Part shown: one piece after another, positions 1-64,000 of the stretch
Numbering within the stretch: the stretch's first letter is position 1
How the letters are laid out: every line of letters starts with the position of its first letter
Source of the DNA: Bacillota bacterium
Lineage (GTDB): Bacteria; Bacillota; Limnochordia; DTU087; JAAYGB01
Direction: 5' to 3'
Assembly: GCA_012727955.1 (NCBI GenBank)
Contig: JAAYGB010000036.1
Coordinates: forward strand, 1-64,000
DNA length: 64,000 bases
Notes under the pieces: model-generated
What the model saw: only the letters and a program-made list of their open reading frames with translations
Databases searched by the model: none
Told to the model about the DNA's origin: nothing
Program-made: the position numbers and the translations under genes

Positions 1-3126
<3,126 letters not shown>

Positions 3127-3426
3127 ATGGGTGTCGATATCGATAACGACCGGGTCCGCCAACTGGCTCAGGTTAGCCGCCTAAAGCTAACGGAGGATGA
3201 GGTCGAGACCTACCAAGCCCAGCTCAGCAGTATTCTAACTACCATCAGTGAAGTGAAGACAATGGACACCGAGGGCGTTGAGCCCATGCTCTATCCTCGG
3301 GTGTTGGGTAATGTGATGCGGCCCGATAAGGCTGGGGACTCGATGCCCCGGGAACAGGCTCTGGCCAATGGTCCCGTGGTGAAGGACGGAATGTTTCAAG
3401 TCCCACGCATCCTAGAAGAAGAATAG
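3127..3426 (+). CDS. gatC: Asp/Glu-tRNA amidotransferase subunit C
   Basis: The 99-residue GatC subunit is the small strap that wraps GatA and GatB in the GatCAB amidotransferase, which converts mischarged Glu-tRNA(Gln) and Asp-tRNA(Asn) to Gln-tRNA(Gln) and Asn-tRNA(Asn). The family signature is visible: an N-terminal helix with VRQLAQVSRLKLTEDE and a C-terminal segment with the typical MRPD motif and a VPRILE ending. The ATG immediately follows the ligA stop with no gap, implying translational coupling. It lies just before gatA and gatB in the usual order. Length and motifs match the family, so the call is secure. Confidence 0.95.
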   Translation: MGVDIDNDRVRQLAQVSRLKLTEDEVETYQAQLSSILTTISEVKTMDTEGVEPMLYPRVLGNVMRPDKAGDSMPREQALANGPVVKDGMFQVPRILEEE

Positions 3427-3438
3427 GGGGAGTTAGTG

Positions 3439-4917
3439 ATGTCTCTATTTACTATGACGGCCCATGAGCTGAAGGACAAGCTGCTCTCCCGGGAGATCTC
3501 GGCGATGGAGCTGCTGGATTCGGTGTATGGGCAAATCGAAGGGGTTGAACCGCAGGTTCAGGCCTATATTACGCTGACCAAGGAGCTGGCCCAAGAGCAG
3601 GCCAAGGCCGTCGATGAAGGGTTTCAAAGGGGCAGTGCCCAGGCCGGTGCCGGAATTCCCATCGCGATTAAAGATAACATCTCCGTTGCGGGAGTTCCCA
3701 ACACCTGTGCCTCCAAGATGTTGGCCAATTACCGGCCGCCCTTTCACGCTACAGTGGTGGAGAAGCTAATCGCCGCGGGAATGCCCATCCTAGGCAAGAC
3801 CAATATGGATGAGTTTGCCACCGGCTCCTCGTCGGAGAGTTCCTGGTATCACCCAACCCGCAACCCTTGGGATTTGGCTCGGGTACCGGGGGGGTCCAGT
3901 GGGGGCTCTGCCGCCGCGGTCAGTGCCGGGGAGGCAATTTGGGCCCTGGGGACCGATACCGGGGGTTCCCTGCGGCAACCGGCAGCCTTTTGCGGCGTGG
4001 TCGCGTTGAAGCCTACCTATGGATTGATCTCCCGCTATGGGGTGGTTGCCGTGGCCTCTTCCCTAGATCATGTGGGTCCGGTAACCAAGGATGTTACCGA
4101 CTGCGCCTTGCTGCTGCAAAGGATCGCGGGATACGATGGCCGGGACTCCACCTCAGCCCAGGAGGAGATTCCCGATTACGCCAGCTACCTGCAAACAAAC
4201 ATTCGGGGACTGCGAGTTGGGGTCCCGAAGGAATTCCTTTCCCTCGACGGGCTCGATGGAGAGGTTCGCCAAGGGGTGGAAAGGGCAATCAAGCTCTATG
4301 AAGAACTGGGAGCTGCCATCATTGAGGTAACTCTGCCCCATATTCATCAGGCTTTGTCGGTGTACTACATCATCATGTCGGCGGAGGCCAGTTCCAATCT
4401 CGGTCGCTATGATGGTGTCAGATATGGGTATCGCTGTGAAGATGCCGGGGATACCGTATCGATGTTTAGTCAGACCCGGAGTGAGGGCTTTGGTCCCGAG
4501 GTGAAGCGGCGCATCCTTCTGGGTACCTATTTGCTCAGCAGTGGACAGTATGAGACATATTATCGCCAGGCCCAGCGAGCCCGGACTTTGATTGCCCGGG
4601 ATTTTCAGCAGGCCTTTGCCCAGTGTGATGTGATCCTTGGTCCGACGGTTCCCACTACAGCCTTTGAGCTGGGAGCCCGCCGGGATGACCCCCTCGAGAT
4701 GTATCAATCGGATATCTATACGGCGCCGGTGAATCTCGCGGGACTGCCGGCGATGTCGGTTCCCTGTGGTTTGGATTCCTCTGGGCTGCCCATGGGATTA
4801 CAGCTAATTGGTCCTCACTTTGGGGAAGGAACCCTGCTAAAGGCAGCCTACGCCTATGAACAGGCCTCCGGTCATTATCGACTGCGGGCACCGGTGGAGG
4901 TGAAGAACAATGGCTGA
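3439..4917 (+). CDS. gatA: Asp/Glu-tRNA amidotransferase subunit A
   Basis: Amidase-signature subunit of GatCAB; it releases ammonia from glutamine, which is channelled to GatB. The catalytic triad is intact: Lys78 in AIKDNI, cis-Ser153 in GSSGGS and nucleophile Ser177 in [12 protein letters not shown], each one residue lower than in the well-studied Staphylococcus aureus enzyme (Lys79, Ser154, Ser178). Length is 492 residues, normal for the family. ATG 3439 is preferred over GTG 3436 because it sits six bases from a GGAG ribosome site. The 3' end overlaps gatB by eight bases, so the two subunits are translationally coupled. Confidence 0.97.
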
Positions 4918-6355
4918 ATATGAAGTGATTATCGGCTTAGAGGTACACGCGGAACTGCTAACCCAGTCCAAACTCTTTTGCCGGTGCAGCACCAAGTTTG
5001 GTCAGGAACCCAACACCCAGGTGTGTCCCGTTTGTCTGGGACTGCCCGGTACCCTGCCGGTACTAAACAGCAAGGCAGTGGAATATACCATAAGAGCCGG
5101 ACTGGCTTTGAATTGTACTATTGCCGACATCAGTAAGTTTGATCGCAAGAACTACTTTTACCCCGATTTGCCCAAGGCCTATCAGGTTTCTCAGTTTGAC
5201 CTACCCCTCTGCCGGGAAGGTTATATTGACATTGCCACCGAGGGGGGAAGTCGCCGGATCGGCATTAACCGCATCCACTTAGAGGAAGAGGCCGGGAAGT
5301 TGATGCATGCCGGTGACAATATTGTCGGGGCTGAGTATTCCCTGGTGGATTACAACCGCGGTGGAATCCCCCTGATCGAAATCGTCAGTGAGCCGGATCT
5401 GCGCAGCCCCGAAGAAGCTCGCCTGTACCTGGATCAACTGAAGAGTACCCTACAGTACATTGGTGTCTCCGACTGCAAGATGCAGGAGGGTTCCCTGCGT
5501 TGCGATGCCAACATTTCCCTCCGACGCAAAGGAGAGCGGGGCTTTGGTGTGAAGTCAGAGATTAAGAACCTCAACTCCTTCCGAGCAGTGCAGCGGGCCC
5601 TGGAGTATGAGGTCAAGCGGCAGCGGGCGGAGCTGGAGGCTGGGGCTACCCTGATTCCCGATACCAGGCACTGGGATGAGGAACGGGGCATTACTGTGCA
5701 GATGCGCACCAAGGAAGAGGCCGATGATTATCGGTATTTCCCCGATCCGGACCTGATGCCCATCACCATCGAGTCTAGTTGGGTGGAGGAGATACGGGCC
5801 ACCATTCCAGAGCTGCCCCAGGCCCGGCGGGAGCGGTTTATCCAGGAGTACCAACTGCCGGAGTACGATGCCCAGATCTTGACGGTGAGCCGAGAGTTGG
5901 CTGACTTCTTTGAGGAGTGTGTCAAGGAGTATGCCGACCCGAAACCGGTGAGTAACTGGATTATGGGAGAGCTCCTTCGGGTAGTCAATCCCGCGGAGGA
6001 TGGACTAGGGGCTTTGGCTATTACCCCGACCCATCTGGTGTCTTTACTGAAGTTAATTGACGAGGGAACAATCAGTGGTAGTGTCGGTAAGGATGTATTT
6101 GCTGAGATGATTGCCACAGGGAACATGCCTGAAGACATCGTGGCTGCCAAGGGTCTGAAACAAATCAGCGATGTCGATGAGCTGATGGCGATAGTTGAGC
6201 AGGTCATCGCCGACAACCCTAAGTCCGTCAGTGATTACCGGGCCGGAAAGACCAAGGCCTTGGGCTTCTTGGTCGGGCAAGTAATGCGAGCCACCAAGGG
6301 TCAGGCCAATCCCCAGAAGGTAAACGAATTGTTAGTCAAGGGTCTCGAAGGGTAA
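4910..6355 (+). CDS. gatB: Asp/Glu-tRNA amidotransferase subunit B
   Basis: tRNA-binding kinase and transamidase subunit of GatCAB: it phosphorylates the mischarged Glu or Asp and amidates it with ammonia from GatA. The N-terminal cradle shows the family motifs [15 protein letters not shown] with the CPVCLGLPG zinc-binding cluster, and [13 protein letters not shown]; the C-terminal helical and YqeY-like tail domain covers roughly residues 290-481. At 481 residues it is full length. It is the last gene of the ligA-gatCAB run; the next gene starts 202 bases later behind its own candidate promoter. Presence of the complete complex suggests the organism makes Gln-tRNA or Asn-tRNA by the indirect route. 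Confidence 0.97.
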
Positions 6356-6379
6356 AGCGACGGCTCTGGCTCCCTTTGC

Positions 6380-6454
6380 ATGTATACATCGCGTATGGCA
6401 GGGTTTTGCGGCCAGGATCGCTAAATTGACTTCAATAGCGAACCAGTGTGTATC
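6380..6454 (+). promoter_or_regulatory. Candidate promoter and operator-like repeats upstream of the homocitrate-synthase operon
   Basis: TTGACT (6426-6431) is followed after 17 bases by the weak -10 TGTATC (6449-6454). The -35 lies inside a 6-bp inverted repeat, TCGCTA (6418-6423) and TAGCGA (6436-6441), a placement typical of a repressor site. A 10-bp perfect palindrome ATGTATACAT lies at 6380-6389. The roughly 100-base leader down to the ATG at 6558 shows no riboswitch I recognise. The -10 matches only half of the consensus, so the promoter is tentative. Confidence 0.4.
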
Positions 6455-6557
6455 ACGCAAGGGGTTGGAGAATAGTCCCTTTCAGAGATTGTGTACTAAT
6501 TTGGGAGGTTCCGGCAGCTGTTGGCAATCTTACCTAATTTAGGGAGGTCTTGAGACA

Positions 6558-7727
6558 ATGAGTAAACTCGATCGCTTCAATACTCCGGTGTATATAGTCG
6601 ATACGACCCTGCGAGACGGAGAACAAACTGCTGGAGTAGTTTTCTCTAATGCCGAAAAGATCCGTATTGCCAAGCTGTTGGATGAACTTGGCGTTCATCA
6701 GATTGAAGCCGGGATCCCTGTCATGGGTGGAGATGAAGCCGAGGCAGTCAAGGAGATTGTCCGCTCCGATTTGCGGGCCAGCATCATGGCCTGGAATCGG
6801 GCCGTGGTGAAGGATGTAGAGGCTTCCCTGCGCTGCGGAGTGGATGCCGTGGCCATCTCCATCTCCACCTCGGATATCCACATTCAGCACAAGCTGCGCA
6901 CCAGTCGCCAGTGGGTACTGGATAACATGACAGCGGCAACGGAGTTTGCCAAGTCCCACGGCCTGTATGTTTCCGTCAATGCCGAGGACGCGTCTCGTTC
7001 TGATATGGACTTTCTCATCCAATTTGCCCTGGCGGCCAAACAGGCTGGAGCCGACCGACTGCGGTACTGCGATACCGTGGGCATTATGGAGCCCTTTACC
7101 ATCTACCAACGGGTTAAGGAGATAATAGATAAGACCGGACTAGATGTCGAGATGCATACCCACAACGACTTTGGCATGGCCACTGCCAATGCCCTGGCGG
7201 GAATTAGAGCCGGAGCGAAATTCGTTGGTGTGACCGTCAATGGTCTAGGTGAGCGGGCTGGTAATGCTGCCCTTGATGAAGTGGTGATGGCGCTAAAGCA
7301 CATTAACCAGATGGACCTGGGTTTGAAGACCCAATCCTTCCGAGAAATCGCCGAGTATGTTGCTCAGGCGTCGGGCCGCACCCTGCCGGTGTGGAAGGCC
7401 ATCGTTGGTACCAATATGTTTGCCCATGAGTCGGGGATCCATGCCGATGGGGTTCTCAAGGAAGCCAGTACCTACGAGGTTTTTGCCCCGGAAGAAGTAG
7501 GTCTGCAGCGACAGATCGTAATTGGAAAACACTCTGGTTCCAAGGCACTGTTGATGAAATTCTCCGAGTATGGAATTCAGTTATCTGAACAGGAAGCCAA
7601 TGAACTGCTGGTGAGAGTTAGGGCTACTGCCGTTGAACTAAAACGGGCCCTCTTTGATAAAGAACTGGTTTATATCTATGAAGACTATTTGCGAGACAAG
7701 GAGAGGGAGGCCAGCGCCAGCAGTTAA
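6558..7727 (+). CDS. Homocitrate synthase family protein (NifV type; possibly Re-citrate synthase)
   Basis: A DRE-TIM metallolyase-type enzyme joining acetyl-CoA to a 2-oxo acid. The TIM-barrel signature DTTLRDGEQTAGVVF is at residues 15-29, and the metal-ligand motif HTHNDFGMATAN follows near residue 200; the second family signature appears as GLGERAGNAALDEVV. The protein is 389 residues and lacks the long C-terminal LeuA regulatory domain of isopropylmalate synthase, so it resembles NifV-type homocitrate synthases. The two genes downstream encode a dehydratase of the aconitase family, so the product (homocitrate or citrate) is probably isomerised at once. Known roles of such enzymes are lysine synthesis by the aminoadipate route, FeMo-cofactor homocitrate, and Re-specific citrate synthesis in anaerobes; sequence alone does not settle which applies. 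GGGAGG ribosome site precedes the ATG. Confidence 0.85.
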   Translation: MSKLDRFNTPVYIVDTTLRDGEQTAGVVFSNAEKIRIAKLLDELGVHQIEAGIPVMGGDEAEAVKEIVRSDLRASIMAWNRAVVKDVEASLRCGVDAVAISISTSDIHIQHKLRTSRQWVLDNMTAATEFAKSHGLYVSVNAEDASRSDMDFLIQFALAAKQAGADRLRYCDTVGIMEPFTIYQRVKEIIDKTGLDVEMHTHNDFGMATANALAGIRAGAKFVGVTVNGLGERAGNAALDEVVMALKHINQMDLGLKTQSFREIAEYVAQASGRTLPVWKAIVGTNMFAHESGIHADGVLKEASTYEVFAPEEVGLQRQIVIGKHSGSKALLMKFSEYGIQLSEQEANELLVRVRATAVELKRALFDKELVYIYEDYLRDKEREASASS

Positions 7728-7754
7728 GCAAAGTAGAGGGGGAGGAAGTAGTCT

Positions 7755-9026
7755 TTGGGCCAGACATTAGCTGAGAAGATCTTGTCGCGCCGAAGCGGAA
7801 GACACTTAAGAGCGGGGGACCTGGCAGTGGTCAATGTCGATCTGACCATTACCCAGGATGGAACGGGGCCCTTGGCTGTTCGGCAGTTAGAGAAGATGGG
7901 TTTGGTGCAGGCTGCCTGCCCAGAGCGGACGATATTGTTTATTGACCATGCCGCACCTAGTCCCCGCCGGGAGCTTTCCAATGACCACATCCTGCTGCGG
8001 GAGTTTGCTGCCAAGACGGGAGCAGTACTGTCCGACGTCGGGGCCGGGGTTTGCCATCAGATTGTCGCTGAAGAGTATGCCCGGCCCGGCGATGTGATTA
8101 TCGGGGCTGATTCCCATACCTGTATGGCGGGGGCCTTGGGAGCCTTTGCCACCGGGATGGGGTCCACCGATGTTGCGGTGGGTATTGCCTTGGGGAAGAC
8201 CTGGATGCGAGTTCCCGAGACCTTTCTGATTCGGGTTCAGGGTGAGCTGCAGCCAGGGGTGACGGCAAAGGATTTGATTTTGCACATCATTGGGCTCATC
8301 GGTGCCGATGGAGCCACCTACAAAGCCCTGGAGTTTGCCGGGGAGACCATCGAGGCGATGCCGATGACGGAGCGCCTCACCCTGTCCAATATGGCTGTGG
8401 AGGCAGGGGCCAAGGCCGGGTTAATCGCAGCCGACGAGGTTACCCGTCGGTACTTGGCAGAGATGGGACGGGAAGCTGATTACAGTCCCCTCAGCGCGGA
8501 TCCCGATGCGGAATACGAGCGGGTAATTGACATCGATGCCTCTACCCTGGAGCCGATGATTTCCCTACCCCACACCGTCGATAACACTAAACCAATTAGC
8601 GCCATCGGCGAGGTGAAGGTGGATCAAGTTTTCATCGGATCCTGTACCAATGGTAGAACCGAGGACTTGGCGGTAGCGGCTCAGATTCTAGCCGGGAGGA
8701 AGGTTCATCCCCAGGTACGGTTAATCGTAGTGCCGGCTTCCAGACGGGTCTTCTTGGAGAGTTTAGCTGCTGGGTATATCACTACATTAGTTGAGGCGGG
8801 AGCGGTGGTGCTGGCACCGGGATGTGGTCCCTGTGTTGGGGTCCACGAAGGGATTCTCGGCGATGGAGAGGTTTCCCTGAACACCTCCAATCGGAACTTC
8901 CAAGGTCGGTTGGGAAATCCTTCAGCCTACATCTATCTAGCCTCTCCGGCGGTGGCCGCGGCCACTGCGCTGACCGGAGTGATTACCCATCCCAAGGAGG
9001 TCTTAGACGATGCAGCTGCGCGGTAA
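7755..9026 (+). CDS. 3-isopropylmalate dehydratase/homoaconitase/aconitase-family large subunit
   Basis: Catalytic Fe-S subunit of a two-protein hydro-lyase that isomerises a tricarboxylate such as isopropylmalate, homocitrate or citrate. The 4Fe-4S ligands are visible: the SHTC cysteine in GADSHTCMAGALGAF (first ligand region), and the later GSCTNGR and APGCGPC motifs. At 423 residues it is the short archaeal/clostridial type rather than the 465-residue proteobacterial LeuC. The start is TTG 7755, nine bases after GGAGG. It overlaps the small subunit gene by 17 bases. Its position directly after a NifV-type synthase, not LeuA or LeuB, favours homoaconitase or aconitase over leucine synthesis, but the specificity is inferred. 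Confidence 0.88.
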   Translation: MGQTLAEKILSRRSGRHLRAGDLAVVNVDLTITQDGTGPLAVRQLEKMGLVQAACPERTILFIDHAAPSPRRELSNDHILLREFAAKTGAVLSDVGAGVCHQIVAEEYARPGDVIIGADSHTCMAGALGAFATGMGSTDVAVGIALGKTWMRVPETFLIRVQGELQPGVTAKDLILHIIGLIGADGATYKALEFAGETIEAMPMTERLTLSNMAVEAGAKAGLIAADEVTRRYLAEMGREADYSPLSADPDAEYERVIDIDASTLEPMISLPHTVDNTKPISAIGEVKVDQVFIGSCTNGRTEDLAVAAQILAGRKVHPQVRLIVVPASRRVFLESLAAGYITTLVEAGAVVLAPGCGPCVGVHEGILGDGEVSLNTSNRNFQGRLGNPSAYIYLASPAVAAATALTGVITHPKEVLDDAAAR

Positions 9027-9510
9027 AGCTTGGAAGTTCGGCGACAATATTTCCACGGACCATATCGCTCCCGGTCGGTTGTTTCACCTGCGCTCCAATC
9101 TGCCGGAGCTGGCAAAACATGTCTTGGAGGATGCCGATCCCCAGTTTGCGGCGAAGGTTCAGCCGGGGGACTTTGTCGTCGGGGGGAATAACTTTGGATT
9201 GGGCTCCAGTCGGGAGCATGCCCCCACCATCATCAAATTGGCGGGAGTCAGCGCGGTCCTGGCCAAATCCTTTGCTCGGATTTTCTTCCGCAACGCCATT
9301 AATGTCGGCTTGCCGGTGGTAATCTGTGATACCGACCGCATCGATGCCGGTGATCAGCTCTTGGTGGACGTTGGGGCTGGGAAGGTGCACAACCTAACCA
9401 AGGACGAAATCTTGACCGTTTCGCCCCTTCCCGATGTGATGCTGCAAATTCTCCAGGACGGGGGATTAGCAGCTCATGTAGCCAAATACAGGGACTTGCG
9501 GGTTGAATAG
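9010..9510 (+). CDS. 3-isopropylmalate dehydratase/homoaconitase/aconitase-family small subunit
   Basis: Swivelling subunit that completes the active site of the preceding large subunit. It is 166 residues, the normal length, with the family motifs GDNISTDHIAPGR near the start and NNFGLGSSREHAP around residue 60. The substrate-specificity loop just after PGR reads LFHLRSN; isopropylmalate isomerases usually have YLRT here and methanogen homoaconitase YLVY, so the natural substrate is not given by the loop. Ribosome site AAGGAGG lies inside the large subunit gene and the two frames overlap by 17 bases, coupling their translation. No homoisocitrate, isocitrate or isopropylmalate dehydrogenase follows. 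Confidence 0.88.
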   Translation: MQLRGKAWKFGDNISTDHIAPGRLFHLRSNLPELAKHVLEDADPQFAAKVQPGDFVVGGNNFGLGSSREHAPTIIKLAGVSAVLAKSFARIFFRNAINVGLPVVICDTDRIDAGDQLLVDVGAGKVHNLTKDEILTVSPLPDVMLQILQDGGLAAHVAKYRDLRVE

Positions 9511-9647
9511 TTAGCAATTAATCCTTTGGAAGACGTGTGAAAGCTGCCTGCTACAGATCATCTCTAGCCGGCGGCTTTTCCCTTGTTATGGCAAGTAGGG
9601 CCAACTTTGCACTCAAACTAGATATGAAATAGAAAGCGAGATAGAAG

Positions 9648-10547
9648 GTGAATTCGTTGTCGCAGAATAAAGCAAGACTTGCCGATCTGTCCCTCTTGGG
9701 ATCTACTGTGATCTGGGGCGGGACCTTTCCGGTTATCAAGCTTCTGGTTGGGCAGATGACGCCCCACTATCTGGTGGGAATTAGATTCTTGGTGGGATTC
9801 TTGGCTTTGACGGTCTTTTGCTTACCCCGCTTGCGACGGCTCGATGGGCGCATTCTAAAGATCGGCACCCTCTTGGGCCTGGTGCTTTGGGGTGGATACA
9901 TAACCCAGACCATGGGCCTGCAGTACACCAGCGCCTCTAAGGGAGGATTTATCACTGGGTTATCGGTGGTCTTTGTCCCCATCCTCTCCGCATTGTGGTT
10001 GAAGAACCCGCCTCGGCCTTCGGCAGTATGGGGAGTGGTCCTGGCCACCGCGGGCTTGGCCTTTCTCAGCCTGGACCTTTCCACGGGTTTTTCCGTCGAG
10101 ATTGGGGATCTACTGATTTTGGGCTCTGCGGTGCTCTGGGCACTGCAGGTAGTGATTGTGGCCCGGTATGCTCCCCAGATGGATTCGCTGCTTCTCGCCT
10201 GGGTGCAAATCGGTACCGTGGCGGTGGCAGGCATGATTTTCGCCGGAGTGACGGAATCGCCGCCGATAGAGTGGGGAGCATCGCTGATCCTTGGGCTGCT
10301 GTATCTGGCGGTCTTGGCTACGGCCCTGTCTTTAGCGGTACAGATTTGGTCACAAAAATATACTTCACCCACTAGAGTGGGCATTATCCTTGCCATGGAA
10401 CCGGTTTTTGCCACGATTTTTGCCAGGATCTTCCTCGGTGAAGTGCTCAGTGCGAAGGCAGTGGCGGGCTGTGGCCTCGTTCTGGCGGGGATGCTCCTGG
10501 CTGAGGTCAGCCCTCTAGAAAGGTGGCAGGAAGGGAGAAGCGCTTAG
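9648..10547 (+). CDS. EamA/DMT-superfamily permease
   Basis: An inner-membrane transporter of the drug/metabolite superfamily, about 299 residues with ten predicted hydrophobic helices arranged as two five-helix EamA repeats. The first repeat begins GSTVIWGGTFPVIK and the second GSAVLWALQVVIV, with the typical MEPVFATIFARIFLGE motif before the last helices. Substrate is unknown; family members export amino acids, purines or drugs. Two starts are possible: GTG 9648, or TTG 9657, which is better spaced (six bases) from AGAAGGTG. It stands alone, 137 bases after the dehydratase operon and just before the fur promoter. Confidence 0.85.
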   Translation: MNSLSQNKARLADLSLLGSTVIWGGTFPVIKLLVGQMTPHYLVGIRFLVGFLALTVFCLPRLRRLDGRILKIGTLLGLVLWGGYITQTMGLQYTSASKGGFITGLSVVFVPILSALWLKNPPRPSAVWGVVLATAGLAFLSLDLSTGFSVEIGDLLILGSAVLWALQVVIVARYAPQMDSLLLAWVQIGTVAVAGMIFAGVTESPPIEWGASLILGLLYLAVLATALSLAVQIWSQKYTSPTRVGIILAMEPVFATIFARIFLGEVLSAKAVAGCGLVLAGMLLAEVSPLERWQEGRSA

Positions 10548-10550
10548 GTT

Positions 10551-10579
10551 TTGACAGGAGGGGCAAGAGCACGTATGAT
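10551..10579 (+). promoter_or_regulatory. Strong sigma-A type promoter for the Fur-family gene
   Basis: TTGACA at 10551-10556 and TATGAT at 10574-10579 are separated by exactly 17 bases, a near-consensus vegetative promoter. It starts four bases after the stop of the EamA permease gene, so the regulator has its own transcript starting near 10586. Confidence 0.8.
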
Positions 10580-10620
10580 TAGATTGTGACCCTTTGTGTC
10601 AAATACCATGGAAGGCGGTG

Positions 10621-11094
10621 GTGAAGCTGGACGAGCAGACCCTTGCGAGAATCAGAGAGCAGTTAAGTGATCACGATCATCGTCTCACCCCGCAGCGCCA
10701 AGCGATACTTCAGGTTCTGGTAGAGCAAGGTAATCCGCAGCATATGAGCGCGGAGAAAATCTTCATGGAGGCGAAAAAGCTTCATCCGGAGTTGGGACTG
10801 GCTACGGTCTATCGTACCCTTGAGATCTTCGAGAAACTGGGGATTGTGTACAAGCTGGAGTACGGCGATGGGCAAGCCCGGTTTGAATTCAATGATAATG
10901 TCGAAGAGCACTACCATCATCACTTGATTTGTCTTGGTTGCGGCAAGATCCAGGAGTTCAACGATGACCTCCTGGAGGATATGGAACGTGCCATCGCTCA
11001 ACAGGCCGATTTTGACATCACCGATCACTGTCTCCGGTTTTTTGGCTACTGTTCGGAGTGCCGCAAGAGTCGACAAGGAGAGAGAACTCCGTAG
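10621..11094 (+). CDS. Fur-family metal/peroxide-responsive repressor
   Basis: A winged-helix repressor of the Fur family (Fur, Zur or PerR). The DNA-binding helix region has LTPQRQAIL and LGLATVYRTLEIFEKLG; the dimer domain has the metal motif HYHHHLICLGCG and a second cysteine pair CSEC near the C-terminus, giving the structural Cys4 zinc site. The start is taken as GTG 10621, five to six bases after GGAAGG; TTG 10594 would add an unlikely nine-residue extension. About 157 residues. The subfamily and metal cannot be assigned from these motifs. It is transcribed from a near-consensus promoter and converges on phoU with only 22 bases between the stops. Confidence 0.92.
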   Translation: MKLDEQTLARIREQLSDHDHRLTPQRQAILQVLVEQGNPQHMSAEKIFMEAKKLHPELGLATVYRTLEIFEKLGIVYKLEYGDGQARFEFNDNVEEHYHHHLICLGCGKIQEFNDDLLEDMERAIAQQADFDITDHCLRFFGYCSECRKSRQGERTP

Positions 11095-11116
11095 CTACCC
11101 TACATTGGACATCCTC

Positions 11117-11824
11117 TCATTCCGGGGAATTAGCAGACCCCACCTCAAGGTCATCGCTATCCGCGTGCATCAGCCTTTCCCCTGTCAGATAGTAAACTAC
11201 GCTTTCGGCGATGTTAGTTGCATGATCGCCAATGCGCTCTAAGAATCGGGCCACGAAGAGCAGAGTAACTGCTTGCGTGGCTCGATTGCTGTCTCCGCCC
11301 TCGGCAACAAAGCCCAGCAGTTCTTCATGGAGAAAATGATAGGTCTCATCGACGCTGTGATCCATCAGCAATACTTCCCGAGCCTTAGCGGCATCTTGAT
11401 GGACGAAGGAATCCAGGCAAGCCTGGACCATGATCTCGATGTGTTTGGCGATGTGGGGAATGTCGATCAAGGGCTTGATCAGCGGTGAATCACCGATTTG
11501 GATGGTGGTTTCCGCAATGTTGGAGGCCAGGTCTCCCATCCGCTCTAAATCCCGAATCGACCGCAGGATGCAGTAAATCCGGCGCAGATCCCGGGCTACC
11601 GGTTGAAACATCGCAATAACCTGCAGACCTTGCCTTTCCAACTCTACTTCTAACTCATCAATGATATCGTCATCCTCGACAACCTGCCGAGCCAAGTTAA
11701 GATCCTGTTCCAGCAACGAGCGGACGGCACTGTGGAGGCTTTTTTCCACGAGGCCGCCCATGGTCAACAGCGATTGTTCGATGCGGCGCAGGGCTGCATC
11801 CAAAGCTTCACGGGGCACTGTCAT
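11117..11824 (-). CDS. phoU: Phosphate signalling protein PhoU
   Basis: A cytoplasmic dimer of two three-helix bundles that, in studied bacteria, passes phosphate status from the Pst transporter to the PhoR kinase. Both PhoU repeats keep their metal-binding signature: DLERMGDLASNIAE in the first half and FLERIGDHATNIAE in the second. Length about 235 residues. Starts at 11827 (GTG), 11824 (ATG) and 11818 (GTG) are possible; the last is best spaced, eight bases from GGAAGG, and gives a normal N-terminus. It is the last gene of the phoPR-pst-like operon, 21 bases after the PstB-like gene. PhoU looks fully functional, in contrast to the transporter genes beside it. Confidence 0.93.
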   Translation of the reverse strand: MTVPREALDAALRRIEQSLLTMGGLVEKSLHSAVRSLLEQDLNLARQVVEDDDIIDELEVELERQGLQVIAMFQPVARDLRRIYCILRSIRDLERMGDLASNIAETTIQIGDSPLIKPLIDIPHIAKHIEIMVQACLDSFVHQDAAKAREVLLMDHSVDETYHFLHEELLGFVAEGGDSNRATQAVTLLFVARFLERIGDHATNIAESVVYYLTGERLMHADSDDLEVGSANSPE

Positions 11825-11845
11825 CACCTTCCATGCAACAGGGGC

Positions 11846-12601
11846 TCAATCGTTATAGTGTTCGGTTATAAACCTTTCCGTGGCGCTATTGGCCGGTCGC
11901 TCCAGCACCTGGGCGGTGGGGCTGATTTCCACCACTTGCCCCCGGTGCATAAAGATCGTGACATCCGTCAGTCGAGCCAGTTGCCTTACCTGATTGGTGG
12001 CAATGATGACTGTACACTTACTGGAGGCACGGCGCAGGGCCTTATCCAGCAGGTCCGTCTCCACGGGATCTAGTCCTCCTCCTGGTTCTGCCCACAGGAT
12101 GTGGGTGGGGCTAACGGCCAGGGCGGAGGCTAGGGCCAGTCGGGGTATTTGGGCAGGACAGACGCTGGCAGCAGGTTCACTGAGCCTGGGTCCCAGCTCC
12201 TCCCATAGGTCGACGGCCTCCAGGGCTTGCTCTACCCGGTCGGCCATGGCCACCGGGCGGGACCATCGTCGAATCCGCAGGCCCGTGGCCACATGATCGT
12301 AGATGGACCCCGGCAGGGGCAGGGGGTTGGATGGGATGGTTACCACCATCTTGCGAATTTCCTGGGGTTTGGTCTTGCGGGAGTAGACCTTCTGGCCTTT
12401 GTAGAAGACCTGTCCCGATACGTCGATGGGGCCGTCTAGCTCTAACATACGATTCAAGGCCCGCAACAGGGCAAGGATCCCAGAGTTACGATCCCCCAAG
12501 AGGCCCGTGACCTGCTGGTCGGGAAAGTCTATGGTAACATTGGAAAACAAGGTTCTTCCGTTCTGGACAACGGTAAAATCTTGACAGCGTAGTTCACTCA
12601 C
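11846..12601 (-). CDS. Degenerate PstB-like ABC protein without ATPase motifs
   Basis: Clearly derived from PstB, the phosphate-transporter ATPase: it keeps RALNRM after the P-loop position, SIYDHVATGLRIR, ALAVSPTHIL and EPGGGLDP. Every catalytic motif is altered. The Walker A segment reads GDRNSGILA (residues 36-44; DNA 12470-12496), with Ile for Lys; the Q-loop glutamine position is Ser91; the LSGGQ signature reads VCPAQIPR (147-154); the Walker B aspartate is Ala171, though the following Glu172 and the D-loop LDP remain; the H-loop histidine is Asn203. ATP binding by the normal mode is unlikely. The frame is intact at 251 residues. GTG 12601 is chosen, eight bases after GGAG, overlapping the pstA-like stop by eight bases. 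The clean frame and coupling suggest a retained non-catalytic role. Confidence 0.9.
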   Translation of the reverse strand: MSELRCQDFTVVQNGRTLFSNVTIDFPDQQVTGLLGDRNSGILALLRALNRMLELDGPIDVSGQVFYKGQKVYSRKTKPQEIRKMVVTIPSNPLPLPGSIYDHVATGLRIRRWSRPVAMADRVEQALEAVDLWEELGPRLSEPAASVCPAQIPRLALASALAVSPTHILWAEPGGGLDPVETDLLDKALRRASSKCTVIIATNQVRQLARLTDVTIFMHRGQVVEISPTAQVLERPANSATERFITEHYND

Positions 12602-13406
12602 ATTGGTCACTCCAAATAGTGAAGAAATGTCCTGGGCCGGTGTAGACCTCCCAGCTGCGACGAGATAAGCGATAGGCGATATGGTTAATGATCATACTCA
12701 TGCCCAGCAGCAACAGGAGTTCCACCGTAGTGATCTGTAAAGCGGTGGGAGTACCCGATGCTGCCGCCCACCCCATCCACAGTTGGGCCGGGGGGAACAT
12801 CCAATGGGGGGCAAAGATGCCAATCAACAGAACCTGCCCCAGGATCCTGGTGGTGAGAAAGGGAACCAGGTCCAAGGTATGGTGGAGCGCCTGCTTCCAA
12901 TAGATGATGCGCACAATCTGCCAGCGGGTGGCCCCTAAACCCTGCATTGCCTGCCAGGTGACCTGTCTTGTGGCAGCCATTCGGTTCAAAGAGTAATGGG
13001 CAAACCAGCTGCCGTTGGCGATGACCACTAAGGCCAAGGCGGTACCGGTGGGGTGGTTGGTGCGCTGCAGGATTAGTCCGCCGACGGGAATGAGGAGAAT
13101 TGGCGGGATGGCAGCAATGGCCGCAATCAGCCGCCGACTGCGACGAAACCACCGATTTGATAGGCTAGCGCTGATTACTACTACCCCCAGGAAGATCACC
13201 GTTGCGATCAGGGCTAGACTAAAGGCGGTGAAGAGACTGCTCTGGAAGATTGCCATCAGCAGATTCCAGTCTAGCCGGATCTCTTCCATCCCACTGACGC
13301 TCAGCGCGCGGAAAATTAAGAATAGGAAAAGGCCAAAGGGTAATAGGATCGGAAGGCTGGCTGGTACATACATTCTCAAAACATTAGGTCTGCCAAAGCG
13401 ACGCAT
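12594..13406 (-). CDS. PstA-like permease subunit, diverged
   Basis: A 270-residue integral membrane protein with about six hydrophobic helices and an ABC-permease coupling loop, WQAMQGLGATRWQIVR, preserving the central glycine that docks on the ATPase. It follows the PstC-like gene and precedes the PstB-like gene, the usual pstA place. In canonical PstA the helix after this loop carries an RxxGE motif; here it reads RILGQ, so the arginine stays and the glutamate is Gln. ATG 13406 overlaps the upstream stop by one base (TAATG) and is served by GGGGAGG. The function as phosphate permease is doubtful; a structural or signalling role with the neighbouring proteins is inferred. Confidence 0.8.
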   Translation of the reverse strand: MRRFGRPNVLRMYVPASLPILLPFGLFLFLIFRALSVSGMEEIRLDWNLLMAIFQSSLFTAFSLALIATVIFLGVVVISASLSNRWFRRSRRLIAAIAAIPPILLIPVGGLILQRTNHPTGTALALVVIANGSWFAHYSLNRMAATRQVTWQAMQGLGATRWQIVRIIYWKQALHHTLDLVPFLTTRILGQVLLIGIFAPHWMFPPAQLWMGWAAASGTPTALQITTVELLLLLGMSMIINHIAYRLSRRSWEVYTGPGHFFTIWSDQCE

Positions 13407-14194
13407 TATTCCACTCCTCCCCAAAGAGGTCTGCGACAAGCCCCAAGTTGGGTCACAGTATGGATTGTCAGTAAGATTAACAGGGGGACCTTGTGGGAGG
13501 CAATGTGAGATACCAGCAAAGGCCCGAGTCGGCCCACTAGATCCGCTGAAATGCTGGTAGCCAAGGTCACGGGAGAATGGAGGATCAGAAGAGATATAGC
13601 TCCTTCCAGTGCTGCGAAGGCCATGATGGGAAGAAGGTTACGAAAAGTAGCCCTTTGCGCCTTGGGGATGATGAGGATCTGAAATATCTGCCTCCGAGAA
13701 CCTCCCAAGCCGAAAAGGGTTTCTCGCCAGGTTGCTGGAGTAGACTCTAAGTTTGCCAAAATCTGAATTGTCAACCTGGGGAAGCTGATACTGCCAAGAA
13801 CAATGGCGAGGTAGACAATCGAGGCTGTTGGAGACCAGATTCTGGTTGAGGCCAACAGGGGAACGGCAGCGGCAAATCCCCACAGGGTTAGGGGGGATTG
13901 CGCAATCACCAGTAACACCGTAAACATTTTCTCCTTCGCGGTGTGGGGCAACATGAAGACACACACCGCGGAAAAAAATGCTAGGGGTAGGGCCACGATG
14001 ACCACCAGCAAAGCTACTGTGATGGTACCAGCAATGGGTATCTCCAGATTGCCCGCACTCAGAGAGGGGATATTACCGCTGGAGCCTGCTGTCGGTAAAG
14101 CCAGAATGATAGCCGCCAAACAGACTGCCACGGCGATAACAATGACCAACGACTCTGAGCGCGAGACCTTCACCTCACTTTGTACTTGCATCAT
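13406..14194 (-). CDS. PstC-like permease subunit, diverged
   Basis: A 262-residue membrane protein with about six hydrophobic segments, shorter than typical PstC (about 300). The coupling loop RETLFGLGGSRRQIFQ is recognisable. In canonical PstC the following helix has GRALGE, whose Arg and Glu are needed for phosphate transport in E. coli; the aligned segment here is AFAALEG, which keeps Glu but not Arg. The gene lies 35 bases after phoR, where pstS would normally come first; no periplasmic phosphate-binding protein is encoded between phoR and this gene. ATG 14194 or 14191 follows GAGGAGGG. The PstC label is from gene order plus weak similarity. Confidence 0.75.
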   Translation of the reverse strand: MMQVQSEVKVSRSESLVIVIAVAVCLAAIILALPTAGSSGNIPSLSAGNLEIPIAGTITVALLVVIVALPLAFFSAVCVFMLPHTAKEKMFTVLLVIAQSPLTLWGFAAAVPLLASTRIWSPTASIVYLAIVLGSISFPRLTIQILANLESTPATWRETLFGLGGSRRQIFQILIIPKAQRATFRNLLPIMAFAALEGAISLLILHSPVTLATSISADLVGRLGPLLVSHIASHKVPLLILLTIHTVTQLGACRRPLWGGVE

Positions 14195-14229
14195 AGTCCC
14201 TCCTCATACCGGTGCCTTGCCCAGACTGC

Positions 14230-15624
14230 CTACTCTGCTCTGGGCAGAGTCACTGTAAAGGCGGTACCTTCACCAAGTTCGCTTTCCACCGAAATAGTGC
14301 CCTTGTGTCTTTCAACGATGTGTTTCACGATGGCCAGACCCAGCCCCGTACCTCCCATTCCCCGAGACCGGCCCTTATCCACTCGATAGAACCGCTCGAA
14401 AACTCGAGGAAGGTGTTTGGCAGCAATCCCGACTCCATTGTCGGCGATTTCCACCACAATTTCCTTAGCAGTGGTCTCGATGACATTAACCCACACACTA
14501 CCCCCGGCTTCCGTGTACTTGACTCCATTGTCGATCAGGTTAATAAAGACCTGATGGAGCATCTGCTCATCGCCGGCCACCGGCGGGAGCTCCGGGGGAA
14601 TGTCCCTGTGGATAGTGATGTTCTTAGCTGTGGCCTGGGGGCCACAGGTGGCAATGCTGTTTTCCAAGACCTGTCTTAGGTTTACCGGTTCTGGTTTCCA
14701 GGCTTCGTTACTAGCCTCAATTTTCGACAGCTTCAAGAGGTCATTGACAATCGCCACCATACGGTCTGTTTCCCGGGCAATAATGGGAAGAAAATGGGCG
14801 ATGCCCTCGGGATCCTCAGCGGCCCCATCGCTGAGGGTTTCCACAAACCCTTTAATTGACGTTAAGGGAGTCCGCAGCTCATGGGAGACATTGGCCACAA
14901 AATCTGACCGCATCTGCTCCAGACGCTTAAGTTCCGTCACATCGTGGAGGATGGTGGCTACTCCTACGGCGTTACCCCGCTCGTCGGTAATGGGGGTCGC
15001 GTGGGCGCGCATAATTCTCTGGGAGGGGGTAAAAAGGTTCACTTCTTGTACCGAAACCGCCTTTTCTCCCAGGGCCTCGTTAAAAGCCTTAATTAGGTCG
15101 TAATTGCGGACAATGCTCAGTAAATCCTGTCCTTCCAAATCGACATCGGGATCGACGCCCAGGAGACTGCGGGCCGCGGGATTGCTCAGAATAATTCGCA
15201 GTTCCTGATCAACGATAATCAGTCCGTCGATCATCGTCGCTGTGATCCCACTGAGCTTGATCCGATTGGCTTCCGCCTCCGCCATAGCTTCTCGATACTG
15301 GCTGGTCATGTCGTTAAGGGCATCGGCCAGCAACTGTAGGCTATGGCTGGTATTAGGCGCGAGCCTCACCTTCATATCGAAGTTCCCAGCGGCAATGCGG
15401 CGAATGCTGCCCAGGAGTTCTTCGAAGGTGAGGGATAGCTCCCGGCGGACAAAGTACAACACAATTCCCAAAGAAACTACCAACAATACAGACAGGATAG
15501 CCGCGCTGGGAACAAACTCTGGCACTAATTGGGGAAGGACATATCGGGCCACGGCTAATCCAATAGCGTTTACACCGGCGAGAATAGCTAAAATCCGCGC
15601 CAGTACCGGATCTTTTAGACTCAT
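14230..15624 (-). CDS. phoR: Phosphate-regulon sensor histidine kinase PhoR
   Basis: A 464-residue membrane histidine kinase paired with PhoP. Order of domains: two close transmembrane helices (about residues 8-30 and 40-60) joined by a loop of only about ten residues, a HAMP-like linker, a PAS domain (about 120-225), the HisKA helix with the phospho-acceptor in FVANVSHELRTPLTSIKG, and the HATPase domain with NLIDNGVKY, DNGVGI and GGTGLGLAIVKHI. All catalytic motifs are intact. With no extracytoplasmic sensor domain, it resembles the E. coli form of PhoR that is controlled by Pst and PhoU rather than the Bacillus form with an external PAS domain. ATG 15624 overlaps the phoP stop by four bases (ATGA). 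Confidence 0.9.
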   Translation of the reverse strand: MSLKDPVLARILAILAGVNAIGLAVARYVLPQLVPEFVPSAAILSVLLVVSLGIVLYFVRRELSLTFEELLGSIRRIAAGNFDMKVRLAPNTSHSLQLLADALNDMTSQYREAMAEAEANRIKLSGITATMIDGLIIVDQELRIILSNPAARSLLGVDPDVDLEGQDLLSIVRNYDLIKAFNEALGEKAVSVQEVNLFTPSQRIMRAHATPITDERGNAVGVATILHDVTELKRLEQMRSDFVANVSHELRTPLTSIKGFVETLSDGAAEDPEGIAHFLPIIARETDRMVAIVNDLLKLSKIEASNEAWKPEPVNLRQVLENSIATCGPQATAKNITIHRDIPPELPPVAGDEQMLHQVFINLIDNGVKYTEAGGSVWVNVIETTAKEIVVEIADNGVGIAAKHLPRVFERFYRVDKGRSRGMGGTGLGLAIVKHIVERHKGTISVESELGEGTAFTVTLPRAE

Positions 15625-16304
15625 CTGCGACCCTCAACCTTGTAACCAACCCCATGCACCGTGTGAATGTAACGGGGATTGGTGGGATCGTCGTTCAGTT
15701 TCTGCCGCAAGCGGCGGATATGAACGTCAACGGTCCGGGTTTCACCACCGTAATCATAGCCCCACACCGTCTCCAGCAGCATATCCCGGCTGAGAACCTT
15801 GCCTTGGTTCTTGACCAAGAGTAACAGGAGTTCAAACTCCTTGGGCGTGAGGGCGATGGGTCTTCCGGACTCGGTGACCTCGTGGCGGTCAATATCGATG
15901 ACCAGCTCGTCGAGGCGAACCTGGGTAGTCTCCTCCATAGGATAGGCACGGCGGAGTACCGCCTTGATGCGAGCCATCAGCTCCTTGGGACTGAAGGGTT
16001 TGGTGATGTAATCGTCGGCTCCCATTTCCAACCCAGAAACCCGCTCAGATTCATCACCCTTGGCCGTTAGCATGATAATCGGGGTGTTGGACTCCTTGCG
16101 GATGGCTTTACAGACTTCCCAGCCATCCATGGTGGGCAGCATAATATCTAGAAGCACCAAATCCGGCTGGTTGACCCGAAAGATCTCTAAGGCTTCCGGA
16201 CCATCCTCCGCCATCACAGCGGTGTAACCTTCTTTTTCCAAATTAAACCTGATAAGTTCGCGGATCGATTCCTCATCGTCCACCACTAAAATTAACTCAG
16301 CCAC
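15621..16304 (-). CDS. phoP: Response regulator PhoP (OmpR family)
   Basis: A 227-residue transcription factor: an N-terminal receiver domain with the acidic pocket VVDDEE, the phospho-acceptor Asp in VLLDIMLP, and the conserved Lys in TKPFSPKEL, then a winged-helix OmpR-type DNA-binding domain with TRTVDVHIRRLRQKL and a VHGVGYK ending. GTG 16304 is chosen, seven bases after AGGAG; an ATG further upstream would add an unlikely 16-residue tail. First gene of the minus-strand operon, with a TATAAT box and an 11-bp direct repeat upstream that could be its own binding site. The PhoP name rests on gene order with phoR, phoU and pst-like genes. Confidence 0.9.
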   Translation of the reverse strand: MAELILVVDDEESIRELIRFNLEKEGYTAVMAEDGPEALEIFRVNQPDLVLLDIMLPTMDGWEVCKAIRKESNTPIIMLTAKGDESERVSGLEMGADDYITKPFSPKELMARIKAVLRRAYPMEETTQVRLDELVIDIDRHEVTESGRPIALTPKEFELLLLLVKNQGKVLSRDMLLETVWGYDYGGETRTVDVHIRRLRQKLNDDPTNPRYIHTVHGVGYKVEGRR

Positions 16305-16351
16305 AGGACCTCTCCTTTCAAAACGAGGTTGATTATGGGCAAGCATAGTCA

Positions 16352-16388
16352 ATTATAGAATACCATAAAATTGTTACGATATTGTTGC
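16352..16388 (-). promoter_or_regulatory. phoP promoter with Pho-box-like direct repeat
   Basis: On the minus strand a consensus -10 TATAAT (16352-16357) lacks a matching -35. Upstream are two hexamers, GCAACA (16383-16388) and GTAACA (16372-16377), spaced 11 bp start to start. Bacillus PhoP binds repeats of TT(A/C/T)ACA with this 11-bp period in the same position, so an activator-dependent, self-regulated promoter is plausible but inferred. Confidence 0.45.
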
Positions 16389-16444
16389 TGCCGCCGGCAG
16401 TAACCGGTGACAACCAAGGCACACCCAAGCCCTTAGCCCTGGTC

Positions 16445-16473
16445 TTGACAAGTGCTGCCCATCAACGTATATT
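16445..16473 (+). promoter_or_regulatory. Sigma-A type promoter of the valS T-box leader
   Basis: TTGACA (16445-16450), a 17-base spacer and TATATT (16468-16473) form a near-consensus promoter. Transcription would start near 16480, about 410 bases before the valS start, which agrees with the length of the T-box leader. Confidence 0.75.
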
Positions 16474-16479
16474 AATTGT

Positions 16480-16768
16480 ATACATCAACAAGAGCAGGAC
16501 CATGATGGGGAGGAGTAGGCGAGATTCTACTTGCCAGAGAGGGAAATCCACCGGCTGAAAGGTTTCCTAAGTCAAGAATCGCCGAAGGTCGCCCCGGAGT
16601 CGCCGTCCCGAAAGTATGGCTTTGCCCGAAGCAGAGCAGTAACGAGTAAGGCCGGCCGGGAGAGCCCGTTATAGCTAAATGAGGGCCCGGTACACTGGGA
16701 TTGTGTCGGGAATTAAGGTGGTAACGCGGAAGCTGCTTTCGTCCTTTTGGCGAGAGGAGCTTTTTTGT
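16480..16768 (+). promoter_or_regulatory. T-box riboswitch, valine specifier, controlling valS
   Basis: An RNA element that senses uncharged tRNA(Val) and lets transcription continue into valS. The conserved T-box AAGGTGGTAACGCGGAAG is at 16715-16732. In Stem I, GATTCT and AGAATC pair around 16525 and 16575, and the specifier loop on the 3' side has GUC (16571-16573), a valine codon followed by a purine. The AGAGAGGGAA and GGCTGAAAGG segments match the upper Stem I motifs. The leader ends in a terminator hairpin (about 16730-16768) whose stem AAGCT...AGCTT overlaps the T-box and is followed by TTTTTT. About 120 bases with no clear further structure lie between terminator and start codon. Confidence 0.88.
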
Positions 16769-16890
16769 TTTATTGGATTTCCGGGCAACATGGAACGGAG
16801 AGTACGCGCTTTTCTTGGGCTACACTGCTTGAGGGTAGTGGGGACCGGACTGAAGAGAGAGGAAAGGGATAGAGAAAGGGGTTGGACAAC

Positions 16891-19557
16891 GTGGCCAAGC
16901 AAACACAGACCCAGGGTTTACCGACGGTCTTTGATCCCAAGGCCGTGGAAGAAAAATGGTACAATCACTGGAAGGAGAAGGGGTATTTTCATGCCGAGGT
17001 AGATAAGAGCAAAGAACCCTTTTCCATCGTGATTCCGCCCCCGAATGTGACGGGCCAACTCCACATGGGTCATGCCATGGACAACACGATGCAGGATATT
17101 TTGGTGCGGTGGAAACGGATGCAGGGGTATAACACCGTCTGGATTCCCGGTACCGACCATGCCGGCATTGCCACCCAAATCAAGGTGGAAGAGGCCCTGC
17201 GGGAAGAAGAAGGATTGACTCGTCATGATCTGGGTCGAGAAAAATTTTTGGAGAGAGTTTGGGCCTGGAAGGAAAAATATGGAAACCGAATCCGGGAGCA
17301 GTTGGAGACTCTGGGGGTTTCCTGCGATTGGGAGCGGGAACGCTTTACCATGGATGAAGGCTGTAGTAAAGCGGTGCGAGAGGTCTTTGTGGAGCTGTAC
17401 AACAAGGGCTTGATTTATCAAGGCAGCTACATTATTAATTGGTGCCCTCGCTGCAATACCGCCCTGTCCGATGTGGAAGTGGAGCATGAGGAGCAACAGG
17501 GCAAGATTTGGCACATCAAGTATCCTTTGAAAAATGGACAGGGGTACATCACCATTGCGACCACGAGACCGGAAACGATGCTCGGTGATACCGCGTTGGC
17601 CGTTAATCCCCAGGATGAACGCTATCAAGACTTGATCTCGGAAACGGTGATTCTGCCCCTGATGAACCGGGAAATTCCCATCATTGCCGACGATTATGTC
17701 GACATGGAGTTTGGAACGGGAGTGGTGAAGATCACCCCAGGCCATGACCCCAACGACTTTGAGGTGGGAATGCGCCATGGACTGGAAATCATCATGGTCA
17801 TTGGAGAAGATGGATCCATCACGGAGGCCGGCGGCAAGTACGCAGGAATGGATCGCTACGAAGCCCGTCGGGCAGTGGTCCAAGACTTGACGGAGCTGGG
17901 CCTTTTGGAGAAGGTGGAGGAACACCAACACGCGGTGGGTGGGTGCCAGCGCTGTGGGACCACCGTGGAACCCTTGGTTTCCAAACAATGGTTTGTGAAG
18001 ATGAAACCCCTAGCCAAGCCGGCCATCGAGGCGGTAGAGCAGGGTAAAGTTCGCTTTGTTCCCGAGCGCTTTGCCAAGAACTATCTCCACTGGATGGAAA
18101 ACATCAGGGATTGGTGTATTTCCCGGCAGTTGTGGTGGGGACACCGGATTCCCGTGTGGTACTGCCAGGATTGTGACGAGGTAATCGTGGCTAAAGAGGA
18201 CCCCACCAGCTGTTCCAAGTGCGGCAGCCAGAATCTAGAGCAGGATCCCGACGGCTTGGACACCTGGTTTAGCTCGGCCCTTTGGCCCTTCTCCACCATG
18301 GGATGGCCGGAGCAAACTCCGGAGTTAGAGCATTTTTATCCTACTTCGGTGTTGGTCACCGGATTTGACATCATTTATTTCTGGGTAGCGCGGATGATCT
18401 TTACCGGAATTGAGTTTATGGGTGAGGTTCCCTTCCCCGATGTTCTCATCCACGGGTTGGTCCGGGATGCCCAGGGGCGCAAGATGAGCAAGTCCTTGGG
18501 TAACGGTGTCGATCCCATCGAGGTGATCGAGGAATATGGGGCCGATGCTCTCCGGTTTACCCTGGTTACCGGTACCTCGCCGGGAAATGATACCCGGTAT
18601 GAGCCGGAGAAGGTGGAGGCCAGTCGGAACTTCGCCAATAAGATTTGGAATGCCAGCCGCTTCGCACTGATGAATCTCACGGACTTCGATCCCGAGGCAG
18701 CAGACCTTGAGGCCTTGGAGTTGAGTTTGCCGGATCGATGGATTCTCAGTCGGTATCAGACGGTGATTCGGGAAGTGACCCGCAGATTAACCCGCTACGA
18801 ACTAGGGGAAGCCGCCAGGGAGCTGTATGACTTCATCTGGAGCGAATTCTGCGACTGGTACATCGAGCTGGTTAAGCCTCGGTTGTACGGAAGGTTCGGT
18901 GATGGCGCCAAGGCAACTAGTCAATACGTGTTGTGGTCGGTCCTGCGGGGAACCTTGGAGTTGCTGCATCCCTACATGCCCTTCCTGACGGAGGAAATTT
19001 GGCAGCAGCTGCCCCACCAGGGAGAGACCATCATGTTGGCTTCCTGGCCCAAGGCCGACGAGCAATGGGATGATCCCCAGGCAGAGCAGGACATGGAGAC
19101 CGTCATGGAGCTGATTCGGGCTATCCGCAATGTGCGGGCGGAGAACCAAGTGGCTCCCGGTAAGACCATTACCGCCATCGTTCATGCCTCACCGGAGAAG
19201 CAGCAGTTGGTAACAGATAGTGAGGAGTACCTGAAGACCCTGGGCAAGATCAGCGAACTGACGGTAGCTGGCCTAGAGGCCGATAAGCCCGAAAAGGTGG
19301 TGACGGCTATTGCCGCGGGAATTGAGATCTACTTGCCTCTAGCGGATTTGGTGGATTTGGAGCAGGAGATTCAGCGGCTGCAAGGGGAATTGGAGAAAAC
19401 CCAGCAGGAGATTAGCCGCTCCCAGGGCAAACTGGCCAACGAAGGCTTTGTTAACAAGGCTCCCGAAGCCGTGGTAGACAAAGAGCGAGCCAAATTGGCA
19501 GCTCTCTTGGAGCAGGAGGAGCGCATTCGAGCTCGCCTGGCAGAGTTACAGGAGTAG
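16891..19557 (+). CDS. valS: Valyl-tRNA synthetase
   Basis: Class I aminoacyl-tRNA synthetase that charges tRNA(Val). The HIGH motif appears as HMGH at residues 58-61 in [17 protein letters not shown], and KMSKS at 531-535. The editing (CP1) domain lies between them, the anticodon-binding domain follows from about residue 610, and the last 70 residues form the tRNA-binding coiled coil typical of ValRS. Length 888 residues is normal. GTG 16891 is preferred, nine bases after GGGG; TTG 16882 in frame is too close to that site. Expression is controlled by the T-box leader, whose specifier codon GUC agrees. Followed six bases later by folC. Confidence 0.97.
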
Positions 19558-19563
19558 AGGACG

Positions 19564-20877
19564 ATGGTGGGGGTTAAGCAGTATCTAGATTCCTTGGCCA
19601 GGTTTGGTTCCAAACCTGGCCTGCTTCGTATGACCAAAGCCTTGGCCCTCTTGGGCAATCCCCAGGACCGGCTCAAGGTGATTCACGTTGCCGGGACCAA
19701 TGGAAAGGGCTCTACCTGTGCCATGTTGGCTTCGGTGCTCCAGGCCGCGGGCTATCGCACGGGCCTATACACCTCACCCCACTTGGTGCGGTTCAATGAG
19801 CGAATTCGCATCGATGGTCAGTGCATTACCGATGGTGAAATCGAGGAGTATGGCCGCAGGGTTATTGAGGTGGCCAAGGCCGTTGCGACCGCCGATGACC
19901 CGATGACCTTTTTTGAAGTCACTACCCTGCTGGCCTTTGAGTATCTGGCGGCCAAGGAAGTGGATGTGGCGATTGTCGAAACGGGATTGGGAGGCCGTCT
20001 AGATGCCACCAACATCGGGGATTGTCTGGTGTCGGTGATCACCCATATTGCTTGGGACCATGGGGAAGTCTTAGGCGACAGCCTAGCCAAGATCGCTCGG
20101 GAAAAGGCCGGCATTATTCGTCCCCGTCGACCGGTGATAGTTGGTCCCCAAGACGACGGGGTACTGGCCGTGATCGGCCAGGAGGCGGCGGCAAAAGGCT
20201 CACCTCTGATTCATGTTTCCCGGGAGGTTCTGCCGGAGTACCAATTGCTGGACTCGGGGATGGAGCTATCTTGGCAGGATGGATTTACCATCAGGCTGCC
20301 CCTGCAAGGGGTGTATCAAGTGGCCAACTGCGCTCTGGCCAAGGCGGTGATCTCTGTCGTCGGTGACCTGGGTCTGCCCGTCCCAGAGGGCGCATTGCGA
20401 CAGGGTCTGGAGCGGGTAAGTTGGCCGGGACGGATGGAAGTGATTCGCACCAGTCCCACCATAGTGCTCGATGGGGCCCACAATCTCGATGGGGCTCACT
20501 CCTTGAAAAGAACCCTGGATCAACGCTGGCCTAAGCTTCCCATCGTCTATCTCTTTGGTTTGACGGGGAAGAAGCCGGTGGCCGATATGGTCCAGGCCCT
20601 GATTCGCCCCGGGGTCTCCTTTGTGGTGACCGAGGTGGGTCATTCCCGTACTCCTGCGGTGCCGATGCAGACCATTGCCGATGTCTGTCAAGGACAGGGT
20701 GTTGATGTTTATCTAGCCCAGGAGCCGAAAACTGCCCTGACGACGGCCTTGGAAATTCTGCCCCCAGGAGGGTTGCTCTGCGTCTGTGGTTCCTTGTATC
20801 TGGTGGGAGCGGTGAAGGAATTGTTGGGAAATCTTGATCCAGATCCCGGCAACGGGAGAAGGAATACTTCCCGCTGA
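19564..20877 (+). CDS. folC: Folylpolyglutamate synthase/dihydrofolate synthase
   Basis: A Mur-ligase-family enzyme of folate synthesis: it adds glutamate to dihydropteroate and extends the polyglutamate tail of folates. The ATP-binding P-loop HVAGTNGKGSTCAML is at about residues 42-56, the second family motif TSPHLVRFNERI follows, and GLGGRLDATN is the third. Length is 437 residues, usual for the family. The ATG is only six bases after the valS stop, so it is likely read from the same T-box-controlled transcript. valS-folC is a common pair in Firmicutes. Confidence 0.95.
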   Translation: MVGVKQYLDSLARFGSKPGLLRMTKALALLGNPQDRLKVIHVAGTNGKGSTCAMLASVLQAAGYRTGLYTSPHLVRFNERIRIDGQCITDGEIEEYGRRVIEVAKAVATADDPMTFFEVTTLLAFEYLAAKEVDVAIVETGLGGRLDATNIGDCLVSVITHIAWDHGEVLGDSLAKIAREKAGIIRPRRPVIVGPQDDGVLAVIGQEAAAKGSPLIHVSREVLPEYQLLDSGMELSWQDGFTIRLPLQGVYQVANCALAKAVISVVGDLGLPVPEGALRQGLERVSWPGRMEVIRTSPTIVLDGAHNLDGAHSLKRTLDQRWPKLPIVYLFGLTGKKPVADMVQALIRPGVSFVVTEVGHSRTPAVPMQTIADVCQGQGVDVYLAQEPKTALTTALEILPPGGLLCVCGSLYLVGAVKELLGNLDPDPGNGRRNTSR

Positions 20878-20907
20878 GCCGAATTTTGACGATGTGGGGG
20901 TGAGGAT

Positions 20908-21405
20908 GTGGCAAAGGCTGGGAAAGGCTCAAAAGCCAGTGAACTGTTTTTCGTGATTGGAGGAGTGGTTGCCACCGCGGCCGTTGGTACTTTTCTCGGT
21001 TACCTGGTGGGCTCCTATGCTGTGGAGATGCTGACCGGTCCTCCTGCCGCGCGTCAGGTTCGGTCTGTCACCGTCAATGGTGACAGGGTAGCTCAAGAAT
21101 CGCCAGCCCCCCAGCCGGCTAGTACACCGAGTCCACAAAGGACCAGTCAATCGACTCGGTCGGAGCCGGCAGCGGCACCTAGTGTGTTGTATCGCGTTCA
21201 AGTGGGAGCCTTTTCGGTGCGCTCCAATGCTGAAGCTCTGGCTCAGCGTCTGAAGGAAGAAGAGGGACTGCCCACCACTATCGCTGGGACTGGCCCCTTC
21301 CGAGTTCAGGTGGGAGCCTTTGCGCAAAGGTCCAATGCCGAAGCGCTCTCGGAGACTCTCAAGGCTAAGGGGTATCCGGTGCTGGTGGTACAGACTACGA
21401 ACTAA
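20908..21405 (+). CDS. SPOR-domain membrane protein
   Basis: A 165-residue protein with one transmembrane helix at about residues 12-40, a Ser/Pro/Thr-rich linker (about 65-95), and a C-terminal SPOR domain made of two related half-repeats, YRVQVGAFSVRSNAEAL and FRVQVGAFAQRSNAEAL. SPOR domains bind glycan strands stripped of stem peptides at division or sporulation septa, so a cell-envelope role outside the membrane is expected. GTG 20908 follows a GGGGGTGAGG ribosome site. It is the last gene of the valS-folC transcript and ends before a strong terminator. Confidence 0.85.
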   Translation: MAKAGKGSKASELFFVIGGVVATAAVGTFLGYLVGSYAVEMLTGPPAARQVRSVTVNGDRVAQESPAPQPASTPSPQRTSQSTRSEPAAAPSVLYRVQVGAFSVRSNAEALAQRLKEEEGLPTTIAGTGPFRVQVGAFAQRSNAEALSETLKAKGYPVLVVQTTN

Positions 21406-21462
21406 CGAACAAAGAGATGTAGGACATTGCTAAGAGTATAGTGCTCAGGCAAGAGAGCAAAG

Positions 21463-21495
21463 GACGGTTGGGAAGGGGTCTCAACCGTCTTTTTT
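21463..21495 (+). terminator. Rho-independent terminator after the SPOR gene
   Basis: An 11-bp stem (21463-21473 with 21479-21489, one G-U pair) around a five-base loop is followed by six Ts. It closes the valS-folC-SPOR transcript and may also serve the convergent gene that ends at 21499. Confidence 0.9.
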
Positions 21496-21498
21496 GAT

Positions 21499-22527
21499 CT
21501 AGGGTAAAATTTCCACCTTGAGGTGGTAACAGCGGGACTCCCCTGGCTCGAGAAACTGCAGCGTCCCCCGCTCCCGTTCTTTGGCTCGCCCTTCGACCCA
21601 GCAGTTGGCAGGCTCCAGACCCAGGACGTATTCTCCTTGGGCGGTCATCTTCCATTGAGTAAACTTCGGCAATTGGGCTGTGTTGTAATGGAGGGCCATA
21701 CCCGACCATCCATTGAGGCTGGGGTTAATCACCTTAACCGTGACAGGACCGTCGCTGGGGTTCATTTCATGGTAGAAAACCTGCTCCTGATAACCGGGAA
21801 TCGGTGGGGTAAACTCGGCGTAGGTGTCGATGCCCGGGGCGGCGATATCGTCCCGGGGAAGGATTTTTTGGGCAGGGGTTACCAGTCGGGTGTCGGGACC
21901 GATGAGGGGAAATCCCAAATTAATGTGATACAAAAGCATCAGGGGTGTGGTTTGGTATCCGGCATTGGTCACTTTATCCTCCACCCAGAAGGCCGGCTCT
22001 CCCAATTTCATCGCAATGCGTCGCTCTAAGGTCAGATTGGCGGCGAAAACCTCTGTTTCCCTCACTATTCCACGACATTCCAGGTAGTAATCGTCCCCTT
22101 TCCAATAGCCCCGGTAGCTCACCCTTTCCCCGGGCGTATTACCGATGCGCCCATGCATTCCCAGGGCTTCGCCTTCGTCGCTAGCCGCCGCTCCCGCGGT
22201 GGTCAGTCCACAGGTGGCCAAGAAACCACCACCGAAGGTGCGCAGCCAGCGTCGTTCAGTGTTGTCATAGTAGGCGGGGTGGGTTACTCCCACCGCCGAC
22301 AACCAATTGAGGGACTGGCCGCAGTAACGGACGGCCCCCAAATCTAGACAGCGGTCCACCAGCACTTCCAAGGATAAGCCACTGCCGTTGTCAAGCTCGA
22401 CGGTTCTCACGCCCTTGGCTTTACCATCGATGTAGGTCTTGGCTTCGATGGGTGCGATTTGATCCATGGAGCCGACGTATTCCAGCAGTTGCTCCCTTGT
22501 GTACTCTTTTCCACCAAAGGTTGCCAC
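21499..22527 (-). CDS. DUF4432 family protein, aldose-1-epimerase-like fold
   Basis: A 342-residue cytoplasmic protein of the galactose-mutarotase-like superfamily, best matching the DUF4432 group. Visible features are VELDNGSGLSLEVLVDRCLDLG near the start (quoted in part: VDRCLDLG), the GGGFLATCGLTTAG segment, an LHGRIGNTPGE-like motif (GMHGRIGNTPG), and MLLYHINLGFPL. These proteins bind sugars and may interconvert anomers or isomers of ketoses; no reaction can be assigned here. The start is GTG 22527 behind AAGGAGG. It stands alone on the minus strand, diverging from the small metallochaperone gene. Confidence 0.75.
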   Translation of the reverse strand: MATFGGKEYTREQLLEYVGSMDQIAPIEAKTYIDGKAKGVRTVELDNGSGLSLEVLVDRCLDLGAVRYCGQSLNWLSAVGVTHPAYYDNTERRWLRTFGGGFLATCGLTTAGAAASDEGEALGMHGRIGNTPGERVSYRGYWKGDDYYLECRGIVRETEVFAANLTLERRIAMKLGEPAFWVEDKVTNAGYQTTPLMLLYHINLGFPLIGPDTRLVTPAQKILPRDDIAAPGIDTYAEFTPPIPGYQEQVFYHEMNPSDGPVTVKVINPSLNGWSGMALHYNTAQLPKFTQWKMTAQGEYVLGLEPANCWVEGRAKERERGTLQFLEPGESRCYHLKVEILP

Positions 22528-22708
22528 GGGTTCGCCTCCTTGTCGTTAGCAGCTGTCGGTATTGCCTAAGCAGTTCGGTACCCCGGAAACTTTTCCTTCC
22601 CTGGTAAAAAGCAAGGACCGGTGCCTAGGATTTATTCGTTAACCCTGGTGGGATGAGGGAATACTAGCCTTGCTAGCACTTGAGCTGCCAGGGAAGGGAG
22701 GAGAGAGT

Positions 22709-22927
22709 ATGGCTCTACCAAGACGCCAGGAGTTTCGGGTGGATGGCATGTCCTGTCAACATTGTGTTCAGGCCATTAAGGACAATGTCGGCAAACTCCA
22801 TGGTATCGACAGGATTGAGGTAGACCTAGACAAACAAACGGTGACGGTGGAGTACAACGCCGAACAGGTGGATACCGAGGCCATCGAAGGGGCCATTGCC
22901 GGCGCCGGGTACGACATTGTCAAGTAA
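22709..22927 (+). CDS. HMA-domain metallochaperone (CopZ-like)
   Basis: A 72-residue ferredoxin-like protein with the heavy-metal-binding motif GMSCQHC (residues 13-19) whose two cysteines bind Cu(I) or another soft metal in the HMA family. The beta-alpha-beta-beta-alpha-beta pattern fills the whole protein. ATG 22709 is chosen for the GGGAGGAGAG ribosome site. The next gene, an MFS permease, starts 17 bases after its stop, so the two are probably co-transcribed. No copper ATPase or CsoR gene is in view, so the metal is inferred from the family only. Confidence 0.88.
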   Translation: MALPRRQEFRVDGMSCQHCVQAIKDNVGKLHGIDRIEVDLDKQTVTVEYNAEQVDTEAIEGAIAGAGYDIVK

Positions 22928-22944
22928 TGTAAAGGGGTAGAACT

Positions 22945-24240
22945 GTGTCCATTAGAAGTGGTCCAGGAGACCGAGTCAGCGGCGAAGTGGGTAGGGTAGT
23001 GAAGTCCGGCGCTGGGCAGGGCGGGGCAGGTCCCGGCAGGGTCAACCTCTGGTCCTTGGCCTTTGTCGCCCTGTGCCTGGTACCGTTTGTCATGGTCTTG
23101 GGAAACTCCATGTTGATCCCAGTGTTTCCCAAGATAGAATCGGCTTTGTCTTTATCACAGTTTCAAGTGGGTCTGTTGGTAACGGCCTTTTCTTTGCCGG
23201 CAGGCCTGTTGATTCCCTTCGCAGGGTTCTTGTCTGACCGGATTGGCCGCAAGAAGATCATTGTGCCTGCCCTGGTGGTCTATGGCTTGGGGGGTCTGGT
23301 GGCCGGACTTGCCTCACTGTGGTTACGGGATCCCTACAAGGTGATTATCGCAGGGCGAATCATTCAAGGTGCCGGTGCCGGCGGGACCTATCAGTTGGCC
23401 ATGGCCCTGGCCGGGGATTTGTACGGCCGGGAGAATATGCCCAGAACTCTAGGGGCGCTGGAAGCCAGCAACGGCCTGGGGAAAGTAGTCAGTCCCATTT
23501 TAGGTTCGGCGGCCATGGCCATCAGTTGGTACTTACCCTTTTTTGTCTACGGGATTTTCTCCATCCCCGTGGCCGTATTGGTCCTGTTGGCGGTGAAGGA
23601 ATCCAATCCCGGAGGAGAAGGGAAAAGCACCGCCCAGTATTTTTCTTCGGTGAAGGAAATCATCAAGGAAAAGGGACTGTCCTTGGCGGTAACCTTTGTG
23701 GTGGGATTTGTTGCTTTGGGAATGCTCTTTGGACTGCTCAGTTACCTCTCCGATGTCCTGGAGCAAAAGTTTCATTTGTATAACCTGCGCAAGGGTTTTG
23801 CCATTGCTGTCCCGGTCACGGTGATGGCCGCCACCTCCTTCTTTGGTGGAATCTGGCTGCAAAGGCGAAAGCACTTACTCAAGGCGACCATTGTACTGGG
23901 GATGGCCTTGACCGCCGCGGCCTTGTTTACCATTCCCATCTTTGACAGCCCCTGGTACTTCTTTGCCGTTGTGGTGATCGCCGGCCTGGGAATTGGCATG
24001 GTACTGCCGCCGTTGAACACCTTGATAACCGGCTCCGCTGACCCTGAGGAGCGGGGGATTATCACCGCTTTGTACGGAACGGTGCGGTTTACCGGGGTTG
24101 CCGTGGGGCCACCGGCCTTTGGTCTGATTGGCTTTGATAGCCCTTGGTTGTTTGCCGCTGCTGCCGCGATTACCGGCGTGGCCGGGGTGCTGGGATGGCT
24201 GTTTGTCGATCAGGAAAGGCTCTTGAGCAAGGCTGCCTAG
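22945..24240 (+). CDS. MFS efflux permease
   Basis: A 431-residue major-facilitator transporter with about twelve hydrophobic helices. The MFS loop 2-3 motif appears as GFLSDRIGRKKI (about residues 95-106), and the antiporter-type motif C region as LGKVVSPILGSAAM. A 35-residue Gly-rich hydrophilic N-terminal tail precedes the first helix. The GTG start follows AAAGGGG. The family includes drug and arabinose exporters; the substrate is unknown. Linkage to a CopZ-like chaperone, 17 bases upstream, raises the possibility of metal or metallophore export, which is only a guess. Confidence 0.85.
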   Translation: MSIRSGPGDRVSGEVGRVVKSGAGQGGAGPGRVNLWSLAFVALCLVPFVMVLGNSMLIPVFPKIESALSLSQFQVGLLVTAFSLPAGLLIPFAGFLSDRIGRKKIIVPALVVYGLGGLVAGLASLWLRDPYKVIIAGRIIQGAGAGGTYQLAMALAGDLYGRENMPRTLGALEASNGLGKVVSPILGSAAMAISWYLPFFVYGIFSIPVAVLVLLAVKESNPGGEGKSTAQYFSSVKEIIKEKGLSLAVTFVVGFVALGMLFGLLSYLSDVLEQKFHLYNLRKGFAIAVPVTVMAATSFFGGIWLQRRKHLLKATIVLGMALTAAALFTIPIFDSPWYFFAVVVIAGLGIGMVLPPLNTLITGSADPEERGIITALYGTVRFTGVAVGPPAFGLIGFDSPWLFAAAAAITGVAGVLGWLFVDQERLLSKAA

Positions 24241-24302
24241 TTTCGAGGCTTGGGTGGCAATCCCAGCAATTGCAGTTCTGAGTAGACCTCTCCCCCCATA
24301 TC

Positions 24303-25331
24303 ATGAGTGCTATGGGGGGATTAATCTTGTTGTCACTCCGGTATTATCGCTATCGTTTCTATCGCTTTATCTATAGTCGTCGTCGGTTTGGACACCGCAG
24401 ACTGACGGTCGGAGTGCTCCTTGCTTTGGTCCTGGCCGGGGTGTTTGTGGCCGTCAGCTTCATGGACTATTTCTCTCGGGGAAATGAATGGAAAATTACT
24501 CTGCTGCAGGCCGACATCGGGAAAGAGATCAGTCTTTCCCTGGAGGAGTATGTGGCCGGAGTCCTGGCAGCGGAGATGCCGGCAACCTTTGGCCTAGAGG
24601 CCCTCAAGGCCGGTGCCGTTACCGCCCGTACCTATGCTCTGCAGCGGATCATCGCCAAACAAACCCTTCCCGGCACCAATGCCCACGTCTCCTCGGATCA
24701 CAGGGTGTCCCAGGCCTATCGATCAGTGGAACAACTGCGGGCCACTTGGGGGATGGCCAAATTCCTCGTCGCCTGGCCCAAGATTCGCTTGGCGGTAACC
24801 TCGACCCGGGGACAGGTACTCACCTACAACGGCCAGCTGATTGATGCCTTGTATCATTCCACCAGTGGCGGAGTGACCGCCAATTCCGAGGATTACTACT
24901 CCACCGCGGTGCCCTACCTGCGGTCGGTACCCAGCCCCTGGGAGGAGCACTCACCCTATTGGCGCACCGAGGTGTTTATTTCCTGGCAGCAGCTGACCGA
25001 TGGGCTGGGATTAGCCCTTGCTCCCCAGGAGTTGGCTCAGGGCAAGGTTGTTCCCAGGGTGGAGGCCTATCCCAATGGTCGCACCAAGGCTTTGGTATTG
25101 GGGGAACACCGGTTTAACTCCCGCCAGGTGCGGGAGCGGCTGGGACTTCGGTCGGCGTGGTTTACTCTGGAACCTAACCCCCAGGGCGTGATCTTTCATT
25201 TGCGAGGCAATGGTCATGGCGTTGGACTGTCCCAATATGGCGCGGATGGTCTGGCGGCAGCGGGGTACAAGTACGATGATATTCTTCTGTATTACTATCC
25301 CGGTGCTCACCTGGTTCGCAGCTACTATTAG
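24303..25331 (+). CDS. spoIID: Stage II sporulation protein D (SpoIID/LytB family)
   Basis: A membrane-anchored lytic transglycosylase that, with SpoIIP and SpoIIM, thins septal peptidoglycan during engulfment of the forespore. An Arg-rich cytoplasmic start is followed by one transmembrane helix (about residues 34-55), then the SpoIID domain with EYVAGVLAAEMPATFGLEAL, AGAVTARTYAL (catalytic Glu in AAEMP region), STSGGVTAN and a C-terminal GHGVGLSQYGADGLA. Length 342 residues is typical. ATG 24303 or 24312 could start it; neither has a strong ribosome site. It stands alone, as spoIID often does, and no clear sigma-E promoter is seen in the 62-base gap. Confidence 0.93.
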   Translation: MSAMGGLILLSLRYYRYRFYRFIYSRRRFGHRRLTVGVLLALVLAGVFVAVSFMDYFSRGNEWKITLLQADIGKEISLSLEEYVAGVLAAEMPATFGLEALKAGAVTARTYALQRIIAKQTLPGTNAHVSSDHRVSQAYRSVEQLRATWGMAKFLVAWPKIRLAVTSTRGQVLTYNGQLIDALYHSTSGGVTANSEDYYSTAVPYLRSVPSPWEEHSPYWRTEVFISWQQLTDGLGLALAPQELAQGKVVPRVEAYPNGRTKALVLGEHRFNSRQVRERLGLRSAWFTLEPNPQGVIFHLRGNGHGVGLSQYGADGLAAAGYKYDDILLYYYPGAHLVRSYY

Positions 25332-25465
25332 TCCTTGATGGGGCCCCCGGCGCCCGATGACGAGTTTACTCTACCGGGGGAAAGGGAAAAAAGGGTGGTA
25401 AGGCAAAGAAAAATAAAGGCTTCATCCCGCAAGTAGTTCCTGGTGATCCAAGGCGGGAAGCCAAA

Positions 25466-25495
25466 TTTACTCACTTAAAGTGGACACACTAGAAT
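25466..25495 (+). promoter_or_regulatory. Candidate trxB promoter
   Basis: TTTACT (25466-25471) and TAGAAT (25490-25495) are 18 bases apart. Transcription would begin near 25502, giving a very short leader before the GGGAGG ribosome site of trxB. Confidence 0.5.
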
Positions 25496-25519
25496 TAGTG
25501 GTTGATATGGGAGGCGCAA

Positions 25520-26470
25520 GTGGCGATGACTGATAAGACAGCCAATCCCGTAGACGTCGCGGTAATTGGCGGCGGACCGGCGGGGTTAACCGCGGCTTTG
25601 TATGCCGGCAGAGCTTTGCTTTCGGTAAGGGTAATCGAAGGAATGGGTACCGGGGGACAGATGTTTACCACCGCGGTGGTGGAAAACTACCCGGGGCTGG
25701 GAGTAGTGGATGGCCCAACGATTTCCCAGAAGATGGAGGCCCAGGCCAGGGAGTGGGGCGCTGAGATTGAATTTGGGCAGGTCCAAGGCATCTCCGGTTC
25801 CTTGGAAACGGGTTTTACTTTGGATATGGGTGAAGGGAACGAACCGATCCTGGCCCGAACGGTGATTGTCGCGTCCGGCTCCACCCCTCGGAAGCTGGGA
25901 GTTCCCGGGGAGGAAGAGTTCCAGGGACGAGGGGTGTCCTATTGCGCCACCTGCGATGGCGCCTTTTTCCGCGACAAGCGACTGATTGTCGTCGGTGGAG
26001 GAGACTCCGCTGTAGAGGAAGGACTGTTCCTGACCAGGTTTGCCAAATCCGTCACCATCGTTCACCGCCGGGATGAGCTGCGGGCCAGTCCGGTACTGCA
26101 GCAGCGGGCCAGGGACAATGAAAAAATGCAGTTCATCTGGAACTCGGTGGTGGAAGCAATTCAGGGGAACAAGACCGTCAATGGCGTTGTCCTGCGGAAT
26201 GTGAAAACCAACGAAATTACTAACCTGGATATCGATGGAGTCTTTGTTTACATTGGCCAGAATCCCAACGTCAGTTTCCTGAATGGGTTGGTGGAACTGG
26301 ATGGGATGGGATTCATTCAGGCCGGTGAGGATTGCGTCACATCGGTTCCCGGCATATTCGCCGCCGGTGATGTGCGCACCAAGCCCCTCCGCCAGATCGT
26401 AACCGCCGTGGCCGACGGAGCGGTGGCGGCAATGCAGGCGGAACAGCTTCTGGCTGTCAGTAAAGGTTAG
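25520..26470 (+). CDS. trxB: Thioredoxin reductase
   Basis: NADPH-dependent flavoenzyme that reduces thioredoxin in the cytoplasm. The FAD dinucleotide fold begins IGGGPAGLTAALYAGR, the NADPH fold has VGGGDSAVEEGLFL, the redox-active disulfide is Cys142-Cys145 in CATCDGAFF, and the C-terminal FAD motif reads FAAGDVRTKPLRQIVTA. Length 316 residues fits the low-molecular-weight bacterial type. GTG 25520 is preferred, five bases after GGGAGG; ATG 25526 is the alternative. The gene is preceded by its own promoter and followed by cysK behind another. Confidence 0.95.
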   Translation: MAMTDKTANPVDVAVIGGGPAGLTAALYAGRALLSVRVIEGMGTGGQMFTTAVVENYPGLGVVDGPTISQKMEAQAREWGAEIEFGQVQGISGSLETGFTLDMGEGNEPILARTVIVASGSTPRKLGVPGEEEFQGRGVSYCATCDGAFFRDKRLIVVGGGDSAVEEGLFLTRFAKSVTIVHRRDELRASPVLQQRARDNEKMQFIWNSVVEAIQGNKTVNGVVLRNVKTNEITNLDIDGVFVYIGQNPNVSFLNGLVELDGMGFIQAGEDCVTSVPGIFAAGDVRTKPLRQIVTAVADGAVAAMQAEQLLAVSKG

Positions 26471-26491
26471 TCTAGGCAAAGAATCCCGTTG

Positions 26492-26544
26492 TTGACAGAG
26501 CTTTACTGTTTTGGTAAACTAAATCCGAGAATTCCGAGTGGAAT
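26492..26544 (+). promoter_or_regulatory. cysK promoter with operator-like palindrome
   Basis: TTGACA (26492-26497), 17 bases, then TAAACT (26515-26520). Just past the expected transcript start lies ATTCC-gagt-GGAAT (26531-26544), a perfect 5-bp inverted repeat in the usual place for a repressor site. A second hairpin GTTGGT/ACCAAC sits near 26562-26577, before the ribosome site. The regulator is unknown; an Rrf2-type cysteine regulator is a guess. Confidence 0.6.
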
Positions 26545-26598
26545 ACCAGAGATTGAACCCGTTGGTTGAGACCAACCGATGATTTGGGGGTTATGGTT

Positions 26599-27531
26599 AT
26601 GGCTAGGAAAGCCGATAGCATCGTGAGTCTAATCGGACAAACGCCGGTGGTCAAACTAAATAGAGTTGTTCCCGAGGGTTCCGCGGAAGTTTGGGTAAAG
26701 CTAGAGTCCTTTAATCCCGGCGGTAGTGTCAAGGACCGCATCGCAGCCAACATGGTGAAAAGGGCAGAAGAAGCGGGAGCCTTGAAGCCCGGAGGTACCA
26801 TCGTCGAGCCAACCAGCGGCAATACCGGGGTAGGACTGGCAATGGTGGCCGCGGCCAAGGGATATCGGTGCATCTTGGTGATGCCCGATACCATGAGCAT
26901 TGAACGGCGTCGGCTGCTGCAGATGTATGGCGCTGAGTTGGTGCTGACCCCTGGGACCGAGGGGATGAAGGGAGCCATCGCCAAGGCGATGGAGTTGGTC
27001 GAAAGTAATCCTGGTTACTTTATGCCCCAGCAGTTTGAAAATCCCGCCAACCCAGAAATTCATCTCCAAACCACTGCCGCGGAAGTTTGGGAGCAGATGG
27101 AGGGACAACTGGATGCCTTTGTCTCCGGGATTGGGACTGGGGGAACGGTTACCGGTGTCGGCAAGGTTTTGAAGGAAAGGTTGCCTGAAGTAAAGATCGT
27201 GGCCGTGGAACCGGTAAACTCTCCAGTTCTTTCTGGAGGACAGCCAGGTTCCCACAGGATTCAGGGCATCGGAGCAGGCTTTGTGCCTCAGGTTCTAGAC
27301 ACCGAGGTTCTCGATGAGATTGTCACCGTCGAGGATAACGACGCCTTCCAGGCCGCGGGTCGCTTGGCTCGGGAAGAGGGGATTTTAGTCGGTGTTTCCA
27401 GTGGAGCTGCTGTGGTTGCCGCTTTGCAGGTGGCCAAGAAGCTGGGGGCAGGCAAGAGGGTACTGGCGATTTTGCCGGATACCGGTGAGCGCTACTTGAG
27501 TATGGCGGAGAATTTCTTGTCAGCAGAGTAA
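26599..27531 (+). CDS. cysK: Cysteine synthase (O-acetylserine sulfhydrylase)
   Basis: PLP enzyme making cysteine from O-acetylserine and sulfide. The PLP lysine is Lys45 in NPGGSVKDR, the substrate loop is [11 protein letters not shown], the phosphate-binding loop is [12 protein letters not shown] and the C-terminal serine is in VGVSSGAAV. Length 310 residues is standard. ATG 26599 is chosen because it is eight bases from GGGGG; ATG 26593 is too close. It is transcribed from its own promoter with a palindrome at the start of the leader and ends before a GC-rich hairpin. Confidence 0.96.
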
Positions 27532-27556
27532 GGACTAAATTGACGGGGTAAACACC

Positions 27557-27600
27557 GGGCGCGAGGGGGAGTGCGGCCTTCCCTTCGCGCCCCTTCTATT
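27557..27600 (+). terminator. Probable terminator after cysK
   Basis: GGGCGCGA (27557-27564) pairs with TCGCGCCC (27585-27592) around a 20-base loop and is followed by a T-rich but interrupted tract. The stem is strong, the tail weak. Confidence 0.55.
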
Positions 27601-27681
27601 TGCCCTGGGTTTCTGCTCTTAACGAAGGAGTTTGCCCGCTATCTGCAGAAAGAGACTAAGAAGTATTTGGGAGGTTCGTTT

Positions 27682-28293
27682 GTGGAGCTAATTTTGGCGT
27701 CTGCCTCACCACGCAGGAAGGAACTATTGGAGCAAATTGGACTGAAGGCGCGGATCCTCGTCCCTCAGGTGGATGAAAGCAGAGTCTCTGCCTCTGCTCC
27801 GGCGTCGCTGACGATGGAACTAGCCCAGCTCAAGGCTAAGGATGTTGTGGCTCGGTACGATTGGAGTCAAGGGACAAGCCCCCGGTGTTTGGTCTTGGCC
27901 GCCGATACCGTGGTGGCTTTCCAGGGGCAAATGCTGGGAAAGCCAGGGGACGAAGGAGAAGCGATTGGAATGCTGCAGACCCTTCAGGGACAGACCCATG
28001 AGGTGGTCACCGGGGTATGCCTGTTGGCAGCCGAGCAAGGAGTGGTGCAGACCACGTCGGTCTGGGCGGAAACCACTCGGGTTACCTTCCGGGATCTGAC
28101 TCCGGCTGAGATTGCGGCCTACGTCAAGACCGGCGAACCCTATGACAAGGCCGGTGCCTATGGGATTCAGGGTCGAGCTGCTGCCTTCGTATCGGGTGTC
28201 GAGGGATGCTATTTCAATGTGGTAGGTCTACCCCTCGGGAGTTTGTGCCAGAGGCTCAACGAACTGGGATTGCCCCCTTGGAGACAGTGGTAA
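27682..28293 (+). CDS. maf: Maf-type nucleoside triphosphate pyrophosphatase
   Basis: House-cleaning pyrophosphatase that hydrolyses dTTP, UTP or modified nucleotides. The protein begins with the family signature ELILASASPRRKELL, and has AADTVV and GEPYDKAGAYGIQG further on, with 203 residues in all, the normal length. GTG 27682 is chosen, seven bases after GGGAGG; longer frames upstream would add a non-homologous tail. It opens the maf-radC-mreBCD-min cluster typical of Firmicutes. The exact nucleotide preference cannot be read from sequence. Confidence 0.93.
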   Translation: MELILASASPRRKELLEQIGLKARILVPQVDESRVSASAPASLTMELAQLKAKDVVARYDWSQGTSPRCLVLAADTVVAFQGQMLGKPGDEGEAIGMLQTLQGQTHEVVTGVCLLAAEQGVVQTTSVWAETTRVTFRDLTPAEIAAYVKTGEPYDKAGAYGIQGRAAAFVSGVEGCYFNVVGLPLGSLCQRLNELGLPPWRQW

Positions 28294-28336
28294 GCCGACA
28301 CCAGCCATGCCCGATGTTAGGCTGGAGGGCTGGTAA

Positions 28337-29044
28337 GTGTCCACTCTATTAATTCGTGATTTACCTGAATCGGAAAGACCACGGGAGAAGTTGTTGAAGT
28401 ATGGTGCGGCGGCACTATCTAATCGAGAATTGTTGGCGTTGCTGTTGGGAACGGGAACAGCCAGCGAAAGTGCACTACAATTGGCAGAAAAGATACTGGT
28501 ACAAGCTAGAGGACTAACGGGATTGGTCGATATGACCGTGGAGGAGCTGCAGCAGATTAAGGGTGTGGGCCCAGCCAAGGCATGCGTCCTTTTGGCGGCG
28601 GCGGAGTTGAGTTTTCGCTTGGCGGAGGCCAGTCGAGGTTCGGGTCCACAGGTGCGCTCGCCACGGGATGCCGCAGATCTCCTGATGATGGAGATGAAAC
28701 ATCTAGATCGAGAGTATTTCCGCATCATCTTACTGGATACTAAACACAGAGTGATTGACACTCCCGTCATTTCCATTGGCAATCTCAATTCTTCTATCGT
28801 TCATCCCCGAGAATTGTTCAAAGAATGTATCCGTCGCAGTTGTTGCGCGGTGATCCTGGTCCACAATCATCCCAGCGGTGATCCCGAACCTAGTTCCGAG
28901 GACTTGGAGGTGACCCGCCGGATCGTTGCCGCGGGCCGGTTGTTGGGGATTAACGTCTTGGATCATATTATTATCGGTGACAATTGCTTCATTAGTTTAA
29001 GTGAACGAGGTTTGATCAGGGTGGGGTCGGATAGCCCACTATAG
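28337..29044 (+). CDS. radC: RadC/JAMM-domain protein
   Basis: A 235-residue UPF0758-family protein. The N-terminal half has helix-hairpin-helix motifs (LLGTGT and IKGVGPAKA); the C-terminal half is a JAMM metalloprotease-like domain with the zinc motif HNHPSGDPEPS at residues 176-186 and the preceding conserved glutamate region. Despite the old name, a repair role has not been established and the activity is unknown. GTG 28337 follows GGAGGGCTGG. It lies between maf and mreB, its usual place. Confidence 0.93.
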   Translation: MSTLLIRDLPESERPREKLLKYGAAALSNRELLALLLGTGTASESALQLAEKILVQARGLTGLVDMTVEELQQIKGVGPAKACVLLAAAELSFRLAEASRGSGPQVRSPRDAADLLMMEMKHLDREYFRIILLDTKHRVIDTPVISIGNLNSSIVHPRELFKECIRRSCCAVILVHNHPSGDPEPSSEDLEVTRRIVAAGRLLGINVLDHIIIGDNCFISLSERGLIRVGSDSPL

Positions 29045-29065
29045 ACCGGAGAAGGGGCGAAGGCA

Positions 29066-30094
<1,029 letters not shown>

Positions 30095-30122
30095 TTGACC
30101 GTAAACCTCACAGCTGATACAG

Positions 30123-30980
30123 GTGGTACCCTTGAAATGGGACTTGAAACGTTGGCGATGGGTAGCGGTTGTGGTAGTGATCTTGACCATAGCCGCTACC
30201 ATTTACGTAACTAGTTATTCCCGCAGAGAAATTACCGGCGTTGAAGCTTTACTCCGGGACTTTGTCGCGCCCGTAGCCCGTGGATTGACCCAGGCGGCCC
30301 AAAGCATTGAGAACTTCTTTGGGAATCTAGCGGAGGTGTCCCAACTGGCGGCCGCCAATCGACAGCTAGAGGAAGAGATCCGGCAGCTGGAGATGCAGTT
30401 GGCCGTTAGTGCCGGATATGAGCGCCAGGTGATGATTCTGCGCCGGGCCCTCAGCTTCCGGGACAATCACCGATATGAGATACTGGCCGCGGAAGTGGTG
30501 GGACAAGAGCCGGTAAACTGGCACAACTTTGCTTTGATTAATCGGGGCATGAAGGACGGCGTGCGGCCGGGAATGGCCGTTGTGGCCCCGGAGGGAGTAG
30601 TGGGCCAGGTGCGCAACGTCACCGCCAGGACCGCGGAGGTAATGCTGATGCTGGACTCCCGCAGTTCCATTGGCGGCCGATTGGTGGATAACGGGGAATT
30701 GGTCTTGGTAACAGGACAATCCTCCCAACCGGAAAGCCCCGTGGTTCGCTCCCTAGTCCGGGATTCCCAACTGCAGGAGGGAGACCAGGTAGTTACCTCC
30801 GGAAACAGTCGGATTTTCCCTGGGGGACTTCTCCTGGGCACTGTAGTCGATGTGACCGCTGATCCCTATGGTGACAATAAGACCGGCGTTTTAGAGCCAG
30901 GAGTTGATTTTAGTCGTTTAGATGTGGTATTTGTCTTGCTATCTACCGATGAAGGGGACGAGGAGGAAATTGAACACTAG
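30123..30980 (+). CDS. mreC: Rod-shape determining protein MreC
   Basis: Bitopic scaffold that links MreB to extracellular parts of the Rod complex. A short cytoplasmic Lys/Arg/Trp-rich start is followed by one transmembrane helix (about residues 12-30), a coiled coil (about 70-105, LAAANRQLEEEIRQLEMQ) and the beta-barrel domain with VRPGMAVVAPEGVVGQV and VTSGNSRIFPGGLLLG. Length 285 residues is normal. GTG 30123 is given; TTG 30132, six bases from AGGTGG, would give a start three residues later. A 28-base gap separates it from mreB. Confidence 0.93.
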   Translation: MVPLKWDLKRWRWVAVVVVILTIAATIYVTSYSRREITGVEALLRDFVAPVARGLTQAAQSIENFFGNLAEVSQLAAANRQLEEEIRQLEMQLAVSAGYERQVMILRRALSFRDNHRYEILAAEVVGQEPVNWHNFALINRGMKDGVRPGMAVVAPEGVVGQVRNVTARTAEVMLMLDSRSSIGGRLVDNGELVLVTGQSSQPESPVVRSLVRDSQLQEGDQVVTSGNSRIFPGGLLLGTVVDVTADPYGDNKTGVLEPGVDFSRLDVVFVLLSTDEGDEEEIEH

Positions 30981-31014
30981 ACCCTGGACAAGTCAAGATG
31001 GTAGGGGGAGTACC

Positions 31015-31503
31015 ATGTGGTTTGGTAGTTATCTTCTCTTGTCCTTGGTGGCTGTACTGCTGCAGATGACGGTGTTTCCCACCTGGTTTGGCCCCTTTCG
31101 CCCCGACCTAATTACCGTTATCACCATCGGCGTGGCTTTGCATCGCGGGCCCAAGCTCGGGGCCGGGGCAGGAATCATCGGAGGGATGATCACGGATTTA
31201 TTGACGGGGTATTTCCTGGGCATGGCTGCCCTGACCAATGGGCTGGTGGGTTGGATCATTGGCCTTTTGGAACCGAAATTCTTTAAAGACAACATGATTG
31301 TGCCGATACTTACTGTAGTTGCCGGTACTTTGGTGCAGCAGGTGGGTTATTGGCTATTGATGATGGCCTTTGGCCGCACCCTACCCCTGGGTTACATTCT
31401 GACCCAGGTGATGGGACCGGTGGTCCTGTGCAATGGGCTTGTGGCATGGCCCATTTTTCTTTTAATTCGGCAGGTAGAGGATTTTCTCGCGGAAGTGCAG
31501 TGA
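31015..31503 (+). CDS. mreD: Rod-shape determining protein MreD
   Basis: A 162-residue integral membrane protein with about five hydrophobic helices, the normal size for Firmicute MreD, a partner of MreC in the Rod complex. Visible traits are the conserved FPTWFGPFRPDLI segment in the first loop and a GAGAGIIGGMITDLL motif. The start ATG 31015 follows GGGGGAG closely; longer in-frame starts overlap mreC and would add hydrophilic residues not expected in MreD. The class-B PBP gene (mrdA) often found next is absent; minC follows instead. Confidence 0.88.
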   Translation: MWFGSYLLLSLVAVLLQMTVFPTWFGPFRPDLITVITIGVALHRGPKLGAGAGIIGGMITDLLTGYFLGMAALTNGLVGWIIGLLEPKFFKDNMIVPILTVVAGTLVQQVGYWLLMMAFGRTLPLGYILTQVMGPVVLCNGLVAWPIFLLIRQVEDFLAEVQ

Positions 31504-31593
31504 ATCTCGCCCTGGGGAAGGACATCGCCGGCCGCTAGCGAAAATGTATCTGAATACAGGATCTTTATGAACTAGTTATCTACGAGGTGTGTT

Positions 31594-32244
31594 ATGGGCA
31601 AGGAATTGGTTTCACTGAAGGGAACAAAGGAGGGGTTGATCCTTGCTATAGCACCCAAGAGCGATTTTGCCGCAGTGATTGCAGCTCTGGAAGCGAAGTT
31701 AATGACAGCCAAGGACTTCTGGCGAGGAGCGACGGTGACCATTAACAGTATTCCCGCCCAGTGGACGGATCGGGAGCGGGAGCAACTCCTTGCTTTGCTG
31801 GAACAATTTGAGATGGTATTGAAGGTCAGCTTTGCTCCAGTCCAATCGCAAGCTCACACCGCAGGGGTGCTGCCGAATAACGATTGGCATCGGGCGGGAA
31901 ACAACGCCCTGATCGTGAAACGAAATCTACGCTCGGGTCAAAGGATTGTCCATGACGGCAGTTTGGTGGTAGTGGGCGACGTCAATCCCGGGGCGGAGTT
32001 AGTGGCCACCGGCGATATTATCATTTTAGGTACCCTGCGGGGAATGGCCCATGCCGGTTCTCAAGGAGATGTCACCGCGGTGGTGATGGCCCTGAGTCTC
32101 CAGCCAATGCAGCTGCGAATCGCCAACTACATATCCCGGGCTCCCGATGGCCCCATGGAAACGCCGGCATTTCCCGAGGTTGCACGAATCAGCGGTGATC
32201 GAATTGCCGTTCAGGAGTATTCACCCCTATTGTTGTTCAACTAG
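31594..32244 (+). CDS. minC: Septum-site determining protein MinC
   Basis: Inhibitor of FtsZ ring assembly, active away from midcell. The N-terminal domain (residues 1-100) is followed by the C-terminal right-handed beta helix with the clear family pattern VKRNLRSGQRIVHDGSLVVV-like repeats (GDVNPGAELVATGDIIILG and LRGMAHAGSQGD). At 216 residues it is full length. ATG 31594 follows GAGGTG. The adjacent minD and minE complete an oscillating Min system, in contrast to Bacillus subtilis, which uses DivIVA instead of MinE. Confidence 0.94.
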   Translation: MGKELVSLKGTKEGLILAIAPKSDFAAVIAALEAKLMTAKDFWRGATVTINSIPAQWTDREREQLLALLEQFEMVLKVSFAPVQSQAHTAGVLPNNDWHRAGNNALIVKRNLRSGQRIVHDGSLVVVGDVNPGAELVATGDIIILGTLRGMAHAGSQGDVTAVVMALSLQPMQLRIANYISRAPDGPMETPAFPEVARISGDRIAVQEYSPLLLFN

Positions 32245-32294
32245 ATCAGCCAGGGACTCAAGGCCTCTCAGCGACTCTGGTGTCAGGAGGTATT

Positions 32295-33098
32295 ATGATG
32301 CCTTGTAAGGTGATAACCATAACCAGTGGCAAGGGTGGAGTGGGCAAGACTACCACCACTGCGAACATCGGTACCGGTCTGGCCATGGCCGGCCATCAAG
32401 TCTGTTTAATTGACGCGGATATTGGGCTGCGTAATCTCGATGTGGTATTGGGATTGGAAAATAGGATTGTCTATGACATCACCCATGTGGCCGCAGAGCA
32501 GTGCCGCCTAAAGCAGGCACTGATTAGGGACAAGCGTACCCAGAATCTGTTTCTCCTACCGGCGCCCCAGACCAAGGAAAAGGACGCGATTAGTCCCGAG
32601 GAGATGCGGTCAGTAGTGGATATGCTCCGGGAAGAATTTGACTACATCCTCGTCGACTCTCCGGCTGGGATTGAACACGGATTTCGCAATGCCATTGCCG
32701 GGGCCGATGCTGCCATTGTTGTCACTACTCCCGAAGTTGCTGCCGTCCGGGATGCAGATCGAATTATCGGGCTTCTGGAAGCAGCAGAGATCCGAGAACA
32801 TTGGCTGGTACTCAATCGGGTCCGTCCCGACATGGTCAGACGGGGCGATATGATGGGACAAGAGGACGTCCTGGAGTTTTTGGCCATTGACTTGTTGGGA
32901 GTAGTTCCCGACGACGAGAATATTATTGTGTCCACCAACAGGGGCGAACCGGTGATCCTCGAATCCAAGAGCAAGTCTGGACAAGCCTATCGCAACATTG
33001 TTCGCAGGATTAAGGGAGAGGACGTGCCCTTCATGTCCCTTGAGGAGGACTCTTTCCTGCAGCGGATCAAACGGGTCATCGCCGGGTACAGCAGCTAA
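32295..33098 (+). CDS. minD: Septum-site determining ATPase MinD
   Basis: ParA/MinD-family ATPase that binds membrane as an ATP dimer and recruits MinC. The deviant Walker A motif KGGVGKTT has the signature Lys13 and Lys18; switch motifs DADIGLRNLD and DSPAGIEHG follow. The C-terminus ends in an amphipathic helix, FLQRIKRVIAGY, the membrane-targeting sequence. Length 267 residues. ATG 32295 or 32298 follows AGGAGG. It is followed 17 bases later by minE. Confidence 0.96.
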   Translation: MMPCKVITITSGKGGVGKTTTTANIGTGLAMAGHQVCLIDADIGLRNLDVVLGLENRIVYDITHVAAEQCRLKQALIRDKRTQNLFLLPAPQTKEKDAISPEEMRSVVDMLREEFDYILVDSPAGIEHGFRNAIAGADAAIVVTTPEVAAVRDADRIIGLLEAAEIREHWLVLNRVRPDMVRRGDMMGQEDVLEFLAIDLLGVVPDDENIIVSTNRGEPVILESKSKSGQAYRNIVRRIKGEDVPFMSLEEDSFLQRIKRVIAGYSS

Positions 33099-33115
33099 TT
33101 TAAGGAGGGGGCAGT

Positions 33116-33406
33116 GTGTTCGATTTTTTCCGACAGCTTTGGGACAAAGAGGAGAGGGCGGCGAGGGGATCCAAACAGGCAGCCAAGGAACGGCTGCAGC
33201 TGATCCTGGTACACGATCGTGCCGACATTTCGCCGCAGTTACTGGACTCTCTCAAAGAAGAATTAATCGCAGTGATCTCTAAGTATATGGAGATCGATGA
33301 CGAGGGCTTTGCTGTCGATCTTAAGCACTGCGACAGTTCCGTAGCCTTGGTGGCTAATATACCCGTGCTGAAGCTGAAACGTTCCGGTGAGAGCCCATCC
33401 CGGTAG
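33116..33406 (+). CDS. minE: Cell-division topological specificity factor MinE
   Basis: Stimulates the MinD ATPase and so drives pole-to-pole oscillation. The 96-residue protein starts with an amphipathic membrane-binding helix (FDFFRQLWDK), has the MinD-contact segment AKERLQLILVHDRADISP, and the C-terminal dimer domain with KEELIAVISKYMEID. The start is GTG 33116 behind AAGGAGGGGG. It closes the min group; a terminator follows at 33455, so rodA probably has separate or read-through transcription. Confidence 0.94.
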   Translation: MFDFFRQLWDKEERAARGSKQAAKERLQLILVHDRADISPQLLDSLKEELIAVISKYMEIDDEGFAVDLKHCDSSVALVANIPVLKLKRSGESPSR

Positions 33407-33454
33407 TGAAAAGCTCTCGGGATTAATTGATGCGTATTTCCCATGGGTGAAAAG

Positions 33455-33485
33455 AAACCTTTCCGGCTTTTGGGAAAGGTTTTTT
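33455..33485 (+). terminator. Rho-independent terminator after minE
   Basis: AAACCTTTCC (33455-33464) pairs with GGAAAGGTTT (33473-33482) with an eight-base loop and a run of Ts. It separates the mre-min transcript from rodA, whose ribosome site lies 43 bases downstream. Confidence 0.88.
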
Positions 33486-33540
33486 GTTACCAGGGGTTCG
33501 TCACGGGGCAGAATAAACTTTGAACATGGGAGGGTTGTTG

Positions 33541-34680
33541 GTGCTGGTGGACAAGAAGCTGTTGCGCAACGTGGATTGGGTCTTGGTGGCGACGATCCTA
33601 CTATTAATTGGCTTTGGGATGATTGTGATCTACAGTGCCACCAACCGTACCATAGGCCCTCTTATCGGCTCTCCCTTCTACCATGTCCGGCGCCAATTGG
33701 TGACGGCGATGGTAGGAATAGCTGGGGCGGTGGTAGTAGCTTCCGTGGACTATCGGGTTTTTGGCCGGTACTATCGGGCCATCTACTTTGCTACCTTGGG
33801 AATGTTGGTCTTAGTCTTAATTGTCGGTAACACCGTCAAGGGCACCACGGGATGGCTGCGCTTTGGCTCCTTGGGAGGAATTCAGCCTGCGGAGTTGGCC
33901 AAGCTGGCGATAATTATTACCCTGGCCCGGTACTTGGAGCTGAAGGAGAATATCGAGTCCTGGCGGGATTTGGTAGGTCCCTTTGTCCTAGTAGGGGTGA
34001 CCATGGGCTTGATTTTGCTGCAACCGGACTTTGGAACGGCCCTAGTCTTTGTCGGTATTCTCTTTGGGATGTTGTGGGTGGCCGGGGCTCCTGCTCGGTA
34101 CCTGGTAACCATTGCCCTCAGCGGATTAACGGTCTTTACCGTGGCAGCCATTCTCACCAAACAGGGGTATTTGACCATCCTCAAGCCCCACCAATTGGAT
34201 CGGCTGCTGGTGTTTTTGGACCCCTACGCCTATCGGACTGGGGCCGGTTGGAATGTAATTCAGTCGATGATCGCCATCGGGTCCGGTGGTTTCTTTGGTA
34301 AAGGGATGTTTGCAGGGTCCCAGACCCAGCTGAATTTCCTACCGGAACATCACACAGATTTCATCTTCTCCGTTGTCGGTGAGGAGTATGGGTTTATCGG
34401 CACCCTCTGTCTCTTAGGGTTATTTGCGCTGTTGTTGCAGCGGGGGCTGAAGGTGGTCCAATCCTCTAAGGATCGCTTCGGGGCCCTGTTGGCGACGGGA
34501 ATTGTATCGATGTTTTTGTTTCATATTCTGATCAATGTGGGGATGACCCTGGGGATTATGCCGGTAACGGGAATTCCCCTGCCCTTTATTAGTTTTGGGG
34601 GCAGTTCCCTGTTAACTAACCTGTTGGCCTGTGGCTTGTTGGTTGGGGTCCACATGCGAAGGCAGAAGATCCTCTTTTGA
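33541..34680 (+). CDS. rodA: RodA-type peptidoglycan glycosyltransferase (SEDS family)
   Basis: A polytopic SEDS glycosyltransferase with about ten membrane helices that polymerises lipid II for lateral wall growth. The family motifs are present: KGTTGWLRFGSLGGIQPAELAK with the key Glu/Lys region (shown in part: IQPAELAKL), LLQPDFGTALVF, FLPEHHTDFIFSVVGEE, and TGIPLPFISFGGSSL near the end. 379 residues. GTG 33541 is chosen, six bases after GGGAGGG. The HHTDFIF motif and neighbours (mre, min) favour RodA over FtsW or SpoVE. Its partner class-B PBP is not in this cluster. Confidence 0.92.
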   Translation: MLVDKKLLRNVDWVLVATILLLIGFGMIVIYSATNRTIGPLIGSPFYHVRRQLVTAMVGIAGAVVVASVDYRVFGRYYRAIYFATLGMLVLVLIVGNTVKGTTGWLRFGSLGGIQPAELAKLAIIITLARYLELKENIESWRDLVGPFVLVGVTMGLILLQPDFGTALVFVGILFGMLWVAGAPARYLVTIALSGLTVFTVAAILTKQGYLTILKPHQLDRLLVFLDPYAYRTGAGWNVIQSMIAIGSGGFFGKGMFAGSQTQLNFLPEHHTDFIFSVVGEEYGFIGTLCLLGLFALLLQRGLKVVQSSKDRFGALLATGIVSMFLFHILINVGMTLGIMPVTGIPLPFISFGGSSLLTNLLACGLLVGVHMRRQKILF

Positions 34681-34716
34681 TCAAGTAATAGGGAAATCAA
34701 AGAGTCATGGAAGTCT

Positions 34717-34763
34717 TGCGGTAAGGCAGCCCGGTGGGGTCTGTCTTACCGCATATTCGTTTT
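34717..34763 (+). terminator. Probable terminator after rodA
   Basis: A 13-bp stem (34717-34729 with 34741-34753, one G-U pair) around an 11-base loop, followed by a T-rich tail ending in TTTT. This is a strong hairpin, placed 37 bases after the rodA stop. Confidence 0.8.
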
Positions 34764-34803
34764 AGCCGCCCCATATATTGTCATCAGACGAGGGGGTGGG
34801 GCT

Positions 34804-35055
34804 GTGGAGCGCTGGTTGAGAAACCTGGTCTTTGCAGTGGTGCTGGTGCTGTTGGTGGTGCTCTTGCCCGAGACCGAGGGTACATTGCTGCATCGCTTCC
34901 AGTCAGGGTGGAGGCAGGCAGCCCAGCGAGTGGAGGAGCTTCCCCTAGGCCAATGGACCCAACAGGTGCTGGAAGGGCTCGACGGAGTTGGTTTGGGACA
35001 ATTGCTGGATCGCGTTGCCTCGTCGGCGCGCTGGATAACTTCTGCCGTACGGTAA
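34804..35055 (+). CDS. Small single-pass membrane protein, unknown; in the spoIVFA position
   Basis: An 83-residue protein not recognised by family. It has one transmembrane helix (about residues 7-22) and a 60-residue polar tail likely to form amphipathic helices, with repeated LGQ and LLxR patterns. GTG 34804 follows GAGGGGGTGGGG. It lies 34 bases before the SpoIVFB-like protease, where spoIVFA, the regulator and anchor of SpoIVFB, sits in Bacillus. It lacks the LytM-like domain of SpoIVFA and is about a third of its size. It may be a reduced functional replacement or an unrelated partner; both are inference. Confidence 0.65.
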   Translation: MERWLRNLVFAVVLVLLVVLLPETEGTLLHRFQSGWRQAAQRVEELPLGQWTQQVLEGLDGVGLGQLLDRVASSARWITSAVR

Positions 35056-35089
35056 CAGCTGGGTTGGAGGCAGTCGGGGGAATGGTGCC

Positions 35090-35968
35090 ATGATCGTTGG
35101 CAAGATACTGGGAATTAGGCTGCGCCTCAATTGGTTTTTTCTCCTGTTGCTGGGGTTAACCTGGTGGGTGGGAATCCTGCCCCAGATCCTGCTGCTCTTT
35201 GCCATCGTGTTGCTCCACGAATTCGCCCATGGGCTGGCAGCCAGGGGGTTTGGGCTCAAGGTGGAGGAAGTGGAGCTGCTTCCCTTTGGCGGAGTAGCAA
35301 GGATTTCCGATCCCTTGGAACATGATCCGGGAGTGGAGGCCACCGTTGCTATTGTAGGACCTATGACCAATTTCTTTCTTGCTCTCTGTGGAGTGATGAT
35401 TCGGCCCTATCTCGATTCTGAGCCCCTGGTGGAGTATTTTATTCAGGCCAATTTGATTCTCGGCGGTTTTAACCTGATTCCCGCGCTGCCCCTGGATGGG
35501 GGCAGGATTCTGCGGGCATATTTAACCCCAAGGCTTGGGTGGCGGCAGGCGACGGAGCAGGCGGTACGCCTAGCTAAGGTGATCAGTGTTATTCTTGTCC
35601 TGTTAGGGATTGCTCTGCTTTATACCAATCAGGTGAATGTCAGCTTGATTGTCATTGCCTTTTTTGTGTTTTTTGCCGCGGATCGAGAAAAGAACCTGGC
35701 TCCCTACACCTTTATTCGCTATCTGGTGGGAAAAAAGGAGGAGTTGACCCAACAGGGGGTGATGTCTGCCGAGCCCTTGGTGGCCCAGGCCCACGTTCCC
35801 GTCAGAGAGGTAGTGAGGAAATTCGGTCCCAAAAGGTATCATTTGGTAGCGGTGATCGATGCCGAGGGCCGAGTAGAGCAAGTGTTGAGCGAATGGGAGG
35901 TGCTCGATGTTTTCCTGGAACGGGGAGTCGACATTCCTGTGGGAGAGGCCAAACCCCCTAGCCAATGA
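35090..35968 (+). CDS. Site-2 protease, SpoIVFB-like (M50 family)
   Basis: An intramembrane zinc metalloprotease of 292 residues. The zinc motif HEFAH is at residues 43-47 and the third ligand Asp136 in ALPLDGGRI; about six hydrophobic helices surround them. A soluble C-terminal part (about 215-285) resembles a CBS domain. This architecture is that of SpoIVFB, which in Bacillus cleaves pro-sigma-K in the mother cell. Gene order (min genes upstream, rplU downstream) is the same as around spoIVFB in Bacillus. The substrate is not shown by sequence, and M50 proteases with this shape also exist in non-sporulating clades. Confidence 0.85.
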   Translation: MIVGKILGIRLRLNWFFLLLLGLTWWVGILPQILLLFAIVLLHEFAHGLAARGFGLKVEEVELLPFGGVARISDPLEHDPGVEATVAIVGPMTNFFLALCGVMIRPYLDSEPLVEYFIQANLILGGFNLIPALPLDGGRILRAYLTPRLGWRQATEQAVRLAKVISVILVLLGIALLYTNQVNVSLIVIAFFVFFAADREKNLAPYTFIRYLVGKKEELTQQGVMSAEPLVAQAHVPVREVVRKFGPKRYHLVAVIDAEGRVEQVLSEWEVLDVFLERGVDIPVGEAKPPSQ

Positions 35969-36063
35969 CCGGCGGCAGGAATGAGTCTTCCCAATGGGGA
36001 ATAATGAAGAAGGCAGATTATTGCCTATCGGTCGTGGATAGCACAGGTCAGTAATGGAGGTAT

Positions 36064-37956
36064 ATGGTGAGTAGCATTAGTCTAGAGCAATTGGATCGCA
36101 TCCTTCCCCTGGTCAGCAAGCCCGCTCGGTACACCGGAGGGGAGGTAAACGCGGTCAAGAAGGATTGGTCAAAGGTGGATGTCACCTTTGCCCTAGCCTT
36201 TCCCGACATCTATGACGTTGGTATGGGGCACCTGGGGTACAAGATTCTCTATAGTATCCTGAATCAACGGGACTATGTTGCCGCAGAGAGAGTCTATGCC
36301 CCTTGGGTTGATATGGAGGCAAAGATGCGGGAGCATGGGCTTCCCCTCTTCTCCCTGGAATCAAAGCGCCCCATCAAAGAGTTTGATCTCGTCGGTTTTA
36401 CCCTACAGTACGAACTTAGCTACACCAATATCCTCAATATGCTGGATCTGGCTGGGATTCCTCTGCGCAGCTGTGACCGCACCGAGGAGCACCCCCTGAT
36501 TATCTCTGGAGGACCCTGTAGCGTCAATCCTGAGCCCTTAGCTCCCTTTCTCGACGTAGTCTACATCGGTGATGGTGAAGAAGCCGTTCTGGAGATTGTC
36601 GATTGTTATCGGCAATGGAAACAACAGAGCGGCTCAAGACAGGCTTTGCTGCAGAGCATGGCCCAGATCCCCGGTGTTTATGTCCCGGAATTTTATCGGG
36701 TAGAATATGGTGCAGAGGGTTTCTTGCGGGAGAGAAGGGTAATAGAAGAGGGAGTTCCCGCTAGGATTACTCGTCGGGTAGTAAAGGATCTCGACGCCGC
36801 TGCCTATCCGGAGCGGTTTGTCGTACCCTTAATCGAAGTGGTTCACGACCGAGCGATGGTGGAAGTGGCCCGGGGCTGCACCCGGGGATGTCGATTCTGT
36901 CAAGCTGGGATGATCTATCGGCCGGTGCGAGAGCGCAGTCTCGAGACATTGAAAGGGCAAGTGCGGGCGTTGTTGGCAAACACAGGATACGATGAAGTAT
37001 CTTTGACCTCCCTTAGCACCGGGGATTACACCTGTATCAAAGATCTGATTATCGATTTGGTGAAGGAGTTAGGGGATGACAACGTTGCCCTGTCCCTTCC
37101 TTCGCTGCGGGTGGATTCCTTCTCCGTGGACCTGGCCCATGAAATTCAGAAGACCAGGAAGACTGGATTAACCTTTGCCCCGGAGGCGGGAACGCAACGG
37201 CTGCGGGATGTGATTAACAAGAATGTTACTGAGTCAGATTTGCTGGCCGCTGTGGAAGGGGCCTTTCGCAAAGGTTGGGACCAGATCAAGCTGTACTTCA
37301 TGATTGGATTGCCCACGGAAACCGATGAGGACATTCTCGGGATTGCTCGATTAGCCCAGCAAGTACTCCGGATGGGCCGAGAGATTCGAGGCGCCGCCGG
37401 CAAGGCAGGACGAGTCCAGGTCACTGTTAGTGTGTCTTCCTTTGTTCCTAAACCCCACACACCCTTTCAATGGGAGGCACAGGACTCTATGGCAGAACTG
37501 GAGCGCAAACAGGCACTGCTCCGGGACAATCTGCGGCATAGAGGGATAAAGTTTTCCTACCATGATGTGAAAGCCAGTTTCCTCGAGAGCGTCTTTGCCC
37601 GAGGAGATCGGCGGGTTGCCGAGGTTTTGGAAGAAGCTTGGCGTCGGGGATGTAAATTCGATTCTTGGTCAGACTATTTCCGGTTCGATTTGTGGATGGA
37701 AGCCTTCGCCGCTCAAGGAGTTGACCCCTATTGGCATGGGCCCCGGGAGCGGCAGGAAGATGAATTACTCCCCTGGGAATTTGTGGATACCGGTGTTACC
37801 CATCGGTTCTTGTTGCGGGAACGCCATCGAGGTTATCGAGCAGAAACCACCGCCGATTGTCGCTTTGATGCCTGTCCCGGCTGTGGGGTTTGTCCGGGAC
37901 TAAAAGTCGATAATCTGCTAGTGGGAGGGGCTACCGGTGGCGATCATCAGAATTAA
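36064..37956 (+). CDS. B12-binding-like radical SAM protein (TIGR03960 type)
   Basis: A 630-residue radical SAM enzyme of unknown reaction, conserved beside rng and rplU in Firmicutes. An N-terminal B12-binding-like region (about residues 1-190, FPDIYDVGMGHLGYKILYS) precedes the radical SAM core with the Fe-S ligand motif CTRGCRFC (Cys272, Cys276, Cys279). A Cys-rich ending, CRFDACPGCGVCPG, may bind another cluster (CPGCGVCPG seen). Starts ATG 36064 and GTG 36067 both serve; the latter is better spaced from GGAGG. It overlaps the next gene by 20 bases, and the two are often fused or paired in other genomes, so they likely act together. Confidence 0.85.
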   Translation: MVSSISLEQLDRILPLVSKPARYTGGEVNAVKKDWSKVDVTFALAFPDIYDVGMGHLGYKILYSILNQRDYVAAERVYAPWVDMEAKMREHGLPLFSLESKRPIKEFDLVGFTLQYELSYTNILNMLDLAGIPLRSCDRTEEHPLIISGGPCSVNPEPLAPFLDVVYIGDGEEAVLEIVDCYRQWKQQSGSRQALLQSMAQIPGVYVPEFYRVEYGAEGFLRERRVIEEGVPARITRRVVKDLDAAAYPERFVVPLIEVVHDRAMVEVARGCTRGCRFCQAGMIYRPVRERSLETLKGQVRALLANTGYDEVSLTSLSTGDYTCIKDLIIDLVKELGDDNVALSLPSLRVDSFSVDLAHEIQKTRKTGLTFAPEAGTQRLRDVINKNVTESDLLAAVEGAFRKGWDQIKLYFMIGLPTETDEDILGIARLAQQVLRMGREIRGAAGKAGRVQVTVSVSSFVPKPHTPFQWEAQDSMAELERKQALLRDNLRHRGIKFSYHDVKASFLESVFARGDRRVAEVLEEAWRRGCKFDSWSDYFRFDLWMEAFAAQGVDPYWHGPRERQEDELLPWEFVDTGVTHRFLLRERHRGYRAETTADCRFDACPGCGVCPGLKVDNLLVGGATGGDHQN

Positions 37957-38665
37957 GTATGAAAAATTGCAGCCTGTGCGGTACATCTCACATTTGGATT
38001 TGATGCGAGCCTTCGAAAGGGCGCTGCGACGGGCCCAGATGCCTATAGCCTACACACAGGGATTTCATCCTCGCCCAAAGTTCTCCCTCGCTTCGGCCTT
38101 GGCAGTGGGAATTACCAGTGAGGCAGAGTACGGGGACTTTGAATTGGTACAAGCTGTTAACCCCGAGGAGTTTGCTGCCAAGGTGAATGCTTATTTACCC
38201 GAGGGCGTCAGGATCCTAGCGGCCAGTCTGGTAGCCGAGGACACTCCGAAATTGATGGCTGTGGTGGACCGGGCCACCTATCGTTGTATCGCCAGTCCCA
38301 CCCCGGGTGTTGATATTGAGGCCGTCACAGAGGCTGCGGACCAGCTAATGGCATCACCCCAGGTGGTGATTACCAGAGAACGCAAGGGCAAAATCCGAGA
38401 AGTAGATATTAGACCCTTTCTCTTCGATATTTCAGTAGCGCCAGCTCCCGATGAGTTAACTGAGCAGGATTTAGACAAGCTGGCTATTGATTTTGAGGTG
38501 GCCTCCGGTAGTGCTGGAAACCTAAGGCCGGAGGAGCTACTGCGATTGTTACCGATTGAACCGCATCAAACTATCCACAGAACTGGGTTATTTATCACGG
38601 TGAATGGGAAACCGGAGAGCCCAATGGAAGGTATTCCAAGGGGGGTTGAGAGTGAAGGGAGTTAA
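37937..38665 (+). CDS. DUF2344/TIGR03936 radical-SAM-associated protein
   Basis: A 242-residue protein of a family seen almost only next to the TIGR03960 radical SAM gene. The N-terminal block IRIKYEKLQPVRYISHLDLMR (in part: VRYISHLDLMR) and GFHPRPKFSLASALAVGI are its signature. No catalytic residues are known. The start is GTG 37937 within the preceding gene, 20 bases before its stop, which indicates coupled translation. It is followed three bases later by rng, so it may be tied to RNA processing or ribosome assembly; this is inference from neighbourhood. Confidence 0.82.
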   Translation: MAIIRIKYEKLQPVRYISHLDLMRAFERALRRAQMPIAYTQGFHPRPKFSLASALAVGITSEAEYGDFELVQAVNPEEFAAKVNAYLPEGVRILAASLVAEDTPKLMAVVDRATYRCIASPTPGVDIEAVTEAADQLMASPQVVITRERKGKIREVDIRPFLFDISVAPAPDELTEQDLDKLAIDFEVASGSAGNLRPEELLRLLPIEPHQTIHRTGLFITVNGKPESPMEGIPRGVESEGS

Positions 38666-38668
38666 CTC

Positions 38669-40360
38669 ATGCAAAAAGAGATTATTATCAACTGCTCCGA
38701 TGGCGAGAAGCGAGCAGCTTTATTGGAGGACCGCCGGTTAGTCGAAGTTTACTTTGAAGGCGGCAACCACGATAACATCGTGGGTAATATCTACAAAGGT
38801 CGGGTGGCCAATGTCTTGCCGGGTATGTCTGCCGCCTTTGTTGACATCGGACTAGAAAAGAACGCCTTTCTGTATATGGACGATGCCGTTAATCAGTTGA
38901 GCCGGGGAAAGATGCGGCCGGCAGCAAAGAAGGTCCGAAATATTCGCGATGTGGTTAGAGAAGGACAGGAAATTATTGTCCAGGTAACCAAGGAACCCAT
39001 CGGCACCAAGGGCGCTAGAGTGGTTACCGAGTTGTCCTTGGCCGGTAGGTACACGGTTTTGATGCCCACAGTGGACTATATCGGTGTATCCCGGCGCATC
39101 AGTGACAAGAAAGAGCGGGCAAGACTGAAGGAAATTGCGGCCCAGATCCAGCCGAAGAACATGGGACTCATCGTGCGGACGGTGGCCGAAGGTAAGGGTG
39201 TCCAAGAACTCAAACAGGACGTAGAACTTTTGCTCAAGGTCTGGAAGACGACGAAACGACGGGCCAAGCGGTATCCGTCCCCCAGCCTCATCTACAAAGA
39301 CCATGACCTGGTATTTCGGATGCTGCGGGATGTTTTCTCCAGTGATTTTGATAAGCTGATTGTCGATTCGCGGACAGAGTACGAGAAGATTTTGGATGTC
39401 TTGGATGTCCTGGCACCCCATCTGCGGTCTCGAGTGTACTACTACCATGAAGGGATCCCGATTTTTGAGTTCTACGGGATCGAGGCGGAGATCGGCAAAG
39501 CACTCCGTTCCAAGGTATGGCTGCCCAGCGGTGGGTATATCGTCATCGATCAGACCGAGGCCTTGACCAGCATCGACGTCAACACCGGCAAGTTTACCGG
39601 CTCAAAGAATCTAGAAGATACCGTGGTTAAGACCAATCTCGAGGCTGCCGAGGAAATCGCGCGGCAACTGCGCCTGCGGGACATCGGCGGGATTATCGTC
39701 ATCGATTTTATCGATATGGATAGGAAGAAGGACGAGGAGTTGGTCTTGGCCCGACTGACGGAATGCACCAATGAAGAGCGAACCAAGACCCATGTCATCG
39801 GCTTTACCAGCCTGGGAATGGTGGAAATGACCCGCAAGAAGGTGCGGGAAAGTATTAAGGATACTCTCCAACAACCCTGTCCCTATTGCGCCGGTACCGG
39901 TAGAGTTTTGTCCGAGGAAACCCTGGCCCATCAAGTGGAACGACGAATTGTTGCTGCTGCCCGGGATGAGGATATCGCCGGGGTATATGTGGAGCTGCAC
40001 CCCCAGATCGCTGCCAAGGTAATTGGTCCCGGTGGGGCCAATGTCCGCCGGTTAGAGGAGAAGACCGGGAAAGTGATTGTAGTTAAGGGCCGGGATGATT
40101 TTCACTTTGAACAGGTGGAAATTACCGCCACCCAAGATGAGGGCCACCTGGTCCATCGGGCCACTCCGGTCCATCAGGGACAAGTGCTGGATATGGAGGT
40201 ACAGGATCTGCATTCCGGTCGGCCCACCGATGGAATTTCTCGACTCAATGGATACGTTGTCGATATTGAAGGAGCAGCGGATTACGTCGGGAAAAAACTC
40301 AAGGTCGAGATTACTAAGGTTTTTCGCACCTATGCTAAAGGCAAAATGATCAATGGATAG
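38669..40360 (+). CDS. rng: Ribonuclease G/E family endoribonuclease
   Basis: A 563-residue single-strand endoribonuclease acting in rRNA maturation and mRNA decay. The N-terminal S1 domain has GNIYKGRVANVLPGMSAAF and FVDIGLEKNAFL; the catalytic DNase-I-like domain has the acidic metal motif IDVNTGKFTG and IVIDFIDMD; the zinc-link cysteines are in CPYCAGTG. A KH-like and a TRAM-like segment (VLDMEVQD...) make up the C-terminal 120 residues, longer than E. coli RNase G (489). It follows the DUF2344 gene at three bases and precedes the L21 leader. Confidence 0.93.
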   Translation: MQKEIIINCSDGEKRAALLEDRRLVEVYFEGGNHDNIVGNIYKGRVANVLPGMSAAFVDIGLEKNAFLYMDDAVNQLSRGKMRPAAKKVRNIRDVVREGQEIIVQVTKEPIGTKGARVVTELSLAGRYTVLMPTVDYIGVSRRISDKKERARLKEIAAQIQPKNMGLIVRTVAEGKGVQELKQDVELLLKVWKTTKRRAKRYPSPSLIYKDHDLVFRMLRDVFSSDFDKLIVDSRTEYEKILDVLDVLAPHLRSRVYYYHEGIPIFEFYGIEAEIGKALRSKVWLPSGGYIVIDQTEALTSIDVNTGKFTGSKNLEDTVVKTNLEAAEEIARQLRLRDIGGIIVIDFIDMDRKKDEELVLARLTECTNEERTKTHVIGFTSLGMVEMTRKKVRESIKDTLQQPCPYCAGTGRVLSEETLAHQVERRIVAAARDEDIAGVYVELHPQIAAKVIGPGGANVRRLEEKTGKVIVVKGRDDFHFEQVEITATQDEGHLVHRATPVHQGQVLDMEVQDLHSGRPTDGISRLNGYVVDIEGAADYVGKKLKVEITKVFRTYAKGKMING

Positions 40361-40399
40361 TCAAGAAAGAAAGCTTTATTGTCTCCTGCCCTTGGCAGA

Positions 40400-40429
40400 T
40401 TGACAGGGATTTATTAGGTGTGGTATAGT
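40400..40429 (+). promoter_or_regulatory. rplU promoter
   Basis: TTGACA (40400-40405), 18 bases, then TATAGT (40424-40429). The transcript would start near 40436, at the first base of the L21 leader fold. Confidence 0.75.
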
Positions 40430-40435
40430 TACCAA

Positions 40436-40550
40436 GTAAGTGCTTGTATGCTGGTTCTACAAGTGCTGCAACCGCTCATGTCAGGCTGTGCAAGTGTCCA
40501 CTGCGACCGCCTGCCCATGGCGAGTCTCAGAGTTAAGGGAGGTGGGCCAG
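40436..40550 (+). ncRNA. Ribosomal protein L21 leader
   Basis: The 115-base leader before rplU has the sequence pattern of the L21 leader RNA of Firmicutes: the segments AAGTGCTTGTATGCTGGTT, ACAAGTGCTGCAACCGCTC and GCGACCGCCTGCC can fold into the expected hairpins (GCTTGTA with TACAAGT, and GGCGG-type pairings). In studied species it is thought to bind L21 and lower translation or transcription of the rplU operon. Assignment is from memory of the motif. Confidence 0.7.
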
Positions 40551-40551
40551 C

Positions 40552-40863
40552 ATGTACGCGATTATCGAAACCGGTGGAAAGCAGTATAAGGTAGCTCCCG
40601 GCGATGTGATTCGGGTGGAGAAGCTTTCCAGCGAAGTGGATTCCGAGATTACCTTGGACAAAGTTCTCCTCGTGGAAAATGATGGTGAGCTCAAGGTGGG
40701 CAGCCCCGTTGTTGACGGTGCTAAGGTCACCGCTAAGGTTCTCAGCCACGGCAGAGGGAAGAAGATTCTTGTCTTCAAGTACAAGCCGAAGAAGAACTAT
40801 CGGCGGCGCCAAGGTCATCGGCAACCCTACACCGAGCTTCGCATCGAAAAGATTGAGGCTTAG
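40552..40863 (+). CDS. rplU: 50S ribosomal protein L21
   Basis: The 103-residue L21 protein binds 23S rRNA in the large subunit. It starts [14 protein letters not shown] and ends with the [18 protein letters not shown] pattern, including the rRNA-binding [12 protein letters not shown] stretch. Length is standard. AAGGGAGG precedes the ATG. With prp and rpmA it makes the conserved L21-Prp-L27 operon behind its own promoter and leader RNA. Confidence 0.97.
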
Positions 40864-40869
40864 TGACCG

Positions 40870-41220
40870 ATGATCAGGATCCAGATCTGGCGCAGGGCCA
40901 CAGGGTCCATTGACCGTTTTCGCCTAGAGGGGCATTCTGGCTATGCGCCCTTGGGACAGGACATTGTCTGTGCGGCGGTATCGGCCTTGGCTCAGACCGC
41001 CGTCCTTGGTCTTATGTCAGTGGTGCAGATGGATGTAGAGGTAGAAGTCGACGCCGAAATCGGACTATTGGATTGTCGAATCCCACGGGCAGATAGGGGC
41101 AGTGATGCCACCTTAGACCAACAGGCAGCGATCTTGGAGACAATGGTGTTGGGACTGCGGGAAATCGAGGCGCAGTATCCCCAATACGTGACGATCAAGG
41201 AAATGACTACGGATAGATAA
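40870..41220 (+). CDS. prp: Ribosomal-processing cysteine protease Prp
   Basis: A 116-residue cysteine protease that removes the N-terminal extension of L27 before it joins the ribosome. The catalytic pair His22 (in EGHSGYAPLG) and Cys34 (in DIVCAAVSALAQT) is at exactly the residues known from the Staphylococcus enzyme. It sits between rplU and rpmA, as in other Firmicutes with the L27 extension. ATG 40870 is six bases after the rplU stop codon and probably uses the ribosome site at the end of that gene. Confidence 0.94.
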   Translation: MIRIQIWRRATGSIDRFRLEGHSGYAPLGQDIVCAAVSALAQTAVLGLMSVVQMDVEVEVDAEIGLLDCRIPRADRGSDATLDQQAAILETMVLGLREIEAQYPQYVTIKEMTTDR

Positions 41221-41250
41221 CCTACGCCAACTAGACTGGAGGTGTAGCCA

Positions 41251-41544
41251 ATGTTCAAGTTTAATCTGCAATTGTTTGCCAGTAAGAAGGGTGTCGGTAG
41301 TTCCCGTAACGGTCGTGACAGCGAGTCGAAGCGACTGGGAGTAAAGCGCGGGGATGGTCAGTTCGTTTCCGCTGGCAGCATCTTGGTGCGTCAGAGAGGT
41401 ACCAAGTTCCATGCCGGTGCTAACGTTAGAGTGGGTAAGGATGACACCCTGTTTACCACCATCGATGGATATGTGTCCTTTGAGCGGCTGGGCAAGAGCA
41501 GGAAACAGGTAAGTGTGTATGCCGAACCGCAGGTAACTGCCTAG
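41251..41544 (+). CDS. rpmA: 50S ribosomal protein L27 with cleavable N-terminal extension
   Basis: The 97-residue L27 protein touches the peptidyl-transferase centre with its N-terminus. It begins MFKFNLQLF followed by [21 protein letters not shown]; the first nine residues are the Firmicute extension cut by Prp after Phe9, exposing the mature N-terminus. The LGVKRGDGQ and [10 protein letters not shown] core motifs are present. ATG 41251 has a GGAGGTG ribosome site. The operon ends at the terminator at 41579. Confidence 0.97.
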
Positions 41545-41578
41545 GCCCAAGGAACTGGCTGTGACAGACTTAAATATT

Positions 41579-41613
41579 AAGCCCTACTGCTGTTGTGCGG
41601 TGGGGCCTTTTTT
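41579..41613 (+). terminator. Terminator after rpmA
   Basis: AAGCCC-TACTGC pairs with GCGGTG-GGGCCTT around a short TGTTGT loop, with one bulged C, followed by six Ts. It separates the L21-L27 operon from obgE. Confidence 0.85.
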
Positions 41614-41680
41614 GTCATCGGGGGAAAGACTAGGCAAGAGGAGTCAATAGAGCAATGTCCCAGGGAAGGGAGGATGCGAG

Positions 41681-42979
41681 ATGCAATTTATTGATAAGGT
41701 AAAGATTTCCGTTACCGCCGGCAAGGGCGGCAACGGGGTGGTCCGTTTTCGCCGGGAGAAATATGTGCCCGCCGGGGGACCCGCGGGTGGCGATGGCGGG
41801 GACGGCGGTGACGTGATCCTCGAAGTGGATCCAAACCTGACTACCCTGGTGGATTTTCGGTATCGCCGGAAGTACAAAGCCCAGGATGGGGAGGACGGTG
41901 GTTCCTTCAATCGGTTTGGCAAAGATGCTCCCGATCTCATTATTGGGGTGCCGCCGGGTACCATCCTTAAGGACCCAGAGACCGATGAGATCCTGGCGGA
42001 CATGACGGTGCCCGGCCAGCGGGTGGTGGTGGCCAAGGGGGGGCGAGGCGGGCGAGGAAACACCCGGTTCAAGAGTCCAACTCGGCAGGCGCCACAATTT
42101 GCGGAACAGGGTTTGCCGGGATGGTCCCGGGAGTTAGTCTTAGAACTAAAGCTCTTGGCCGATGTTGGCCTGGTGGGCTATCCCAACGTAGGGAAATCCA
42201 CCTTCATCTCTCGAATCTCAGCGGCCAAGCCGAAGATCGCCGATTACCCCTTTACCACCTTGGTGCCAAACCTTGGTGTGGTGTCTATGGGTGAGGGCAA
42301 CAGCTTCGTGGTGGCAGATATTCCCGGCCTCATCGAAGGAGCCCACGCCGGTGTGGGCTTGGGGCACGAGTTTCTCCGTCATGTGGAAAGGTGCCGAGTG
42401 CTGGTCCACATGATCGATATGTCGGGATACGAAGGTAGAGACCCTCGGGAGGATTACCGGCAGATTCTCTACGAACTGGAGCAGTACAGTCCGGAATTGG
42501 CCCAGCGGCCGCAAATTGTTGTGGCCAATAAGATGGATCTGCCCAACGCGGCTGTCAACCTGGAGGAGTTTCGCCGGGAGTATCCGCAACTGACGGTATA
42601 TGAGATGTCGGCTGCCACCGGCCAAGGCATCGATGCTGTCCTTTCGGCGATGTGGTCGGTGGTTCGGGAGATGCGGGAGGCGGAACCGGTGAAGGAAGGT
42701 CAGGAGGTACCGGAGGTTCTGGTGCTGGAGCCTGCCGTGAAGAAGGCTGAACTTCGGGACTTCACCATCACCCAGGATGATGAGGACGAAGCCTTTGTGG
42801 TGAAGGGCCAAGGTCTCGAGGGGCTGATGCTTCGGATCGATTTCAACAATGAGGAGTCGGTCAAATGGTTTCTGCGACTGCTGGAGGATATCGGGGTAGT
42901 AGCCCAGCTGCGGGAAGCAGGTATTGAAGACGGCGATACCGTTCGGGTCGGAGAGTATGAGTTTGAGTTTGTCGACTAG
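41681..42979 (+). CDS. obgE: Obg GTPase (CgtA)
   Basis: Essential GTPase of 50S assembly, stringent response and, in Bacillus, sporulation onset. The glycine-rich Obg fold takes residues 1-158 (AGKGGNGVVRFRREK, PAGGPAGGDGGDGG), the GTPase domain has G1 GYPNVGKST at 166-174, G3 DIPGLIEGA and G4 NKMD, and the C-terminal OCT domain runs from about 355 to 432. ATG 41681 follows GGGAGG. It is the first gene after the rpmA terminator and leads an obgE-yhbY-proB-proA-nadD run. Confidence 0.97.
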   Translation: MQFIDKVKISVTAGKGGNGVVRFRREKYVPAGGPAGGDGGDGGDVILEVDPNLTTLVDFRYRRKYKAQDGEDGGSFNRFGKDAPDLIIGVPPGTILKDPETDEILADMTVPGQRVVVAKGGRGGRGNTRFKSPTRQAPQFAEQGLPGWSRELVLELKLLADVGLVGYPNVGKSTFISRISAAKPKIADYPFTTLVPNLGVVSMGEGNSFVVADIPGLIEGAHAGVGLGHEFLRHVERCRVLVHMIDMSGYEGRDPREDYRQILYELEQYSPELAQRPQIVVANKMDLPNAAVNLEEFRREYPQLTVYEMSAATGQGIDAVLSAMWSVVREMREAEPVKEGQEVPEVLVLEPAVKKAELRDFTITQDDEDEAFVVKGQGLEGLMLRIDFNNEESVKWFLRLLEDIGVVAQLREAGIEDGDTVRVGEYEFEFVD

Positions 42980-43033
42980 ACGCAGGAAAATCCAGTCAAG
43001 TCGGAGAAAATCCGGAGAAAGGCGGAAAGAGTT

Positions 43034-43324
43034 ATGTTGACTAGTAAGCAGAGAGCCTATTTGCGTTCGCTGGGAAACGAGCTTGAACCCATTGTGCAGG
43101 TAGGCAAGGGGGGGCTGTCCCCCAATTTAATTACCCAGGTGGATGAGGCCCTAGAGGCTCGGGAGTTGTTGAAGGTTAGGGTTTTGAAAAACGCTTTAGC
43201 CGACGTGCGGGATGTGGCCGAAGAACTGGCGGAAGAAACCGATGCCGATGTAGTCCAGGTGATCGGTAATATCATTATGCTGTATCGTGAGGCCAGCAAA
43301 GACCCACAGATTATTTTGCCTTAG
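43034..43324 (+). CDS. yhbY: CRM-domain RNA-binding protein YhbY
   Basis: A 96-residue CRM-domain protein associated with pre-50S ribosomes. The family signature is clear: LTSKQRAYLRSLGNELEP, VGKGGLSPNLI and a C-terminal GNIIMLYREASKDP. It usually follows obgE in Firmicutes, as here, with a 54-base gap. The ribosome site is a weak GGCGGAAAG seven bases before the ATG. Exact role not known beyond rRNA binding in ribosome assembly. Confidence 0.92.
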   Translation: MLTSKQRAYLRSLGNELEPIVQVGKGGLSPNLITQVDEALEARELLKVRVLKNALADVRDVAEELAEETDADVVQVIGNIIMLYREASKDPQIILP

Positions 43325-43385
43325 GCGTAAAGGGGGCATCGTTTTCCGATGAGAAACGAGTATCTTCCACAAGGCTAACCGGATT

Positions 43386-44510
43386 GTGGTCAAGGTTGGT
43401 ACCAGCAGTCTGACCTATCCCACTGGGAAGCTGAATTTGCACCGTTTGGACAAATTGGCAGCCCAGATCGCGGATTTGTGGAACGAAGGCAGGCAAGTTA
43501 TCCTAGTTAGCTCCGGGGCCATCGGAGCCGGCATGAGTCGCTTAGGTTTGACTCGACGACCGGTAACGGTTCCGGAAAAGCAGGCTGTGGCCGCCGTGGG
43601 CCAGGGCCAATTGATGCACATTTACGAGAAAATCTTTAGCGAATACGGCTGGGTGGTGGCTCAAGTCCTCCTCACCCGGAGCGACTTGGCAGAACGCCAG
43701 CGTCATCTCAACGCTCGCCATGCGCTGCAGACCCTGTTGAGTCTCAATGTGATCCCGATTATCAATGAAAATGACACCGTTGCCGTTGATGAGATCAAGT
43801 TCGGTGATAACGACACCTTAGCAGCTTTGGTGGCGGGACTGGTGGACGCGGACCTGTTGGTGCTTCTTTCCGATGTGGATGGCCTGTATGATAGGAATCC
43901 CCAGGAAGACAACAGCGCCCAGTTGATACCCCTGGTCACCGACGTTAGTCCCGAGCTGATGCAGGCCGCGGCTGGGGCCGGCACTGCCTTGGGAACGGGA
44001 GGCATGGTGACCAAGCTAAGGGCCGCTCGGATCGCGGTGAAATCGGGAATCCCCATGTGTATCGCCAACGCCGCCACCGAAGGGGTGTTGCGGGCACTGC
44101 TGGCGGGAGAGGACATTGGTACATTGTTTGTTCCCCAGTCCCGGGCCCTGGGCCAACGGAAGCAGTGGATTGCCTTCAGCAAGTCGCCGGCAGGGGCAGT
44201 GCTGATCGATGCCGGTGCCTGTCAGGCGGTGGTGGAGCAGGGCAAGAGTTTGTTGCCAGTGGGAGTGCTCCAGGTTCAGGGGCAATTTCGTAGCGGAGAT
44301 TTGATTCAGCTTCTCAACGAAGAGGGAGTGGAGGTGGCCCGGGGCCTAAGCAATTACTCCTCCACGGAAGTCAGCCTCATTGCCGGCAAGCACAGTTCCC
44401 AGCTATCGGCAATTCTCAAGGGAGCCATCTATGAAGAAGTGGTGCATCGGGATAACTTGATTGTCAGTCAAGCCCCGTCGGAAAACACAAGTCTACCCAC
44501 CGGGAGTTGA
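43386..44510 (+). CDS. proB: Glutamate 5-kinase, 5' end probably frameshifted
   Basis: First step of proline synthesis: ATP-dependent phosphorylation of glutamate. The kinase domain starts VKVGTSSLT and has VSSGAIGAGM, NENDTVAVDEIKFGDND and GTGGMVTKLRAA; a C-terminal PUA domain covers about 275-360. The annotated GTG 43386 would cut into the first beta strand and has no ribosome site. Homology continues upstream in the same frame as KANRIV, back to an in-frame TGA at 43350. An ATG at 43349 begins MRNEYLPQG in another frame and would join the body if one base near 43370 were removed. So there is either a sequencing error, a real frameshift, or a non-ATG start (ATC 43362). Followed five bases later by proA. 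Confidence 0.88.
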   Translation: MVKVGTSSLTYPTGKLNLHRLDKLAAQIADLWNEGRQVILVSSGAIGAGMSRLGLTRRPVTVPEKQAVAAVGQGQLMHIYEKIFSEYGWVVAQVLLTRSDLAERQRHLNARHALQTLLSLNVIPIINENDTVAVDEIKFGDNDTLAALVAGLVDADLLVLLSDVDGLYDRNPQEDNSAQLIPLVTDVSPELMQAAAGAGTALGTGGMVTKLRAARIAVKSGIPMCIANAATEGVLRALLAGEDIGTLFVPQSRALGQRKQWIAFSKSPAGAVLIDAGACQAVVEQGKSLLPVGVLQVQGQFRSGDLIQLLNEEGVEVARGLSNYSSTEVSLIAGKHSSQLSAILKGAIYEEVVHRDNLIVSQAPSENTSLPTGS

Positions 44511-44515
44511 TAAAT

Positions 44516-45769
44516 ATGTCCCTTCGTAACGATGACGTCCTGGCCAAGTGTCAAGGTGCAAAAGGGGCGGCTCCGATCCTCGCCTTGACGGCCACCGATG
44601 TGAAGAACCAGGCTCTTGCCAGAATCGCGGCAGCATTGACCGAGAATCAGGAAAGGATTCTGGCGGCCAATGCCGAGGATGTCCAGGCCGCGAAGGCCAA
44701 GAATCTCAGTGGGGCTCTCATCGATCGTTTAACCCTAACGGAGAGCCGAATTGCACAAATGGCCCAGGGGCTTTTGGAGATCGCGGCCCTACCGGATCCC
44801 ATCGGCGAAAAGGTGCGGGGAATTCGGCGGCCCAATGGGTTGGAAATCGACCAGGTTCGGGTCCCCTTGGGCGTGGTGGGGATCATCTATGAAGCCCGGC
44901 CCAACGTTACCATCGATGCGGCAGGGCTATGTCTCAAGGCAGGAAATGCCGTGGTTCTGCGGGGAAGTTCCGATGCTCTCCGGTCGAATCAGGCCTTGGT
45001 TGCCATCGTGCGGCAGGAACTGCAGGCCCTGGGTCTGCCGGTGGATGCCGTCACTTTGATTGAAGATGTCAGTCGCGAGGCGGCGACGGAAATGATGAGG
45101 ATGAATCAGTACCTCGACGTCTTGATCCCCCGAGGGGGAGCCGGTCTGATTCAGACGGTGAAGGAGACGGCCACGGTGCCGGTCATCGAAACGGGGGTAG
45201 GCAATTGTCACGCTTATATCGATGCCTCCGCTGATCTAGACATGGCCGAGGCCCTTGTGATCAACGGCAAGTGTCAGCGACCGGGAGTGTGCAATGCCCT
45301 GGAGACTTTGTTGGTTCATCGAGAGGTGGCCGAGGACTTCTTGCCGCGGATCGTTGTCTCCCTGAAGGACAAAGGAGTAGAGGTGCGGGGCGATGAGGCC
45401 ACCCGGAGCTGGGTTGAGGTGGAGCCCGCCGCTGAAAGTGATTGGACCACAGAATACCTGGACCTAATTCTAGCCGTTAAGGTTGTGGACAGTCTAGAGG
45501 AGGCCATCGCTCACATCAATCGCTATGGGACCAAACATTCCGAGGCCATTGTGACGGAGGATTATTCCGCCGCTCGGTGCTTTATGCAGGCAGTGGATGC
45601 TGCTGCCGTCTATGTCAATGCTTCCACTCGCTTTACCGACGGTAACGAGTTTGGGTTGGGGGCGGAGATCGGGATTTCCACTCAGACCCTGCACGCCCGG
45701 GGTCCCATGGGCCTGAGGGAATTGACGACGACGAAGTATATCATTCAAGGTAACGGACAGGTTCGGTAA
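44516..45769 (+). CDS. proA: Glutamate-5-semialdehyde dehydrogenase
   Basis: NADPH-dependent reductase making glutamate-5-semialdehyde from the ProB product; the second step of proline synthesis. The 417-residue protein has the family motifs GVVGIIYEARPNVTID, LKAGNAVVLRGSS, and the catalytic cysteine in KCQRPGVCNALE, with a C-terminal FGLGAEIGISTQ. ATG 44516 is nine bases after GGGAG, overlapping none of proB (stop at 44510). It is followed by nadD, 24 bases on. Confidence 0.97.
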   Translation: MSLRNDDVLAKCQGAKGAAPILALTATDVKNQALARIAAALTENQERILAANAEDVQAAKAKNLSGALIDRLTLTESRIAQMAQGLLEIAALPDPIGEKVRGIRRPNGLEIDQVRVPLGVVGIIYEARPNVTIDAAGLCLKAGNAVVLRGSSDALRSNQALVAIVRQELQALGLPVDAVTLIEDVSREAATEMMRMNQYLDVLIPRGGAGLIQTVKETATVPVIETGVGNCHAYIDASADLDMAEALVINGKCQRPGVCNALETLLVHREVAEDFLPRIVVSLKDKGVEVRGDEATRSWVEVEPAAESDWTTEYLDLILAVKVVDSLEEAIAHINRYGTKHSEAIVTEDYSAARCFMQAVDAAAVYVNASTRFTDGNEFGLGAEIGISTQTLHARGPMGLRELTTTKYIIQGNGQVR

Positions 45770-45793
45770 GAGGTTGGACGGGGAGGAAGGCCA

Positions 45794-46438
45794 ATGGACG
45801 TCGCCCAGCAGGAGACACAGCAGCGGTTAGGAATTTTAGGGGGCACCTTTGATCCCATTCATATCGGGCATTTGTGTTTGGCCCAGGCAGCCTTGGAAGA
45901 GCTGCACCTCAGTCAGATATTGTTTATGCCCGCAGCCCGGCCACCCCACAAACAAGACCGGGCGGTGACTTCTGCCCAGGCTAGGATGGAGATGGTCCAA
46001 CGGGCCGTCGCGGATAATCCGGCCTTTGCCGTTTCCGATTTGGAGTTGGCTCGCTCCGGCCCTTCTTACACCGTGGGTACCTTGGCACAGCTTGGGAGGC
46101 TTTATCCTGATTACCAGTTGGTGTTAATAATTGGTCTAGACTCCCTATTAGATATGGCCAGCTGGCATCGGCCCGAGGAGATCCTGCAGTCCAGTCATGT
46201 GGCCGTGGCTGCCCGTCCAGGGTTTTCCTTCCAGGATATAGAAGCAAGACTGGGAAGCTTGTTTGAACGCTATCGGTCCCGGATTCACTTTTTCTCTGCA
46301 CCCCTGCTGGATATTTCTTCTACTCGCCTGCGGGAGCTGGTCCGACGGGGACGGAGTATTCGCTATCTAACGCCCGATGAAGTAGCGGATTTTGTCCGCC
46401 GGGAAGGGTTGTACCAAGAGGGGAATGAAGGTGAATAG
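45794..46438 (+). CDS. nadD: Nicotinate-nucleotide adenylyltransferase
   Basis: Transfers AMP to nicotinate mononucleotide in NAD synthesis. The 214-residue protein has the nucleotidyltransferase motif GGTFDPIHIGHL at about residues 15-26 and the C-terminal ISSTRLRELVRRGRSIRYL (in part: STRLRELVRRG) with the ISSTxxR signature. ATG 45794 follows GGGGAGGAAGG. In Firmicutes nadD is usually next to yqeK; here a DNA methyltransferase gene lies between them, overlapping the nadD end by eight bases. Confidence 0.96.
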   Translation: MDVAQQETQQRLGILGGTFDPIHIGHLCLAQAALEELHLSQILFMPAARPPHKQDRAVTSAQARMEMVQRAVADNPAFAVSDLELARSGPSYTVGTLAQLGRLYPDYQLVLIIGLDSLLDMASWHRPEEILQSSHVAVAARPGFSFQDIEARLGSLFERYRSRIHFFSAPLLDISSTRLRELVRRGRSIRYLTPDEVADFVRREGLYQEGNEGE

Positions 46439-47339
46439 GGACAAGGAGCTGCCCCTGGCCTTGACGGAGCGATGGACCCTGCCCCATCCCCAGTGGCCGC
46501 AGGCAACCTGGGACCTGGTCCTTCGGCACTGCAGCGGGGAGGAGTGGGTACAGGACTTGCCCGATGAGTGTATCGACTTGGTATACATCGATCCTCCCTT
46601 TGCTACCGGTCGGGAGTGGAAGATGCAGTGGGATGGTGGCGTCACGACAAGTTTTGCCGATCCCGTAGGTGACATCGAAGATTATACCCAGTGGTTGGCC
46701 CAAATCTTAGCCCAGGTCCATCGGGTGCTGAAACCTACGGGTTCCCTGTGTGTGCATCTTGATTGGCATGCCGTCCACTATGTCAAGGTGGCCCTCGATG
46801 GGATCTTTGGCTACAGTAACTTCAAGAATGAGATTATTTGGGCCTATCGGACCGCGGGAAACAGCAAGCGACACTTTGCCCGGAAGCACGACACAATTCT
46901 GCTTTACGCCAAGGATGTGAAAGAGGCAAAGTTTAATGTGTTGAAGCAAAGGTCCTATCTAAAAAAGCGTTATGGTTACGGAGCCCACTACCAGGAGCAT
47001 TTCGATCCAGAGAGGCAGCAGTATTACACCGAGGTGTTGATGCGGGATGTGTGGACCGATATCCCGGCGCTAAAAGGGTGCAACCGAGAACGGGTAGGCT
47101 ATCCCACCCAGAAGCCATTGAAACTGCTGGAACGCCTAATTTTGGCCACCACCGACCCCGATGATGTGGTCGCTGACTTCTTTTGCGGCAGTGGCACAAC
47201 TCTGGAAGCCGCAGTGCGGCATGGTCGGCGCTTTTTGGGATGTGACATCTCCCAGGAGGCTGTCACCATTGCCCGGGAGCGGTTGCTGAGGGCCAGAAAG
47301 GCCTTGGCGCAAATGCAGTTATTCGAAGGAGAGCTGTAA
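46431..47339 (+). CDS. Orphan DNA methyltransferase (N6-adenine or N4-cytosine, beta class)
   Basis: A 302-residue SAM-dependent DNA methyltransferase. The catalytic motif DPPF is at residues 54-57 and comes before the SAM-binding FCGSGTT at 251-257, an order typical of the beta class (CcrM/HinfI type). The region between (about 100-230) has the YGYSNFKNEIIW and RTAGNSKRHFARKHD segments common in such enzymes. Start GTG 46431 is seven bases after GAGGGG and overlaps nadD by eight bases; ATG 46425 is possible. No restriction enzyme or specificity subunit is nearby. The yqeK start follows the stop directly, so it is fully built into the nadD-yqeK operon. Target sequence unknown. Confidence 0.9.
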   Translation: MNRDKELPLALTERWTLPHPQWPQATWDLVLRHCSGEEWVQDLPDECIDLVYIDPPFATGREWKMQWDGGVTTSFADPVGDIEDYTQWLAQILAQVHRVLKPTGSLCVHLDWHAVHYVKVALDGIFGYSNFKNEIIWAYRTAGNSKRHFARKHDTILLYAKDVKEAKFNVLKQRSYLKKRYGYGAHYQEHFDPERQQYYTEVLMRDVWTDIPALKGCNRERVGYPTQKPLKLLERLILATTDPDDVVADFFCGSGTTLEAAVRHGRRFLGCDISQEAVTIARERLLRARKALAQMQLFEGEL

Positions 47340-47924
47340 GTGGATACCTTTGCCGAGATGGCAGCCAAAGTAGAAGGGATGGTTACCCCCCGGCGGTGGC
47401 GTCACATTCTAGGGGTGATGGAGACCGCAGAGGAGCTGGCGCTCAGGCAGAACTGCAGCCGGGAAGGGGCTCGAGTTGCTGCACTGCTCCATGATTGCGC
47501 TAAGGACCTTCCCAAGAACACCCTGTTGAAATTAATAGAAGATTCTGGTATAGTTTTGGATGAAGTTGAGGGGGAGCTTTACCCCCTGTGGCATGCCCCC
47601 GTAGGTGCGGTGCTAGCCCGCAGGGAGTTTGGGGTTACGGATCTGGACATTTTGGCGGCGATTCGCTATCATACCGTTGGTCGCGCGGGAATGTCCCTGT
47701 TGGAGAAGATTATTTATGTGGCAGATATCATTGAACCCAGTCGTGACTGGCCCGGGGTGGACAAGCTTCGCTCCTTGGTTTTTGCCGATTTTGCTGCCGG
47801 GTGCCTAAAGGCCCTTGATTCTGCCATCACCTTTATTTTGCAGCAAGGATCTTTGCTACATCCCGGGACGGTAGCAGCTCGCAATCAGTTGATCCGAGAG
47901 CAGCGGTCAGCAGAAAGAAGGTGA
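47340..47924 (+). CDS. yqeK: HD-domain Ap4A hydrolase YqeK
   Basis: Symmetrical diadenosine tetraphosphate hydrolase of the HD superfamily, 194 residues. The metal-binding residues are seen in RWRHILGV (His), LLHDCAKD (HD pair) and IRYHTVGR, with the late Asp in VADIIEPSR. GTG 47340 begins immediately after the stop of the methyltransferase gene, so it depends on that gene for translation or read-through. In Firmicutes it normally follows nadD and precedes rsfS, and a role in clearing Ap4A is known for the family. Confidence 0.93.
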   Translation: MDTFAEMAAKVEGMVTPRRWRHILGVMETAEELALRQNCSREGARVAALLHDCAKDLPKNTLLKLIEDSGIVLDEVEGELYPLWHAPVGAVLARREFGVTDLDILAAIRYHTVGRAGMSLLEKIIYVADIIEPSRDWPGVDKLRSLVFADFAAGCLKALDSAITFILQQGSLLHPGTVAARNQLIREQRSAERR

Positions 47925-47928
47925 CAAA

Positions 47929-49257
47929 GTGGCTCTAGAGAATACTCCGCAGGAGTCAATGCCAAACCAGGAGCCGGTCCTTGAGGAGGAACTGGCCCTC
48001 AAGCGGCAGGAGCTGGAGAAAAAACGAGCCTTAAGGGCCAGGAAAAGGCGTCAGCGGCGATTGTTTTATCTGTTCTTAGTAGTTTTGGCGCTGCTTCTGG
48101 CAGGAATTACGGCCTACTATACGATGCAGCGGAATTTTGCGCTACCGACAACTGTGGGTTCATTGCATCGAGGAGAGGATCCAACGGGAGAGACTCCTTT
48201 GCTGGGAAGATTTGACGTGGTAGTTCTGGGGGCCGATGAAAAGCCCGACGATCCCGGCAGAGCAGACACAATTATGGTTGCATCCATTGATTTTGATCAC
48301 CGGCGCTTGTCGGTGATTTCTGTTCCCAGGGATACGATGGTAACTATTCCCGGTCGGCCCGGTAGGCAGCGAATCAATGCTGCCTATGCCTACGGCGGTC
48401 CGGAGCTGACGGTGAAAACTCTTTCCCAGTTGTTTAATATTCCTTTGCAATATTATGTTAGAATAGATTTCCAGGGCTTTATAGATATCGTTGATATTCT
48501 CGGTGGGGTCACCGTCGACATTCAGCGGCCGATGTATTATGAAGATCAGGCCCAGGGTTTGATCATCGACTTGAAGCCGGGCCTGCAAAGGTTAACTGGA
48601 GAACAGGCTCTGGGTTACGTGCGTTTTCGGCATGATGGTCTAGGGGATGTCGCGTTGGTGGATCCCAACCGCAATGTGTATGATGGGCGGATCAATCGGC
48701 AGCAGAAGTTTATCAAAGCCTTTCTCGATGAGCTGCTTCACATCAGAACGGTAACTAAGATTCCCGCCTTGGTTCACTCGGTGATTGGTGCCGTTGAGAC
48801 CAATATTCCCTACTTCCAGGCGATGCGGTTGGCGATGCTAGCCAGCCGAATCGAGGACGGGACCTTCCGCAGTTCCGTGGTGCCGGGCACCTCAGCCCTG
48901 GTGGAAGGGGCCAGTTACTGGGTGGCCGACACCGATCGGCTGGAGTTGATGGTGAAGCGAATGATTTTGGGGGAAGATCAGATTACGGTAGAGGTACTCA
49001 ACGGCAGTGGGATTCGAGGGGCCGCTAGGCAGGTAGCGGAAGGCCTAACCCAACGGGGGTACGCGGTGTTGGGGGTAACCGATGCCGATACCTATGATTA
49101 TGAGAAGACCCAAATCTTCGCTCGGCCGACCCATGACAGCGCGGCCAAAAGCCTTGGAGAGGTTCTCAACACTGGCAGTATCACTCTAACCAATGACATT
49201 CGCGGTAATGATATCGATATGGTGGTTATTGTCGGGAAGGACTATCGGATTGAGTAG
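47929..49257 (+). CDS. LytR-CpsA-Psr family ligase with LytR C-terminal domain
   Basis: Membrane-anchored enzyme that transfers teichoic acid or other anionic glycopolymers onto peptidoglycan. A highly charged cytoplasmic tail (residues 1-45) and one transmembrane helix (about 46-66) come before the LCP domain, with VLGADEKPDDPGRADTIM (in part: RADTIM), SVPRDTMVTIPG and GRINRQQKFI. The C-terminal 100 residues form a LytR_C domain (VEVLNGSGIRGAA). Length 442. GTG 47929 is four bases after the yqeK stop with AAGGTGA. LCP genes are often found here, between yqeK and rsfS. Confidence 0.92.
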   Translation: MALENTPQESMPNQEPVLEEELALKRQELEKKRALRARKRRQRRLFYLFLVVLALLLAGITAYYTMQRNFALPTTVGSLHRGEDPTGETPLLGRFDVVVLGADEKPDDPGRADTIMVASIDFDHRRLSVISVPRDTMVTIPGRPGRQRINAAYAYGGPELTVKTLSQLFNIPLQYYVRIDFQGFIDIVDILGGVTVDIQRPMYYEDQAQGLIIDLKPGLQRLTGEQALGYVRFRHDGLGDVALVDPNRNVYDGRINRQQKFIKAFLDELLHIRTVTKIPALVHSVIGAVETNIPYFQAMRLAMLASRIEDGTFRSSVVPGTSALVEGASYWVADTDRLELMVKRMILGEDQITVEVLNGSGIRGAARQVAEGLTQRGYAVLGVTDADTYDYEKTQIFARPTHDSAAKSLGEVLNTGSITLTNDIRGNDIDMVVIVGKDYRIE

Positions 49258-49281
49258 GAGTTGGGCAAGGAGGGAAGCCAG

Positions 49282-49635
49282 CTGAATTCACGTAAGGTAT
49301 TGGAGACAATCGTGGCGGCTGCTGAGGATAAGAAGGCAGTGGATGTAGTGGTGTTGGACTTGCAGGAGATTACCATCATTGCCGATTACTTTGTGATCTG
49401 CAGTGGTGAGTCCACCCCACAGGTACGCGCCATCTATCGCGGTATCATGGATGATCTGGCTGAGATAGGTGTAACGCCAAATTGGCGCAGTGGCTCTGAA
49501 GAGGGCGGATGGGTGCTGTTGGACTATGGCGGCATCGTTGTCCATGTGTTTCACCACAGCCAACGGGAGTACTATGATCTGGAAAACCTCTGGGGAGACG
49601 CAAAGCGCCTGACGCCCGAGGAAATTTTGGCCTAA
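49282..49635 (+). CDS. rsfS: Ribosomal silencing factor RsfS, probable CTG start
   Basis: Binds L14 of the large subunit and blocks joining of the 30S subunit in starved cells. The family pattern is clear: AAAEDKKAVDVVVLDL, ADYFVICSGES, and GWVLLDYGGIVVHVF with the YYDLENLWGDA ending. A CTG at 49282 lies seven bases after the strong site AAGGAGGG and gives a normal 117-residue protein. The only other in-frame start, TTG 49261, touches its AGGAG site directly and is not credible. It follows the LCP gene and ends before a strong hairpin. Confidence 0.9.
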   Translation: MNSRKVLETIVAAAEDKKAVDVVVLDLQEITIIADYFVICSGESTPQVRAIYRGIMDDLAEIGVTPNWRSGSEEGGWVLLDYGGIVVHVFHHSQREYYDLENLWGDAKRLTPEEILA

Positions 49636-49653
49636 GGCTCAATTGATCAGTTG

Positions 49654-49690
49654 CAGGCAGATACCTATAGAGAAGGGGTATCTGCCTGTT
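49654..49690 (+). terminator. Strong hairpin after rsfS, likely terminator
   Basis: A perfect 12-bp stem, CAGGCAGATACC (49654-49665) with GGTATCTGCCTG (49677-49688), around an 11-base loop. The tail has only TT, so termination may be partial. Confidence 0.65.
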
Positions 49691-49728
49691 CATCGCGGCA
49701 GCGACGGGATAGAGGGGAGATATGATCG

Positions 49729-50100
49729 ATGGACAAGCTGCAGGAATTTCGCGAGTATCGCGAGAGGATGAATGAGAAGATTTTAGCCGAGGGAGATCGG
49801 GCGACAAAGCGGTTTTTCTCCTTAGATTCCTATGCCTATCGGCCGGGGGCCTTGGATTGTAAGACCAAGGAGTTGTTGGGTCTGGTGGCCTCGGCGGTGC
49901 TGCGCTGCAACGACTGTATCGCCTATCATATCATTCGGGCGGTGCAGGAAGGGGCTACCGATGATGAGATCAAGGAGACGCTGTCCATTGCTTTGATCGT
50001 TGGCGGCTCCATCGTGATACCCCATCTGCGTTATGCCTATGATCTTCTGGACCAGGCCCGGCAGGCACAGGCCGAGGGCCATCTCGAGGAATTGGAGTAG
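49729..50100 (+). CDS. AhpD-like/carboxymuconolactone decarboxylase family protein
   Basis: A 123-residue all-helical protein of the CMD/AhpD superfamily. The redox-type motif RCNDCIAYHI is at about residues 63-72, with the two cysteines and the following histidine of AhpD-like peroxidases or disulfide reductases. The actual reaction is not known for this subgroup. ATG 49729 follows GGGGAGAT. It lies between rsfS and yqeM, six bases before the latter, an unusual insertion in this gene order. Confidence 0.85.
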   Translation: MDKLQEFREYRERMNEKILAEGDRATKRFFSLDSYAYRPGALDCKTKELLGLVASAVLRCNDCIAYHIIRAVQEGATDDEIKETLSIALIVGGSIVIPHLRYAYDLLDQARQAQAEGHLEELE

Positions 50101-50105
50101 CCAGG

Positions 50106-50891
50106 ATGCTGCCAAAACCAGAGGGAGCCTACGGAATCTTAGCCCGATTTTACGATGAGTTGATGTTGGAGGCCCTTGACTACTCCCAGTGGTTTGCCGC
50201 ACTCCGGCACCTTCTCGCCAAAGAGGGCAAGCCTTTGTCACCACATCATCGGGTGTTGGACCTGGCCTGTGGCACCGGATTGATGACAGAGCAGATGGCC
50301 CAGGCGGGGTATCAGGTAATTGGGGCAGACCTTTCCGAGGAGATGTTGGCGGTGGCGGAGCAGAGGCTGCGCCGGGCTGGACATTCGGTGCCCCTATTGC
50401 GAGCGGACATGAGGGACTTTGACCTGGGGATCACCTTTGACTGTGTTTTTTGTCTCTGTGACAGTCTGAACTACATAGAGGATTCAACTCAGCTGCCGGA
50501 AGTCTTTGCCTCTGTGGCTAGAGCCCTGAAACCCAACGGAGTCTTTGTCTTTGATGTCAACAGCGAGTACAAGCTCAGTCAGATTTACGGCAGCAATACC
50601 TATGCCGAAATCAGGGATGGCTGGTCCTACATTTGGGAAAACACCTATGACCCTGAACAAGGGATTTGTCAGATGGACCTGGCCTTCTATATTCAGGATC
50701 CCGATGGCAGATTTACCCAGTATCGGGAGCGACACTATGAAATCGCCTTGGACCATGAAGAGATAGTCCGGGCCCTGGCCAGTACAGGGTTTAGTCTCTT
50801 GGGTGTATACGGCGATGACTTTGTCACTTCCCCGGGATCAGACACTGAGCGATGGACCTATCTTGCCGTCAAGGGGAATGTCGGATCTTGA
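50106..50891 (+). CDS. yqeM: Class I SAM-dependent methyltransferase YqeM
   Basis: A 261-residue class I methyltransferase. The SAM-binding motif I is VLDLACGTGLMTEQMA, followed by the acidic ADLSEEML and DMRDFDL. It has the N-terminal YDELM segment typical of the Bacillus YqeM group. The gene order rsfS-yqeM-comEA is that of Bacillus, which supports the name. Substrate unknown. ATG 50106 follows the AhpD-like gene at six bases. The leuS T-box leader begins just after it. Confidence 0.85.
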   Translation: MLPKPEGAYGILARFYDELMLEALDYSQWFAALRHLLAKEGKPLSPHHRVLDLACGTGLMTEQMAQAGYQVIGADLSEEMLAVAEQRLRRAGHSVPLLRADMRDFDLGITFDCVFCLCDSLNYIEDSTQLPEVFASVARALKPNGVFVFDVNSEYKLSQIYGSNTYAEIRDGWSYIWENTYDPEQGICQMDLAFYIQDPDGRFTQYRERHYEIALDHEEIVRALASTGFSLLGVYGDDFVTSPGSDTERWTYLAVKGNVGS

Positions 50892-50916
50892 TCTTAACTT
50901 AGCTGAATGATAGACT
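50888..50916 (+). promoter_or_regulatory. Promoter of the leuS T-box leader
   Basis: TTGATC (50888-50893), a 17-base spacer and TAGACT (50911-50916). The -35 box overlaps the last codons of yqeM. Transcription would start near 50923. Confidence 0.6.
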
Positions 50917-50922
50917 AGAGGA

Positions 50923-51172
50923 AAATTGTGTATACAAAGTCGATGCAGAGGAGTAGTACTCCGAACCCGATTCTGACAGAGAGCCGATGGGTGGTGGAAA
51001 TCGGTGAATTGGCCGGGGGAATCTCGCCTCGAAGACTCCGCAGTGAAGAACATCCTTCCTAGCTGTGGACGGTTGACGCCGTTATCGTTAAAAAGTGGGC
51101 AGTGGGGAACACTGTCAAAATGGGTGGTACCGCGGGTAACTCTCGTCCCTAATGTGGGATGGGGGTTTTTTT
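50923..51172 (+). promoter_or_regulatory. T-box riboswitch, leucine specifier, controlling leuS
   Basis: Senses uncharged tRNA(Leu). The T-box sequence AAAATGGGTGGTACCGCGGG is at 51117-51136. In Stem I, GGAGT (about 50950) pairs with ACTCC (51035-51039) and GATTC with GAATC; the loop between them on the 3' side has CUC (51028-51030), a leucine codon followed by G. AGAGAGCCGATGGG and TGGAAATCGG are upper Stem I motifs. The terminator is a 10-bp stem (51140-51149 with 51156-51165) followed by seven Ts, and it competes with the T-box pairing. Confidence 0.88.
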
Positions 51173-51208
51173 AATATTGGTTACGATGAGTTTTGGAGGT
51201 GGAGTCAC

Positions 51209-53686
51209 GTGGATGAAAGGTACAATTTTCACGCCGTGGAAGCCAAGTGGCAGAAAAAATGGAGTGACAGCAAACTCTACCAAGTGGTAGAGGATGAAAA
51301 TAAGGAGAAATACTACTGCCTCGTAATGTTTCCCTACCCTTCGGGACGCCTACATATGGGGCATGTGCGCAACTACTCCATCGGCGATGCCATTGCTCGC
51401 TTTCGTCGTTTGCAGGGATACAATGTGCTGCATCCCATGGGTTGGGATGCCTTCGGCCTGCCGGCAGAGAACGCGGCAATTAAGAACAACACTCACCCCG
51501 CCAAGTGGACCTGGGAGAACATCGAGTATATGCGGGCCCAGCTGCAGCAGATGGGGATCAGCTATGATTGGGACCGAGAGGTGGCTACCTGCCATCCCGA
51601 TTACTACAAATGGACCCAATGGATCTTCCTCCAATTTTACAAACGGGGTCTAGCCTACAAGAAAAAGGCATCGGTTAACTGGTGTCCCTCCTGCAGTACG
51701 GTGCTGGCCAACGAGCAGGTGGTCAACGGTGCCTGTGAACGGTGTGATACCCCGGTGACCTTGACGGATCTGGAGCAGTGGTTCCTGAGAATTACCGACT
51801 ACGCCGATGAGTTGCTGGCGGATCTCAAGGAATTGCCGGGCTGGCCGGAGAGAGTCAAGACCATGCAAAAAAACTGGATCGGCCGCAGCGAAGGTACTGA
51901 GATCACCTTTGCCATTGAAGGGCTCGATGAGACCATCAGTGTGTTTACCACTCGGCCAGACACGGTATTTGGAGTCACCTATCTGGTCTTTGCCCCGGAA
52001 CATCCCTTAGTGGACCGGCTGATTACCGGAACGGAGCAAGAGGCCCAGGTGCGCCAGTTCATCAAGGAAGTTCAAGCCGAGGATGAGTTTGCTCGGGCCG
52101 CGGAAGATACGGAAAAGAAGGGAATGGAGATTGGCGCCTATGCCATCAACCCCGTCAACGGTGACCGGGTGCCGATCTTGGTTGCCAACTATGTTCTGAT
52201 GGGCTATGGTACCGGTGCTGTGATGGGGGTTCCAGCCCACGATGACCGGGACTTTGCCTTTGCTAAGAAATATGGGCTGGAGATTCGCCCGGTAATTAAG
52301 CCCGTTGACGGCCAGCTTCCAGAACCTATGACGGAATCCTATATTGAAGATGGGGTGCTGATTAACTCCGGAGATTTCACCGGAATGGAAAACAAACAGG
52401 CGATGGTGGAGATCACCAAGTATCTGGAGAGCAAGGGCCAGGGATGCTTCAAGGTGAACTATCGGCTGCGGGACTGGCTGATTTCTCGGCAGCGATACTG
52501 GGGCACTCCCATTCCCATCGTCTACTGTGATCAGTGCGGCATCGTGCCGGTGCCCGAGGACCAGCTTCCAGTGATGTTACCAGAGGATGTTGAGCTGGTG
52601 GCCGGTCGTTCTCCGTTACCCACCTGTGAGGAATTTGTCAATACCACCTGTCCCCAGTGTGGCGGTCCAGCTCGGCGAGAAACCGATACCATGGATACCT
52701 TTATCGATTCCTCCTGGTACTTCCTGCGGTATTGTGACCCGACCAATGCCGGTGAGCCCTTCGCCAAGGAGAAGGCCGACTATTGGATGCCGGTGGATCA
52801 GTACGTTGGCGGAATTGAGCACGCTATTTTGCACCTGCTCTATTCGAGATTCTTCCAAAAGGTGCTCCATGACATGGGAATGACCAAGGACATTGAGCCG
52901 ATGAAGAATCTCTTAACTCAGGGGATGGTGCTCAAGGACGGGGCGAAGATGTCCAAATCCAAGGGCAATGTCGTGGACCCCAGCCACATTATTGAGCAGT
53001 ATGGTGCCGATACCGCCCGGTTGTTTATGCTCTTCGCCGCTCCCCCGGAGAGAGACCTGGAGTGGAGCGAGGCTGGCGTGGAAGGAGCCTACCGGTTCAT
53101 TAACCGAGTCTGGCGTCTCTTTGCCGCTTGGATTGACCGGGTAGCCCCAGTCAAGGCGGCCGTCAATCCCGACGAGCTCACCAAAGCGGACCGGCAAATG
53201 CGCCGAATCGCCCACCAGACGGTGCGAAAGGTAACCGAGGAGATGGAATCGGGCTTTGGCTTTAATACTGCCATCAGTGCTAACATGGAAATGGTCAATG
53301 CCCTGTACAAATACACCGATGAGGTCGGGGAAGCGGCAAGCCTACCGTTGTTAAGGGAATGCTTTGAGTTCTTGGCCTTGAGCCTGGCACCCTTCGTGCC
53401 CCACGTTGCCGAGGAGCTGTGGGAGGCTCTGGGTAATGGGGAGTCGATCTTCCTGGCCACTTGGCCTAAATGGGATGAGGAGGCCACCAAGGCCGAGGAG
53501 ATCACCATTGTGGTGCAGATCAACGGCAAAGTGCGGGATCGACTGGTTGTTCCTGCCGACAGCGATCAGGAGGAGATTAAGGAACAAGCTCTAGAGAGCG
53601 AGCGGATCCAGGAAATGATCCTGGGTAAGGAGATCGTCAAGACTATTGTCGTTCCGAAGAAATTGGTCAACATCGTCGTCAAGTAA
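51209..53686 (+). CDS. leuS: Leucyl-tRNA synthetase
   Basis: Class I synthetase that charges tRNA(Leu). HMGH is at residues 49-52 ([13 protein letters not shown]) and KMSKS at 580-584; a zinc-ribbon-like cysteine set (CPSCSTVL and CERCDTPV) comes after the first half of the Rossmann fold, and the editing domain lies at about 220-420. The C-terminal domain ends [11 protein letters not shown]. Length 825 is normal. GTG 51209 is chosen, nine bases after GGAGG; longer frames run into the T-box terminator. The T-box specifier CUC upstream agrees with the enzyme. Confidence 0.97.
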
Positions 53687-53725
53687 CGAAAGGATCCTTG
53701 GATAGAGCGTTGAAAATAACAGACA

Positions 53726-53813
53726 GAAGGCCTGGCCGTGCCGGCTAGCCTTATCTTTAGCAGCTCCATGCCCCTAAGCCGTGCCCCGAGTGGGTACCCT
53801 TGGGGGCTTTTGT
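53726..53813 (+). terminator. Two successive hairpins after leuS
   Basis: First hairpin: AAGGC-CTGGC with GCCGG-GCCTT around CGT (about 53726-53752), with a three-base bulge. Second: GCCCCGAG-type arm with CTTGGGGGC (about 53781-53809), followed by TTTT. The second runs up to the comEA ATG, so it may also affect comEA translation. Confidence 0.6.
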
Positions 53814-53814
53814 T

Positions 53815-54231
53815 ATGAAATTATCGAGAAGAGAAGATATTGTTCTACTGCTGCTGGCCTTTCTGGTTCTCAGTGGGGCGGGGTTTCGTCTGTGGCTGCG
53901 AGAAGGTGATGTGATCATTGAAGTCTGGGAGGAGTCGGAGGCCAGTCTAGTCCAGGGCTCTTCCAGTTTCGAGGGAGCTGAGTCCCTGCCTTCAGTATCA
54001 ACCCCGTCCTTTGCCGAAACTGGAGCGGCAGAGGCCCTTCGGATTAATGTCAATACCGCCTCTGCCTGGGAACTGGAGCGACTTCCGGGGATCGGACCGG
54101 CCTTGGCAGGGCGAATTGTGGCGGAACGGGAAAGACATGGACCCTTCATCACCGTCGATGAATTGGTTCGAGTCAGCGGCATCGGGCCAAAGGTCTTAGA
54201 GAGATTGCGTCCCCACGTGATCGTCAAATGA
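53815..54231 (+). CDS. comEA: Competence DNA receptor ComEA
   Basis: A membrane-anchored double-strand DNA-binding protein that hands DNA to ComEC. One transmembrane helix (about residues 8-26), a Ser/Glu-rich linker, and two helix-hairpin-helix motifs at the end: INVNTASAWELERLPGIG and VSGIGPKVLERL. 138 residues; shorter than Bacillus ComEA (205), with no SLBB-like part. ATG 53815 follows TTGGGGG at eight bases. It overlaps comEC by four bases; the comEB gene found between them in Bacillus is absent. Confidence 0.9.
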   Translation: MKLSRREDIVLLLLAFLVLSGAGFRLWLREGDVIIEVWEESEASLVQGSSSFEGAESLPSVSTPSFAETGAAEALRINVNTASAWELERLPGIGPALAGRIVAERERHGPFITVDELVRVSGIGPKVLERLRPHVIVK

Positions 54232-56819
54232 GACGCCGGTGGACAAGGTGGTTCCGTCGGCTTTACTACCATCCCCAGCTCAGGTTTCCCGTAGGGTATT
54301 GCCGGGAGTATGGCAGCGCTGTTCTCTCTAGGATGCTTCCGGAGCGTCGCCGGCGGTGGAAACTGCTGGTGAGCCTTGGGGGATACGCCCTGGGCATAGG
54401 TCTTGGGGAGTACACCAGTCTGCAACTGCCTCAGGCAGCGCTGGTGCTGGCGATGATCCTTCTGGGCAGCGGAATATGGTGGTGGCGATATCGCCGGCTA
54501 AATGGCCTGTGGCGAGTTGGGGTAATCCTTGCCCTTGGCCTTGTCTGGACCTGTTTGCGGGCGCCGGTAGCGCCCCAGGGCCCTTGGCTGGAGCGTCCCG
54601 GGACCATTACCGGTACGGTGGTTGGCCTAAGAAGCAGGGAGAGGGACCGAACCCAAGTGGTGGTCCAGGTGGATAGGGTGTACTATCCCGATCTTGAGCA
54701 GCCCAGCGGGAAGGTTTCCTTCAAAGACTCTCCCTTGAACCCAAGGCCCAAGGTCCTGCTCAATATCTATCATCACGGGCAGGAAGGGGAGAGGGAAATC
54801 CTTGCGGGACTGGTTCCGGGACGGCGCCTTTCCTGGCAGGGGGCCTTGCGTTTGCCCGTGGATTCGGGAAACCGAGGCCTTTTTGACTACCGCTCCTATC
54901 TGCGCCGCCAGGGGATAGTCTATACCGCCAGTACCGACTTGGCGAAGCTAACCAGCGGTGACCTGCAGGGATTCATGGTTTGCCGCTGGATTCACCACTG
55001 GCGGCAGGGAATCCTAGATACCATCGAAGAGTTGTTCTTGCCGGCAGAGGCGGCTATCGTCAAGGGATTGGTACTGGGAGATAAGCAGGACATTCCCCAG
55101 GAGACAACCCTGATGTGGCAGAGAGCCGGGATCAGTCACTTGCTGTCGGTGTCGGGACTTCACATCGGTTTGGTTTCCAGCTTGGTCCGTCGGTTAGCCG
55201 CCAAGCTAGGGGGAGGAGGGAGCTTAACTTCCTGGGTGGGAATCGGTGCCGCGGTGGGGATGGCAGCTTTGGCGGGATGGTCCCTGTCGGCACTGCGGGC
55301 ATGTCTGACGGCGACCCTAGTTGTGCTCTTGGCCCGACGGGAAGAAGAGTCTACCAGGAAGGGGTCATCGGGTACCGACGGGTTCTCAATCCTGTGCATT
55401 GCTGCCTGGATAGTTTTGATTTTGTATCCCCTGGCGCTCTTTGACGTGGGGTTTCAGTTATCCTACTCAGCGGTTCTGGGAATTCTGTTGCTAAATTCCC
55501 GGTGGCACCGGGGACAAAAACCCAGTAGAATCGGTGCCAGCCTGGGTATCTCCCTGGCCGCGGGATTGGGCACCTTGCCGGTGGTGGCTTGGTACTTCTT
55601 CAGTGTACCCACCTTGGCACCCCTGGCCAACTTGGTGGCGGTCCCCTTGGCGGGTTTGATTTTGCCCTTGAGCCTGGGGGCTGTGGTGGGGGCTAATCTA
55701 TGGACGCCCCTGGCCCGTCCCTTCGCGCTGGCTGCCACTGGGTTGATTCGAGCCCTGAAGGCGGTGGCTGGGGTCATCGCCAGTGTTCCCGGCTCCCATC
55801 TCCTGGTGGGCCAACCGCCGCTGCCGCTCATCCTGGTCTATATCGCACTGCTTTTGGTGGTCTTGCGGGGGTTGGAGCGACTGCAGTTTCTCGGAAGCCG
55901 AAGTCGAAACCAGCTGTTGCTGGCCTTGACTCTAACGGTAGCAGGGTTCCTGCTGTGGGCTCCTTTGCTGCAGGTCGATTATGCCCGCTTTTCCTTGACG
56001 GCCATTGACGTCGGTCAGGGAGACAGCTGGTTGGTTCGGGATGGAACCGGACTGTCCCTATTAATCGACGGAGGAGGTAGCGATCCCCGCTACTCCAGCT
56101 TTGACGTTGGCAGTCGGATCACTGTGCCCTACCTCCAGCGTCGGGCCTTGGCCCGGGTCCATGGAGTGATCAATACCCATCCCCACCTGGACCACATCGG
56201 GGGACTGTTGACGGTGGTTGAGACCATCCCGGTGAAGGTGGTGGTGGACAACGGCAATCCCGGGAATGCTCCAGCAGCTTGGCGCCTGCGTCAAGGGGCA
56301 ACCCGGTGGGGAGCCCAGCCGTTGACGGTATCCCCGGGCCAGCGGGTGCAAATTAGGACCCAAGAGTCCACAGTGACGGTGTGGCGTCCAGCCCCGGAGG
56401 GGACAGTCAATGACAATGATTTGTCCCTGGTTACTAAGATCCAATCTGGGCCCTGGAGCTTCTTGTTGACGGGAGATCTGGAGAGGGCCGGAATCGAGGC
56501 TCTCCTGAATACTTCGGGAGTGGATCTGTCCGCAGATGTCCTGCAAATTCCCCATCATGGTGGTCGCAATTCCCTGTTGGGACCTTTGATCCGACGGGTG
56601 AACCCCAAGCTGTGCGTCATTTCCGTTGGAAGGAACAATTTCGGTCATCCCGCTGGAGAAACCCTGGATCTCATGGAGCAGTTGGGAATTCCCTATTTGC
56701 GTACCGATCTCCATGGGGAGATTAACCTGATCCTTGGCCAGAGTGGTCGGTACGGAAGGGAAGGAAAGACCCTTTTGGTAACCACGGGCAGGGGAATCAC
56801 AATGCAGGTCACGAAGTGA
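54228..56819 (+). CDS. comEC: DNA-uptake channel ComEC/Rec2
   Basis: An 863-residue polytopic membrane protein that forms the channel for single-strand DNA entry. N-terminal helices and a soluble DUF4131/OB-like part (about 100-260) come before the competence domain with LLSVSGLHIGLV and FDVGFQLSYSAVLGIL. The C-terminal metallo-beta-lactamase-like domain has AIDVGQGDSWL, THPHLDHIGG and IPHHGGRNS, probably the nuclease that degrades the non-entering strand. ATG 54228 overlaps the comEA stop (ATGA). Together with comEA this suggests some capacity for DNA uptake. Confidence 0.94.
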   Translation: MRRRWTRWFRRLYYHPQLRFPVGYCREYGSAVLSRMLPERRRRWKLLVSLGGYALGIGLGEYTSLQLPQAALVLAMILLGSGIWWWRYRRLNGLWRVGVILALGLVWTCLRAPVAPQGPWLERPGTITGTVVGLRSRERDRTQVVVQVDRVYYPDLEQPSGKVSFKDSPLNPRPKVLLNIYHHGQEGEREILAGLVPGRRLSWQGALRLPVDSGNRGLFDYRSYLRRQGIVYTASTDLAKLTSGDLQGFMVCRWIHHWRQGILDTIEELFLPAEAAIVKGLVLGDKQDIPQETTLMWQRAGISHLLSVSGLHIGLVSSLVRRLAAKLGGGGSLTSWVGIGAAVGMAALAGWSLSALRACLTATLVVLLARREEESTRKGSSGTDGFSILCIAAWIVLILYPLALFDVGFQLSYSAVLGILLLNSRWHRGQKPSRIGASLGISLAAGLGTLPVVAWYFFSVPTLAPLANLVAVPLAGLILPLSLGAVVGANLWTPLARPFALAATGLIRALKAVAGVIASVPGSHLLVGQPPLPLILVYIALLLVVLRGLERLQFLGSRSRNQLLLALTLTVAGFLLWAPLLQVDYARFSLTAIDVGQGDSWLVRDGTGLSLLIDGGGSDPRYSSFDVGSRITVPYLQRRALARVHGVINTHPHLDHIGGLLTVVETIPVKVVVDNGNPGNAPAAWRLRQGATRWGAQPLTVSPGQRVQIRTQESTVTVWRPAPEGTVNDNDLSLVTKIQSGPWSFLLTGDLERAGIEALLNTSGVDLSADVLQIPHHGGRNSLLGPLIRRVNPKLCVISVGRNNFGHPAGETLDLMEQLGIPYLRTDLHGEINLILGQSGRYGREGKTLLVTTGRGITMQVTK

Positions 56820-56906
56820 GTAGGGTGTGGTCTATCAGAACCCGGGGAAACCGCCGGGGATCTTGGTTGTTAGTTTCAGACTTAGCTTGGTAGCGGGGGT
56901 ATTGGG

Positions 56907-57905
56907 ATGGATGCAAGACCGGTGACAATCATTATCTCAGAGGATACCAAGGCGGCAGCCGATAAGGCTTTTGAGATTCGCCAGGGGCTATTAACGGAAG
57001 AAAGCGACTGGAATCACAGTGAGCATGATGGTCAAGAGGCAGAGGTTGATGTCATCTTGGGTGATCTCCTCACCCCGCCCTTCATGGGGGGAACCAAGGT
57101 AGTTACCGTCAAGAGGGTCGATGGGCTTGCCGCCGACGATCTGGTGAAACTCGGCGAAACCTTGGGAGAACTGCCTCGGGGAGTATACTTTCTTGCCACG
57201 GCAGTAAAGATCGACAAGCGGGGACGATTCTACCGCAAAATCAAGGAGCTCGGGGAGTTCATCGAGCTGGATCAAATCTCCGCTGCCCAGCGTCTGGGGT
57301 GGGTGAAGAAGACTGCCGCTGAATTGGGGCTTGTGGAGCTGTCTGATTCCGCGGCGCAGATGCTCATTGAGCGCAGCGGCGGCAGCTTTACCTGGATTCA
57401 AGGGGAATTGGGGAAACTAGCCAGTTACTGCGGCAGCCTTGATAGACCAATTTCCAGCCAGGAGCTGGAGTCCCTAATCAGTGCCGGTTGGTCTGAGGTG
57501 GATTCAACGGCATCCTTCCAATTATTGGACCAAATCGCTGCGGGAAATACCAAGGGTGCCCTTGAGTTATTACACCGCCTATTGGAGTCTGGTCAACCGG
57601 CTCTGGCCCTCTTTGGGACGCTGGCGTGGCAGTATCGCATGGTGGTGGCCGCAGCCTCGCTATTTCAGGCGGGGATGTCGACGGGACAGGTTCCCCGCCG
57701 CATCACCCAAACCATGGGAATGAAGTCTTATCCCGCGGAGAAGGCCAGCCAGGTGGCTGCTCGCTTAGGAGTCAAAAATGCCTACCGGGCCTTCAACAAA
57801 ATCTTCACCGCCAATTACCACAGCCGCCTGGGGGTGCACAGTCCCGAGGTAGCCCTGGAACTACTTGTGATAGAGCTGTCTCATCTTTGCGCGGCCCAAG
57901 GGTAG
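56907..57905 (+). CDS. holA: DNA polymerase III delta subunit
   Basis: Clamp-loader subunit that opens the sliding clamp. The 332-residue protein has a degenerate AAA fold (EIRQGLLTEESDW, GGTKVVTVKRVD) and C-terminal collar helices ending SPEVALELLVIELSHLC, typical of HolA. The order comEC-holA-rpsT (rpsT inverted) is that of Bacillus, which supports the call. ATG 56907 follows GGGGGTATTGGG. It ends at a bidirectional terminator shared with rpsT. Confidence 0.9.
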   Translation: MDARPVTIIISEDTKAAADKAFEIRQGLLTEESDWNHSEHDGQEAEVDVILGDLLTPPFMGGTKVVTVKRVDGLAADDLVKLGETLGELPRGVYFLATAVKIDKRGRFYRKIKELGEFIELDQISAAQRLGWVKKTAAELGLVELSDSAAQMLIERSGGSFTWIQGELGKLASYCGSLDRPISSQELESLISAGWSEVDSTASFQLLDQIAAGNTKGALELLHRLLESGQPALALFGTLAWQYRMVVAAASLFQAGMSTGQVPRRITQTMGMKSYPAEKASQVAARLGVKNAYRAFNKIFTANYHSRLGVHSPEVALELLVIELSHLCAAQG

Positions 57906-57910
57906 GCATA

Positions 57911-57939
57911 AAAAAACGCCCGAAACGGGCGATTTTTTT
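57911..57939. terminator. Bidirectional terminator between holA and rpsT
   Basis: CGCCCG (57917-57922) and CGGGCG (57926-57931) form a 6-bp stem with an AAA loop. It is flanked by A6 on the left and T7 on the right, so it can stop transcription from both converging genes. Confidence 0.92.
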
Positions 57940-57957
57940 ATCCTCAATTACTGGCGC

Positions 57958-58218
57958 TTACATGGCAGCAAACCGCTTAGTGAGGCGAGATTTCTGGTTA
58001 GCAGCTTTGTTCTTGTGGATGATTCCCTTGCTGGCTGCTTTATCTAAACTCCGAATGGCGGCGGTCAAAGCAGTCTTTGCGGCCTCCTTGTCACCGGCGG
58101 CGACTAGGGCTTCAAACCTCTTGACTGCGTTACGATAAGCAGACCGCTGGGCCCGGTTGTATGCCGTTTCTTTCTTGGTCAACCGAACTCTTTCCACAGC
58201 TGATTTGATGTTAGGCAC
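57958..58218 (-). CDS. rpsT: 30S ribosomal protein S20
   Basis: An 86-residue primary 16S rRNA-binding protein. The sequence starts MPNIKSAVERVRLTKK and has the Lys/Ala-rich helical pattern of S20 (AASKGIIHKNKAANQKSRL). It is in the opposite direction to its neighbours, as in Bacillus. GGAGGTGAGAT precedes the ATG on the minus strand. It is transcribed from a promoter at 58265-58293. Confidence 0.97.
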   Translation of the reverse strand: MPNIKSAVERVRLTKKETAYNRAQRSAYRNAVKRFEALVAAGDKEAAKTALTAAIRSLDKAASKGIIHKNKAANQKSRLTKRFAAM

Positions 58219-58264
58219 GTCATCTCACCTCCTTGCGTTCTTAACAAATTCATGGACAAAACAT

Positions 58265-58293
58265 ATTCTAGCACGGTTTCAAGGGAATTGCAA
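58265..58293 (-). promoter_or_regulatory. rpsT promoter
   Basis: On the minus strand TTGCAA (58288-58293) and TAGAAT (58265-58270) are 17 bases apart, placed 47 bases before the rpsT start codon. Confidence 0.7.
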
Positions 58294-58366
58294 CCGCGAA
58301 TAGTTTTCCCCAGTCTGCCAAAGACTAGGCCAAGGCAAGTTTTGGGATTGGGAAGGGAGATGTCCG

Positions 58367-58636
58367 GTGGTGAAAATGCGCCAGGAAACTAAACTGTTAG
58401 TTGGCCCGACAACCGATGAACAGCTGATCCTTCCCTTGGTCAGATATTGGGTTTGTGTAGTGCCCCTGGAATCCTTTGTTTTCATCTTCGGGCAGGCCAC
58501 CTTCTTGGGCCTCGTGGTGGCAGATCTGACGGGCCCCACTGCCCAGGCTCGATTGTTGTTGCAGGACTCCTATGGATATATTAACCCAAACTCCAACTGG
58601 GAAGACCTATTGACTCAGTGGACCTTCGCGGGATAG
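58367..58636 (+). CDS. Small hypothetical protein upstream of gpr
   Basis: Not recognised. An 89-residue frame with a start GTG 58367 seven bases after GGGAG; GTG 58370 and ATG 58376 are alternatives. A polar N-terminus is followed by a hydrophobic middle (about residues 24-54, with VCVVPLESFVFIFG) and a polar, Asn/Trp-rich tail. The hydrophobic run could be a membrane hairpin. No motif or domain is seen. It lies between the divergent rpsT and the gpr leader ORF, 58 bases before gpr, so it may belong to the forespore-expressed transcript. The good ribosome site and codon use favour a real gene. Confidence 0.55.
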   Translation: MVKMRQETKLLVGPTTDEQLILPLVRYWVCVVPLESFVFIFGQATFLGLVVADLTGPTAQARLLLQDSYGYINPNSNWEDLLTQWTFAG

Positions 58637-58648
58637 AGGAGGCCAATC

Positions 58649-58681
58649 ATGGCAACCCTAGCATTGGATTCATCATGCTAA
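58649..58681 (+). CDS. Ten-codon leader ORF before gpr
   Basis: ATG GCA ... TGC TAA encodes MATLALDSSC. A perfect AGGAGG (58637-58642) stands six bases before the ATG, stronger than the AGGGGTG used by gpr. The TAA stop (58679-58681) overlaps the first base of the gpr ribosome site, so ribosomes ending here would sit on it. This could couple or tune gpr translation, or be a remnant. Too short to judge by codon use. Confidence 0.45.
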   Translation: MATLALDSSC

Positions 58682-58693
58682 GGGGTGAACTGT

Positions 58694-59842
58694 ATGCCGA
58701 TGGTATATCCCAGTGAAGAGTTTTTCCGCAAGTACAACGTCAGAACGGACTTGGCTCTCGAAGCCCATCAGGTGATTGTCGAGCAGGAGGGTCCACCGGA
58801 AATTCCCGGAGTGATCGTGGAAGAGGAAGAGGGCGACAATTACACCGTTTCCCGAATGACCATCGAAACCGACGAAGGGTCCCGGGCTATGGGAAAGGCC
58901 AAGGGCAACTACGTAACCTTGATTGCCAAGGGACTGCGACAACGGGACAAGATGGTTCAGGATGCCATTGCCCAGAAAATGGCCCAGGAGTTACAGGGCT
59001 TCTTGCAGCGCATGGGTCTAGGGGAAGAGGACCCCGTCTTGGTGGTTGGTCTTGGCAATTGGAATGCCACCCCCGATGCCCTGGGGCCTCGGGTAGTGTC
59101 TAAACTCTTAGTTACCCGCCATCTGTACCAAATGTCTCCTCCGGAACTAAGGGGAGGATTGCGTCCGGTGTCCTCGGTGGCCCCCGGGGTTCTGGGCTTG
59201 ACGGGGATCGAGACCGGGGAGATTGTCCAGGGGATCGTGGAAAAATCCCGGCCGAAGGTAGTCATTTGTGTCGATGCCTTGGCTTCCAGAAGCACCGAGC
59301 GGCTTTGCACTACCATTCAAATTGCCGACACTGGTATCCACCCAGGTTCTGGAATAGGCAACAAGCGCTTGGGAATTACCGCCGAGACCATGGGAGTTCC
59401 CGTTATCGCCATTGGAGTTCCCACCGTGGTCCATGCTATTACCATTGTCTCCGACGCCCTCGATATGATCGGCAGGGAATCCCAGGTTAGTCCCACTGCT
59501 CCGGGACCGATGCATCGTTCCTCGCCACCGCCTCCCCAAAGTCCGATGCTGGATCCCAACCAGATCAATTTGCTTCAGGGCCAAGGAAACCCACCGGTGA
59601 TGAGTGGCGTGGGCAATTACCAGCATGAGGTGGGTATGATGCCCTTCCAGGTTCCCATCGATGCCGCCACCAAACGAGACCTCATCCAAAGGGTTCTCAC
59701 CCCTTATATGGGAACGATGGTGGTTACTCCCAAGGAAATCGATGTCCTGATTGAAGACGCAGCTCAGGTGGTGGCCGGTGGGATCAATGGTGCCTTCCAT
59801 CCGGCCATAGACCAATCTGAGCTGGCCTTCTACACCCGTTAG
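58694..59842 (+). CDS. gpr: Germination protease GPR (spore protease)
   Basis: Self-activating aspartic-like endopeptidase that degrades small acid-soluble spore proteins at germination. About 382 residues. The N-terminal region has YNVRTDLALEAHQV, where the zymogen is normally cut just before the VRTDLA segment, and the core has VVGLGNWNATPDALGP, SVAPGVLGLTGIET and DALASRS. A Pro-rich, low-complexity insert at about 260-315 is longer than usual. C-terminal VVTPKEIDVLIEDAAQVVAGGIN is the family ending (in part: VTPKEIDVLIED). ATG 58694 follows AGGGGTGA. Its presence indicates a true endospore former with alpha/beta-type SASPs. Confidence 0.95.
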   Translation: MPMVYPSEEFFRKYNVRTDLALEAHQVIVEQEGPPEIPGVIVEEEEGDNYTVSRMTIETDEGSRAMGKAKGNYVTLIAKGLRQRDKMVQDAIAQKMAQELQGFLQRMGLGEEDPVLVVGLGNWNATPDALGPRVVSKLLVTRHLYQMSPPELRGGLRPVSSVAPGVLGLTGIETGEIVQGIVEKSRPKVVICVDALASRSTERLCTTIQIADTGIHPGSGIGNKRLGITAETMGVPVIAIGVPTVVHAITIVSDALDMIGRESQVSPTAPGPMHRSSPPPPQSPMLDPNQINLLQGQGNPPVMSGVGNYQHEVGMMPFQVPIDAATKRDLIQRVLTPYMGTMVVTPKEIDVLIEDAAQVVAGGINGAFHPAIDQSELAFYTR

Positions 59843-59864
59843 GGCAAAGTACATTCTGTCTTGA

Positions 59865-59908
59865 AGGAGCTGGAGTTGCCGAAGGCATCTTTCCGGCTCC
59901 TACTTTTT
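59865..59908 (+). terminator. Terminator after gpr
   Basis: AGGAGCTGGA (59865-59874) pairs with TCCGGCTCCT (59892-59901), with a small GCC-GGC hairpin in the loop, followed by ACTTTTT. Confidence 0.8.
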
Positions 59909-59970
59909 GCTCTACAATGAACGAGAGGCATCATAGTGAGAGCTGCCGTAGGCAGAAGGGAGGAAGGACA

Positions 59971-60492
59971 GTGAGGAGTGTGCGAGAGGTTCTGCGGGAG
60001 CGATTGTCTCCAGCGGATTACCAGCGGCTGGAGGAACTGACCCAGGGTTGGCAGGAGATTCCCTTTGAGTATTATCCCGACTGCAATGCCTTTCAAACCA
60101 GTGACGAATGGGAGCTGAGCCACAGCCACTTGGGTGAGGAGGACTTGCAGTTACTCCTTCGGGCCTGCGAGGTCCTGTCTCAGTTGGGGGAAGCGGTAGA
60201 TATCCCCGTATATCGGGACCAGGCACCGGAGTGGTTCACTCAAGACTTCATCTTCGATGACGGCAACAGCAGGGACAGCACTGTCGTTGGTGCCAAGTTT
60301 ATTGCCTTGCTGGCAAAGAATCCTGCCTATCGAGTTGAGGCCAGGGAATTTCCTGGGGGATTGCACGTGCAGGTTACCTTTTCCTATCGCAGTGAATTGG
60401 AGTTCTCTCGGGAGCATAACAATGTTCGTCTCCTGCTAGAGTCGGCCAGAAACGTGGTTCAACGGCGTTTCTTTGGAGGTTATCGGCTCTAG
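59971..60492 (+). CDS. Hypothetical soluble protein between gpr and spoIIP
   Basis: Not recognised. A 173-residue acidic, probably cytoplasmic protein with no signal or membrane helix. Start GTG 59971 follows GGGAGGAAGG. Visible parts are an N-terminal helix RSVREVLRERLSPADYQRL, an EIPFEYYPDCNAF block, and a C-terminal pair of likely beta strands (HVQVTFSYRSELEFS) with an Arg-rich ending. It lies after the gpr terminator and before the spoIIP promoter, so it is probably transcribed alone. Nothing in sequence points to a function; position suggests a sporulation link only by association. Confidence 0.7.
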   Translation: MRSVREVLRERLSPADYQRLEELTQGWQEIPFEYYPDCNAFQTSDEWELSHSHLGEEDLQLLLRACEVLSQLGEAVDIPVYRDQAPEWFTQDFIFDDGNSRDSTVVGAKFIALLAKNPAYRVEAREFPGGLHVQVTFSYRSELEFSREHNNVRLLLESARNVVQRRFFGGYRL

Positions 60493-60522
60493 TATCGGGC
60501 GCAGTGGGTCGGGGGGTCTTGG

Positions 60523-60551
60523 ACATATTTTCTGCAGTCAACGCATAGTAT
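60523..60551 (+). promoter_or_regulatory. Sigma-E-like promoter before spoIIP
   Basis: ACATATT (60523-60529), 14 bases, then CATAGTAT (60544-60551). The Bacillus sigma-E consensus, recalled as (G/T)(A/C)ATATT-N14-CATACA(A/C/T)T, is matched at 6 of 7 and 6 of 8 positions. Mother-cell expression of spoIIP from sigma E is known in Bacillus. Confidence 0.6.
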
Positions 60552-60612
60552 ATGGAGAATTTTGCTGCAGATTATGTTGCTCCCAGGTTCCATCCCCGAC
60601 GAGGTGAGTGGT

Positions 60613-61959
60613 ATGCTGCGTCAGATGCATCGACGCTGGAGATTATTTCGGTTTAGAGTCTTTGGCTTTTCCGTTGGTCGGCGAAGGGCGATCCTCAACG
60701 TCTTGGCTTTGTACGTAGTGGTGGCGATTTTGGCGGGAGCCATCGCTTACATCGGACTGCATCCCCGGGCCCTGGCTGTGATCTCCCATTGGGGTAGGCA
60801 AGGGGTGTCTTGGCTGGTTACCGATGGGTGGGAGATGTTTCCCAGGCTAGTGCAACGGATTCCCATCTCCGAAACCACGGCTCAGTCTATGTTGAAACAA
60901 GCCATTCCCCTGCTCAAGGAGCGGGAGACAGCCGGTGATGATCTGCGGATTTCCGAAGCCGCGGTCCGGGATATTCTTGCAATGGTAACCAATTATGACC
61001 TGCAGCAACCGGCGTCCTTTCTGGAGGGGCAAATCCCGGTGATCTCCGTGGCTGGCTGGCAGTTGACCTCCCGGGGTGAGGAAGATAGTCCAGGACAGCG
61101 CCCCTCAGTGCCCGCTCAGGCCCAGAAGGAAGCCCCCAATGTGACGATCACCGCGGTTCCAAGGGATCCTGAGCCCCCTTCTGTTCCCCAACAGCCCAGT
61201 GTCCCGGAACCACCCCCAGCGGTTCATGAGCCAGTGTTAGCACCAGAGGCCAGGAGGCGGGAATTTGCCAGTTTTTATCGGGATTCACGGCCGTTAGTTG
61301 GGATTTATCACACCCATACCGGGGAAACCTATCGCACCCACGACAATCTGGCGGGTAAGTCCTATGCTTGGGACAATTACAAACCCGCGGAGGGCCCCAT
61401 CCCCGGCGTCGTCCAAGCTGGGGTGGTGATCGCCGAAGAGCTGAGAAACCGATACCATATTCCCGTGATCCATTCTACAAGAATCCATGATTACCCCGTC
61501 TGGTCCCGGGCCTATGCCAACTCCCTGCAGACTGCCCGAGAGATGGCCCAACAAAACAGCCAGCTGCGTCTCTTGATCGACCTGCATCGGGATGAAGGTA
61601 GAACCACCAAGGTGATCGGGGGCCGGCAGCTGGTTCAAGTGTTATTGGTGGTTGCCGCGGGAACCGAGGACTTACCCCATCCCCGCTGGCAAGAGAATCT
61701 GGAATTGGCCAAGAAGATTAACGCCAAGTTTGAGGCCCTTTATCCCGGGTTGTCCCGGGGAATTAGGATTCGCTATGACAGCAGGTTCAATCAACACCTT
61801 CATCCCGGCGCAGTATTGCTGGAGATCGGCGGGAGTGAGGATGAATTGGAACACGCCCTCAACACCGCCACCATCGTTGCCCATGTTCTCTCCGAGGTGA
61901 TCTACGACGAGATGCTAGCCGATGGTAGACAGGGCTTGCCGCTACCGGGAGTGCGCTAG
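60613..61959 (+). CDS. spoIIP: Stage II sporulation protein P
   Basis: Membrane-anchored amidase and endopeptidase that works with SpoIID in engulfment. 448 residues: one transmembrane helix (about residues 28-50), an amphipathic stretch, a Pro-rich linker (about 160-220) and the SpoIIP domain with VGIYHTHTGETY, LIDLHRDEG and VLLEIGGSEDELEHA, whose His and Glu residues bind the catalytic zinc. ATG 60613 is five bases after GAGGTGA. It is preceded by a good sigma-E-like promoter. gpr-spoIIP is a conserved pair; here a hypothetical gene lies between them. Confidence 0.94.
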   Translation: MLRQMHRRWRLFRFRVFGFSVGRRRAILNVLALYVVVAILAGAIAYIGLHPRALAVISHWGRQGVSWLVTDGWEMFPRLVQRIPISETTAQSMLKQAIPLLKERETAGDDLRISEAAVRDILAMVTNYDLQQPASFLEGQIPVISVAGWQLTSRGEEDSPGQRPSVPAQAQKEAPNVTITAVPRDPEPPSVPQQPSVPEPPPAVHEPVLAPEARRREFASFYRDSRPLVGIYHTHTGETYRTHDNLAGKSYAWDNYKPAEGPIPGVVQAGVVIAEELRNRYHIPVIHSTRIHDYPVWSRAYANSLQTAREMAQQNSQLRLLIDLHRDEGRTTKVIGGRQLVQVLLVVAAGTEDLPHPRWQENLELAKKINAKFEALYPGLSRGIRIRYDSRFNQHLHPGAVLLEIGGSEDELEHALNTATIVAHVLSEVIYDEMLADGRQGLPLPGVR

Positions 61960-62082
61960 GCAAGTTGCCATCAGATGACACAATCTTGCAGGATTATCGA
62001 ATTTGGCGCAGTAGTCTTGGATTGAGCCAAAATAAGGCCTACTTGGTAGCGGGCCCTTTTGCGGAAAGGTGAGGATAGCATC

Positions 62083-62862
62083 ATGGTACCAACTCCAGTA
62101 CGGGAGAAGAAGTATGATAACGTCACCGTCAAGATCTTTGCCAATAAGGAGGACTTGGGGCGGGCTGCTGCTGCGGCGGCAGCGGAGCACATTGCTGCCC
62201 TGCAGACCCAGGAGGATAGGGTCAATCTGATGTTCTCCACCGGGGCTTCTCAGTTTGAGTTCGTGGCGGCCCTGAAGGACCACAAGGAAATCGATTGGAG
62301 TAGGGTCAACGGCTTCCATCTCGATGAGTACATCGACATGGATGATCAACATCCCGCCAGTTTTCGGTTGTGGCTGCGGACCCGGGTGGAGGAGCCCTTC
62401 CAGCCCGGTAAGTTCTATTACATAGAGGGAGACGCCGAGGATACCGAGGCTGAGATCCAGCGCTATGCCCGCCTGCTGGAGGAAAACCCCATTGACCTGG
62501 GCTTCATTGGCATCGGGGAGAATGGGCATATCGCTTTTAATGATCCCCCGGTGGCGGACTTTGAGGATCCCAAGGCCGTGAAAGTGGTGGAATTGGATGA
62601 GGCCTGTCGGCGGCAGCAGCTGGGCGAAGGCTGGTTCCCGACCTTAGAGGACGTGCCCCGCTATGCCATCAGCCTCACGATTCCCAGCATCATGAAGTGC
62701 AAGAAGATTATTTCCGTTGTTCCCGATGGGCGCAAGGCGGAGGCAGTGAGAAAGGCTTTGGAGGGTCCGATTGAAACCGCCTGTCCCGCTTCGATTCTCC
62801 GGACCCATCCCGACGTCACCATCTTCCTTGACCAAGACTCTGCATCCTTGCTGTCAGACTAG
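62083..62862 (+). CDS. nagB: Glucosamine-6-phosphate deaminase-like protein
   Basis: Converts glucosamine-6-phosphate to fructose-6-phosphate and ammonia; 259 residues. The family motifs are present: FSTGASQFEFV at the phosphate loop, NGFHLDEYIDMD with the catalytic Asp-Glu-Tyr region, and GIGENGHIAFNDPP with the catalytic His. The allosteric C-terminus is short. ATG 62083 follows GGTGAGG. A 40-residue stretch (about 165-200, EACRRQQLGEGWFP) matches the NagB group rather than 6-phosphogluconolactonase. It stands alone and converges with the murJ gene. Confidence 0.9.
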   Translation: MVPTPVREKKYDNVTVKIFANKEDLGRAAAAAAAEHIAALQTQEDRVNLMFSTGASQFEFVAALKDHKEIDWSRVNGFHLDEYIDMDDQHPASFRLWLRTRVEEPFQPGKFYYIEGDAEDTEAEIQRYARLLEENPIDLGFIGIGENGHIAFNDPPVADFEDPKAVKVVELDEACRRQQLGEGWFPTLEDVPRYAISLTIPSIMKCKKIISVVPDGRKAEAVRKALEGPIETACPASILRTHPDVTIFLDQDSASLLSD

Positions 62863-62871
62863 ATAAATTCC

Positions 62872-64000
62872 CTATTCCTTTCCAAACCTAGCTTTGAAGC
62901 GGCGGAGGAAGATGTCCAGGATTTCCTGGGCCTCTTCCATCCGCAGGCCGTAGGTGATCAGACCGTAGACGAGAACTCCCCACCCCGAGAGAACTAGAAC
63001 CTGTGCTGTGGTAGCCCACCACTTACCGGCAAGGTAGGGCGTGATTATCTTGCCGGCCCATACCACTGCCAGTGCCATTACTCCGCTGGCGACCGTTGCC
63101 TTCACGATGGTGCTGACCAAGCGTCGGCCATCGATCCTTCCCAACTTACCCCTGAGGATCAGTAAGTACAAACAAAAGCTCAGTACCGCTGAAGCGGAAT
63201 AGGCCAGGGCCAGAGCCCCGTGGGCCAAGCTGGTGGTGATCAGCAGGAACAAGCTCAACCCGGTATTAAGCACCATGGTGATCACCGAGATTTTCACCGG
63301 TGTCTTGGTATCCTGCAGCGAATAGTAGATCCGGGTAATAATCTGGATTCCCGATTGGGCCGCCAGCCCCAGACAGTAATAGAGTAGGGCATGGGCGGTG
63401 GCCATGGTATCGGAGGCGGTGAATTCGCCGGTTTCAAACAAAAAGCTAACCAAGGGTACCCGCAGCACTATCAGCCCCGCCGCGGAGGGAATGGTAACAA
63501 ACAAGATGGACCTAAGCCCCTTGGAGAAGGTTTCTCTAAAGGCGTCCATTTGTCCCTGGGCTACCTGGCGGGTCATCGTTGGAAAATAGACCTGAGAGGT
63601 GGCCATGGCAAAGATCCCCAGGGGAAACTGCATCAGGCGGTTGGCCAGCTGGAGGGCGGTAATGGAGCCTTGGGCCAGTCCCGAAGCTAGGTTTTGGGTG
63701 ATGATTTGATTGAGTTGAGTGATGGAAAGGCCCAATATAGCCGGGAGCATCAGCCGCAGCATTTGCTTAATCCCGGGATGGGATAACTGTAGGGTGGGCC
63801 GATACTGCCACTTCACTCGCAGGAGTACGGCAAATTGCAGGAGGAAGTTGGCACAGGCGCCAACTACGGTACCCACTGCCATTCCGGTGATTCCCATCCT
63901 AGGTCCCAACAGGTACGCCCCTAGAATAATGAAGAGGTTATAGATGATGGGCCCCACCACGGGAGCGATAAAGTGTTGATAGGAATTCAGTACCCCTGCC
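62872..64000 (-). CDS. murJ: Lipid II flippase MurJ (MviN), 5' end outside window
   Basis: Polytopic membrane protein of the MATE-like MVF family that flips lipid II or a related lipid-linked sugar. The frame is open at base 64000 (reading AGVLNSYQHFIAPVVGP in the first visible codons), so about 376 of an expected 500 or so residues are seen. The GVLNSYQHF motif, LGPRMGITGMAVGTV and ATSQVYFPTMTRQVAQG are typical of the family, and about ten hydrophobic helices are visible. The stop lies only nine bases from the convergent nagB stop. Firmicutes often have more than one MVF member, so a polysaccharide-linked role is possible. Confidence 0.88.
   Translation of the reverse strand, partial: AGVLNSYQHFIAPVVGPIIYNLFIILGAYLLGPRMGITGMAVGTVVGACANFLLQFAVLLRVKWQYRPTLQLSHPGIKQMLRLMLPAILGLSITQLNQIITQNLASGLAQGSITALQLANRLMQFPLGIFAMATSQVYFPTMTRQVAQGQMDAFRETFSKGLRSILFVTIPSAAGLIVLRVPLVSFLFETGEFTASDTMATAHALLYYCLGLAAQSGIQIITRIYYSLQDTKTPVKISVITMVLNTGLSLFLLITTSLAHGALALAYSASAVLSFCLYLLILRGKLGRIDGRRLVSTIVKATVASGVMALAVVWAGKIITPYLAGKWWATTAQVLVLSGWGVLVYGLITYGLRMEEAQEILDIFLRRFKARFGKE

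Follow-up and report, generated by a model that had tools for sequence, protein, structure and literature searches.

The minus strand of the window, by which we mean the whole 64,000-nucleotide stretch of DNA analysed, from an uncultured bacterium, carries between positions 11117 and 16304 six genes encoding PhoP, PhoR, three proteins that resemble PstC, PstA and PstB (here termed psC, psA and psB) and PhoU. A preliminary description had presented them as a tightly packed operon, and the same gene set and packing were recovered here. The genes, with a putative promoter ahead of phoP, are as follows.

15621..16304, minus strand: PhoP, an OmpR/PhoB-type response regulator with a GTG start; Pfam Response_reg and Trans_reg_C.
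14230..15624, minus strand: PhoR histidine kinase, with an ATGA overlap with PhoP; match above cut-off to the PnpS/PhoR family.
13406..14194, minus strand: psC, a degenerate PstC-like permease of 262 aa with ~6 TM helices; TIGR02138 (E 0.0012), hhalign and a structure match.
12594..13406, minus strand: psA, a degenerate PstA/PstC-like permease of 270 aa with the EAA loop GLGATRWQ; sub-threshold BPD_transp_1, hhalign and alignment.
11846..12610, minus strand: psB, PstB-like, with all ATP-binding and hydrolysis motifs altered; TIGR00972 as best family, and motif reading.
11117..11827 (or ..11824), minus strand: PhoU, with two intact PhoU domains; TIGR02135, 200 bits.
16361..16388, minus strand: PHO-box-like element, GCAACA-N5-GTAACA-N5-ATGGTA, three direct repeats at 11-bp spacing; consensus match.
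16352..16357, minus strand: candidate -10 hexamer TATAAT, 14 nt past the second repeat; sequence and relatives' promoters.

PhoR and psC are separated by 35 nt, psC and psA meet at a TAATG junction, and psB shares 8 or 17 nt with psA, according to the GTG start picked. Across psC, psA and psB the frames are open for ~786 codons (P ~3e-15 in fully randomised sequence of the same composition), and each of these genes scores best for codon usage in its annotated frame. A frame artefact or misassembly was ruled out, the operon being interior to a long contig and its codon bias consistent. The phoPR genes are flanked by EamA and valS, both in the window and in 11 relatives from a sister family, and thus occupy a syntenic locus.

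Family and domain matches agree with the earlier claim that PhoP, PhoR and PhoU are intact. PhoU passes the TIGR02135 cut-off of 130 bits, displays ERxGDxxxNIAE motifs in both domains, and is 43-48% identical to sister-family PhoU, while PhoR scores 423 bits against its family and comprises two TM helices, a weak HAMP, PAS, HisKA and HATPase. The loop between the TM helices has ~15 residues, and the absence of an extracytoplasmic sensor domain from PhoR, as originally described, is thereby upheld. In all 11 sister-family genomes this locus holds a PhoR orthologue of ~49% identity, and sister-family PhoPs score 331-350 bits against the window PhoP (phmmer). A two-domain PhoU, together with a PAS/HisKA/HATPase PhoR that lacks a large outside domain and is paired with PhoP, corresponds to the features of a Pst-PhoU-PhoR(B/P) module.

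The permease-like proteins psC and psA are strongly diverged, and their assignment as PstC and PstA therefore leans partly on gene order. Beyond the weak PstC match of psC, the only family match of psA is to BPD_transp_1, at E 1.8e-4; by hhalign both proteins are nearest to relatives' PstC (97% each). Searching the PDB with the single sequences of psA and psC gave no useful match. For psC, the AlphaFold prediction (mean pLDDT 69) is structurally closest, among PDB entries, to E. coli PstC (9k3x_B; E 5e-4, TM 0.45); that for psA (pLDDT 53) was too poor for use. The EAA coupling glycines are retained in these diverged proteins (GLGGSRRQ and GLGATRWQ), as first noted.

The best NCBIfam family for psB is PstB (TIGR00972), at 176 bits against a cut-off of 343. 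Its Walker A reads GDRNSGILA, with the lysine lost, Walker B reads HILWAEP, with the aspartate lost, and the H-loop reads IATNQ, with the histidine lost; the Q-loop and the canonical signature have likewise disappeared, the corresponding segments reading VTIPSNPLPL and VCPAQIPRL. The original observation of altered ATPase residues in persisting frames accordingly stands, and a plain functional Pst was rejected for this operon, which has no PstS gene and a psB without any canonical ATP motif. Such a protein could represent decay in progress, in which an old pstCAB, nonfunctional and drifting, was left behind after a canonical pst was kept or gained or the cell came to rely on Na/Pi cotransport. 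Under decay, which we consider unlikely, the frames would persist because the genes sit between phoR and phoU, where stops would be polar on phoU; the confinement of the remnant to a single genome, the presence there of a canonical PstB operon, the scores of psC and psA under Pfam cut-offs and the very long terminal branch of psB (~10 changes per site; 1.88 for PhoU) would all be in keeping with it. These branch lengths are compatible with strongly relaxed constraint and, like the occurrence of the fully dead form in a single genome, weigh against a signalling module as well. Decay does not readily account, however, for more than 780 codons that remain open at ~30% identity or less, with codon bias retained, nor for the selective pattern of loss within psB, which keeps 37 of 70 non-motif conserved columns but 10 of 33 ATP-motif columns, as defined from 32 canonical PstBs (Fisher p 0.036). 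A contig search found no close relatives of psB, the single match being an unrelated ABC protein at 21% identity.

No match to PstS (PF12849) was found in this genome or in 11 same-order relatives (control 13/14), in line with the reported absence of a PstS gene from the operon; the canonical pst copy of this genome is cut by a contig end and may have a PstS of its own. Pit was absent from all 12 genomes of the order (control 10/14), and Na/Pi cotransporter genes were present in every one. The same genome also encodes an intact canonical PstB with its own phoU-phoPR, at the end of contig C41, a third, lone PhoU, and NptA-type proteins with PhoU domains; a long Na/Pi protein carries such a domain. 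Another phosphate importer, without which the preliminary interpretation would have failed, is therefore represented both by Na/Pi cotransporters and by the canonical PstB operon fragment.

Each of the 11 sister-family genomes contains pstC-pstA-pstB-phoU without PstS, at a site away from phoPR. This separation of the pst genes from phoPR is, taken by itself, a point against a signalling module. The PstB of this family has an intact Walker A and, uniformly (11/11), a Q>R change in the Q-loop, an LSPGQ signature and an E>D change in Walker B (DE>DD); the H-loop is changed too, PstA keeps its ARxxGE motif, and no canonical PstB was found in these genomes. Since the altered PstB occurs in all 11, it is not a one-genome accident, and no catalytically intact counterpart, which would have implied recent decay, appeared in these relatives. 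Values of dN/dS (PstB 0.056, PhoU 0.048, PstA 0.20, PstC 0.24) indicate purifying, not neutral, evolution of the sister-family copies, which these figures cover; the fully dead form, with a psB devoid of ATP motifs, is known from one genome. Purifying selection on an altered PstB, in a family whose pstCAB lies apart from phoPR, is a further argument against decay. Among 399 genomes of the phylum no other PstB scored like the altered ones; seven top-scoring other PstBs were fetched, and motifs were intact in those read. In trees the window PhoU weakly joins the PhoU of another family (64/69), on long branches, and a grouping of window and sister family is not rejected (AU p 0.35 for PhoU, 0.14 for PstB). 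It is also conceivable, if improbable, that transport of another kind continues, the sister-family complex acting as a slow importer or exporter with an unrecognised binding protein and that of the window as a passive channel. The intact Walker A and ARxxGE motifs of the sister family would suit such a role, but its pst genes adjoin no PstS-like protein, their neighbour encoding an S-layer-domain protein, and the alterations to the catalytic residue (E>D), the Q-loop and the H-loop, like the absence of any ATP site from the window psB, argue otherwise.

A conserved element of 11-bp-spaced repeats lies upstream of sister-family pstC, and sister-family phoP promoters have a -10 layout similar to that of the window. 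Scored with a repeats-only consensus from the sister family's pstC promoters, the element at the window phoP promoter has 17/18 matches and is the best site of the 64 kb (runner-up 14/18), whereas 25 simulated 64-kb sequences reached a maximum of 15. A weight matrix with the conserved spacers, which overfits and was replaced by that consensus, also ranked it first of 127,944 positions, narrowly (4.9 vs 4.8). Exact PHO-box matches elsewhere in the order occur near chance frequency, the two present in this genome fall within or next to unrelated genes, and no convincing PHO-box-like site was found at the Na/Pi genes. As judged by sequence match, the operon promoter bears a candidate direct-repeat PHO box, and the sharing of this element between relatives' pstC and the window phoP argues that the transporter remnant is probably part of the Pho regulon. 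Control of this type in both families, and the location of the window remnant within the phoPR operon, bear on a different proposal, namely that what the remnant and PhoU control is another importer (the Na/Pi cotransporters), or that they buffer PhoU, with PhoR mainly under an NptA-like PhoU domain or the canonical Pst. We regard this as quite unlikely: it draws on the PhoU domain of the long Na/Pi protein, on the second phoU-phoPR set and on S. aureus, where PitR and the NptA PhoU domain both influence PhoPR (PMC13170248), but it sits poorly with the regulatory linkage just described and with a sister family that lacks canonical Pst and in which the PhoU proteins found are the Pst-linked PhoU and the Na/Pi domain only. 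NptA-type PhoU-domain proteins could still be the real regulators, which, like the second phoU-phoPR set and the lone PhoU, counts against a signalling module.

Overall, these findings suggest a present role for the transporter in sensing instead of uptake. We hold with roughly even confidence that the six genes form a Pho signalling module, whose Pst-derived membrane complex lost transport and was retained for PhoU and PhoR. The initial proposal of a pseudo-Pst kept as sensor or scaffold is strengthened by the altered, selected PstB of relatives, the other importers and the PHO-box-like element; its claim to be the phosphate sensor of the cell is weakened by the second, normal phoU-phoPR set. 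In a signalling module, the complex would persist as the membrane partner that PhoU and PhoR require, and PhoR, without an outside sensor, would take its signal from PhoU docked on a putative psB/psC/psA assembly. With psB predicted to be unable to bind ATP, that assembly would rest in a nucleotide-free, open state, as predicted for E. coli PstB Q160K, which is inactive in transport and keeps PhoR acting as a phosphatase (PMC5775613). Starvation would then be signalled from the cytoplasm, with PhoU as the most likely point of entry, and the signal would report internal phosphate from Na/Pi cotransport, not flux through Pst; phosphorylated PhoP may in turn bind the repeats and increase expression of phoPR together with that of the remnant and PhoU, in a feedback. 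In E. coli, signalling can be separated from transport (PMC5775613), and Salmonella PhoR answers an internal signal yet requires Pst and PhoU (PMC10055408). More tentatively, and with somewhat less than even confidence, the whole order may have converted Pst into a dedicated PhoU/PhoR scaffold, PHO-box-driven, with PstS gone, the ATPase rewritten (able to bind ATP but impaired in its hydrolysis in one family, ATP-free in another) and phosphate obtained via Na/Pi cotransport. If true, this would constitute a natural receptor derived from an ABC importer, and Pst signalling without need for transport.

It has long been asked whether Pst informs PhoR by flux, by conformation or through internal phosphate, and lineages of this kind show which parts of PstC, PstA and PstB persist once selection for transport ends; they also imply that a pstCAB-phoU annotation need not mean phosphate import. 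The E. coli protein UhpC, an MFS transporter homologue that has been retained to sense for a histidine kinase, works alike as a transporter-derived receptor, the present candidate being of ABC/Pst type. No PstS-less or ATPase-dead Pst sensor, nor an ABC/Pst-type analogue of UhpC, was found in the freely accessible literature searched. The dual Pst or tandem PstB systems of S. pneumoniae and E. faecalis similarly combine two Pst sets or PstBs with unequal roles, and one S. pneumoniae set adjoins a two-component system, but in E. faecalis Walker A, Walker B, LSGGQ and H-loop are preserved in the two PstBs alike (PMC4913102, PMC12096839). With the E. coli PstSCAB-PhoU-PhoR-PhoB system (PDB 9k3s/9k3x/9k3y for PstSCAB; PMC5775613) the window shares PhoU, a PhoR without an outside sensor domain, Pst-type permeases, a PstB-type subunit, operon linkage and PHO-box-like control; it differs in having no PstS, a PstB-like subunit without an ATP site, barely recognisable permeases, phoPR in the same operon, and import apparently by Na/Pi cotransport and a second Pst. 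A parallel also exists with the E. coli alleles PstB Q160K and E179Q, the latter at the position of the sister-family E>D change, in which transport is lost and a signalling state kept, as proposed here. Those alleles are point mutations made in the laboratory that fix the output in one state, whereas here the loss is natural, affects many sites and has persisted over evolutionary time, and the separation of signalling from transport in two grades, one with the ATP site intact and hydrolysis residues changed, the other with the ATP site gone, provides ready test cases.

Gene order and overlaps, when re-read, bear out the six-gene operon of the preliminary description, with a predicted regulatory site upstream:

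11117-16304, minus strand: operon of phoP, phoR, PstC-like (psC), PstA-like (psA), PstB-like (psB) and phoU genes
16388-16361, minus strand: PHO-box-like site at the phoP promoter, matching the sister-family pstC-promoter consensus at 17/18 positions and followed by TATAAT

At the junctions, phoP and phoR overlap by ATGA, phoR and psC are 35 nt apart, psC and psA share TAATG, and psA and psB overlap by 8 or 17 nt. PhoU and PhoR score above curated family cut-offs, and PhoP is of the OmpR/PhoB type. PstB is the family nearest to psB, yet at about half the cut-off score, while the psC and psA permeases show family resemblance at the limit of recognition; the predicted psC fold has E. coli PstC as its first match among solved structures, in a moderate model whose input alignment already held PstC-like relatives. 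Divergent from phoP, a T-box leader (RF00230, 109.7 bits, 16493-16749, plus strand) lies upstream of valS (16882-19557).

The alteration of ATPase residues claimed for psB extends, on alignment, to every motif: Walker A (GDRNSGILA for canonical GPSGCGKST), Q-loop (VTIPSNPLPL for GMVFQKPNPF), signature (VCPAQIPRL for LSGGQQQRL), Walker B (WAEP for MDEP) and H-loop (ATNQ for VTHN). Highly conserved columns are retained at 53% outside the motifs versus 30% within them (p 0.036). Judged from these motifs, the ATP site is gone, and the tested defining features place the module outside functional PstSCAB.

In the sister family, represented by 11 draft genomes from 6 genera of the same order, pstC-pstA-pstB-phoU lies upstream of miaB-mutS-mutL. 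A search of relatives for a PstS-less, phoPR-linked PstCAB devoid of the Walker A lysine had been proposed; PstS is indeed lacking here, but Walker A is intact and phoPR lies elsewhere, between leuCD-EamA and valS-folC, the same spot as the window phoPR (one side being hidden by contig ends in some genomes). Wherever the motifs were read, arginine replaces the Q-loop glutamine, LSPGQ (once LSPGE, once LRPGQ) stands in place of LSGGQ, and aspartate takes the position of the Walker B glutamate; at the H-loop the residue is H, N or D. No canonical PstB was found in any of the 11. One pstB (G011, L012 / L045; genome 85% complete, 7% contaminated) has an in-frame TGA, through error or true decay. 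The clusters (L036, L040, L041, L042, L044 and other loci) are flanked by miaB-mutS-mutL-miaA and an S-layer-domain protein, the latter accompanied by an ExbB/ExbD/TonB-like cluster.

Among 73 genomes of the class and 399 of the phylum, no other PstB scored like those of the window and sister family, and the remainder whose motifs were read are canonical. Three loci from another family of the class (L048, L049, L050) have two PstB genes and differently re-arranged Pho genes, with PhoU divergent from a large protein (820-890 aa, 9-11 TM) and, at two of these loci, PhoP adjoining one of the PstB genes.

Neutral dN/dS had been named as evidence against a kept function. Within one sister-family genus, rather than for the window copy itself, selection is strongly purifying on PstB (0.056) and PhoU (0.048) and weaker on the permeases (0.20 and 0.24), with control genes at 0.03-0.10, all approximate because synonymous divergence is high (0.4-2.3). 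The fully ATP-site-less form is known from the window's genome, the single member of its family in the comparison; the trees fit either one degenerate ancestor for both sets or separate origins.

Conserved direct repeats of 11-bp spacing precede sister-family pstC (GTTACG-N5-TTAGCA-N5-GTAACA-N5-GTAACA-N5-ATGRTA, with variants in two genomes). Scanning the 64-kb window with a consensus derived from these promoters gave one 17/18 site, the next best scoring 14 and simulated sequences at most 15. Sister-family phoP promoters bear repeats of a related kind, placed about as far from TATAAT, which score lower by the same consensus, at 11-12. The layout is that of a PHO box, and so in each of the two families the remnant of the transporter is probably a member of the Pho regulon.

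None of the order's 12 genomes has PstS (PF12849) or Pit (PF01384). The proposed import by another system finds candidates in Na/Pi cotransporter genes, present in all 12 and normally two per genome, one bearing a PhoU domain in the window's genome and most relatives. In the window's genome, the gene for the short cotransporter seems to be divided between two contig ends, those of C32 and C8 (L117 and L123 ends), which suggests that the two contigs are neighbours. Other contigs of this genome carry further Pho genes:

C41:20000-28201 (L046): canonical pstA-pstB-phoU-phoP-phoR, the contig ending in front of pstA; PstB intact, 419.7 bits
L148 6038-6700 (on C61): third PhoU gene, no Pst genes alongside

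The C41 operon, present in this one of the 12 genomes, supplies part of the second canonical pstSCAB that had been sought; its pstS and pstC are missing from the assembly, the contig end cutting the operon. Its PhoR has an outside part of about 125 residues with a Cache-like domain; that of the window PhoR is only about 15 residues, as expected of a protein described as having no extracytoplasmic sensing domain. Ordinary sensing may belong to the C41 set, which is the main doubt about a sensor role for the remnant. That role is nonetheless plausible, most strongly from the sister-family comparison, and we rate it at about an even chance.

Flux is something that a complex without an ATP site cannot report, and the simplest reading of the remnant is a scaffold that would keep PhoU at the membrane next to PhoR, the cue presumably being sensed at the cytoplasmic face. 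In Salmonella, what PhoR follows is a phosphorus signal from inside the cell (PMC10055408). E. coli PhoR takes its signal by way of PhoU and Pst, and transport-less PstB mutants still signal, Q160K sufficiency and E179Q starvation (PMC5775613); the window complex, as predicted from its genes, differs in having no ATP site at all. The module is real and unusual, a variant of the Pst-PhoU-PhoR system with new features.

Follow-up and report, generated by a model that had tools for sequence, protein, structure and literature searches.

The phoB–phoR–pstC′–pstA′–pstB′–phoU cassette may encode a non-transporting Pst-like complex which is kept for PhoR signalling via PhoU; we give this reading, in which the function is a predicted one, a probability of about one half. 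The cassette is located in the window, i.e., the whole 64,000-nucleotide stretch of DNA analysed here. In the proposed arrangement, the membrane complex would no longer pump phosphate, and its remaining role would be to keep PhoU, and via PhoU also PhoR, anchored at the membrane. The link between transport and signalling that is usual in the Pst–PhoU–PhoR system would thereby be broken. So far, the question of whether PhoR reads transport or the Pst conformation has been argued from laboratory mutants, and a natural lineage without the ATPase residues and the binding protein, but with PhoU and PhoR, would separate signalling from transport. If this reading is true, an ABC importer can turn into a dedicated sensory scaffold. 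For annotation, a gene labelled pstB in these genomes should not be taken as evidence of high-affinity phosphate import.

Organisation of the cassette

The six genes form a compact operon on the minus strand, with short gaps and overlapping frames. phoB (15621..16352) encodes an OmpR/PhoB-type response regulator (PF00072 and PF00486; 265.5 of 296.2 bits on TIGR02154) and overlaps by 4 nt with phoR (14230..15624), which encodes a PnpS-type histidine kinase with PAS, HisKA and HATPase domains (423.3 bits on NF046044, PnpS, above the cut-off of 400). At the other end, 18 nt after pstB′, phoU (11117..11827) encodes a normal PhoU (TIGR02135, 200 bits, above the cut-off of 130.25; PF01895, 9.6e-47). 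PhoR and PhoU pass the cut-offs of their families, with HisKA and HATPase present in PhoR, and PhoB, too, has a normal appearance. The set of genes expected for a PstSCAB importer is not complete: pstS is absent from the window cassette, and the two permeases fall under their family cut-offs.

PstC′ (13406..14194) is a degenerate PstC-like permease with E = 0.0012 and 17.9 bits on TIGR02138, the cut-off being 196.45. In the permease alignment, the canonical motif GRALGET has Phe in place of its Arg and retains its Glu; the best relatives of this protein across the class include the PstC′ of a sister family. PstA′ (12594..13439) is a degenerate PstA-like permease with a PF00528 score of 21.7 bits, under the cut-off, and no NCBIfam match; it retains the coupling-helix-like segment LGATRWQIV, and the canonical R..GET motif reads R..GQV. 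The likelier start of pstA′ is an ATG near 13406, which overlaps the pstC′ stop and has GGAGGAG upstream. This degeneracy of both neighbouring permeases was absent from the earlier sequence-only reading of pstB′.

Misassembly of the window locus is unlikely because EamA, phoR, phoB and valS follow the same order in the sister family, without pst′–phoU in between. The window phoB is 65–70% identical to the sister-family phoB. T-box leaders (Rfam RF00230) are located 5′ of valS (16493–16749) and of leuS (50934–51153) in the window, and a ribosomal protein L21 leader (RF00559) occupies 40460–40537.

The same genome possesses a second, canonical operon, pstA–pstB–phoU–phoB–phoR, on contig C41 (locus L053). 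The contig ends upstream of this pstA, before pstC is reached; the PstB encoded there scores 420.3 bits on TIGR00972. The PhoR of this second operon has 555 aa and is only 34% identical to the window PhoR.

Residues and descent of PstB′

The pstB′ gene (11846..12610, minus strand) is an intact ORF for a PstB homologue of 254 aa, if counted from the GTG at 12610. A second in-frame GTG at 12601 with GGAG 8 nt upstream represents a plausible alternative start, which agrees with the earlier placement of the gene at 11846–12601. On TIGR00972, PstB′ gives E = 5.8e-52 and 176.5 bits, below the 343.2-bit cut-off, as compared to 1.5e-18 for the best non-phosphate NCBIfam family, and the top solved structures are the PstB chains 9k3x (E = 5.6e-35) and 9k3s (1.2e-33). 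Judged by these similarities, which are beyond chance, window PstB′ is a descendant of PstB.

When PstB′ was aligned with 29 canonical PstBs of its own class and phylum, all the substitutions and retained segments listed previously were borne out. The canonical Walker A motif GPSGCGKST is changed to GDRNSGILA, with G1 and G6 retained and G4, K, S and T gone (K and S are aligned with I and L). The Q-loop Gln94 is changed to Ser, the signature LSGGQQQR to VCPAQIPR (LSGG to VCPA), the Walker B Asp174 to Ala and the H-loop His206 to Asn; the complete set of residues expected of the PstB equivalog in Walker A, the Q-loop, LSGGQ, Walker B and the H-loop is not present. The lost positions are invariant in 29/29 canonical PstBs, the position after the Walker A Lys being S in 26 and T in 3 of them. 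The segments RALNRM, SIYDHVATGLRIR, ALAVSP and LDP are retained. The residues listed for the five nucleotide-binding/hydrolysis motifs are indeed lost. Present, although their retention had not been mentioned, are E175 (the catalytic Glu), D181 (the Asp of the D-loop) and the Gln of the signature, so some catalytic residues survive.

The suggestion that loss had occurred at exactly the catalytic positions was overstated. Among 84 near-invariant PstB sites, the window protein keeps 6/20 in the active site and 33/64 elsewhere (Fisher p = 0.12), which makes the catalytic focus only a non-significant trend; about half of all these sites, catalytic and non-catalytic, are gone. In the sister family, PstB′ keeps 10–13 of the 20 active-site positions versus 48–53 of the other 64 (p from 0.006 to 0.40, the rows not being independent), and here the focus is clearer because the changes are fixed.

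The pseudoenzyme reading of PstB′ is plausible from its sequence, since the frames are intact, the codons are coding-like and the sister family is constrained; it is weakened by the broad divergence, by the lack of a significant focus of loss and by the retention of E175 and D181. A single-sequence AlphaFold model of PstB′ (pLDDT 39.9) was unusable. No close orthologues of window PstB′, PstC′ or PstA′ occurred among the genomes searched, no other genomes of the window species’ family appeared among the relatives’ search results, and a contig scan for PstB′ orthologues gave only an unrelated Anaerolineales ABC ATPase.

The sister family and phosphate transport in the order

We consider the occurrence of an order with pstS-less and apparently ATPase-impaired Pst–PhoU complexes to be more interesting than the putative window pseudoenzyme itself. 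The sister family (f2), which belongs to the same order, comprises 11 genomes with ten readable PstB′ copies (L103, L057, L104, L105, L106, L107, L108, L110, L112 and L113). Its operon, pstC′–pstA′–pstB′–phoU without pstS, adjoins miaB and mutS; it is split over two contigs in genome G009, and in G011 pstB′ contains an in-frame TGA. In 10/10 readable copies, the Q-loop Gln is changed to Arg, LSGG to LSPG (the signature LSGGQ reading LSPGQ, with one LSPGE) and the catalytic Glu to Asp; five of the ten also lack the H-loop His. All ten retain the Lys of Walker A and the Asp of Walker B, so slow ATP hydrolysis may be possible in this family. Two of the proteins score just under the 343.2-bit cut-off on TIGR00972 (332.3 and 307.9 bits). 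PstB′ is probably the sole PstB of each genome of the family: a canonical PstB query gives about 1e-85 or better, while the next matches fall to 1e-46, a gap which suggests that they belong to other ABC families. The residues of the R..GE(T) permease motif are partly lost in the window and largely kept in the sister family (mostly as R..G(E/D)), and therefore the two systems need not work alike.

The genes 5′ of pst′ in this family (L104, 398–1788; L106, 14295–15692) encode, as read by eye, ExbD-like and TonB-like proteins and possibly also surface proteins of the SLH type; these would be in keeping with an envelope of two membranes in these Bacillota.

Searches of the order’s 12 genomes gave no PstS-type protein (PF12849), with control genomes positive in 13/14 cases, and no PiT transporter (PF01384), again with positive controls. 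An NptA-type transporter (PF02690) is present in 12/12. Across the whole class, PF12849 occurs in 35 of the 73 genomes.

Selection and alternative explanations

For the closest pairs within the sister family, dN/dS (NG86) is 0.048–0.071 for PstB′ and 0.047–0.074 for PhoU, as compared to 0.046–0.079 for miaB/mutS and 0.20–0.29 for PstA′/PstC′. This indicates that PstB′ and PhoU are constrained like housekeeping genes while the permeases drift or adapt: permease dN is about 3–5 times that of PstB′ in this family, whereas the two are about equal in canonical systems. The catalytic loss is seen in window PstB′, and selection was measured for the milder form of the sister family only.

Since catalytic sites of the window protein are not hit significantly more often than the others, a diverging relic is a live rival, although we regard it as rather unlikely. 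According to this explanation, pstC′, pstA′ and pstB′ would have drifted under relaxed selection, given the canonical Pst operon on C41, and would just not have picked up stops so far. This fits the loss of conserved sites without significant focus on the active site, the accompanying degeneration of the permeases and the very long terminal branch of PstB′ (5.8 changes per site in a tree without active-site columns). However, the three consecutive frames of pstB′, pstA′ and pstC′ are all open, while simulated neutral decay to 37% identity yields a mean of 6.8 stops in pstB alone, the median number of substitutions up to the first stop being 29 and at least one of the 200 runs being stop-free. 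In-frame codon usage in pstB′ (0.665 versus 0.51 in the other frames) resembles that of the neighbours and is coding-like, although it is weak in pstC′ (0.543). Moreover, a comparable system is kept under strong constraint in the sister family.

Two further explanations leave PstB′ a part in transport. It is well known that one of the two sites can be degenerate in heterodimeric ABC transporters, and the retained catalytic Glu and D-loop Asp would be in line with PstB′ pairing with the canonical C41 PstB in an asymmetric dimer that tunes or half-replaces the active Pst transporter. We consider this improbable, as PstB′ is encoded beside permeases and a PhoU of its own, apart from the canonical operon, and as the sister family has the degenerate PstB alone, hence no partner, even though two non-equivalent tandem PstBs exist in E. 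faecalis (PMC12096839). Slightly less probable still is a transporter or channel which works with an altered substrate or mechanism; it would be independent of ATP in the window, and in the sister family it would be a slow ATPase. The retention of the permease architecture and of coupling-helix-like segments, together with the Walker A Lys, Walker B Asp and mostly kept R..G(E/D) residues of the sister family, would agree with it; the absence of pstS from the cassette and of PF12849 from the order, the fast evolution of the sister-family permeases and the lack of a recognisable nucleotide site in window PstB′ speak against it.

Proposed mechanism and comparison with known systems

For a signalling complex without transport, we suggest that PstB′ would not hydrolyse ATP but would still bind PhoU and assemble with PstC′/PstA′, in which the coupling-helix-like segments are kept. 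A locked, probably inward-open complex would bias PhoR to the phosphatase (“phosphate sufficient”) state, from which it might be released by another input, e.g., the PhoU state or the NptA-type transporter. By the E. coli model, the loss of ATP-binding residues in window PstB′ would favour the open, inward state, that is, the sufficiency signal. The E. coli PstB mutants Q160K and E179Q are both transport-dead and have opposite PhoR signalling outputs (PMC5775613), which makes a signalling-only Pst complex plausible. These mutants resemble our systems in combining a transport-dead PstB with a defined signalling output, and the sister-family change of Glu to Asp falls at the E179 position; they differ in being engineered single changes, whereas the window and sister-family proteins carry many natural ones. 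The NptA-type class has been reported with PhoU-like regulators that act on phosphate two-component systems in S. aureus (PMC13170248).

In comparison with PstSCAB–PhoU–PhoR/PhoB, the window cassette matches in its genes and their order except for pstS, but its PstB lacks the nucleotide-binding/hydrolysis residues and its permeases are far under the cut-offs. In the degenerate sites of heterodimeric ABC transporters, the catalytic Glu, H-loop and signature residues are naturally substituted and one competent site is kept. The sister family has no PstB besides the degenerate one, and a homodimer would therefore be affected at both of its sites. The tandem PstB1/PstB2 of E. faecalis are similar to our case as additional, functionally non-equivalent PstBs, but neither of them has lost any of the four ATPase motifs (PMC12096839); the same paper cites a pst locus without pstS in another bacterium. 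A literature search on PstB Walker A mutants, pseudo-transporters and PstSCAB cryo-EM, with subscription journals mostly outside its range, gave no description of such a natural system.

Origin of the degenerate systems

We tentatively propose, at less than even odds, that in one order the Pst complex was turned into a pstS-less, ATPase-impaired or ATPase-dead PhoU–PhoR signalling platform, perhaps twice independently, and that uptake was passed to the NptA-type transporter. A common origin of the window and sister-family proteins is suggested by two changes found in both, P152 and A204 (10/10 sister-family copies, 0/29 canonical PstBs), but among the sites with a fixed sister-family change where the window is also changed, the same residue occurs in only 2/9. 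In the tree without active-site columns, window PstB′ groups with the second, intact PstB of family f10, and its grouping with the sister-family PstB is rejected (AU p = 0.013, the window branch being very long); the PhoU tree gives no decision (AU p = 0.22 for the same grouping). Family f10 (L054, L055 and L056) has two intact PstB genes, which flank one pstC–pstA set.
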